Part shown: positions 1 through 35,682 of the stretch, one piece after another
How the letters are laid out: every line of letters begins with the position of its first letter
Numbering within the stretch: the stretch's first letter is position 1
NCBI GenBank assembly: GCA_011051615.1
Contig: DRKU01000111.1
Location: 1-35,682, forward strand
Direction of reading: 5' to 3'
Length of the DNA: 35,682 bases
Source of the DNA: Gammaproteobacteria bacterium
GTDB taxonomy: Bacteria; Pseudomonadota; Gammaproteobacteria; CAMYNG01
Made by a program: the position numbers and the translations under genes
Notes under the pieces: generated by a model
The model's database searches: none
Seen by the model: only the letters and a program-made list of their open reading frames with translations
Told to the model about the DNA's origin: nothing

Positions 1-561
1 AAGAATATCAGCCTGTGGTGAAGCCGGCTTGATCTCCATCAATTTATGGTCACGCTGACTCAGCAGATCAAGGATCGTACCGGCGTAGAACTGTGCTGCC
101 AGAGAAAGCCAGCGCTGCAACAGGGGTATTTTCTCCCCCACCTGTTGCCAGTGCAGGAGCCCGCCCAGCGCCTGGGCCGCCACCCATGGCCCGTCGGTGA
201 CCCAGCGGTTGACGGTAAACCAGCACAGAGGCTGGCCTTGCTGGTCCATGGACAGGGCTGCCACATGGGTCCAGCGGCGTACCGTCCCGTCACCACAGGC
301 AGCAAAAAAATGAAAATGCCCGTGTTCTTCAGGGGATTTTGCCGGTGAGTCGTGGCAATGATAGAAACAGCGCCAGCGATCCCCCATCAATAACAGGCTC
401 TCCTGCGGATAGCGCCGTCCGGCCTCGAGACGCGCCACGTCCCTGAGCAGTAACAGCACCGGGTTGGTCTGCTCCTGCGCCAGCGCTTCGATGCAGTGCA
501 ACAGGCCGAGGGCCGCTTCGCTCACTTCGGGCAGCGCGGGTGACGGTGATTCCTGATCCAT
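1..561 (-). CDS. Hypothetical protein, 3' end outside window (possibly DUF6969-like)
   Basis: Open frame on minus strand from ATG at 561 to window edge: MDQESPSPALPEVSEAALGLLHCIEALAQEQTNPVLLLLRDVARLEAGRRYPQESLLLMGDRWRCFYHCHDSPAKSPEEHGHFHFFAACGDG...; absent from the ORF track because truncated; 7 bp downstream of the preceding minus-strand gene. Family name is a weak recollection. Confidence 0.75.
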   Translation of the reverse strand, partial: MDQESPSPALPEVSEAALGLLHCIEALAQEQTNPVLLLLRDVARLEAGRRYPQESLLLMGDRWRCFYHCHDSPAKSPEEHGHFHFFAACGDGTVRRWTHVAALSMDQQGQPLCWFTVNRWVTDGPWVAAQALGGLLHWQQVGEKIPLLQRWLSLAAQFYAGTILDLLSQRDHKLMEIKPASPQADIL

Positions 562-568
562 GCGCACC

Positions 569-838
569 TCACAGGCTGCAGGGTGAGACCCCACCCAGGG
601 AACAGGGGTTTTCCTCCAGCGAACAGGGTGACTCGCCCGGCACATCGCCCAGCGAACAGGGACTCTCACCCAGGGAACAGGGTGAATCTTCCAGTGAGCA
701 GGGACTGGCATAGACATCTTCCGCCTGTGCCGCGGGCGTTTCCACCTCGGGCAGGCGGTGGCGCGTGTGATCGATGGCGATGCCGATGGCGGCAATACTC
801 AGTGCCGAGCCCATGATGAAACGATTGCTGATCTTCAT
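569..838 (-). CDS. Small membrane-anchored/secreted peptide with six [S/N]PCSL repeats
   Basis: Start ATG at 838 overlaps the stop codon of the upstream YeeE/YedE gene (ATGA). MKISNRFIMGSALSIAAIGIAIDH...AEDVYASPCSLEDSPCSLGESPCSLGDVPGESPCSLEENPCSLGGVSPCSL; N-terminal hydrophobic segment then Cys repeats. Confidence 0.8.
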   Translation of the reverse strand: MKISNRFIMGSALSIAAIGIAIDHTRHRLPEVETPAAQAEDVYASPCSLEDSPCSLGESPCSLGDVPGESPCSLEENPCSLGGVSPCSL

Positions 839-2037
839 GCCTGTTTTCCCCGCGGTCGATCGACACCCAGCCAGGCACGCATACGCAGCCCGAACAGGCT
901 GCCGGTGAAACCGGCCAGCAGCCACAGCCAGCCATGCAGGCTACCGGAAACGATCCCCGCCATCATGCCGCCGATGTTGCACCCGAAGGCAAGGCGCGCG
1001 CCGTAGCCCATCAGGAAGCCTCCCGTGATGGCCAGCATGATCCGCTTGCGATCGATGTGCCGATCCGGCGCGTACTTGCCGGCCAGTGCTGCGGCCAGCA
1101 TGGCACCGAGAATGATGCCGAAGTCCATCAGCGAAGTCTCATCGGCCAGCACGCTGCTCGCCAGCGCACGCGCCGCATAGCCTCCGCTCCAGTAATCCCA
1201 GTTACTGACATCCCCGCCCAGGGCGGTAAAGATCTTCGCACCCCACAGGCCGAAGGCAAAGGTAATGGTCCAGGGGTGACCGGACAACAGCAGTGTCACG
1301 AGATTGAGCACTGCGATACCTACCACCGCCCACCACAGTGGCCAGTTGCCAAAGATCAGGCGATCGAGCACCGGACGATTATCCTCTTTCTCCTGCAGGG
1401 TGGCGACACGGCCGCGTCGTTTGCGCTCATAGTGACGCACGATGGCGTAGAGCAAGGCAAAGACCACCATCTGCAGGAGCAGCGCTGGTAACCAGCCAAG
1501 CTTTGCGATCAGGGTCGGTTTGCCGATGTTGGGCAGGGCCCACCACCAGCCCACGTGTGCAGTGGCAACGAAACTGCCGAGGATGAAAAATATCAGCACG
1601 ATGAGCATACCGACATTACCGCCGCCGACGGTAAACAGCGTACCGGAACCACATCCCCCGGCAAGCTGCATGCCGATACCGAACATGAAGGCCCCCACCA
1701 GCACCGCCACGCCAAAGATCCCCGTGGCACCATTCACTGAAAGGCCTGGAAAGACATCGCCCAGCAGGGGGAAGAACAGCAGGGAAGTGAGTGCCAGCAG
1801 GAGGATCTGCGCACGCACCACGCGGCCTTCGCCGGTCAGGTAGAGGCGACGCCAGCCGCCGGTAAAACCAAAGGCCGCGTGTAACAGCGTGACGCCGAGA
1901 CCGACGCCGGTAAGGAACAACAGAGTACGACGCGTATCGACATCGTGTTGCACCAGCAGGCTGAGGGCCATGACAAGTAGTACCGCAATCAGCGCGGCAT
2001 GGCTGTCGGCGCTTCGCTTCAGGCTCGCAGTGGTCAT
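835..2037 (-). CDS. YeeE/YedE family (thiosulfate/sulfur) transporter, TsuA-like
   Basis: 400 aa polytopic membrane protein; two half-repeats with GxxxQLAGGCGSGTLFTVGGGNVGMLIVL and GYGARLAFGCNIGGMMAGIVSGSLHGW, the Cys-containing YeeE/YedE signatures. Confidence 0.93.
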   Translation of the reverse strand: MTTASLKRSADSHAALIAVLLVMALSLLVQHDVDTRRTLLFLTGVGLGVTLLHAAFGFTGGWRRLYLTGEGRVVRAQILLLALTSLLFFPLLGDVFPGLSVNGATGIFGVAVLVGAFMFGIGMQLAGGCGSGTLFTVGGGNVGMLIVLIFFILGSFVATAHVGWWWALPNIGKPTLIAKLGWLPALLLQMVVFALLYAIVRHYERKRRGRVATLQEKEDNRPVLDRLIFGNWPLWWAVVGIAVLNLVTLLLSGHPWTITFAFGLWGAKIFTALGGDVSNWDYWSGGYAARALASSVLADETSLMDFGIILGAMLAAALAGKYAPDRHIDRKRIMLAITGGFLMGYGARLAFGCNIGGMMAGIVSGSLHGWLWLLAGFTGSLFGLRMRAWLGVDRPRGKQA

Positions 2038-2262
2038 GACCAGTATCCCCCTTGCAGTATGTTACTGCACGACTTGCGCCGCCGGCAACGCAGCATTCCC
2101 GTCATGGCTGAACGTCGGTTCGACGTTACAGGTATCCGCCGCCGAGTTCTACCGCTCATCCCGAGCTTACCCGGCATCGTGCAGAAACCTCTTTCTGAAT
2201 TCAGAACTGTGCGCTACCGGGCCACAAACGACGGCAGTAATATGGGAGCACAACGCCATGTT

Positions 2263-2796
2263 TCAATACCTGTCATAGATCAACTCCGCTGATTCGCGCC
2301 GCGCCTCGGGACTGAGCAGGTGTTCCTGCGCACGTTTCTCATCGAGCAGGTGGATCACCGTCCAGCCTGCCAGCACCAGGTGATCGGCGATCAGGCGACG
2401 GTGGCAGAATTGCGGATCACGTTCCGCGCACAGGATGACACTGGGCGAGGCCGCGGCGAGATTCTGCATCTGGCGCATGGCGGTCAGAAATTCCGGACTG
2501 TGCATGTGGTCGGCAAAACCACGCAGGCCGGGATCCGCCAGCGCCTCGTGTACCGTGTCTGGCCGCGCTTCGCGCCGTCCACCCAGGTGGCGGCCGGCCC
2601 AGTGGTAGTGGATACCGATGTCCCCGAGGCTCTGGCGCAGGACGTCCATGGTGAAATGCGGGAAACGACCCGAAGCAGGTTGGGCACGGATGTCCAGCAC
2701 CGTCTCGATACCGTGGGCCAGCAGCAGCGCCAGAAAGGGCTTCAGTTCCCGATCACCGTGGCCCAGTGTATGGATGCACCTGTCTTCGATTTCCAT
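2263..2796 (-). CDS. DUF488 family protein
   Basis: TLGHGDRELKPFLALLLAHGIETVLDIRAQPASGRFPHF ... ILCAERDPQFCHRRLIADHL typical of DUF488. Confidence 0.93.
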   Translation of the reverse strand: MEIEDRCIHTLGHGDRELKPFLALLLAHGIETVLDIRAQPASGRFPHFTMDVLRQSLGDIGIHYHWAGRHLGGRREARPDTVHEALADPGLRGFADHMHSPEFLTAMRQMQNLAAASPSVILCAERDPQFCHRRLIADHLVLAGWTVIHLLDEKRAQEHLLSPEARRESAELIYDRY

Positions 2797-2815
2797 ACCG
2801 TTTTATACTGCGCCC

Positions 2816-3406
2816 ATGCTTCGCTGCCAACCACCTGGCGCCCCGCGGCGCGATTTCCTCGGCGTGCTGCTTGCCGTAACGCTACTCGGCCTGCTGCCCA
2901 CAACCGTACCAGGCGCACCGGCCACGGCCGCAAAACGCCTTGAATACCAGGATGCCCGCCTGCGGCTGCGTTTCATGCCGCGCAGCCCGCAACAGATCCG
3001 TGCCTTCTACGAAGCCCGTGGTTTCCCGCCCGCGGCCCTGGCCGAGCTGGCGGCAACCTGCTTCATCACGGTCGGCATACGCAATCGCAGTCGGCAAGTC
3101 CTGTGGCACGACCTGAAGGACTGGCGCTTTACCCGCAAGGGCAAACCCCTGGCGCGCCTGCTGCGCAGCCACTGGCAGCGACGCTGGGAGGAACTCGGCA
3201 TCCGCGCCGGCCTGCGCGCCACCTTCCGCTGGACCCTGCTGCCGGAGACGCTGGACTTCCAGCCCGATGAAGGTGAAGGTGGCAACATCATCCTGCCCCG
3301 GGGGGACGGCCCCATTCGCATCGAAGCCGTATTTCACACCGGCCCACACGGCACGGGTGAGACCCTCCGTATCGAGACTGGAGACATTCCATGCGCCGTG
3401 GATTGA
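2816..3406 (+). CDS. Exported hypothetical protein
   Basis: ATG at 2816; signal-peptide-like N-terminus (RRDFLGVLLAVTLLGLLPTTVPGAPA); overlaps the tlpA-like gene by 16 bp. Confidence 0.75.
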   Translation: MLRCQPPGAPRRDFLGVLLAVTLLGLLPTTVPGAPATAAKRLEYQDARLRLRFMPRSPQQIRAFYEARGFPPAALAELAATCFITVGIRNRSRQVLWHDLKDWRFTRKGKPLARLLRSHWQRRWEELGIRAGLRATFRWTLLPETLDFQPDEGEGGNIILPRGDGPIRIEAVFHTGPHGTGETLRIETGDIPCAVD

Positions 3407-3954
3407 CGACACGTGGATTGACGAGGCTGGCCACACTGGTCCTCCTCGTTGGGGTGTTCCTGCTGCCCGACCCGGCCAGTGCCACGCCGCTGCCGAAGGG
3501 CATCATGGCTGTCACGCCGCCTCGCCTTGCCCCACTGTTCGAACTGGCCGACATGGACGGCCGGCGCTACCGTTTCAGACGCCATGGCAGCTGGCGCTTC
3601 GTGCATTTCTGGGCCAGCTGGTGTGCCCCCTGCCGCCGCGAGATGCCCGCACTGGCGCGTGCCGTCCCCCGCCTGGCGGCCATGTCCATGGAGGTGGTGG
3701 TGATCAATACCGGCGAGACCGAGGATACGGTATTCGAGTTTCTCGCCGCGGTGGCGCCGGACCAGCCTTCGCTGCTGGATAGTGACGGCAGCGTCACCGA
3801 GGCCTGGCGCCCCCGGGGCCTGCCCGCCACCTACCTGGTCGATCCCGATGGCCACATCCGCTATCTCGCCCTGGGCGGACGCCCCTGGGATGAGGCCGCC
3901 TACCTGGATTTCCTGCGCACGCTCACATCGGCGCCGGCACGGGCACGGGAATAA
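3391..3954 (+). CDS. TlpA-like thioredoxin-fold protein
   Basis: Signal peptide plus FVHFWASWCAPCRREMPAL and GLPATYLVDPDGHIRY. Confidence 0.95.
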   Translation: MRRGLTTRGLTRLATLVLLVGVFLLPDPASATPLPKGIMAVTPPRLAPLFELADMDGRRYRFRRHGSWRFVHFWASWCAPCRREMPALARAVPRLAAMSMEVVVINTGETEDTVFEFLAAVAPDQPSLLDSDGSVTEAWRPRGLPATYLVDPDGHIRYLALGGRPWDEAAYLDFLRTLTSAPARARE

Positions 3955-4702
3955 GCGTCTCCGTCCCCAGCGGCACGAAACGATGCGGATAGACGATGCG
4001 AAACTCACGCTCCCGTACGCCGTGTTGCCAGTCGAAGCTGTGTAACTGCACCGTCGCCGAATTCTCACCCAGCGCCACGCGTGGTCGCAGGTCGAGTTGT
4101 TTCAACATGGGGCGTTGCGCGGGGGCCAGCGCATGACCGTACTCCTGTTCGAAGGCAGTTTTCTGCGCCTCGGCATACAGGGCCAGCTCGCCACCACTCT
4201 GGCGATCCACCGGGCGGAACAGGTTGGTGAGATGGAACCACAACAGAAAGAACTGCAGAACCCCTTCGGCACTGCGTTCGAAGTCAATGTGATGCAGGGC
4301 GCAGGCGTCGTCACTGAATACCATGTCGAACTGTTGCGCATTGCGGATGAAGGCCGGTACGAAGCGCTTCCTGACGTACACCCGCGCCTCGGGGGCCGCC
4401 CCGGGTGTGGGCCGATGCAGGAGAAACTCGATGATGTAATCGTGGTGCAGGGAAACGTGATCGAATACCGCCAGCAACTTCATGGGATCGAAGTGATAAA
4501 CCTGGCGCAGTTGCGACACGCCGGTCGCCATTTTGTCCCCGTTTGCGGGCAGAGGGCGCGGGGCTTCCATGCGTGGCCGACCACGCAGCTGCGCCTCCAG
4601 TGGAGTCAGGCGGTTGTACAGCACATTACAGGATGACTCATCACAGATGGCGTAGCGGCAGGATACGGCCTCGGCAGCCGTAGCATCGAAATCCATTTCC
4701 AC
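3923..4702 (-). CDS. Conserved hypothetical protein
   Basis: 259 aa ORF with protein-like composition; 3' end overlaps the convergent tlpA-like gene. Confidence 0.7.
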   Translation of the reverse strand: MEMDFDATAAEAVSCRYAICDESSCNVLYNRLTPLEAQLRGRPRMEAPRPLPANGDKMATGVSQLRQVYHFDPMKLLAVFDHVSLHHDYIIEFLLHRPTPGAAPEARVYVRKRFVPAFIRNAQQFDMVFSDDACALHHIDFERSAEGVLQFFLLWFHLTNLFRPVDRQSGGELALYAEAQKTAFEQEYGHALAPAQRPMLKQLDLRPRVALGENSATVQLHSFDWQHGVREREFRIVYPHRFVPLGTETLIPVPVPAPM

Positions 4703-4745
4703 AACAGGCTTCTCCTGAAAAATTTCCGTTTCCGGTCGGGCGCAT

Positions 4746-4991
4746 TTACAGCCATTCCAGCAGGTAGTAGATATACTGGCCCTCCGAGGACTTCGATGGC
4801 CCTACCACGCGCGCGGCATAACACTTGTCCTGCTGTGCGGCTTTCGCCAGAGCCGCTTCGGCCGAATCCATCACGCCCACGCAGCCACGTGCAAATCGCT
4901 TGCGGCTGCGGCGCGGCACATAGACCACCGCGAAACATTCCTCCGAGACTGCGGTCTGCGGATCCGGCGGCACCATTCCTCGCAGGGACAT
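4746..4991 (-). CDS. Small hypothetical protein
   Basis: 81 aa ORF MSLRGMVPPDPQTAVSEECFAVVYVPRRSRKRFARGCVGVMDSAEAALAKAAQ...; same strand as neighbour. Confidence 0.65.
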   Translation of the reverse strand: MSLRGMVPPDPQTAVSEECFAVVYVPRRSRKRFARGCVGVMDSAEAALAKAAQQDKCYAARVVGPSKSSEGQYIYYLLEWL

Positions 4992-5141
4992 AATCCTGCC
5001 TCATTGACCTCACAGTGGGTGAGTGTAACAAAAATTCCGGCGGCGCCAAGCATGGCGGGAGGAAGGCATTTCCGCACGGATTGTCTGCTCATTGCCACAC
5101 CCGTGGATCGCGCCGCGGTTTCAGCCCGGCGTCGCACGGGC

Positions 5142-5147
5142 TATAAT
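5142..5147 (+). promoter_or_regulatory. Probable -10 element (TATAAT) for the 5197 gene
   Basis: Exact TATAAT about 50 bp upstream of the ATG; -35 is poor (TTTCAG at 17-bp spacing). Confidence 0.4.
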
Positions 5148-5196
5148 AGTGCACCTTAAACCGGCCCGCCGGCCATGAGCACGTCGAGATCACGCC

Positions 5197-5436
5197 ATGC
5201 CCTATTACGTCTATCGCATCACCCCCGTCACCGGCTCCATGGTCAGAAACCTTGAGAAGCTGAACCAGTTCGACAGCTTCAGGGAAGCCAAGACCTTCGC
5301 CCGCGAACAACGCAGCCAGTTGGAGGAAGGTTCGACGGTCACCATCAAGGTCATGTTCGCCGGCAGTGAGCTGGAGGCCGAAGAACGCCTGCTGGAAAAA
5401 CGCGAAAAACCCATCGTCATGGAATGGGAAAAATAA
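5197..5436 (+). CDS. Small conserved hypothetical protein
   Basis: 79 aa MPYYVYRITPVTGSMVRNLEKLNQFDSFREAKTFAREQRSQL...; TATAAT upstream. Confidence 0.85.
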   Translation: MPYYVYRITPVTGSMVRNLEKLNQFDSFREAKTFAREQRSQLEEGSTVTIKVMFAGSELEAEERLLEKREKPIVMEWEK

Positions 5437-5461
5437 ACCACACCTTCGCCTGCCCGATCCC

Positions 5462-6430
5462 TCACAATTCCAGATAGAACGGCGACAGGATCTCCGGTTC
5501 CGTACTCTCACCCTCTGCCGCCGGCAATCCCATCTTCGCCTGCACGCGTGCCGCAGTCAGCCGATCCCTGTCCACCACGTCGGGATAGAGTCGGAACTGC
5601 TCAGCGATACGTCCCGCCTGGCGGCAGGCCAGTTGTTCCAGCGCCGCCCGTTCACGCCGAGTCAGGGTATCGAGCAACAACAACCATGGTGCCTGCCAGG
5701 CATGAAAGGCACGCACCAGGTGCTCGGTCAGGGCATCTTCCCAGTGGGCGCGCAACAACAGCGGTGGAAACCAGTGACGCGCCAGGCAGGCCGTCTCGTC
5801 CCCGGCCTCAGGATGCACGAACACCCCGCCGCCCTGTTCATCGCGTTCCAGCCAGCGTGCCCGTCGCCCCGCGCCGTCTTCGGCATTGATGCGTGACGCG
5901 AGTGCATCGGCATGAGCGGTATCGTGCAGGGCCGCCTGCCATGCTGCCTCCAGATCACCGGCGCGAAACTCGGCGCGGCAACAGCGACCGGGATTCCAGC
6001 GCACATGACCGACCTCGTCCCCCACCGGGGCCTCGGTGGCACTGTCCACCAGGGCCAGCGGCAGACCGGCCGAGTCCAGCAGCCACAGTTCAAAACGATC
6101 TTCAAGTGGAAAGGGCAGGGCCGACAGGTTCGCCTTGATGGCCGCCAGCAGGGCATCACCCTTGTCCTGAATCAGACTGTAATCCTGCGTGGAACGTACC
6201 GGTGCGCGTTGCAGCCCCTCGCTGGCGGACCAGGTACCGTACTTGATATCAGGCACTTCGATCGCCTTGCCCTCTTCACCACCGGCACCCAGCAATTCCT
6301 CGTCCCACACATAGAGGATCCAGTTGACGCCGTCGGTGGAAACCGCGTCGGCAAGCGGGATCTTGACGACGCTCATGAGGCCGTGAAAGGGATTGAGCAT
6401 GCGCTGGCTGTAACAGCAGACTTCCGCCAC
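5462..6430 (-). CDS. Hypothetical protein, paralogous to the product of 14701-15573
   Basis: 322 aa ORF; shares DRFELWLLDSAGLPLALVDS and a HAWQAPWLLLLDTLTRRERAALEQLA...YPDVVDRDRLTAARVQAKM tail with the second copy. Confidence 0.85.
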   Translation of the reverse strand: MAEVCCYSQRMLNPFHGLMSVVKIPLADAVSTDGVNWILYVWDEELLGAGGEEGKAIEVPDIKYGTWSASEGLQRAPVRSTQDYSLIQDKGDALLAAIKANLSALPFPLEDRFELWLLDSAGLPLALVDSATEAPVGDEVGHVRWNPGRCCRAEFRAGDLEAAWQAALHDTAHADALASRINAEDGAGRRARWLERDEQGGGVFVHPEAGDETACLARHWFPPLLLRAHWEDALTEHLVRAFHAWQAPWLLLLDTLTRRERAALEQLACRQAGRIAEQFRLYPDVVDRDRLTAARVQAKMGLPAAEGESTEPEILSPFYLEL

Positions 6431-7219
6431 AAGGACTACCTGTATTGCATTGCGAGGAACTCCCCGGCGAACGCGACGACCGCCGGGCCTTCCATATGAA
6501 TATAGGACAAGGACACCACGGCGTCCTGCCTGTTCAGTGGCGCAGGTCGCAATTTACACCACTCGGGGATGCGGCCATGCGCAACGACAGGGTAGATGGC
6601 AAGAGGGAAAAACGGGAAAGAAACCGGAAAAGAAAGGCCGGGATAGCCACCGCAACATACGGCGACTATCCCTGGCACGGTACGTACTGACGGGAAGCAA
6701 TGCTATGGAAGCGCTCCCCGCCGACGACCGCAATTGCGACGGTATTGACCCCGCGCTTTCTCCACGCGAATACTCGCATGGGATTGCGCGTGAGACTTTT
6801 CTAACCCCCGTACCCCACCTGCCGGCGGAGGACAAACCAGACGGGTGACTGCCGGGCGGGGCGCACACGAGGTGCGATACAAACAACGGAACCCACCAGC
6901 CACCGAAGTGAACGGTGGTCTGCCCGTTCCGCTGGTTCCACCCCCTGCCCACTCTCACTCCGGATTTTAAAAGTCTCTTCCCTGAGACTCGGACAGGTCA
7001 GCAAGGAGAATGCGAAGCCTGTGCCAACTGCAAAAGCGGTCGCCGGGACACATTTTCAGTAGCTTAGCGCTCCTTCTCCCCCCCGGTGGTGGCAATTTGC
7101 CTCGCTGCGGTTGCAAACTTCAACGGCCGAAGGTCCCGGACAGTGTAATTCGCACCCCGACCAGGCCCGGCCGGGCGCAGGACTGTCCGTTGTACACACC
7201 ACGTGGGCAAGACTGTCGC

Positions 7220-8026
7220 TCACAGGGTGGCACCGGCCACCGGCAGGGACACCACCCGGGCCGACGGCACATCCGCCGCTGGCAGGGCAAACATGCGCGC
7301 AGCCAGCTGCTGGTAGTCGCGCGTGGCCACCGAGTTACGGTCGTAGTCGATCACCGGCAGGCCGCGGCTGGTGGCTTCACGCACGCCCACTGTGTTGTGA
7401 ACCAGCACCGGCAGGATGTGGTCCGGCCAGGTCTCCCACAACTGGCGCAGAAAACGCCGTGCGATGCGAGTACGCTGATCCACCATGGTCGGCAGGATCG
7501 ACCAGTTGAAACGACACTCATGACGGATCGCCAGGTCTTCCATCATGGTGGTGATGCGCTGCACACTCTCGAATCCGAACAGGCCCATCTCTACCGGAAT
7601 GAGGATCTCATCGGCAGCCAGCAGGGCATTGGTGGCCAACAACCCGGCATGTGCGGGACAATCGAGGACGATACCGCGGTACCGCGCTCGCAGGGGTTGC
7701 AGGTGCAGCGCCAGTTCCTTTTCACGCGGCCAGTCACTCAGCAGTTCCTCGGCCTGTTGCAGTGAGGAACTGGCGGGCACCATGTCGATGCCGGCGACCA
7801 CGTCGTGAATGATGATGTCATCCAGCTCACAACGTCGTGAAAAGACCTCGTAGAGACCCGCAGTTTCTTCCACGCTGAGATTGAGTCCCAGGGTGGCGTG
7901 TCCCTGTGGGTCAAGATCCACCAGCAGGATCTTCTCACCGCGCCAGCCGGCACAGGCAGCAATATTGATGGCCGTGGTGGTCTTGCCACAACCGCCCTTG
8001 GTATTCACCACTGCAATCGTTTTCAT
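7220..8026 (-). CDS. ParA/MinD-family ATPase
   Basis: MKTIAVVNTKGGCGKTTTAINIAACAGWRGEKILLVDLDPQGHATLGL (deviant Walker A, DxDPQG); good SD (GAGGAGGG) upstream of ATG at 8026. Confidence 0.95.
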   Translation of the reverse strand: MKTIAVVNTKGGCGKTTTAINIAACAGWRGEKILLVDLDPQGHATLGLNLSVEETAGLYEVFSRRCELDDIIIHDVVAGIDMVPASSSLQQAEELLSDWPREKELALHLQPLRARYRGIVLDCPAHAGLLATNALLAADEILIPVEMGLFGFESVQRITTMMEDLAIRHECRFNWSILPTMVDQRTRIARRFLRQLWETWPDHILPVLVHNTVGVREATSRGLPVIDYDRNSVATRDYQQLAARMFALPAADVPSARVVSLPVAGATL

Positions 8027-8501
8027 CTTTCCCTCCTCTGGAACGGGTCCCGCAGCGGACCCTGATGATGACTGAAGAACCGTGAAACGCCAGGTACTAC
8101 GCGACGCGTAGACGTACGACACCCTTGCCATGGCGAACATCGCATCCCTGGCAGGGACATAAATTTGAAGGTGACGGGGCTATGATGCCGGTGAACATTC
8201 CGGCCCGAGATGTCTCTCGCGGTGGAGACGCCGCCTGGAGGGCAGCCTGTTGCAATACCGCCTGCGTTGGTCATTCGACCCTCGCGTGTGGCTTGATTAC
8301 CTATGAAGGTAGTCGGATTCTGAATGAAGTCAAGCGCATTGCAATAAATTGATCTTCATCGTCATGGCTGGACAGAAAAGCCTGCGCCGAAACCATGGTT
8401 ACCCACTACAAACCTCTCGGTGCATTGACAATGAAACGTATGGAGGATGAAAGCCAGTTATAGGGTCTGGCGTAAGGTATCGGCGTGCCTGGAGGACCTG
8501 C

Positions 8502-10343
8502 TCAGATCGATGTCCACACGTCACCGAACTCGTCATCGGGCTTGTCCTCACCCACCGCACGGCGGTTGAGCGAGCTGACCACGTCGAAATGGAACTGCGC
8601 GCAGTAACCAGAGTTCGCAATCTGTTTACCCAGCCTGGCCTGGGTCTCCTTGCCCAGAAAGAAAACATTGACGATGGCACCACTGCGGAAGGGATGCGCA
8701 GGAGTAACCAGTGAAGCCTTGTTGCCGCTGGCAGCGCTACCGGGGATCAACAGGCCGCGCTGGTAGTGCTTGGCCGAAGCGGCGTCCACCGACAGGGCGA
8801 TACCAATGGGAATGGCATTGGGCGCCAGCAACATTACCCCGGCCTCGACCCCTTCGTTGCCCACCGAACGCATCCAGCGCACCATGCCCAGCAACCAGTG
8901 AGTGCGTTCCTCGGCCTGCCGCTCGATGCCAATCAGTTCACCCACCTGGACTCGTGACATGCAGTCTTCGCGACACTGGATACACAGGCCGCCGGCGCTC
9001 TCGTTGAGGATCGTCCAGCCATCGACCTTGCACTCCTGTGATACCGTGCCCATGTCCATCTGCCTTTCACCGCTGTCTTCTGCTTTGGTTGGCGTCTCTC
9101 CCAGCAGGTTTCCCCTGTCCGCCGGTACGTCGCGGTTGAATACCGATTCCCAGACATCGGGTTCTTCGATATTGACATCCTTGACTTCCTGGACCTCGAA
9201 ATGCACCGTGTCGGCGAACATGGCCTGCAGGGCACGGCCATGACGTGCAAACACCCGCCCGGCGGCATTGTCGGCACGTGTCTGACGCAGCAGGCCGCAA
9301 TGGATCGCACTCATGCCTACCGCGGCACGCACGGGTTCATTTCTTTTCGTACGTGAAAACCGTCGCTTGGTCTGTGCATCCCAGGCATTGATCAACTTGG
9401 CCAACAGGTCCTGCGGCAGAGCGGCATCCTCCATGCCCATGGTGATGAGCGTGTTGGAAACCGTTTCTGCAGAACGCTCCATTTCCTTTTTCAACACCCC
9501 GATGATGCTCTCGGTATCCAGAATGCGCCAGGACTTACGCGCCGCGCTGGTATCTACCAACGCCATGACGCGTGGTGGCACATCGGTGTCGAGGTCGATG
9601 ACAAAGCCTTTCTCCTCCTTGCCGGTAAAATTGCGCAGGCGGGTGTGCGTAAACCAGCGTTCAAGGTTGATGTGTACGTTTCCGATCTCACCATGGCGCA
9701 GGTGATAGGGCGAAGACAGGAACAACAACAGTGCACGTACATACTCGTTCTCCACCGTGGACTTGTTGATGTGCTGGTGCTGCTCATCGGCCACTGGTAC
9801 ACGGTGCAGTTTCTTCTGTTCGGCAAAGGCATACAGGCGATGCAGCGCAGCCCAGGTCTCAGCGGGAAATTCGCTGTAGGCCTGGTAGGAGATCAATAAC
9901 ACCTGGGTCATGTAACTGATGGCGCGGTGCATCAGGGTCAGGAGGGTGCGATTGTCGGTCATCAACAGGCTGCTGTTGACGAGGTCTTCGATGGCGATCT
10001 TGTAACCGGTGGCCATGCCGGCATTGAGCTCGCGTGTCGCCGAAGCGATCTGGTGGGCCCTCTCCGGCAGGGGAAAGGTACTGCCGATGAAATGCTTACG
10101 CATCTGCGTGGACACGAAGGCCACCGGTTCGCGCAGGGTTTCGAGCAGATGAATACGGTGGCGATACTTGAACTGCTGTCGATTGGTGCTGGTCAGGACT
10201 GTGAAGATCTGGCGCGCGCACTCACCAACGTTGGCGCGCGGCAGACCCTCCAGCCATTCATCCACCTTGCGTGGCTGGGTATTGAATCCCGTTTTGTCGG
10301 CCGGCTTGCGCACCGGAGTACCAAGATCAGGGCAGTGCGCCAT
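8502..10343 (-). CDS. PilZ-domain-containing protein (putative c-di-GMP effector)
   Basis: 613 aa; C-terminal region WTILNESAGGLCIQCRED...VQVGELIGIERQAEERTHWLLGMVRWMRSVGNEGVEAGVMLLAPNAIPI resembles PilZ domains. Confidence 0.75.
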   Translation of the reverse strand: MAHCPDLGTPVRKPADKTGFNTQPRKVDEWLEGLPRANVGECARQIFTVLTSTNRQQFKYRHRIHLLETLREPVAFVSTQMRKHFIGSTFPLPERAHQIASATRELNAGMATGYKIAIEDLVNSSLLMTDNRTLLTLMHRAISYMTQVLLISYQAYSEFPAETWAALHRLYAFAEQKKLHRVPVADEQHQHINKSTVENEYVRALLLFLSSPYHLRHGEIGNVHINLERWFTHTRLRNFTGKEEKGFVIDLDTDVPPRVMALVDTSAARKSWRILDTESIIGVLKKEMERSAETVSNTLITMGMEDAALPQDLLAKLINAWDAQTKRRFSRTKRNEPVRAAVGMSAIHCGLLRQTRADNAAGRVFARHGRALQAMFADTVHFEVQEVKDVNIEEPDVWESVFNRDVPADRGNLLGETPTKAEDSGERQMDMGTVSQECKVDGWTILNESAGGLCIQCREDCMSRVQVGELIGIERQAEERTHWLLGMVRWMRSVGNEGVEAGVMLLAPNAIPIGIALSVDAASAKHYQRGLLIPGSAASGNKASLVTPAHPFRSGAIVNVFFLGKETQARLGKQIANSGYCAQFHFDVVSSLNRRAVGEDKPDDEFGDVWTSI

Positions 10344-10456
10344 GTATGGCTCCCGTGGTCATGTACCTTGTCCGGAAATATCGGCAGTCATTTGTTTTTC
10401 TTCACAAAATTATACAGAACTATAGACTGATACGACGAAAAAATGGCAAAAGCAGT

Positions 10457-10493
10457 AAAAAAACCGGTATTACCACCAGGTAGTACCGGTTTT
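10457..10493 (-). terminator. Rho-independent terminator of the HDOD gene
   Basis: Minus strand AAAACCGGTACTACCTGGTGGTAATACCGGTTTTTTTA: hairpin followed by T-tract, just after the stop at 10512; may be bidirectional. Confidence 0.8.
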
Positions 10494-10511
10494 CTGCCGC
10501 AGCGACGATGT

Positions 10512-11858
10512 TCAGGCGCAGAGTTGCAGGGCGATGCTGTTGAGCAATTCACCTTCCTGGATGATTTCATCGGCGGCCAGGTAGACCTCTTCTTCGTTGA
10601 GACCGATCTTTTCCAGCAGGCCGGGCGGGATCTCGTCGCTGTCGGCATCCGACAGGCCATGGTTGCTCAGCACCCGTTCCACCACCATGAGAAGGTGCAG
10701 GTACTCCTCGTGCTCACCGCGATAGGCCAGGTTGTGATGTTCACGCGCGGCGACGATGATCTCCTGCGGCAGCCCCCAGGCACGCAGCACCAGGCCACCC
10801 ACCTCGGTGTGGGTAATGCCGAGGATCTGCCGCTCCAGCTGATAGAGGGGCGTCTCGGGATGCGACTTCAGCATCTTGTTGAGGGTCGCCATCTCACGGG
10901 GAAAGAGTTCAGCCATGGCCAGAAAACCGAAATCGTGCAACAGGCCAACCAGATAGGCGACACCGAAGTCGGGACGTCGGTCATAGGGTAACAGAAGCGA
11001 AAGCTTCTGCATCAGGGCGGCGGCATAGGTGGCCTCGCGCCACAGGCGCTCACCACCCAGTGGCCCATCGGCAGGCAGGGTAAACTGTCCGCCCAGCGAC
11101 AGGCCCAGTGCCAGGTCGAGTACCGCGCGCACGCCGAGGACACGGAAAATGGCATCATGCAGGGTCTTGATCTCGCCGTGGCTGCCGAAGAAAGCGGAAT
11201 TGGCGTAACGGATCACCTGTGCTGCCAGTGCGGGATCGGTCTCGACGATGGTCGAAAGTTCTTCCACGGTAAAGTCGTCGCGGCCACGCAGGGCGAGGAT
11301 CTGCTGTGCGGCCGCGGGCATGGGTGGCAGATCGTAGAGTTTCTTGAGACGCTCGCGTACCGAAACCACCGGGATCTCCACGCTGGCGTCCGATGGCTCG
11401 ACACTGGGGTCCGACATGGACATACCGATCCAGTCGTCGCTGACCACCTGCAACAGGTCTTCGCTACGAATGACGAAGCCACGACCGATCTCGGTGGCAC
11501 AATAGTAGAGGGTCTCGCTTTCCATGAGAGATTCATCGAGAAACAGGTACAGGCCACCCGGCTGATTCAGGGGCGGCAGGCCATTCTGGTTGAACTCATC
11601 GAGCACCTGGCGAAAGGCCTCGCCACGCAGTGAGCGCACCGGGCGGTGCAGGCCCTTTTCGAGACGCGCGGGATTGAAACTGTTGGCGGCGGGATACAGG
11701 ATCAGGAAACGATCATCGCCACTGGCGAGCAGGCGCAGCTTGATGGAATTCTGCAGTGAGGCCCCATCGGCCTCGATTTTCTCGTCCACCAACGGCAGAT
11801 CGCGAAACTCGACCCCGTTCGCGGTCAGGATCTCACTGAAGAGCTGAGAAAAACTCAT
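10512..11858 (-). CDS. HDOD-domain protein with N-terminal YbaK/aaRS-associated-like region
   Basis: LPPMPAAAQQILALRGRDDFTVEELSTIVETDPALAAQVIRYANSAFFG...VGLLHDFGFLAMAELFP is HDOD; N-terminal assignment is tentative. Confidence 0.9.
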   Translation of the reverse strand: MSFSQLFSEILTANGVEFRDLPLVDEKIEADGASLQNSIKLRLLASGDDRFLILYPAANSFNPARLEKGLHRPVRSLRGEAFRQVLDEFNQNGLPPLNQPGGLYLFLDESLMESETLYYCATEIGRGFVIRSEDLLQVVSDDWIGMSMSDPSVEPSDASVEIPVVSVRERLKKLYDLPPMPAAAQQILALRGRDDFTVEELSTIVETDPALAAQVIRYANSAFFGSHGEIKTLHDAIFRVLGVRAVLDLALGLSLGGQFTLPADGPLGGERLWREATYAAALMQKLSLLLPYDRRPDFGVAYLVGLLHDFGFLAMAELFPREMATLNKMLKSHPETPLYQLERQILGITHTEVGGLVLRAWGLPQEIIVAAREHHNLAYRGEHEEYLHLLMVVERVLSNHGLSDADSDEIPPGLLEKIGLNEEEVYLAADEIIQEGELLNSIALQLCA

Positions 11859-12081
11859 GTACTACCCCCGTCTCGACTGGTTTACCGGATCTTCCATTGT
11901 TTATTTATTATTTAACCTTCCTGTGGCAAAGATGCAGGTGGGGTACCCGGCCAGCCATCAGTGCCTCAGGATAAATCGGATCCAGTTCGCTATTCTTTAG
12001 ACAATATCCGACTAAATTCAATCCTGCCACTTTCACCGCCTGTCGCGGAATCGTGCAACCAGACCATATTTCCGGGAAAAA

Positions 12082-12108
12082 TTTGTTATATCAATTGCTT
12101 ATAACAAA
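12082..12108. promoter_or_regulatory. Inverted repeat TTTGTTATA-N9-TATAACAAA (candidate operator)
   Basis: Perfect 9-bp arms in the divergent HDOD/nadA intergenic region. Confidence 0.45.
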
Positions 12109-12223
12109 CATCTCAGAGTCTACCGGAATTATCGCCGGCGGCGGCCCTCCTGCCCGGCAGGCATCCCCCCATGCCACGGGATGAAAACGCCAACCCCACC
12201 CCCATATATAAAAGGTGGGATTG

Positions 12224-12241
12224 CAAAGCCCGCGGGCTTTG
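12224..12241. promoter_or_regulatory. Perfect 18-bp palindrome CAAAGCCCGCGGGCTTTG in nadA leader
   Basis: Sequence equals its reverse complement; 45 bp upstream of the nadA start. Confidence 0.5.
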
Positions 12242-12286
12242 GTCATATTCCGAGACTGAACGAACGATCGAGCCGAGAGTGATGAA

Positions 12287-13342
12287 TTGCCAATGGCCGT
12301 AGCAAAACTCAAACAGGAACTTCCCGCAGCGCGGGAAATCGACGTCCCGCCCATGCCGGACCTAGCCGCGGAGCTGACACCTGGTGAGCGCGAGAGCCTC
12401 ATCGCGCGTATCAAGGCCGGCCTCGAGGCACGCGATGCGGTACTCGTCGCCCACTACTATACCGACGATGACCTGCAGATGATCGCCGAAGAAACCGGTG
12501 GCCTGGTGGCGGACTCACTGGAGATGGCGCGCTTCGGCAACCGCCACCCGGCCAGTACGCTGGTGGTGGCCGGGGTACGTTTCATGGGAGAGACGGCCAA
12601 GATCCTCAACCCGGAGAAGACCGTCCTCATGCCCACGCTCGAGGCCGAATGCTCACTGGATCTCGGCTGCCCGGCGGAGGAGTTCATCCCCTTTTGCGAT
12701 GCCCATCCCGAGCGCACCGTGGTGGTCTATGCCAACACCAGCGCCGAGGTCAAGGCGCGCGCCGACTGGGTGGTAACCTCCAGCATTGCCGTCAGGGTCG
12801 TCGAACACCTGCACCGGCAGGGGGAAAAGATCCTCTGGGCACCCGACAGGCACCTCGGCCATTACATCCAGGAACAGACCGGCGCTGACATGTTGATCTG
12901 GAATGGCAGCTGCGTGGTGCACGAGGCCTTCAAGGCCAGCCTGCTGGACAAGGTCCGTGCCGCGCATCCCGACGCCGCAGTGCTGGTGCATCCCGAATCC
13001 CCTGAAGCCATTATCGAGCGGGCCGACGTGGTCGGTTCCACCAGCCAGTTGATTGCCGCCTGCCGCACGCTGCCCAACCCGGAATTCATCGTCGCCACCG
13101 ATCGCGGCATCTTCTACAAGATGAAACAGGCCGCACCCGGCAAGACCTTCATCGAAGCCCCCACCGGCGGGGTCGGCGCCACCTGTGTCAGTTGCGCCCA
13201 CTGCCCGTGGATGGCCATGAACGGCCTGCGCAACCTCGCCCGGGTCCTCGAGGAAGGTGGCAACGAGATCCAGGTGGACGAGGCCGTGCGCCAGCGCGCC
13301 CTGCGCGCCACCCAGCGCATGATCGATTTCCGCGATACCTGA
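12287..13342 (+). CDS. nadA: Quinolinate synthase NadA
   Basis: [19 protein letters not shown]..., [42 protein letters not shown]; start is TTG at 12287 or ATG at 12293. Confidence 0.97.
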
Positions 13343-13345
13343 CGT

Positions 13346-14656
13346 TCACAGATCGAGAAACAGTACCAGCCCCCCGGCGGTCAACGCCACGCACATGGCC
13401 GCCATGACCCGTATCCCCAGCGCACGGCCACCAAGGATTAGCGCCAGGCCTCCCTTGACCAGGGAATTGGTTGCCGCCGCCAGCATGATGCCCGCCACCG
13501 CCGTATTCGGCGCCAGCCCCGCTGCACTGCCCGGTGCACTGGCCGGCGAAACGCTGGAGAGATGCGCCAGGGACAGGGTGATGGCGTCCACGTCCATGAG
13601 ACCGGAGACCAGGCTCAGCACGTAGACACCGATGTCGCCGTACCAGCGGCGCAGGGCCTCGGCGAGCACGATGATGGCCACCAGCAGCAGGGTAAACTTG
13701 ATGGCGGTGGACAGTTCCAGTGGTCGGCTGACGGGCAGATCGGCGAGCACATGCCGCCGGGGCTGATGGCGCCAGAAATACCATGCCGCCGCCAACAGCA
13801 GCAGCGTGATCACGGCAAAGGGTGGGATCAGCACTTCCAGTAACTGATTGTTGACCACCAGCACCTCGATGAGTATACGCGGGAACATCACCGCCGAGCT
13901 CAGCAGAATACCGGCGATCAACAGCGCACGCAGCCTGAGCTTTGCCTGCAGGCGGGCCAGGTTCATGGTGGTGACAGTGGAGGAAACCATGCCGCCGAGC
14001 AGGGCGGCGAGCAGCACGCCACGCTCTACGCCGACGATCTTCATGGCCACGTAACCACCAAAGGAGATCCCGGCGATCAATGCCACCAGCCAGCCCAGTT
14101 GCCAGGGATTGAGCACCTGCCACGGCCCATAGCCGCGGTCGGGCAGGACCGGTAGCAGCACCACGAGGATCAACAACAGCTTGAGAAAGGCCGACAGCTC
14201 TTCGGCGGTGAGGCGTCGCAGCCAACGGTGCATGACGGGCTTCATGCTCAACAGGATGGTAACCACCACCGCCAGGCCGGCGGCCTCCAGTTGCCAGCCA
14301 CGCACCGCCAGCGCACCGAGACTGAAGGTCAGCAGTGCGGCGATGAGCGTGGTGATCCCCACATCGCGGGCATCGCGATGGGAGAGAAAACGCGTCGCGA
14401 TCAACACCCCGGCGAGCGCCACGAAAGCGAAACCCAGCATGGTCTCGCCCAGTTGCCAGGCCAGCATGCCCCACACGCCACCGAGCAGGCCAAGCAGGCC
14501 GAAGGTGCGCACACCCGCCACGCGCGTGCCCTCATCGGCCTCGCGCGCCTTCCAGCCACGCTCGGTGCCAATTAGCAGACCAATGGCCAGGGCAAGCAGG
14601 AGATTGAGAAACAGTGTCGGCATGCTGATCCGGGTATGGGAGCCATGGCAAGGCAT
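13346..14656 (-). CDS. MgtC/SapB-DUF4010 family membrane protein
   Basis: LLLALAIGLLIGTERGWKAREADEGTRVAGVRTFGLLGLLGG N-terminus of MgtC type followed by DUF4010-like membrane region. Confidence 0.9.
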   Translation of the reverse strand: MPCHGSHTRISMPTLFLNLLLALAIGLLIGTERGWKAREADEGTRVAGVRTFGLLGLLGGVWGMLAWQLGETMLGFAFVALAGVLIATRFLSHRDARDVGITTLIAALLTFSLGALAVRGWQLEAAGLAVVVTILLSMKPVMHRWLRRLTAEELSAFLKLLLILVVLLPVLPDRGYGPWQVLNPWQLGWLVALIAGISFGGYVAMKIVGVERGVLLAALLGGMVSSTVTTMNLARLQAKLRLRALLIAGILLSSAVMFPRILIEVLVVNNQLLEVLIPPFAVITLLLLAAAWYFWRHQPRRHVLADLPVSRPLELSTAIKFTLLLVAIIVLAEALRRWYGDIGVYVLSLVSGLMDVDAITLSLAHLSSVSPASAPGSAAGLAPNTAVAGIMLAAATNSLVKGGLALILGGRALGIRVMAAMCVALTAGGLVLFLDL

Positions 14657-14700
14657 GATATACAGTAACTACAGGATATCCCAATACCTGGAAAATACCC

Positions 14701-15573
14701 ATGACCGCGGCAAACCACCACGCACTTCGATTGCTGGCGCCCTTCCAGGGCGTACTGCAAATCGTCGACGACGGTGACGTACGTGCCATGAGCCAGGATG
14801 GCAACGAGTGGCAGATCCAGGTGCGCGTGGATACGCGCAATCCCATCTGGGGTGAAATGGAGGGCGACGGCGATGCCACGCGCCTGATGGTCTATGGCCT
14901 GTGGAGCCCGGATGCCGGCCTGGTGCGCCTGCCCTTCGATCCCATGGCCGATGTGGCCGCAGCGCACAAGCTGGCCGAAGGCATGGTGGCGCACCTGCCT
15001 GCGGCCATGGAACGTTTGCCCTATGCCCTCGCCGATCGCCACGAACTGTGGCTGCTCGATGACGAAGACCAGCCGCTGGCATTGCTCGCCAGTGTACGTA
15101 GCGAGGATCCCCTTCCCGGCCACGTGCGCCGCCACTGGCAGGCCAGTCTCTCGAGCCACAACGCCCGCGTCGCCCACGGGCTGCTCATCACGGACATGCC
15201 GGCCTATCGACGCTGTGGGGACGAGATGGAAAAACTCGTCGCCCGTTGTGCCGGCAACCGCCCCCGCACGCGCTGGATCGATCGCACGCAAGGCGACAAC
15301 GACGCCATGGACTTTCCCGCACCCGGCGTGCGCCACCACTGGTCCACGGCGGTGGAACAGGCCGTGGCCGACGACTGGCTGCGCTGGCATGCACCGCTGT
15401 TGCTGATGCTGCCCGAACTGGACACCGCACTGCGCGATCGCCTCGAGGCCTTTGCCATGGCGCAGGTAGCGGCCGTGGCGCGTTACTGGCGCACCTGGCC
15501 CGAGGTACTCGATCAACAACGTCTGCAGGCGGCGCTGGTGGCGGCACGCCTCAAGGCCACGGTTCAGGACTGA
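14701..15573 (+). CDS. Hypothetical protein, paralogous to the product of 5462-6430
   Basis: 290 aa; ADRHELWLLDDEDQPLALLAS and LRWHAPLLLMLPELDTALRDRLEAFAMAQVAAVARYWRTWPEVLDQQRLQAALVAARLK align with the other copy. Confidence 0.88.
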   Translation: MTAANHHALRLLAPFQGVLQIVDDGDVRAMSQDGNEWQIQVRVDTRNPIWGEMEGDGDATRLMVYGLWSPDAGLVRLPFDPMADVAAAHKLAEGMVAHLPAAMERLPYALADRHELWLLDDEDQPLALLASVRSEDPLPGHVRRHWQASLSSHNARVAHGLLITDMPAYRRCGDEMEKLVARCAGNRPRTRWIDRTQGDNDAMDFPAPGVRHHWSTAVEQAVADDWLRWHAPLLLMLPELDTALRDRLEAFAMAQVAAVARYWRTWPEVLDQQRLQAALVAARLKATVQD

Positions 15574-16484
15574 ACCAGCACGTCGAACCAGAATGGCAGG
15601 GTGAGGAAAGACAACGCGGTGGTCAGTGTCACCGCGGCGGCATACACGCCGGTATCGAGACGATAGCGATCGCAGATCACGATGCCGAGCAGCATGCTGG
15701 GCATGGCCGCCTCGAGGACCGCACCGGTACGCACCACGCCCTGCAGGCCCACGGGCCCGCTCAGGGCATGGACCAGCAACGGCATCAACAACAACTGGAT
15801 GAACGCCACCAGCAGCACCGGGCCGGGATTGGTACGCAACAGCTTTGCCGGTTGCAGGCTCATGCCCACGGCCACCAGCATGATGGGGATCACCGCCGCA
15901 CCCGCCAGTTGAACCGCGCGCGTGGCGAAGTCCGGCAGCTGCCAGCCAAACTGGGCCGAGACGATGGCCAGCATGGCGGCGACCAGCGCCGGCACGCGCA
16001 ACAATGCCGGTAGCGGATGGTAGTGCTCATCGCTGTGGCCGAAGTGACGTGCACTCAACATGCCGACGCTGAGCAACAGCGGCAGACAGGCAAACAGATC
16101 ATACTGGATGGCGATACTGCGCCCGGGCGCGCCCAGTACCGCTTCGAGCACCGGCAGGCCGAGATAGGTGGCATTGGGAAAGGCCGCCGCCAGCACCACC
16201 GCGCCGGTCACCGCCGCAGGCATGTGGCAACTGCGGCACAGCAACCAGGCCAGTGCCAGTCCACCGAGTACGCCGCTGGCGGCAACCAGCGACAGGCGCA
16301 GCGAGTCCAGGCTCAGGTGCGCGTGTGACAGGACGTCGAAGACCAGCGCGGGGAGAAAGAAGTAATACACCGCCGTGGTCAGTGCCAGGCGCACGGTTTC
16401 GATGTCCAGCCCACCGGGACGACTGTGCCGCCAGACGATGCCGCCGGCCACCAGCACGGCCATCTGCAACAGGACGTCCAGCAT
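15564..16484 (-). CDS. AEC (auxin efflux carrier) family transporter
   Basis: Ten-helix-like protein with FFLPALVFDVLSHAHL, AAAFPNATYLGLPVLEAVLG; ATG at 16484 adjacent to stop of upstream NUDIX gene. Confidence 0.92.
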   Translation of the reverse strand: MLDVLLQMAVLVAGGIVWRHSRPGGLDIETVRLALTTAVYYFFLPALVFDVLSHAHLSLDSLRLSLVAASGVLGGLALAWLLCRSCHMPAAVTGAVVLAAAFPNATYLGLPVLEAVLGAPGRSIAIQYDLFACLPLLLSVGMLSARHFGHSDEHYHPLPALLRVPALVAAMLAIVSAQFGWQLPDFATRAVQLAGAAVIPIMLVAVGMSLQPAKLLRTNPGPVLLVAFIQLLLMPLLVHALSGPVGLQGVVRTGAVLEAAMPSMLLGIVICDRYRLDTGVYAAAVTLTTALSFLTLPFWFDVLVQS

Positions 16485-16485
16485 G

Positions 16486-17001
16486 TCAGGCAGCCTGCAA
16501 CAACTCGCGGGCGCGCAGCAGGGCAATCACGGTCTTGGCGTCATTGAACTCTCCGGCCAGGCAACGTGCCACGGCCTCGTCCAGGTCCAGCCAGTGACAC
16601 TCGAGGATCTCGTGTTCCCCGTGACAGGTTTCCACCTCGCGCAGCTCGCGGGCCAGGTACAGGTGGACGATTTCGTCGAACACGCCGGGCGAGGCCAGCA
16701 TGCGGCCCAGTGGCTGCCAGTGAGTCGCGGCAACACCCGCCTCCTCCGCCAGTTCACGCCGTGCCGCCTCGGCGGGGGGCTCCTCGTCATCGAGCTTGCC
16801 CGCGGGGATCTCCCAGACCCAGTCATCGAATACCGGGCGGTACTGGCGCAATATGCAGACCCGCCGATGCGCGTCCACCGCCACCACCGCCGCGCCACCG
16901 GGGTGGCGCACTGCCTCCATGTGCATACGCTGGCCACCGGGTAAGGTCACCTCGTCGACTTCCACGCGAATGATGTTACCTGCGAAGACCGTTTGCGGCA
17001 T
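16486..17001 (-). CDS. NUDIX hydrolase (ADP-ribose pyrophosphatase-like)
   Basis: NUDIX box-like GKLDDEEPPAEAARRELAEEAG preceded by VWEIPA. Confidence 0.95.
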   Translation of the reverse strand: MPQTVFAGNIIRVEVDEVTLPGGQRMHMEAVRHPGGAAVVAVDAHRRVCILRQYRPVFDDWVWEIPAGKLDDEEPPAEAARRELAEEAGVAATHWQPLGRMLASPGVFDEIVHLYLARELREVETCHGEHEILECHWLDLDEAVARCLAGEFNDAKTVIALLRARELLQAA

Positions 17002-17203
17002 GCCCTGCTCTCCTGTGCGGGCCCGCGCCGAAATGGTGCGCGAGCTGGAAAAAAGTAGACACCAGCCGCGTGACATTTGCAATCGAAGTCCTGTCGGTAA
17101 AATCGAACAAGCAACCTGTAAATCCGATCACTCGCCCAATGACAGCCTTCCACCATTTACTCCCGGGTCATGGATGGTTAGGATTGGGTCAGGGAGACTC
17201 AAC

Positions 17204-18331
17204 ATGGCCGAGAACGGAAACAGGGGGATCAAAGACAGGCTCAGGCAGGCCGCTGCACGCCTGGGGCAGGCCATCACGGCATTACTGTCACGCCTGCGCG
17301 ATGTGTTCTCGCCATCGGCCTGGCGCGATCACGGCCACGGCGGCATGCTCTGCATCGTCCTCCTCCTGCTGGTCGTGTTTCTCTACTTTCTCGGCGTCTA
17401 CTGGTCGCAGGAACCCGACGAATTCGATGTGCGCCAGCAGGCGCTGGCCATGGCCGGTGGTGATGAAACGCGCCTGGTGCCGGGCTATGTCACCACCAGC
17501 ACGCTGATCACGATCACGCGCAAGGTGCTGAACAAGCCCGGTGGTTACCTGAGCAACGACCGCCTGCCACCGGCCTCCCTGTTCGGCCTCTATCCCATGC
17601 TCGACAACATCCCCAACTGGGAATTTGGTGCGGTGGTCATGATCCGCGATACCGCGCGCGTGTTACGCAACGACTTCAGCCGTTCCCAGTCGCAGTCACT
17701 GGAAGATCCCGATCTCGCCGAGGCCGAACCACGTTTCAATTTTGCCAATGACAGCTGGCTGTTTCCGCCCACCGAGCGTGAATACCGCAAGGGCATCACC
17801 CACCTGCAACGCTACCTGGATCGCCTCACCGATCCCGCCCAGCCCAATGCCCAGTTCTATACCCGCGCCGACAACCTCAATGAACTGCTGGCGGTAGTGG
17901 AAAAACGTCTTGGCGGCCTGTCACGGCGTCTCAATGCCAGCGTCGAGGAGTTGCGTGTCAATACCGATCTCGCCGGTGACCCGGCCGCGCGTCAGGCCAC
18001 GCGAGCACCGGGCCTGATCGTGGCGCGTACGCCATGGATGCAAATCGACGACGTCTTCTATGAATCGCGTGGCTACGTGTGGGCGCTGCTGCATGTACTC
18101 AAGGCCGTGCAGGTGGACTTCAGGGAAGTGCTGAAAAAGAAGAACGCCGAAGCCAGCCTGCAACAGGTCATCCGCCTGCTGGAACAGACCCAGGTCGAGC
18201 CCAGCAGTCCCATGGTGCTCAACGGCGATCCCATGGGCTGGGTCGCCAACTATTCCAAGACCATGGTGAGCTACATCTCGCCGGCCAACGCCGCCATCAT
18301 CGACCTGCGCAGCCTGCTGGCAAAGGGCTAA
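17204..18331 (+). CDS. DUF2333 family protein
   Basis: Single TM then EPDEFDVR...GYVTTSTLITITRKVLNKPGGYLSNDRLPPASLFGLYPMLDNIPNWEFGAVVMIRD, typical DUF2333. Confidence 0.92.
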   Translation: MAENGNRGIKDRLRQAAARLGQAITALLSRLRDVFSPSAWRDHGHGGMLCIVLLLLVVFLYFLGVYWSQEPDEFDVRQQALAMAGGDETRLVPGYVTTSTLITITRKVLNKPGGYLSNDRLPPASLFGLYPMLDNIPNWEFGAVVMIRDTARVLRNDFSRSQSQSLEDPDLAEAEPRFNFANDSWLFPPTEREYRKGITHLQRYLDRLTDPAQPNAQFYTRADNLNELLAVVEKRLGGLSRRLNASVEELRVNTDLAGDPAARQATRAPGLIVARTPWMQIDDVFYESRGYVWALLHVLKAVQVDFREVLKKKNAEASLQQVIRLLEQTQVEPSSPMVLNGDPMGWVANYSKTMVSYISPANAAIIDLRSLLAKG

Positions 18332-18378
18332 GCCTCAGGCCGCCACCTCTGCTGCCGTTAGCAGGACAGGAATCCCTG

Positions 18379-18906
18379 CTACTCCCCCCTGTAATACGCC
18401 CACACCCGTGCGATGAAGTCTTCGCAGGCTGCCGCATCCACCAGTTGGGTCTCTTCGGCCAGCGGCAGCCGTGGTAACCATGCCTGTACCCGGGCCGCGA
18501 ACAGGCCACTGGTGGAACCCACCACTTCTCCCTGTTCACCATGCAGCGGCGTGCTGCCGACACCGCAACTGGGAGACCGCGCCTTGAAGACGAAGCCATG
18601 CAGACCCTCCAGTTGCGCGCGATGACGCACGGCGCAATCGACCAGTGCCGTGCTGACATCCAGTTCGGCATCGGCCACTCCGCATGCGCGGATCTCATCA
18701 CTCTGCTGCACCAGTTGCACCGCCGGGCGAGGTACGCCCAGACCGGCCTCGGTCTCGGGACAGATGGCCACGAGATGAAAGTGTTGCGACAGCGCAGCCA
18801 CCAGCGCGGGCTGATGGCGATGACCGCCATCGTAGCGCACCGACTCACCCAACAGGCAACGACTGATACCGACAGCAGGTGGCGCTAAGGCAGGCTTAAG
18901 GGACAT
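18379..18906 (-). CDS. DUF523 family protein
   Basis: ISRCLLGESVRYDGGHR...AICPETEAGLGVPRPAVQL...GFVFKARSPSCGVGSTPL. Confidence 0.95.
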   Translation of the reverse strand: MSLKPALAPPAVGISRCLLGESVRYDGGHRHQPALVAALSQHFHLVAICPETEAGLGVPRPAVQLVQQSDEIRACGVADAELDVSTALVDCAVRHRAQLEGLHGFVFKARSPSCGVGSTPLHGEQGEVVGSTSGLFAARVQAWLPRLPLAEETQLVDAAACEDFIARVWAYYRGE

Positions 18907-18993
18907 GCGCCTATCATCCTGCATCCAGCGCAAATTGTCTTCATCCCGTGGCGCCGGCTGTGGAATAATGAAGCCCCAACCGGCAGGAGCACC

Positions 18994-20145
18994 ATGAACC
19001 CGAAACACAGAAAGTACCTCTATCTCCTCCTCGCCCTGCTCATTCTCGGCCTGATCCTGTGGCGCGCCTCGGGGCCGAAACCCATTGCCGTGACCCTCAA
19101 ACCGGTGGACATCGGTGTCGTCGAAGCCACCGTGGCCAACACCCGCGCCGGCACGGTCATGGCCTGCCAGCGAGCGCGCCTGTCGCCGTCCATCGGTGGT
19201 CAGATCGCCGCCCTGCCGGTAAAGGAAGGCGACCGCGTCGAGGCCGGCCAGTTGCTGATGGAAATGTGGAACGCCGATCGTCGCGCCGAAGTGGAACTGG
19301 CCAGGCGCGAGGCCGTCGCTGCCGAGGCCCGCGCCGTGGAGGCCTGCACCGTGGCCGAGGTGGCGCGCCGTGAAGCGCTGCGCCAGGCGGCGCTGAAGAA
19401 GAAGGGCCTGACCTCGGAGGAGGCGGTGGATCGCGCCGAGGGCGATGCCCGCGCCCGCCAGGCGGCCTGTGATGCAACACGTGCCACCGCGCGCGTCAGC
19501 GAGGCACGCCTCGACGTGGCGCGCGCAGGACTCGACCGCACCCGCCTGAAGGCCCCTTTCGCCGGGACCGTCGCCGAGATCAACGGCGAAGTGGGGGAGT
19601 TCGTCACGCCCTCGCCCATCGGCGTTGCCACGCCACCGGCGGTAGACCTGGTGGACAACAGTTGCCTGTACGTGGAAGCCCCCATCGACGAGGTGGATGC
19701 GCCGGCCATCCGTGCCGGCATGCCGGCACGCATTACCCTCGATGCCTTTCCCGCACGCGACTTTCCCGCTACCGTCCGCCGCGTCGCGCCCTACGTGATG
19801 GATCGTGAGAAACAGGCACGCACGGTGGATATCGAAGCGGCCTTTGCCGACAACGCCGCGCTGGCTGATCTGTTGCCCGGCTACAGCGCCGACGTGGAGG
19901 TGATCCTCGAGCGCCGTGACGCTGTCCTGCGCGTGCCCACCGAGGCGCTGATGGAAGGCCAGCGCGTGCTGGTCTATGAGGACGGCGTGCTGCGCGAGCG
20001 CCAGGTACGTACCGGTCTGAGCAACTGGCGTTATACCGAGGTCATCGATGGCCTCGCTGAGGGTGAACAGGTCACCGTGTCGCTGGACCAGGACGGCGTG
20101 GAAGACGGTGCCGCCGTGGTGCCCCGGCAGGACGGCACGCCCTGA
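18994..20145 (+). CDS. HlyD/MacA-type periplasmic adaptor subunit
   Basis: Signal anchor, ARLSPSIGGQIAALPVKEGDRVEAGQLLMEM lipoyl half, long Ala/Arg coiled-coil, LKAPFAGTVAEINGEVGEFVTP. Confidence 0.95.
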   Translation: MNPKHRKYLYLLLALLILGLILWRASGPKPIAVTLKPVDIGVVEATVANTRAGTVMACQRARLSPSIGGQIAALPVKEGDRVEAGQLLMEMWNADRRAEVELARREAVAAEARAVEACTVAEVARREALRQAALKKKGLTSEEAVDRAEGDARARQAACDATRATARVSEARLDVARAGLDRTRLKAPFAGTVAEINGEVGEFVTPSPIGVATPPAVDLVDNSCLYVEAPIDEVDAPAIRAGMPARITLDAFPARDFPATVRRVAPYVMDREKQARTVDIEAAFADNAALADLLPGYSADVEVILERRDAVLRVPTEALMEGQRVLVYEDGVLRERQVRTGLSNWRYTEVIDGLAEGEQVTVSLDQDGVEDGAAVVPRQDGTP

Positions 20146-20164
20146 ATGCCCTGTCCACTGTGCA

Positions 20165-20837
<673 letters not shown>

Positions 20838-20851
<14 letters not shown>

Positions 20852-22046
20852 CGTCATCACCTTTGCCACCACCGCGCTCAGGGGCTTTCGCACCCGTACC
20901 CTGCTGATGCTGCTGGCCATGGCCATCGGTGTCGCCGCCGTGGTGATCCTCACCTCGCTGGGGGAAGGCGCACGCCTCTATGTGGCCAACCAGTTTTCCG
21001 CCCTCGGCACACACCTGCTCATCGTGCTGCCCGGCCGCTCGGAGACCGCCGGCGCCTCACCTGCCACGCTGCTCGGTGAGACCCCCCGTGACCTCACGCT
21101 CGACGACGCCCGCGCGTTGTTGCGCAGCCGCCATATCCGTCGCATCGCGCCGGTCAGTCTCGGCACCTCGGTGGTCTCGTGGGGCAGCCGCGAACGCGAC
21201 AGCGTCATCCTCGGTTCCAGTGCCGAGTTCCTGCCGCTGCGCCGCTGGACCATGGCCCAGGGCCGTTTCCTGCCCGACGGTGACCTGGAGAATGCTGAAG
21301 CGGTGTGTGTCATTGGCGAGAACGTGCGCAAGGAACTGTTTGGCATGCACCGTGCGCTGGGCGAGTGGTTGCGCATCGGCGAATACCGCTTTCGTGTCAT
21401 CGGCATTCTCGAATCGAAGGGCCAGTCCATCGGCGTCAACACGAAGGATCTGATCATGATCCCGGTGGCCTCGGCACAGCAGATCTTCAACAACCCCTCG
21501 CTGTTCCGCATCCTCGTCGAGGCAAAGAGCCGCGAGGCGATGCCGCTGGCGCAGCGTGATGTGCTCGACATCATTCGCGCACGCCACCAGGGCGAGGAGG
21601 ATATTACTGTCATTACCCAGGACGCTATCCTCGCCACCTTCGACCGCATCTTCAGCGCCCTCACCTACACCGTAGGCGGCATTGCCGCCATCAGCCTCGC
21701 CGTCGCCGGCATCCTGATCATGAACGTCATGCTGGTGGCGGTGACCCAGCGTACCGCGGAGATCGGCCTGCTCAAGGCACTGGGCGCACCGGCGCGCCGC
21801 ATCCTGCTGCTGTTCGTCGCCGAGGCCGCCATCCTCTCGGCGGTGGGTGCGGTGCTGGGCATGCTCCTTGGGCAACTGGGCAGCTACGCCCTGCGCACGG
21901 CCTTTCCCGAACTGCCCGCCTGGGCGCCGTGGTGGGCCAGTCTCACCGCCATTCTCACCGCCCTGCTCACCGGCGTCCTCTTCAGTCTGTTGCCCGCACG
22001 CCGTGCGGCACGACTGGACCCGGTCACGGCCCTGGCGAGGCGCTGA
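20838..22046 (+). CDS. ABC transporter permease, FtsX/MacB_PCD family (first)
   Basis: GTG at 20838 overlapping the ATPase gene; RTLLMLLAMAIGVAAVVILTSLGEGARLYV, TAEIGLLKALGAPARRILLLFVAEA. Confidence 0.95.
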
Positions 22047-22048
22047 AC

Positions 22049-23248
22049 ATGCGACTCGTGGATGCCATCCAGCTCGCCGGCAGCGCCATCGTCACCCAGC
22101 GCCTGCGTTCCGCGCTCACCGCCACCGGCATCGCCGTCGGTATCGCCGCGGTGGTGCTGCTCACGTCCATCGGCGAGGGCATTCACCAGTTCGTCATCAG
22201 CGAGTTTACCCAGTTCGGCACCAACATCGTTGCCATCAATCCCGGCAAGACCCAGACCCATGGCGGTTCCCCCGGGATCTTCGGCACCACCCGCCCGCTG
22301 ACCATCGACGATGCCCTGGCGCTGGAACGCGCGCCCTTCGTCGAGGCCTCGGTGCCCTTCGTGCAGGGCAACGCCGAAGTCGAGGGCGCGGGTCGTACGC
22401 GGCGCGCCAGTATCTACGGTGTCGGGCCGGATTTCCCCGAGGCCTTCGGCTTTACCACGGCGGTGGGACGCTTCCTGCCCCATGACGACCCCGATGCGCC
22501 GCGCGCCCTGGCGGTACTCGGCAGCAAGATGAAAAAGGAACTCTTTGGCAGCCGCAACCCGCTCGGTCAGCGCATCCGCATCGGCGGCAGTCGCTATCGC
22601 GTCATTGGTGTCATGGAGGCCAAGGGCAACGTGCTGGGTTTCGATCTCGATGACACGGTCTATATCCCCACCGCGCGCGGTCTGGAGATGTTCAACCGTG
22701 ACAACCTCTTCGAGATCGACGTGGTATTCCGTGAAGGTACGCCGGTGGATCAGGTGGAGGCCTTCGTCCGCCGCGTGCTCATCGCCCGCCACGGTCGCGA
22801 GGACTTCACCATCACCACCCAGCAGCAGATGCTCGAAGTGCTGGGCTCGGTACTCAACGTGCTGACCTTCGCCGTCGGCGCACTGGGCGGTATTTCCCTG
22901 GTGGTGGGCGGTATCGGCATCCTCACCATCATGACCATCGCGGTCAACGAGCGACGTGCCGAGATCGGCCTGCTACGCGCCCTTGGTGCGCGCCATCACC
23001 AGGTGCTGGCACTGTTTCTTGGCGAGGCCATCGTACTCTCTGCCATTGGTGGCGTGCTCGGTCTGCTGCTCGGCGCCGGTGGCGCGCAACTGCTGCATGC
23101 CGCTCTGCCCGCCCTGCCGGTGAAGACCCCGGTGGGCTTCGTCCTGCTGGCCGAGGCCATCGCCATCAGCGTCGGCCTGCTGGCCGGGATCATTCCGGCG
23201 CGACACGCCGCGCATCTCGACCCGGTGGAATCCTTGCGCACGGAATAG
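22049..23248 (+). CDS. ABC transporter permease, FtsX/MacB_PCD family (second)
   Basis: LRSALTATGIAVGIAAVVLLTSIGEGIHQFVISEFTQFGTNIVAINPGKTQT; RAEIGLLRALGARHHQVLALFLGEA. Confidence 0.96.
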   Translation: MRLVDAIQLAGSAIVTQRLRSALTATGIAVGIAAVVLLTSIGEGIHQFVISEFTQFGTNIVAINPGKTQTHGGSPGIFGTTRPLTIDDALALERAPFVEASVPFVQGNAEVEGAGRTRRASIYGVGPDFPEAFGFTTAVGRFLPHDDPDAPRALAVLGSKMKKELFGSRNPLGQRIRIGGSRYRVIGVMEAKGNVLGFDLDDTVYIPTARGLEMFNRDNLFEIDVVFREGTPVDQVEAFVRRVLIARHGREDFTITTQQQMLEVLGSVLNVLTFAVGALGGISLVVGGIGILTIMTIAVNERRAEIGLLRALGARHHQVLALFLGEAIVLSAIGGVLGLLLGAGGAQLLHAALPALPVKTPVGFVLLAEAIAISVGLLAGIIPARHAAHLDPVESLRTE

Positions 23249-23265
23249 TTTCGACGTTTAATGAA

Positions 23266-23577
23266 ATGGTCATGTGGCCATTCACGCGCAAAACAACCAC
23301 CGGCGGGGGAATTCGCGCCAATACCGTGTTCTTCGAAGACGGGGTCGCCAATATCGATGTGCGCGGTCAGACCTGTCCCGGCTACCTGCTTGCCATCAAC
23401 CGCGCCGTGGATACCCTCGCCCCCGGCACGCACGCCCGCCTGTTGATCACCTACCCCCCCTGTGGCGATGACGTGCGGGCCTGGTGCAGGGAACGCCATA
23501 TCCGCTACCACGGCATCACCCACGAGCAGGACATGTGGGTGATCCGCATCGAAAAGCAGGCCCCTGCACGGGGCTGA
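23266..23577 (+). CDS. TusA-like sulfurtransferase-fold protein (atypical CPGY motif)
   Basis: ANIDVRGQTCPGYLLAINRAVDTLAPGTHARLLITYPPCGDDVRAWCRERHIRYHGI...; alternative ATG at 23272. Confidence 0.88.
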   Translation: MVMWPFTRKTTTGGGIRANTVFFEDGVANIDVRGQTCPGYLLAINRAVDTLAPGTHARLLITYPPCGDDVRAWCRERHIRYHGITHEQDMWVIRIEKQAPARG

Positions 23578-23593
23578 CAGACTACGACGACGC

Positions 23594-23857
23594 TCAGTGC
23601 AGCCGTGCGCGAAAGCTCAGCTTGCCCATGAGGGGAAACTCGACGATCCCCTGCCGACGACGCAGTGCCTTCAGGTACAGCTTGCCGGCGCGGTAGCCTT
23701 CACGAAAGGACAGGCGTAACTGATCCGCGCTGCGGATCTGTCCACCTGCAAGGGCATGCTGGAAACCCTCTTCGAAACGTCTGGCAATGAGGTTTGGCGG
23801 GATCCGCAGGCCCACGTCTGCGGGTGCGGGATAGACGAATTGACTGGCCGGTCGCAT
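23594..23857 (-). CDS. Small hypothetical protein
   Basis: 87 aa ORF with plausible composition, IARRFEEGFQHALAGGQIRSADQLRLSFREGYRAGKLYLKAL. Confidence 0.7.
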   Translation of the reverse strand: MRPASQFVYPAPADVGLRIPPNLIARRFEEGFQHALAGGQIRSADQLRLSFREGYRAGKLYLKALRRRQGIVEFPLMGKLSFRARLH

Positions 23858-23967
23858 GGGACACCTCCCGTTTTTCCTGACCTTGATCAGGATATCGGCC
23901 GACGGGCGAGACGACTGAAGGGTGGCGGTGCGCGATTACACCAGTATCAACAGGGAATAAGGTGGCC

Positions 23968-24318
23968 TCAGTATTCCGTGTACTTGCGCGAACTGCCGCG
24001 CACGCGCTCGGCCGGATACTTCTTTTCGTTGATGAGGATCTTCTCTTCCACGGCCTGGTAGAGATCGACGCCCAGGCGTTCGCACAGGCGCAGCAGGTAG
24101 ATGAAGATATCCGCCATCTCGTGCGAGACCTCGCGCAGCCGCTCCGCTTCCAGCTCATGACTTTGCTGCTGGGTGAGCCACTGGAAGTGCTCCACCAGTT
24201 CCGCGGCCTCCACCATCAGGGCCATGGAAAGGTTCTTGGGGGAGTGAAACTGCTCCCAGTCACGCGCCTCGGCAAAGCCTTTCAGGCGTTTCTGAAGTTG
24301 ATAGAGTCGGTCTTCCAT
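23968..24318 (-). CDS. MazG-like nucleotide pyrophosphohydrolase
   Basis: MEDRLYQLQKRLKGFAEARDWEQFHSPKNLSMALMVEAAELVEHFQWL...EMADIFIYLLRLCERLGVDL. Confidence 0.95.
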   Translation of the reverse strand: MEDRLYQLQKRLKGFAEARDWEQFHSPKNLSMALMVEAAELVEHFQWLTQQQSHELEAERLREVSHEMADIFIYLLRLCERLGVDLYQAVEEKILINEKKYPAERVRGSSRKYTEY

Positions 24319-24353
24319 TGTTATCCCCGTGTCGTCTGTGGTGTATGCCAATG

Positions 24354-25925
24354 TCAGTCGCCGTCACTGACGATGGGCAGATCGAACCAGAAGTCCGCCC
24401 CTTCACCGGGGCGGGAAACGAAACCGATGCGCCCATCGTGCTCGCGCAGGATGGCACGCGCGATATACAGACCCAGCCCCGTGCCGCGGATCGCATGCTG
24501 GCGTTCGCCGCCGGACTGCTCGAAGGCACGAAACAGGCGCGACTGGAACTCCGGCGGGATCCCCTCGCCGTGATCGGTCACCGTGACCCTGACCCGTTTG
24601 CCAATGCGGCGGATGCCGATGTTGATCCGATCCCCTTTCGCACCATACTTGACGGCATTGGAAAGCAGGTTGGCCAACACCTGCTCCATGCGTTGCGGAT
24701 CCACGTGCACGCGCACATTCGGGATCTCTTCGTCGAGGTGAAAACTGGCACCGAAGCGCCGTGCGTAATCGCCGTAACTGGCGATGGCCTGCTCCGCGAT
24801 GGTCGCAATGGGTACGTCTTCCTTCTTGAACACCATCTTGCCGGCACCGAGCTTCTGCAGGTCCAGCAGATCATCCACCAGCAGTCCAAGGTACTCGGCG
24901 TTACGCAAGGCCATTGCCGACATCTCGCGGGTCTTGGGATTCAGTTCGCCGGTGACCTCGTTGGTCAACAGACCCAGCGTACCGCGTATGGCGGTCAGTG
25001 GCGTACGCAATTCATGACTCACCAGTGACACGAACTCGTCCTTGCTCTTCTCCGCGCGAATACGCCGCTGTGCCTCCAGCCACAGCAATCGCACCGTCAC
25101 CAGGATCACGAGCAGGAAGATGGTAAAGATCAACAGCGATTCTACGATGATACGTTGCTGCTCGGTGGCAAACAGGCCGGGCTGGTGCAGGTCGACCACG
25201 TGCCAGCGCGTACCACTGACGGGGATGGCGGCGAGCATGCGCGCCAGTTCGTCTTCCTGCAGTCGGTAGTCCAGGCGTGGCCAGTTGATGCGCGCGCCAT
25301 CGGGGGTGATCTCGATGAGGTTTTGCGCCTCCATGTCGATGAGCAACAACTGGTGACCGGGGATCTGGCGCACCCTCAACAACTGGCCAAGGTAGTCGGC
25401 GGAAAAGCTGATGAAGAACAGGCCGCTGGCCCCGTCCTTCTGCCACGGCGACATGATATCGAAATGATAGACCACCGGGTTGGGATGCACGCGTACCGAA
25501 TGTCTCCCGGTTTCAAGCAGAAGACGCGCATCGTCGAGACAGAGATCACCGATCAGGCCGTCGAAATCGTCCCACAGCGGATTGCCCCCGGCATCGAGGA
25601 TAGTGATGGCAAACAGATCGGGGAAAAAGCGATGCGCCCGTTGTTCCAGGAAGGCCGCGATACTCTCGACATCGACAGGTCGTGAGCGCATGGCGGTAAC
25701 CTGGTCGAGATGCTCCTCGGTAAACAGGGTCACCATGCGATGGCGTTCACGAATGAACTGCGCCACCTCGGTAGCCACACCGAGCGCCACGGTCTCGGCA
25801 TTGGTCTTCTGGAACTGGCGGTACTGCTGGTAACGGTGAACACCGTTGTAGACCAGCGTTGCGGCCACCAGGATCAGAAACACGATGGCCGCGTACAAAG
25901 TCAGACGTGTAGTGCGATCTCTCAC
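24354..25925 (-). CDS. Membrane-bound sensor histidine kinase (no adjacent response regulator)
   Basis: Two TM segments, periplasmic sensor, FVSLVSHELRTPLTAIRGTLGLL H-box, VLANLLSNAVKYGAKG N-box, GEGIPPEFQSRLFRAFEQ and GTGLGLYIAR. Confidence 0.96.
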   Translation of the reverse strand: MRDRTTRLTLYAAIVFLILVAATLVYNGVHRYQQYRQFQKTNAETVALGVATEVAQFIRERHRMVTLFTEEHLDQVTAMRSRPVDVESIAAFLEQRAHRFFPDLFAITILDAGGNPLWDDFDGLIGDLCLDDARLLLETGRHSVRVHPNPVVYHFDIMSPWQKDGASGLFFISFSADYLGQLLRVRQIPGHQLLLIDMEAQNLIEITPDGARINWPRLDYRLQEDELARMLAAIPVSGTRWHVVDLHQPGLFATEQQRIIVESLLIFTIFLLVILVTVRLLWLEAQRRIRAEKSKDEFVSLVSHELRTPLTAIRGTLGLLTNEVTGELNPKTREMSAMALRNAEYLGLLVDDLLDLQKLGAGKMVFKKEDVPIATIAEQAIASYGDYARRFGASFHLDEEIPNVRVHVDPQRMEQVLANLLSNAVKYGAKGDRINIGIRRIGKRVRVTVTDHGEGIPPEFQSRLFRAFEQSGGERQHAIRGTGLGLYIARAILREHDGRIGFVSRPGEGADFWFDLPIVSDGD

Positions 25926-25977
25926 CCGCCCATCACGTCATCATCGCGGCATCCGTGTGCCGGCGCACACAAACGAG

Positions 25978-27657
25978 CTACTCATCAGTAACACAACCCT
26001 GCGAGGCATCCTTGACGTTCTTGATGTACTTGTAGAGGGTACCGCGTGTCGCCTTGTAGGGCGGCATCTGCCAGGCCGCGCGACGCGCCGCCAGTTCGGC
26101 CTCGTCGAGTTCCACGTCGAGGGTGTTCTTCTCCGCATCGATACGAATGATATCGCCGTTGCGGATCAGGCCGATGGCCCCCCCTTCCTGGGCTTCGGGC
26201 ACCACGTGGCCGATGATGAAACCGTGTGATCCGCCGGAGAAACGCCCGTCGGTGATGAGCGCCACGTCGGCACCCAGCCCCGCGCCCATGATGGCCGAGG
26301 TGGGGGTCAGCATCTCCGGCATACCGGGCCCGCCCTTTGGCCCCTCGTAGCGGATAACAACCACGTCGCCCTTCTGGATCTCGTCGTTCTCCAGTCCCTT
26401 GAGCATGTCTTCCTCGCAATCGTACACGCGTGCAGGACCTTTGAACTGCAAGCCTTCCTTGCCGGTGATCTTGGCCACCGAACCACCCGGCGCGAGGCTG
26501 CCACGGAGGATGCGGATATGACCGCTCTCCTTGATAGGTGCCTCCAGCGGCAGAATGACCTTCTGATCCTTCTTCAGCGGTGGCACATCGTCGAGGTTCT
26601 CCGCCAGCGTATGGCCGGTAACGGTCAGGCAATCGCCCTTGAGCAGATCCTTCTCCAGCAGATATTTCATCACCGCCGGAATGCCGCCGATGTTGTGTAC
26701 GTCTTCCATCACGTAACGTCCGCTGGGCTTGAGATCGGCAATGAAGGGAATGCGATCGGACACCGCCTGGAAATCATCGAGCCCCAGCGGTACGTCCACG
26801 GCGCGCGCCATGGCGATGAGGTGCAACACGGCATTGGTGGAACCACCCAGCGCCATGATCACCACCATGGCGTTTTCGAAGGCATCGCGCGTCATGATGT
26901 CGCGCGGCTTGATGTCGTGCCGGAGCAAGTTGCGGATCGCCGCGCCGGCACCGTGGCACTCGGCCAGCTTGCCGGGATCCTCGGCCGGCGTGGAGGAACT
27001 GTAGGGCAGGCTCATGCCCAGGGCCTCGATGGCGGAAGCCATGGTATTGGCGGTATACATGCCGCCGCAGGCGCCGGCGCCCGGGCAGGCATGACGCACG
27101 ATCTCGTGGCGCTCCTCTTCGTCGATCTTGCCGGCGATGAATTCGCCGTAACTCTGGAAGGCCGAAACGATATCGAGGGTGCGGTTCTTCCAGTGACCGG
27201 GACGGATGGTTCCGCCATAGACCATCAGCGCGGGGCGATTGACACGCGCCATGGCCATCATGACACCGGGCATGTTCTTGTCACAGCCGGGGATGGAAAT
27301 GTTGGCGTCATACCACTGCGCGCACATGACCGTCTCGATGGAGTCGGCAATGATGTCACGCGATTGCAGGGAGTAACTCATGCCGTCGGTGCCCATGGAA
27401 ATACCGTCGCTGACGCCGATGGTATTGAAACGCAGGCCGACCATACCGGCATCGGTAACACCCTTTTTGACCTCGGCGGCGAGATCATTGAGATGCATGT
27501 TGCAGGTATTGCCTTCCCACCATACGCTCGAGATCCCCACCTCGGCCTTGTTGAGGTCTTCATCGGACATACCCGTGCCATAGAGCATGGCCTGCGAGGC
27601 CCCCTGTGACGGGGGCTGGGTGATGTGGGCGCTGTACTTGTTCAACTTTTCGTTCAT
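25978..27657 (-). CDS. ilvD: Dihydroxy-acid dehydratase
   Basis: [77 protein letters not shown]. Confidence 0.98.
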
Positions 27658-27781
27658 GAAAAACTCCGCTAACTGGCATGCCCGGCCGCGCCGGCGACCG
27701 CAAGCCGCCTATTCTACACCAGGAAGCTGCCGCCGTTACCCGTCCCCGGCGGTCTCCGACCCGGTGCCTGGCAAGGGAAAA

Positions 27782-27844
27782 ATTGGCCGATTTTTGACCA
27801 AATTCACGCTCGGGACATCAACTTTGGGCGCCATTGGCCGATTT
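27782..27844. repeat. Two direct copies of ATTGGCCGATTT (27782-27793, 27833-27844)
   Basis: Exact 12-bp match, 51 bp apart, in the divergent ilvD/slt intergenic region. Confidence 0.6.
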
Positions 27845-27926
27845 CATACCTATTGTTATATAGTGAAGACAGCGCCCCCGCAGCGCCTGCCATGGTGGCA
27901 CCGGCGGGCCACCCGGGCCGGGAAGG

Positions 27927-29990
27927 ATGCAGATGGTGATGTCGAAAACGGAAAACAACAAGCCCGCCCCCCCGCGACGAGGTCCCGGTAGCGGTGTGCT
28001 GGGCGGCATCCTGGTGCTACTACTGGGCCTGCTGGCGGTGCCGGCGGTACCCGCCGCCGTGGACGGCGCCACGCTGGTCAAACAACGCAAGCTCTATCCC
28101 GATGCACGCCACGCCCTGCGCCAGGGCAAGCTCAGGACCTACCGCCGTCTTGCGCGGCGCCTGCGCGACTACCCACTCTATCCCTACCTCGTCTACGCTG
28201 AACTGGACCGGCGTCTGGCGCGCGCGCGCAGCGAAGAAGTACTCGCCTTCCTGCAACACTATCCGGACACACCGCTGGCGGCGCGCCTGCACGGGCGCTG
28301 GCTCAAGACCCTCGCGCGGCAGGGCAAGTGGCGGACCTTCCTCAGGCACTATGCACCCAACGACGACCGCCTGCTGGGCTGCTATTACGGCCGGGCCCTG
28401 TACAAGACCGGTGAGAAACAACGCGCTTTCGAGATCATGGCCGAACTGTGGCCGACACCCAAATCGCTGCCGCGCGCCTGCGACCCGCTCATCAGGGCCT
28501 GGCACGCCACCGGCGCCATGCCCACCGAACTGGTCTGGCAGCGCATCCACCTGGCCATGCGCGCCAACCGCGTGCGCCTGGCCCGTCACCTGGCCCGCTA
28601 CCTGCCTGCCTCCCAGCGCCACTGGCTGACCCTGTGGCGCAAGGTGCGGCGCAACCCGCAACTGGAATTCAACGATCCGCGCATCCCGCGTGACCTGGAA
28701 GTGGCGCGCTGGATCCGCGTCGACAGCCTGGTGCGCCTGGCGCGCAAGGATGTCAGCGAGGCCGCACGACGCTGGCAGAACTGGCGCGAGCGTTACCCCT
28801 TCACCGACGTGGAACGCCAGCGCATCGAACGTCACCTGGCCCTGCGCCTGCTGCGCAGCGATGCCCCCAATGCCGCGCGCTGGCTGCGCACCCTGTCGCT
28901 GGCCGACGCCGACCCCAATGTCCACGAGTGGTATATCGTCTCCGCCCTGCGTGACGAGGACTGGGAGACCGCGCTGGGCTGGCTGGAACGCCTGCCGCGC
29001 GCCGATCAGCACAGTGAACGCTGGCGCTACTGGCGTGCCCGTGCGCTGGAGGCCACCGGCCGCCTGGAAGAGGCCCGCTCGGTCTTCCTCATCAATGTGC
29101 GCAGCCGCAGTTACTACGGTTTCCTGTCCGCCGACCGCGCCGGCCTGCCCTACCAGTTCGGCAGCCAGCCGCTGAGTTTCAGCCAGGCCGAGCTCTCCGG
29201 GCTGCTGGCCGATGCGGCCATCCTGCGCGCCCGCGAGCTGTATTTCGTCGGCGAGGTCGTCGATGCCCGCCGCGAATGGCGCCAGGCCATGGCGCGCCTG
29301 GATCGCAACCAGCTGCTGCGCGCCGCCCAGCTCGCCGATCAGTGGGGCTGGCACGACCGCGCCATCGCCACCTTCGGCCAGGCCCAGTACTGGGACGACC
29401 TGGAGCGCCGCTTCCCGCTCGCCCACCGCGAACTGGTGATGCGCCAGGCCCGCCGCCACAAGGTAGACCCGGCGTGGGCCTTCGCCATCATCCGCCAGGA
29501 GAGCGCCTTTACCGAGGATGCCCGTTCCCATGCCGGGGCGCTGGGACTGATGCAACTGCTGCCGCGCACCGCACGCCAGCTGGCGCGCTCCCTGCGCATG
29601 CGCTGGCGGGGCTGGGGAGACCTGCTCAATGCACGCACCAATGTGCGCCTCGGCATCGGCTATCTCAGGCGGGTGCGGGACCGCTTCCACGGCAACAAGG
29701 TGCTGGCCACAGCGGCCTATAACGCGGGGGGGCAGCGGGTTCGCCGCTGGCTGCCGGAGAGCGGCAGCATGGCCGCCGACGTGTGGATTGAGACGGTGCC
29801 CTTCAACGAGACCCGCAATTACCTCAAGCGAGTACTCACTTACACCATCATCTATGAAGAACGGCTGGGGCGCATCCCCACACCCCTGCTGGAACGCATG
29901 CATCCCATCAGCGCTTCCCCGCTGGCCGCGGCGGAGGTACCCGGAGCACGCCCGGGCCGGCATGGAAACCTGCTGCTCGCCGCCCACTGA
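27927..29990 (+). CDS. slt: Soluble lytic murein transglycosylase (Slt70 family)
   Basis: AIIRQESAFTEDARSHAGALGLMQLLPRTARQLA...NVRLGIGYLRRV...VLATAAYNAGGQRVRRWLPE; superhelical N-terminal domain. Confidence 0.96.
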   Translation: MQMVMSKTENNKPAPPRRGPGSGVLGGILVLLLGLLAVPAVPAAVDGATLVKQRKLYPDARHALRQGKLRTYRRLARRLRDYPLYPYLVYAELDRRLARARSEEVLAFLQHYPDTPLAARLHGRWLKTLARQGKWRTFLRHYAPNDDRLLGCYYGRALYKTGEKQRAFEIMAELWPTPKSLPRACDPLIRAWHATGAMPTELVWQRIHLAMRANRVRLARHLARYLPASQRHWLTLWRKVRRNPQLEFNDPRIPRDLEVARWIRVDSLVRLARKDVSEAARRWQNWRERYPFTDVERQRIERHLALRLLRSDAPNAARWLRTLSLADADPNVHEWYIVSALRDEDWETALGWLERLPRADQHSERWRYWRARALEATGRLEEARSVFLINVRSRSYYGFLSADRAGLPYQFGSQPLSFSQAELSGLLADAAILRARELYFVGEVVDARREWRQAMARLDRNQLLRAAQLADQWGWHDRAIATFGQAQYWDDLERRFPLAHRELVMRQARRHKVDPAWAFAIIRQESAFTEDARSHAGALGLMQLLPRTARQLARSLRMRWRGWGDLLNARTNVRLGIGYLRRVRDRFHGNKVLATAAYNAGGQRVRRWLPESGSMAADVWIETVPFNETRNYLKRVLTYTIIYEERLGRIPTPLLERMHPISASPLAAAEVPGARPGRHGNLLLAAH

Positions 29991-30035
29991 ACCAGCCTGG
30001 AACCCCGATGCCACACGGGGGCGGGCAGCACCCGA

Positions 30036-30389
30036 TCAGGCCGTCACCAGGTCGGAACCTGCAATGTCCGCGTCGTGGCGCTGCAGCCAGCGGGCCGCCT
30101 CCGCGCGGGTATAGAAGCGCCCGTTGCGCACGAAGCCTGCCTCCACCTGCCTGGCCACGGCCATGACGTGGCCATCCGCACTGCGACGCACCACCAGTTC
30201 CGCGGGCAGGCCATCGAGGACATGCACCGGAGCCGGGCGGCCATCGGCATGGCAGGAGGGGTAGACCGTGCCCGTACGGGTATCTCGGTAGGCGGGCACA
30301 AAGCCGAGGTGCTGGTTTTCACGGCTGATACCGCCCGTCCCCATGTAATCGAGGGTCTGATCGGCCAACTTTCTGCGACTAAGGCTCAT
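30036..30389 (-). CDS. Hypothetical protein
   Basis: 117 aa ORF MSLSRRKLADQTLDYMGTGGISRENQHLGFVPAYRDTRTGTVYPSCHADGRPAPVHVLDGLPAEL... Confidence 0.7.
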   Translation of the reverse strand: MSLSRRKLADQTLDYMGTGGISRENQHLGFVPAYRDTRTGTVYPSCHADGRPAPVHVLDGLPAELVVRRSADGHVMAVARQVEAGFVRNGRFYTRAEAARWLQRHDADIAGSDLVTA

Positions 30390-30643
30390 ACGACTTGCTT
30401 CGGTGCCAGGGTGGTCCTGTACCAGTTAGCGGCCAGCCTCGGCGGGCCGCCATAATCTATCCGGGTTAGTGCGTATACCGTGCCCGGCGGCTACAACCAG
30501 GCCGGTTTCGTCGGCCGGGTCACAGTTTTATCCTCCCGGCACGATGGAGTTCACAATCCCGCCCCGCGGCCCTTTAAAAGTCCCCCGCGGAGACGATAAA
30601 CAGGTATCTGACACGACACACCCCCTGTCCTGGAGGTCCGGAT

Positions 30644-30787
30644 ATGATCACGTTCGTCTACGCCCTGTCGCTGGGTATCGCCTTTTTCGCCTTTGGCTAC
30701 TATCTGGGCAACCAGGTGGGTCGAACCGAACACATCCGGCGGCGCCTCGAGCGCGTACGCGTCAATCGCTTTCACCACCAGTCCTGA
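30644..30787 (+). CDS. 47-aa single-pass membrane peptide
   Basis: MITFVYALSLGIAFFAFGYYLGNQVGRTEHIRRRLERVRVNRFHHQS; GGAGG SD upstream, terminator downstream; below the ORF-track length cutoff. Confidence 0.7.
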   Translation: MITFVYALSLGIAFFAFGYYLGNQVGRTEHIRRRLERVRVNRFHHQS

Positions 30788-30845
30788 GGGATAGCCCGCC
30801 CGGCCATCGGGCAACCACAGGGCACACCCTCCTGTCACACCGCCG

Positions 30846-30869
30846 CGGGACCATCAGGTCCCGTTTTTT
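30846..30869 (+). terminator. Rho-independent terminator
   Basis: CGGGACCATCAGGTCCCG followed by TTTTTT, just after the 47-aa ORF. Confidence 0.85.
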
Positions 30870-30991
30870 GTTTCCCCCGTCCCGTCTCCTTCCGGTTTCA
30901 ACCGGAAAATCGCCTCCCGCGACCATCAGGGGACTGCAGTGCTTCCCTCAGCCCCCCTCACCATGGCAAAAATATAGGTCACAAAACGATT

Positions 30992-31024
30992 AATATCAAG
31001 TAGTTATAGCTATTACTTGATATT
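30992..31024. promoter_or_regulatory. AT-rich inverted repeat AATATCAAGTA-N11-TACTTGATATT
   Basis: Perfect 11-bp arms, about 50 bp upstream of the 51-aa ORF; followed by T-run. Confidence 0.5.
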
Positions 31025-31072
31025 TTTTATAAGAACAGCTATATAACTGCTTAAATACATGGGGGAATCATC

Positions 31073-31228
31073 ATGAATGTTGAATTGCCGACCTACGAGG
31101 TCCAGGAATTGAGCCTGGAGGAAGTCATGAGCCAGCTTGCGCCCCGGGACCAGTCCTCGGCCAACGACTCCCAGCTACATGACGCCCTGAATTTCGAAGA
31201 ACTGGCCCTGCTGCTGCAGGCCAGCTAA
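31073..31228 (+). CDS. 51-aa acidic peptide with internal repeat
   Basis: MNVELPTYEVQELSLEEVMSQLAPRDQSSANDSQLHDALNFEELALLLQAS; GGGGGAA SD-like sequence upstream, strong terminator 32 bp downstream; below the ORF-track cutoff. Confidence 0.65.
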   Translation: MNVELPTYEVQELSLEEVMSQLAPRDQSSANDSQLHDALNFEELALLLQAS

Positions 31229-31259
31229 CGGTAACGGTCTCTCTCCCTCCTGAGACCCT

Positions 31260-31293
31260 CCCGCAACGGGCGCATGCCCGTTGCGGGTTTTTT
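31260..31293 (+). terminator. Strong rho-independent terminator
   Basis: CCCGCAACGGGC-GCAT-GCCCGTTGCGGG (12-bp perfect stem) followed by TTTTTT. Confidence 0.92.
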
Positions 31294-31401
31294 ATGCCCG
31301 GGTGTGCGCCAGACAGGCACAGGCAAGACCCGCACACGACGGCTCCGTCTATTTCTGAGTAATTTACCTGGAAAAGGCGGGGTTCCCGGCCCCCACGGGC
31401 A

Positions 31402-31866
31402 TCAGGTACCGCGTCCGGAACTCTGCAGGGCCTGGATGAGCTGGTCTTCCATCTGGATGCGATCGGCGAGTACTTCGCCCAGCTTCGAGAGATCCTCGGC
31501 CAGACTGGCCAGATTGCTGCAATGGTCCTCGCAGTCGTACTCGTCGTTGAAATCGAGGATCCTGGTGGTGGTGGCGGCAATGCTGGGGTAGATGCGGTTG
31601 GCCACCTCGAGGACGGCCTTGCGCCGTTCCTTGCCTTCCTCGAAAAAACGATAGAGCTGGAAATGGGCGCTGGCGGTATAGTCCACCAGGGCTTCGCAGA
31701 ACTCCTGCAGGGCCAGCTGCACGTTTTCCTCGGCCTTGAAGGGCCGCATATCCACCAGCTGGTTGAGCAGCGTCAGGGTCTCGGTGCGGCTCTCCAGCAG
31801 CGTATGCAAATCGCCCAGTGATTTACCGCGTCGTTCGTCGCGTGCCTGATCTAACTGTACCGACAT
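31402..31866 (-). CDS. Rsd/AlgQ family sigma-70-binding regulator
   Basis: LTLLNQLVDMRPF...LQEFCEALVDYTASAHFQLYRFFEEGKERRKAVLEVANRIYPSIAATTTRILDFNDEYD...LGEVLADRIQMEDQLIQAL matches Rsd architecture. Confidence 0.88.
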   Translation of the reverse strand: MSVQLDQARDERRGKSLGDLHTLLESRTETLTLLNQLVDMRPFKAEENVQLALQEFCEALVDYTASAHFQLYRFFEEGKERRKAVLEVANRIYPSIAATTTRILDFNDEYDCEDHCSNLASLAEDLSKLGEVLADRIQMEDQLIQALQSSGRGT

Positions 31867-31964
31867 CCTGCCTCTCCCTTTGAACCACTTCCGGTTAAAT
31901 AGCGTCCCGATGAAGCCCCTTTATGCCCTATTTCGCCCCCGGAATTCAAGCCCGCCGCGCCGGC

Positions 31965-32885
31965 TCACGGCTCGGCGGACTCGGTGACCGTCTCCGACCG
32001 GCGCCGCCAGCTGCGCGCCAGCAGCTCCCATTCGAAGACCAGCAGACCGAACAGGATCAACGCCGCGCCAGCGAGGCGCTCACCGGGGATCACCTCGTCG
32101 GCAAGCAGGTAGCCCAGCAACAGGGCCAGCACCGGCGTGATCAAGGGAATCAGGGCCATGCGCCCGGCCTCCAGGTGCCGCAGGGCATAGAAGAACAGCA
32201 CGAAACCCAGCGCTGAACCAAACACACCGAGATAGACGATGGCACCGATGGCCCGTGGCGGTGGTGCCTCGGGCAGCACGCCACCCGCCAGCCACCAGGT
32301 GAGCAGCAGCGCCGGCGTGGAGACCAGCAGGCCGCCGGTGGTCCCGGTCACCGCCGGCAGACCCGCGCCAATGCCCTTGACCAGCACCATACTCATTGAA
32401 TGCAGGAAGGTGGCCAGCAGTACCGCTGCCATGCCCCACAGGGCCTGGGGTTCCAGGTGTGTGGCAAACAGATCGTGGCCGAAGACCACCACCAGGCCTG
32501 CGATCCCCAGCGCCACACCCAGCAGGCGCGGCAGGGTACCGATACGTTCGCCCAGCCACAGGGCGGCCATGACACCGGTGAAGATGGGTGTCATGCCGAA
32601 GATCACCGACACCAGACCGGAGGGAATGAACTGCGCGCCCCAGTAGACACTGGTCATGGCGCCGTAGATGGCCACGCCACTGGCAAGATAGGTCTGCACC
32701 GCCTTGCGATGCCACGGCAGGCGCCCGCGCAACAGGCGCAGCACGGCATAGCACAGCAACACGCCGATGAGCATGCGCGCACTGATGGCGAACAGGAATC
32801 CGATCCCCTCGCTGCTCCACTTGATCGCCAGGGGCGTGGTGGACCAGATCAGGATCACGCCGACAAAAGCCGCCGGTACAGACAT
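31965..32885 (-). CDS. EamA/DMT family transporter
   Basis: Ten-TM EamA duplication: FVGVILIWSTTPLAIKWSSEGIGFLFAISARMLIG ...; SD GGGAGG upstream of ATG at 32885. Confidence 0.95.
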   Translation of the reverse strand: MSVPAAFVGVILIWSTTPLAIKWSSEGIGFLFAISARMLIGVLLCYAVLRLLRGRLPWHRKAVQTYLASGVAIYGAMTSVYWGAQFIPSGLVSVIFGMTPIFTGVMAALWLGERIGTLPRLLGVALGIAGLVVVFGHDLFATHLEPQALWGMAAVLLATFLHSMSMVLVKGIGAGLPAVTGTTGGLLVSTPALLLTWWLAGGVLPEAPPPRAIGAIVYLGVFGSALGFVLFFYALRHLEAGRMALIPLITPVLALLLGYLLADEVIPGERLAGAALILFGLLVFEWELLARSWRRRSETVTESAEP

Positions 32886-32919
32886 GGTGAGAACCTCCCT
32901 TTGCGTCTGTCTGTGAGGC

Positions 32920-32952
32920 AAAAAGAAAGGCCGCAGTTTTTACCCTGCGGCC
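32920..32952 (-). terminator. Rho-independent terminator / candidate attenuator in leader of EamA gene
   Basis: Minus strand GGCCGCAG-GGTAAAAA-CTGCGGCC followed by TTTCTTTTT, 35 nt before the EamA ATG. Confidence 0.8.
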
Positions 32953-32994
32953 CTTCGGTGAATAAACCTGTTTAGCTGTTATTCAAACGCCAGT

Positions 32995-33087
32995 CTATTG
33001 CATCCTCCGGACACGCATGGGCATACGCACCGCCAGCCAGCGGTGCAGGGTGCTCATCGGTTTGGTCATGAAGTCTGCCTGTAACAT
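32995..33087 (-). CDS. Putative 30-aa leader ORF upstream of the EamA gene
   Basis: MLQADFMTKPMSTLHRWLAVRMPMRVRRMQ; starts just downstream of TTGACA (33119-33124), ends about 40 nt before the terminator. No strong SD seen. Confidence 0.35.
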   Translation of the reverse strand: MLQADFMTKPMSTLHRWLAVRMPMRVRRMQ

Positions 33088-33148
33088 GCGCACCAGTGTG
33101 CGCCGGGCGGGGGTGGACTGTCAACCGTACGTTTGTGCAAAGGTGAAC

Positions 33149-33379
33149 TCAGTCCGGCAGGACACGTTGCAGGGAACGAAAACGGTGCTCGGCATCAAAG
33201 GTGATGACGAACTCGCCGCTCACCCCCTCGTGAGTGACAAAGGGCCGCAGGTGTTCGGCCGGGAAGCGCACACGACGCCCGTCGTGGGCAACAACCGCCA
33301 CCTGGCGTGCCGTGCCCGTATAGAAGCGCAGGAAGTCCGCGGCGCTCAGGGCAAGAGAAAAACGCAGGGTCTGGCTCAT
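33149..33379 (-). CDS. DUF2835 family protein
   Basis: FSLALSAADFLRFYTGTARQVAVVAHDGRRVRFPAEHLRPFVTHEGVSGEFVITFDAEHRFRSLQRV. Confidence 0.93.
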   Translation of the reverse strand: MSQTLRFSLALSAADFLRFYTGTARQVAVVAHDGRRVRFPAEHLRPFVTHEGVSGEFVITFDAEHRFRSLQRVLPD

Positions 33380-33426
33380 GGACACAAGTATAGCCGGCGC
33401 GGCGTGCACGGTGCCGATGGACTACC

Positions 33427-34923
33427 ATGTGGGTTATGAGTCCCCGCCCCGCTCACGACGCCGTCCTCGCCATCGACCAGGGTGGCCACAGCACCCGTTG
33501 CCTCGCCTTCGATGCATGTGGTCGCCTGCTGGCAGAGCACCGCGAGGCGGTCAGTGAGACGCGCCCCGCGCCCGGCTTCGTGGAGCAGGATCCCGCGGCC
33601 CTGCTCGCCTCCCTGCATGCCACCGTCGATACCGTGTTCACCCAACTGGCCGAGCGAGACATCACGGTCTGCGCAGTGGGGCTGGCGACCCAACGCTCCA
33701 GCCTGTGCTGCTGGCACCGCGACACCGGTGCCGCCCTGAGCCCGGTGATCAGCTGGCAGGACACACGCAACCGCGAACTGTGCGATGCGCTACAGGCGCA
33801 CGCGGAGGACATCCACGCACGCACGGGGCTCATGCTCTCGCCCCACTACGGCGCGAGCAAGTTGCGCTGGCTGCTGGATCACCTGCCGTCGCTGGAAGCG
33901 GCCCACGCAGAGGGGAAACTGTGCGCCGGGCCTTTGGCCAGCTTCCTGCTCGCGCGGCTGCTGAGAAACACGCCCTGCGTGGCCGATCCCACCAATGCCG
34001 CGCGCACCCTGCTGCTCAATCGCGAGACGCTGGACTGGGACAGCCACCTGCTGGCACTCTTCAGGCTGTCCGCCGACATCCTGCCACGGGTGGTAAACAA
34101 TGTGGCAGACTTTGGCGCCCTGCCTGTGGGCCACGCAGACCTGCCACTGCGACTGTGTATCGGCGATCAATCGGCGGCGGTCTTCGCCTGGGGTGAACCA
34201 CGCACCGACACCGTATGCCTCAACATCGGCACCGGCGCCTTCGTGCTCCTGCCCTGTGACCGCGCACCCACCGACACCGACGGCCTGCTCAACAGCACCC
34301 TGGTGCGGACAGCGCACATTCACCTGCATGCGCTGGAAGGCACCATCAACGGAGCGGCCAGCGCACTGGACTGGCTGGCGGCGCGCCATGACACCGACAG
34401 CGGCAAGTTGATCGCGGCCCTGCCGGGCTGGCTCGCCGAGGCGACCAACCCGCCCCTGTTCCTCAACGGGATCTCGGGACTGGCCGCACCCTGGTGGCGG
34501 GCCGACTTCACATCACGCTTCGCAGGTAGTGGATCGGAAAGTTCGCTGGCAGGCGAGGCCGTCGCCGTGGTGGAGAGTATCGTCTTTCTTGCCTGGACCA
34601 TCATCCGGCGCATGCAGGCACTGGGACACGGCCCGCGTGCCATCCGCGTCAGCGGCGGACTCGGACGCCTCGATGGCCTGTGCCAGCGCCTCGCCGATCT
34701 CGGTGGCCTGCCAGTGACACGCCCCACTGAATGCGAAGCCACTGCGCGCGGCAGCGCCTGGCTGCTGTGGCAACACGGTCCGGGCGAACAGGCGCTGACA
34801 GAGACGGACTGGCGCATAACAGAGAGCACGGAGGAATTTATACCGCAGGAAAATCCGCCGCTACACGGGCGTTACCGGCGTTGGTCAATGGAGATGGACA
34901 AGGCGCTGGAAAATCCGGCCTGA
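33427..34923 (+). CDS. FGGY-family carbohydrate kinase (glycerol kinase-like)
   Basis: AVLAIDQGGHSTRCLAFD, VGLATQRSSLCCWHRDTGAALSPVISWQDTR, GDQSAAVFAWG, RVSGGLGRLDGLCQRLADL; alternative ATG at 33436. Confidence 0.92.
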   Translation: MWVMSPRPAHDAVLAIDQGGHSTRCLAFDACGRLLAEHREAVSETRPAPGFVEQDPAALLASLHATVDTVFTQLAERDITVCAVGLATQRSSLCCWHRDTGAALSPVISWQDTRNRELCDALQAHAEDIHARTGLMLSPHYGASKLRWLLDHLPSLEAAHAEGKLCAGPLASFLLARLLRNTPCVADPTNAARTLLLNRETLDWDSHLLALFRLSADILPRVVNNVADFGALPVGHADLPLRLCIGDQSAAVFAWGEPRTDTVCLNIGTGAFVLLPCDRAPTDTDGLLNSTLVRTAHIHLHALEGTINGAASALDWLAARHDTDSGKLIAALPGWLAEATNPPLFLNGISGLAAPWWRADFTSRFAGSGSESSLAGEAVAVVESIVFLAWTIIRRMQALGHGPRAIRVSGGLGRLDGLCQRLADLGGLPVTRPTECEATARGSAWLLWQHGPGEQALTETDWRITESTEEFIPQENPPLHGRYRRWSMEMDKALENPA

Positions 34924-34937
34924 TTGCCGGCAAAAAA

Positions 34938-35379
34938 TCAGCCTTCTTCATCCTTACGGTACGGGGGCGTAGTGTGTCCGTAGCGATGCGCCAGAACCGC
35001 CAGCGTAACAATGGCAATATACAAAGACATGCGCACCGGCAGCTTACCGGAGTCAAGATACATCGCAACCATGGCCAGCACTTCCAGGTAAATGAACAGA
35101 AGCAGCAGGTCCGCCAGACGCACCGTCCTGGCTTCTATCATGACCTTGATCTCGATACCAACGGCTATAGCTCCTATCATGGGGATTGAGTTATCAACCC
35201 CAATAACATGCCCACCAAGCACTAAACTTGCAATCTCCGTCACCTTTCCATCACCACAGCCTACATCCGGGATTCTTTCTGTCCAGGAAAGTGACAATTT
35301 ACCAACTAAGTTCCATGGCCCATTGTTGGGCTTTGAAATTTTTCTCATAATCTTCTGCATTCCAGTTATATGCACTCAT
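34938..35379 (-). pseudogene. Frameshifted methyltransferase 5' remnant fused in frame to C-terminal part of a PsiE-family protein
   Basis: Frame 1 from ATG 35379: MSAYNWNAEDYEKNFKAQQWAMELSW* (stop at 35299); frame 2 continues VGKLSLSWTERIPDVGCGDGKVTEIASLVLGGHVIGVDNSIPMIG then IAVGIEIKVMIEARTVRLADLLLLFIYLEVLAMVAMYLDSGKLPVRMSLYIAIVTLAVLAHRYGH (PsiE-like). Confidence 0.75.
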
Positions 35380-35391
35380 GCTTCTCTTTTC

Positions 35392-35466
35392 GCATAACGA
35401 TTGAAATAACCGGCGCGCGTTAGCGCGTCCGGTGCCGAAGGCGCGAAGTTGATTGACTTGTTATAA
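35392..35466 (-). other. attC-like integron recombination site
   Basis: Minus strand begins TTATAAC(AAGTCAATC...) and ends (...TTTCAATC)GTTATGC; ends are near-complementary, with internal CCGGACGCGC-TAAC-GCGCGCCGG hairpin; sits between two minus-strand short ORFs. Confidence 0.72.
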
Positions 35467-35482
35467 GGCGCCTTCTCCACTG

Positions 35483-35682
35483 CTAACCATTTCTATTCAT
35501 TTCTTTCGCTCGATCGTAGCAAGCACCGCACAACAACGTTACACCAGCAAACTCCTCAGACTCATCGGTCCATTCGCCGCCAGTACTATTTACTTTATCT
35601 TCGCAGGCATCACACCATGAATCTGGGCGGGCGTTTCCCGGTTCCGGCTCTGCGGACCAGAAGCCTCGTGGCTCACCATCGC
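35483..35682 (-). CDS. C-terminal 65 aa of a Cys-pair protein, 5' end outside window (integron cassette ORF)
   Basis: Minus-strand open frame: DGEPRGFWSAEPEPGNARPDSWCDACEDKVNSTGGEWTDESEEFAGVTLLCGACYDRAKEMNRNG*; stop 16 bp before the attC-like site. Confidence 0.7.
   Translation of the reverse strand, partial: DGEPRGFWSAEPEPGNARPDSWCDACEDKVNSTGGEWTDESEEFAGVTLLCGACYDRAKEMNRNG

Follow-up and report, generated by a model that had tools for sequence, protein, structure and literature searches.

The window analysed here, that is the whole stretch of 35,682 nucleotides of contig DRKU01000111.1 (assembly GCA_011051615.1, a gammaproteobacterium), carries at one end a run of minus-strand genes in which an ORF for a Cys-repeat peptide of 89 amino acids, read from position 838 to 572 with its stop codon at 571-569 (MKISNRFIMGSALSIAAIGIAIDHTRHRLPEVETPAAQAEDVYASPCSLEDSPCSLGESPCSLGDVPGESPCSLEENPCSLGGVSPCSL), is flanked by a DUF6969 gene and a YeeE/YedE transporter gene. 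The features are as follows.

1..561, minus strand: DUF6969 protein (PF22308, E=3e-37), its C-terminus cut by the contig end; full-length in relatives
310..360, minus strand: invariant HxH...ExGHFH motif of DUF6969, a candidate metal site (56-sequence comparison)
572..838, minus strand: Cys-repeat peptide gene (ORF, same-position homologues, dN/dS 0.10)
572..706, minus strand: tail of six [S/N]PCSL units, residues 45-89 (sequence; 2-9 units in relatives)
746..838, minus strand: hydrophobic N-terminal segment (anchor or signal) with the conserved DHTxHxxPE at its end, residues 1-31 (alignment, hydropathy)
835..2037, minus strand: YeeE/YedE transporter, 400 aa, its stop overlapping the peptide start as ATGA (PF04143, E=7e-67)

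The peptide has exactly six [S/N]PCSL units, which between them account for all six Cys residues, its start shares bases with the stop codon of the transporter (ATGA) and the downstream ORF begins 7 bp past the peptide's own stop, confirming the hydrophobic N-terminus, the tail with one Cys per unit and the tight gene spacing that the original prediction, made from the sequence by eye of a model, had described. Mean hydropathy peaks at 2.2 over residues 8-22, and structure prediction of the peptide was uninformative (mean pLDDT 52). Even two [S/N]PCSL units never arose on shuffling the peptide residues (0/200,000 shuffles), synonymous codons differ among the six units (TGC/TGT; TCA/TCC/TCG/AGC), and Tandem Repeats Finder scored no DNA array at the repeat. 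With a hydrophobic N-terminus, six PCSL units and predicted export, the peptide has the form of an exported precursor with a repeated Cys motif. A likeness to DUF6520 was rejected, the 13.4 bits being under the 25.4-bit cut-off.

Homologues of the peptide were found in a congener (G001, 82% identical) and in a genome of the same family (G004) on searching 28 relatives, at the equivalent position in 13 of 369 sampled gammaproteobacterial genomes (E<1e-18), and at 13 loci, on 13 named MAG contigs, in a scan of 84,980 species, the latter mostly Ectothiorhodospiraceae/Chromatiales or other gammaproteobacterial MAGs with one MAG labelled Hyphomicrobiaceae. Each homologue starts with basic residues and continues with a hydrophobic stretch, the motif (I/V)DHTxHxxP and a linker, after which come several [S/N/T/A]PC[SGA][LM] units; the number of PC[SGA][LM] units varies from 2 to 9 across the relatives seen. 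The anchor is more strongly conserved than the tail, D23 and H24 being invariant and H27 nearly so across 18 relatives (including one Cys-less and two rhizobial proteins). Weak matches elsewhere (G020, G018, G033, G069, G217, G278 and others) were not significant, and four that were checked had no transporter in the stretch examined.

Between the window and G001, dN/dS was 0.10 for the peptide, 0.15 for the transporter and 0.20 for DUF6969, with 0.07 for the C-terminal part of the peptide, so that the repeat is maintained at the protein level. The peptide ORF is a real, conserved gene: the short PCSL-repeat ORFs of variable unit number that were proposed to lie beside YeeE genes are there in relatives, at the same position and in a conserved frame where missing homologues or frame-breaking indels would have spoken against them, and the idea of a translated small protein is borne out. 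That the ORF is spurious, or a selfish DNA repeat without protein function, has practically no chance of being right; its low complexity and differing unit number would suit such an explanation, but this is ruled out by the dN/dS values and by the gene keeping its start, frame, position and partners in both gamma- and alphaproteobacteria, and the differing synonymous codons also tell against it.

The transporter covers positions 1-308 of the 310-position Sulf_transp profile and so contains the full-length domain, and coupling of the peptide to a YeeE/YedE transporter at a conserved position stands on both the PF04143 match and the homologues. When aligned with TsuA the transporter retains Cys91 and Cys293, the equivalents of which are the only two invariant Cys columns among 13 relatives, and has Phe at the position of Cys22; of the conserved Cys through which, according to the original prediction, YeeE/YedE proteins move sulfur, the transporter thus has two of the three TsuA positions (Cys22, Cys91 and Cys293) and a replacement at the other, and the NCBIfam TsuA models scored far under their cut-off. 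Cys91 and Cys293 of TsuA are reported to be indispensable and are matched in PmpB and PmpA (PMC11582611), and TsuA meets YeeD, a cytosolic partner, at a surface that includes Cys22 (PMC11073785), so that its loss in the window transporter would fit a different partner arrangement. Upstream of the transporter are a DUF488 gene and a thioredoxin-like gene (TlpA-type, by eye) at 2263-2796 and 3391-3954, with a similar upstream region at locus L022, and in two MAGs an OsmC-like gene directly precedes the transporter (L024:4354-4755, by Pfam; L027:2696-3211, by eye).

On contigs that are long enough the usual gene order is YeeE/YedE, peptide, DUF6969 (PF22308) and an exported two-domain rhodanese, the last being out of view in the window, where the contig ends within DUF6969. 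In relatives the rhodanese is 322-327 amino acids long, its N-terminus is hydrophobic and its loop reads YCNSGHLA or, in one case, YCNSGQLA (10 sequences), with two PF00581 stretches, the putative catalytic Cys in the second of these and a predicted export signal; that of G001 lies at L021:4906-5880, and none was found in the stretch examined of G362. The three-gene operon of the original prediction therefore holds as regards the peptide being co-operonic with the transporter and the downstream ORF, and has to be enlarged to four genes by the rhodanese of relatives. All 13 peptide genomes among the 369 carry one low-scoring DUF6969 subfamily immediately downstream of the peptide, and the only other genome with that subfamily (G130) has no peptide, YeeE or rhodanese nearby; the copy in G002 is cut by the contig end, its upstream DNA being unseen. 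DUF6969 of any kind occurs in 30 of the 369 genomes. The same four genes are found in Sinorhizobium meliloti 1021, a standard laboratory strain, where rhodanese (approximately 1088209-1089042 of pSymB, NC_003078.1), YeeE (approximately 1089147-1090373), peptide (1090370-1090744) and DUF6969 (1090737-1091324) form a single compact run with overlapping stop and start codons and the peptide begins MTTRNTLLFGAALAAATAAVAVDHHNHPVPRAQ and has four PC units, and in Ciceribacter thiooxidans F43B, the peptide of which has more PC units than that of S. meliloti 1021. The plasmid gene table, which is known to be incomplete, shows no genes at the rhizobial cassette.

One genome departs from this arrangement. 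In G267, a Cys-less small protein with a DHFNHH anchor (L094:4639-4818) directly follows a YeeE 59% identical to that of the window, and DUF6969 was not found in this 97%-complete genome, so that transporter and anchor are kept whilst the Cys repeats and DUF6969 are jointly absent, in this single genome only. A model of the anchor alone, built from 18 rows, finds the same 13 genomes and G267, with the next match only at E=2e-4; G267 is itself one of those rows and its score there is not independent, its first detection having come from a model without it (E=2e-4). No relatives of the Cys-less peptide were found in a search of plasmids.

The DUF6969 protein of the window, though truncated, scores 128.4 bits against a Pfam gathering score of 27. 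Across 56 DUF6969 sequences H63, H65, E74, H77, H79, H94 and N113 (G001 numbering) are invariant, there is no conserved Cys, and an export signal could not be made out by eye. A confident AlphaFold2 model made from 12 sequences of the subfamily linked to SPCSL peptides (pLDDT 89.5, pTM 0.88) has successive strands at residues 58-64, 74-86, 89-101 and 106-112, with the invariant residues in or beside them. Foldseek with this model returned nothing in the PDB (best E 0.23) and nothing among viral models, a profile search of PDB sequences gave nothing significant, and no paper on DUF6969 or the repeat motifs was found in the literature outside subscription journals and supplements. The conserved His/Glu set suggests that DUF6969 binds a metal, and the best reading of these features is of a putative cytosolic metalloprotein that would act on the peptide Cys residues before export.

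Beyond the YeeE-linked cassettes, an exported Cys-repeat protein was found by hand within approximately 2 kb of DUF6969 at 44 of 50 loci, comprising 27/30 in the class sample and 17/20 in a phylum sample, the latter being a second draw of 399 genomes made as a test, with 20 DUF6969 loci outside the window's genome. Partners of DUF6969 proteins not associated with SPCSL peptides included NPCAAK, NPCAPSARGG and NPCAPG proteins and short GC/CC-rich proteins in the class sample, and NPCAPANPCAA, NPCNPCAAKKAA, KPCAAK, NPCGPAKKK and GCGAAKCGAK proteins as well as CAAGC and CCAAEG lipoproteins in the phylum sample. Apart from the Cys unit the partner peptides have little in common, which speaks for the pairing having arisen repeatedly. 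No Cys-repeat neighbour was found at the remaining six loci, at least one of which is at a contig edge. Using a scripted rule (a hydrophobic N-terminus followed by one Cys tripeptide occurring three or more times, or by three PC), a Cys-repeat protein was detected in 32/41 DUF6969 neighbourhoods as against 1/38 control stretches matched for length and contig (Fisher p=1.3e-12, a guide only since the loci are phylogenetically non-independent; the 41-locus set shares loci with both samples and also includes plasmid loci). The more important feature here is DUF6969, through its partnership with exported Cys-repeat proteins across the phylum, rather than the peptide itself. The pairing with YeeE on which the original prediction centred gives way accordingly, such peptides being tied to DUF6969 more than to YeeE, and its suggestion of a modified Cys peptide gains support because DUF6969, which it had not identified, accompanies exported Cys-repeat peptides generally.

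Several further genes were observed near DUF6969. Exported NPCAAK-type proteins with a SoxA/TsdA cytochrome c domain beside or between the repeats adjoin DUF6969 at seven loci (L085:4760-5530, L086:7757-8449, L108:432-1169, L110:2223-3065, L112:2361-3053, L113:641-1315 and L046:60-827). In genus g424 an exported-looking FGE-sulfatase (formylglycine-generating-enzyme-like) gene adjoins DUF6969 (L125:8335-9198; L126:8278-9150, by eye), with a divergent NPCAANPCAAK peptide approximately 1.2 kb away, and a CDGSH iron-sulfur protein lies near DUF6969 in two genomes (L092:4653-4931, by Pfam; L095:4180-5724, by eye).

In the DUF6969 tree, YeeE is a direct neighbour on four separate branches, formed by the SPCSL clade, the clade in which YeeE is split in halves, the rhizobial copies and G019. 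A related rhodanese gene comes after DUF6969 where YeeE is split, and before YeeE in the rhizobial cassettes. SoxY is present in 20/21 genomes with YeeE-linked cassettes (the Cys-less G267 among them) compared with 87/175 others (p=3e-5). The sulfur setting first proposed from the transporter is strengthened by this enrichment, by the exported rhodanese and by the SoxA/TsdA domains of the sister repeat proteins. In G733 an ArsR-family regulator with several Cys residues, which we take to resemble sulfane-sulfur sensors, directly follows a cassette of split YeeE, peptide, DUF6969 and rhodanese (L139:7389-7733). An MNIO (PF05114) is adjacent to DUF6969 in only two of 49 genomes, G140 and G717; in the latter an uninterrupted series of genes (L137:3138-6662) encodes DUF6969 and a GCGAAKCGAK peptide together with MNIO, DUF2063 and DoxX. 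The MNIOs of the window's genome lie on other contigs, and an MNIO as the hidden modifying enzyme was rejected with adjacency in two genomes only. As DUF6969 occurs with MNIO-type clusters in these two genomes and far from YeeE in many others, its general role need not be in sulfur, whilst for the YeeE-linked cassettes a sulfur cargo is more likely than a metal.

Taken together, we favour, at a probability of roughly 0.42, a reading in which DUF6969 is a metal-binding protein that acts on the precursor's Cys units, and the exported tail then serves as a multi-site sulfane-sulfur carrier between rhodanese and transporter. Peptide and DUF6969 are co-encoded. DUF6969, putatively cytosolic and with its invariant His/Glu set, would modify, protect or load the Cys units before export, by analogy with the action of MNIO enzymes on bufferins. 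Export would proceed by the hydrophobic signal or anchor, probably leaving the peptide tethered to the inner membrane such that DHTxH lies on the periplasmic side and the disordered PC[SGA][LM] tail extends beyond it, a topology predicted from the sequence. The rhodanese may then load sulfane sulfur onto the tail, a part that thiosulfate-conjugating SoxA/TsdA-type cytochromes might play in the sister systems, and the tail would buffer sulfane sulfur or pass sulfur to the transporter, with a capacity set by unit number. Rhodaneses catalyse other transfers as well, which counts against the sulfur-carrier explanation, as do the DUF6969 of G130 that stands apart from any cassette, the six loci with no Cys-repeat neighbour and the restriction of the Cys loss to a single genome. 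A wider and more tentative proposal is that DUF6969 founds a new metal-dependent class, neither MNIO nor radical-SAM and of a new fold (in the sense of no solved relative on comparison with the PDB and viral models), which would modify exported Cys-repeat peptides across Proteobacteria, the YeeE-linked product being a carrier with many sites for sulfane sulfur through which the periplasmic rhodanese would be coupled with a sulfur importer. The cassette and the DUF6969 linkage point to a previously undescribed route by which peptides that carry sulfur or metal are made or loaded.

The main rival to the sulfur carrier is a copper-binding role, in which the Cys repeats, probably modified with the help of DUF6969, would bind periplasmic copper or some other soft metal in the manner of bufferins and captophorins, with YeeE and rhodanese reflecting thiol stress and not the cargo. 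MNIO clusters make copper-binding peptides, of which exported Cys-motif precursors are the hallmark (PMC12452194, PMC12668002); the MNIO-DUF2063-DoxX cluster of G717 includes DUF6969, and in G140 the two genes DUF6969 and MNIO are adjacent, thioredoxin and CcdA genes flank the pair in Burkholderia glumae (KS03_RS29110 and KS03_RS28885), and the DHTxH motif could conceivably bind metal. Such a metallophore is nonetheless doubtful, given that no MNIO lies beside DUF6969 in the remaining genomes searched, that the stable cassette partners, on separate branches, are a sulfur transporter and a rhodanese, and that SoxY is enriched in the host genomes. We regard it as improbable, and more so than the metallophore, that the anchor is a small YeeE subunit and the Cys tail, in unmodified form, a docking site or a sensor of redox state or persulfide, with DUF6969 acting separately in a regulatory or chaperone capacity. 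This would account for the anchor being better conserved than the tail and persisting without Cys beside YeeE in G267, and has a parallel in the 56-aa Cys-less one-helix protein next to soxT1A in Hyphomicrobium (PMC11582611); it sits poorly with the strong purifying selection on the Cys tail and with DUF6969 accompanying Cys repeats even without YeeE.

It is very unlikely that DUF6969 lies beside the Cys-repeat peptides by chance, or that the two have no more in common than a regulon such as one of general thiol stress. The contexts are diverse and six of the 50 loci have no repeat neighbour, as such an explanation would allow, but the 32/41 against 1/38 in same-contig controls (p ~1e-12), the overlapping stop and start codons and the recurrence of the pairing with unrelated peptides speak for a closer link. 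The sulfur-carrier reading has a bearing on sulfur oxidisers, in which the transfer of sulfane sulfur from periplasmic carriers to the cytoplasm is described as poorly understood (PMC11582611): a conserved Cys-repeat peptide coupled to a transporter is a candidate for a missing link in sulfane-sulfur import. DUF6969 itself, widespread, uncharacterised and found beside otherwise unrelated exported Cys-repeat peptides, is a strong candidate for a new protein that matures or loads peptides.

Amongst known systems, the transporter shares PF04143 and the Cys91 and Cys293 equivalents with TsuA, SoxT1A/SoxT1B and PmpA/PmpB, and some cassettes have YeeE split in halves like PmpA/PmpB; it differs in the Phe at the Cys22 position and in its linkage to a Cys-repeat peptide and DUF6969, a linkage not described in the available text of PMC11582611 and PMC11073785. 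Hden_0678, beside soxT1A in Hyphomicrobium denitrificans, is a 56-aa, Cys-less, single-helix membrane protein with its N-terminus inside and no assigned role (PMC11582611), and going by that description it resembles the Cys-less G267 peptide as a small single-helix protein beside a YeeE-like gene, whereas the window peptide contains Cys; we treat its likeness to the anchor as a lead. With SoxYZ the peptide would share the proposed role of an exported Cys carrier of sulfane sulfur, and the sister NPC-repeat proteins contain SoxA/TsdA cytochrome domains, but it has many Cys per chain, is predicted to be disordered and probably membrane-tethered, has no Pfam SoxY match and ends in PCSL rather than GGCGG. 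It is short, Cys-rich and of low complexity like metallothionein-like peptides, from which it differs in being exported, in having one Cys per approximately seven residues, always after Pro, and in the absence of CxC or CC pairs. The MNIO (DUF692, PF05114) bufferins and captophorins likewise pair an exported precursor with repeated Cys and a cytosolic protein with an invariant His/acidic set; here the cassette has no MNIO or DUF2063, the partners are YeeE and rhodanese, and neither by sequence nor by fold does DUF6969 match any solved structure, those of MNIOs among them. The peptide is therefore assigned to no known family, and the closest working analogy is the logic of MNIO and bufferin, in a cassette from which the defining enzyme of that system is absent.

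Follow-up and report, generated by a model that had tools for sequence, protein, structure and literature searches.

Does the right end of this contig carry a new gene born by fusion, or the debris of an integron? The window, that is the whole stretch of DNA that was analysed, is the entire contig C111 (35,682 bp) of a genome (G000) available in 245 contigs and 87.5% complete. Read on the minus strand from right to left, its end opens with a small cassette gene that the contig boundary truncates; next come an attC site, a methyltransferase starting at 35379 and psiE sequence that extends to 34938. A convergent kinase gene has its stop 14 bp beyond the psiE stop. An initial annotation had described here a 145-aa open chimeric frame running from methyltransferase into PsiE, and had hesitated between decay and a nascent fusion gene. 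Translations give this frame at 34938-35375, and each of its halves is recognised. We propose that a chromosomal integron is very probably decaying here at its distal end, by gene decay of the usual sort, and that no new fusion protein has arisen. The features on which this reading is based are the following:

33427-34923, plus strand: FGGY-type carbohydrate kinase gene (ORF of 498 aa, homologues in G002, G003 and G005); chromosomal flank, convergent with the psiE remnant.
34938-35171, minus strand: psiE remnant that lacks about 28 residues internally as well as the N-terminal third (PF06146, E 2e-9; alignment to 13 relatives).
34938-35375, minus strand: 145-aa chimeric open frame with a GTG start (ORF list), judged a by-product of decay.
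34989-35006, minus strand: scar of the in-frame internal psiE deletion, TLA joined to VLA (alignment gap).
35163-35180, minus strand: methyltransferase/psiE junction, uncertain within this stretch (end of methyltransferase similarity at 35175, start of psiE similarity).
35175-35379, minus strand: class I SAM-dependent methyltransferase cassette, N-terminal part; 3' part and attC absent (translations, homologues).
35302-35310, minus strand: frame change inside the methyltransferase (translations, G126 comparison).
35392-35469, minus strand: attC of the preceding cassette, terminating in GTTATGC (similarity to plasmid integron attCs, boundary comparison).
35483-35680, minus strand: preceding cassette gene for a small CxxC-motif protein, cut by the contig end (ORF list; no significant Pfam family).

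The attC at 35392-35469 shares 82-92% identity with attC regions from integrons on plasmids. One of these plasmid matches separates fosC2 from blaIMP-34, and the cassette after it begins at a position equivalent to that of the methyltransferase here. Nothing resembling the attC/cassette stretch was found in E. coli genomes. Folding of the attC predicted a hairpin core, with the R boxes unpaired in the minimum-energy fold (z of -1.6 and -1.8). A related methyltransferase in genome G126 is also located behind an attC, which is unrelated to that of the window, and the two DNA sequences are similar from exactly GTTATGC, the recombination point, onward and dissimilar upstream. Such a shared boundary behind different attCs is expected if one cassette entered two arrays by site-specific recombination, each time after a different cassette. 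The cassette boundary that had been placed right after an attC-like site is thus found where it was proposed, and the methyltransferase has the sequence signature of a true integron gene cassette. As in the known unit made of an ORF plus attC, the ORF begins at the attC recombination point, a few bases past the preceding attC. In contrast with this unit, it has neither its own 3' attC nor the 3' part of the gene: the sequence enters psiE, then the kinase, without any attC, in agreement with the loss of the cassette 3' end noted earlier. The protein of the preceding cassette displays two CxxC motifs, WCDAC and LCGAC, and belongs to no recognised family.

Translation of the methyltransferase from 35379 in a first frame gives MSAYNWNAEDYEKNFKAQQWAMEL. 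A second frame carries on the same methyltransferase (KLSLSWTERIPDVGCGDGKVTEIASLVLGGHVIGVDNSIPMI), followed by PsiE-like sequence up to the stop at 34938. The frame shift, previously assigned near 35310, falls at about 35302-35310, past which the second frame reads through DVGCGDGKVTEIASLVLGGHVIGVDNSIPMI. Similarity to methyltransferases, including the SAM-binding motif, ends at about 35175. Residues 34-70 or so of the chimeric frame gave weak Pfam matches to class I methyltransferases (the best, with E 1e-3, does not reach the curated cut-off), and the assignment is made firmer by intact homologues, 53-57% identical, retrieved when 369 genomes of the class were searched. The same search provided the closer copy in G126, 71% identical over 35 residues. 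This G126 copy (contig C1, L077:1480-1605) is itself broken after about 34 codons by an unrelated sequence resembling an insertion element. A comparison of the methyltransferase piece with genome contigs yielded one weak and unconvincing match in a Planctomycetota genome. The window copy shares with class I SAM-dependent methyltransferases (Methyltransf_25/11) the WNAEDY start, the DVGCGDGK SAM-binding motif and the level of identity given above, but it carries a frame shift and nothing of the SAM-binding fold remains beyond the second strand. Instead of a complete catalytic domain in a single frame, it comprises two frames and ends after the GVDNS motif. A programmed frame shift was considered and set aside, since the G126 relative is single-framed up to its interruption and the window gene is truncated anyway.

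The other half of the frame is a damaged psiE. Residues 82-126 match positions 40-84 of the 122-position PsiE profile (PF06146) with an E value of 2e-9 in Pfam; the profile match covers these positions and not the full-length domain. The alignment with 13 homologues, including the intact chromosomal psiE of G003 and G004 from the same family, showed that the N-terminal third is absent, as expected from the proposed loss of the psiE 5' end. It also revealed in the remnant a gap of about 28 residues from YIAIV.LA to VLA.RYGH, a segment that all 13 homologues possess. In several relatives this segment is flanked by similar LA-coding stretches, and an internal deletion between short repeats is plausible. 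This second lesion of psiE and the intI deletion described below were both missed by the initial annotation. The remnant retains the core segment LADLLLLFIYLEVLAMVAMYLDSGKLPVR and the C-terminal RYGH..PY motif of the PsiE family, and differs from its members by these two losses and by the foreign sequence fused onto it. Differences between the surviving block and G003 psiE amount to 12, 4 and 36 by codon position, compared with 10, 4 and 34 between the intact genes of G003 and G004. The block diverges like an intact gene, from which we conclude that the breakage is recent relative to the divergence of the gene.

The integron integrase gene of the genome is damaged as well. The congener G001 possesses an intact intI (C223:212-1192) beside kdsB, lpxK and msbA. 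The orthologous contig of G000, C68, is 81% identical to G001 over 8 kb, and its intI (L067:1-331) has kept the first 50 codons or so and the 3' end, about 0.7 kb being gone. The deletion ends at a 10-bp direct repeat, CG(C/T)CACCCGC, followed by a tandem duplication of about 40 bp. Judged from these sequences, the integron integrase gene of the genome is a deletion pseudogene. A search for an intact intI in G000, whose 87.5% completeness means that a second intI could be missing, returned only the deleted copy at C68:1-331; the other hits fall below the family cut-off and belong to ordinary tyrosine recombinases. Since its intI is broken, this integron has probably lost the ability to mobilise cassettes through its own enzyme. 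The array probably joins the right end of C111 to the left end of C68, a linkage that we infer and that is not assembled. Between the intI remnant and kdsB (L067, about 350-700), several short repeats similar to TCGCGCCGGGGCGGCGCTCCTGC resemble a dispersed palindromic repeat family.

Loss of integrase activity is frequent among integrons (PMC2426708; PMC3510236): nearly one third of intI genes were pseudogenes in one survey (PMC2426708), and active integrases can cost fitness, a cost that inactivation relieves (PMC3510236). The present case resembles the decaying chromosomal 'pseudo-integrons' with inactivated intI (Nemergut et al. 2008, PMC2426708) by the major deletion in intI, the persistence of cassettes and the existence of a near relative with an intact orthologue. 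It differs from them in that decay also hits the distal cassette and the neighbouring host gene, and in that the array itself is unassembled.

The two halves of the chimera are recognised independently of one another, and the GC content shifts at the switch, from 0.43 in the methyltransferase part to 0.54 in the psiE part; both observations indicate that the chimera is more than chance. The switch itself, formerly placed at about 35180-35190, is confirmed, but it lies slightly to the left, within 35163-35180. An Rfam search gave no relevant match. An assembly or sequencing artefact could in principle have created the join or the frame shift: 0.5 kb separates the locus from the end of its contig, the genome is fragmented and incomplete, cassette arrays are difficult to assemble, and a further break occurs at the start of C68. 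However, the 442-bp stretch is single-copy in the genome and contains no repeat at the join that could mislead an assembler, the inner part of C111 is collinear with G001 at about 81% identity, and the intI deletion ends at short repeats, which is typical of real deletions. An artefact is therefore improbable.

The frame might alternatively be a nascent fusion gene, its 145 aa being produced as a novel small membrane protein under selection, given that 145 codons stay open across two joins and that the psiE deletion is in frame. However, by our own estimate two joins would both be in frame by chance in about 1 case out of 9, the remainder of the frame being open by descent. The openness of the frame is thus explained by two halves that come from coding frames and were joined in register by chance, without any need for selection. 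In addition, the first 22 codons or so correspond to the beginning of the methyltransferase in the wrong frame, the methyltransferase has lost everything past the SAM-binding motif, and PsiE has lost the first and part of the later membrane segments. No full-length relative of the chimera, and hence no intact homologue of the same architecture, was found among the plasmids, phages and class genomes searched, and both halves were matched together in no genome but G000 where both were searched. These data, together with the deletion of intI, retain the decay half of the earlier alternative and leave the fusion half highly unlikely.

Intact psiE had been expected next to the FGGY kinase in relatives. 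The kinase homologues of G002, G003 and G005 are 46-56% identical to that of the window, and none of these genomes has an intact psiE beside it. The 3' neighbour of the kinase in G003 and G005, and as a fragment in G002, is a convergent GlpD-like oxidoreductase, and the psiE of G003 and G004 is at another place. On the evidence of these genomes, the kinase-psiE order is not ancestral in the family, and this expectation failed. In relatives (L063, L091) the kinase lies tail to tail with the GlpD-like gene, which is followed by a glycerophosphodiesterase-like gene. The GlpD-like gene of G000 is on a separate contig, C128. G001, which is 98% complete, has only the longer psiE paralogue, and its contig C27 ends just short of the kinase. 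An intact cassette adjoining an intact psiE, as the parents of the deletion would have had, was found in no genome examined. That psiE was a last gene cassette deprived of its attC, both remnants being cassette-borne, would suit its cassette orientation and its separation from the kinase in relatives, but is hardly credible with only 14 bp and no attC between the psiE and kinase stops and with chromosomal genes of the same family as closest homologues.

We thus favour stepwise decay at the distal end of the integron, since lesions are found at both of its ends. The methyltransferase cassette would have been captured by attC recombination, as supported by the identical boundary in G126. A later deletion, deduced from the missing parts, would have removed the cassette 3' part with its attC and the 5' part of the neighbouring psiE. 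A separate deletion of about 28 codons inside psiE and the frame shift that broke the methyltransferase, both visible directly against relatives, have added to the damage at this end, and at the other end comparison with G001 shows that short direct repeats flank the loss of about 0.7 kb from intI. The 145-aa frame is unlikely to make a working protein; that it is expressed as a small membrane protein with a SAM-binding remnant, a new gene arising from integron erosion, is barely conceivable.

Every piece of this decay is of a known kind, and our search of the literature on decay at array ends returned general integron papers only. In practical terms, the locus is a warning against annotating chimeric open frames such as 34938-35375 as fusion genes. 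It offers a compact snapshot of integron decay, combining a repeat-flanked intI deletion, a distal cassette without attC and erosion into the adjacent host gene.
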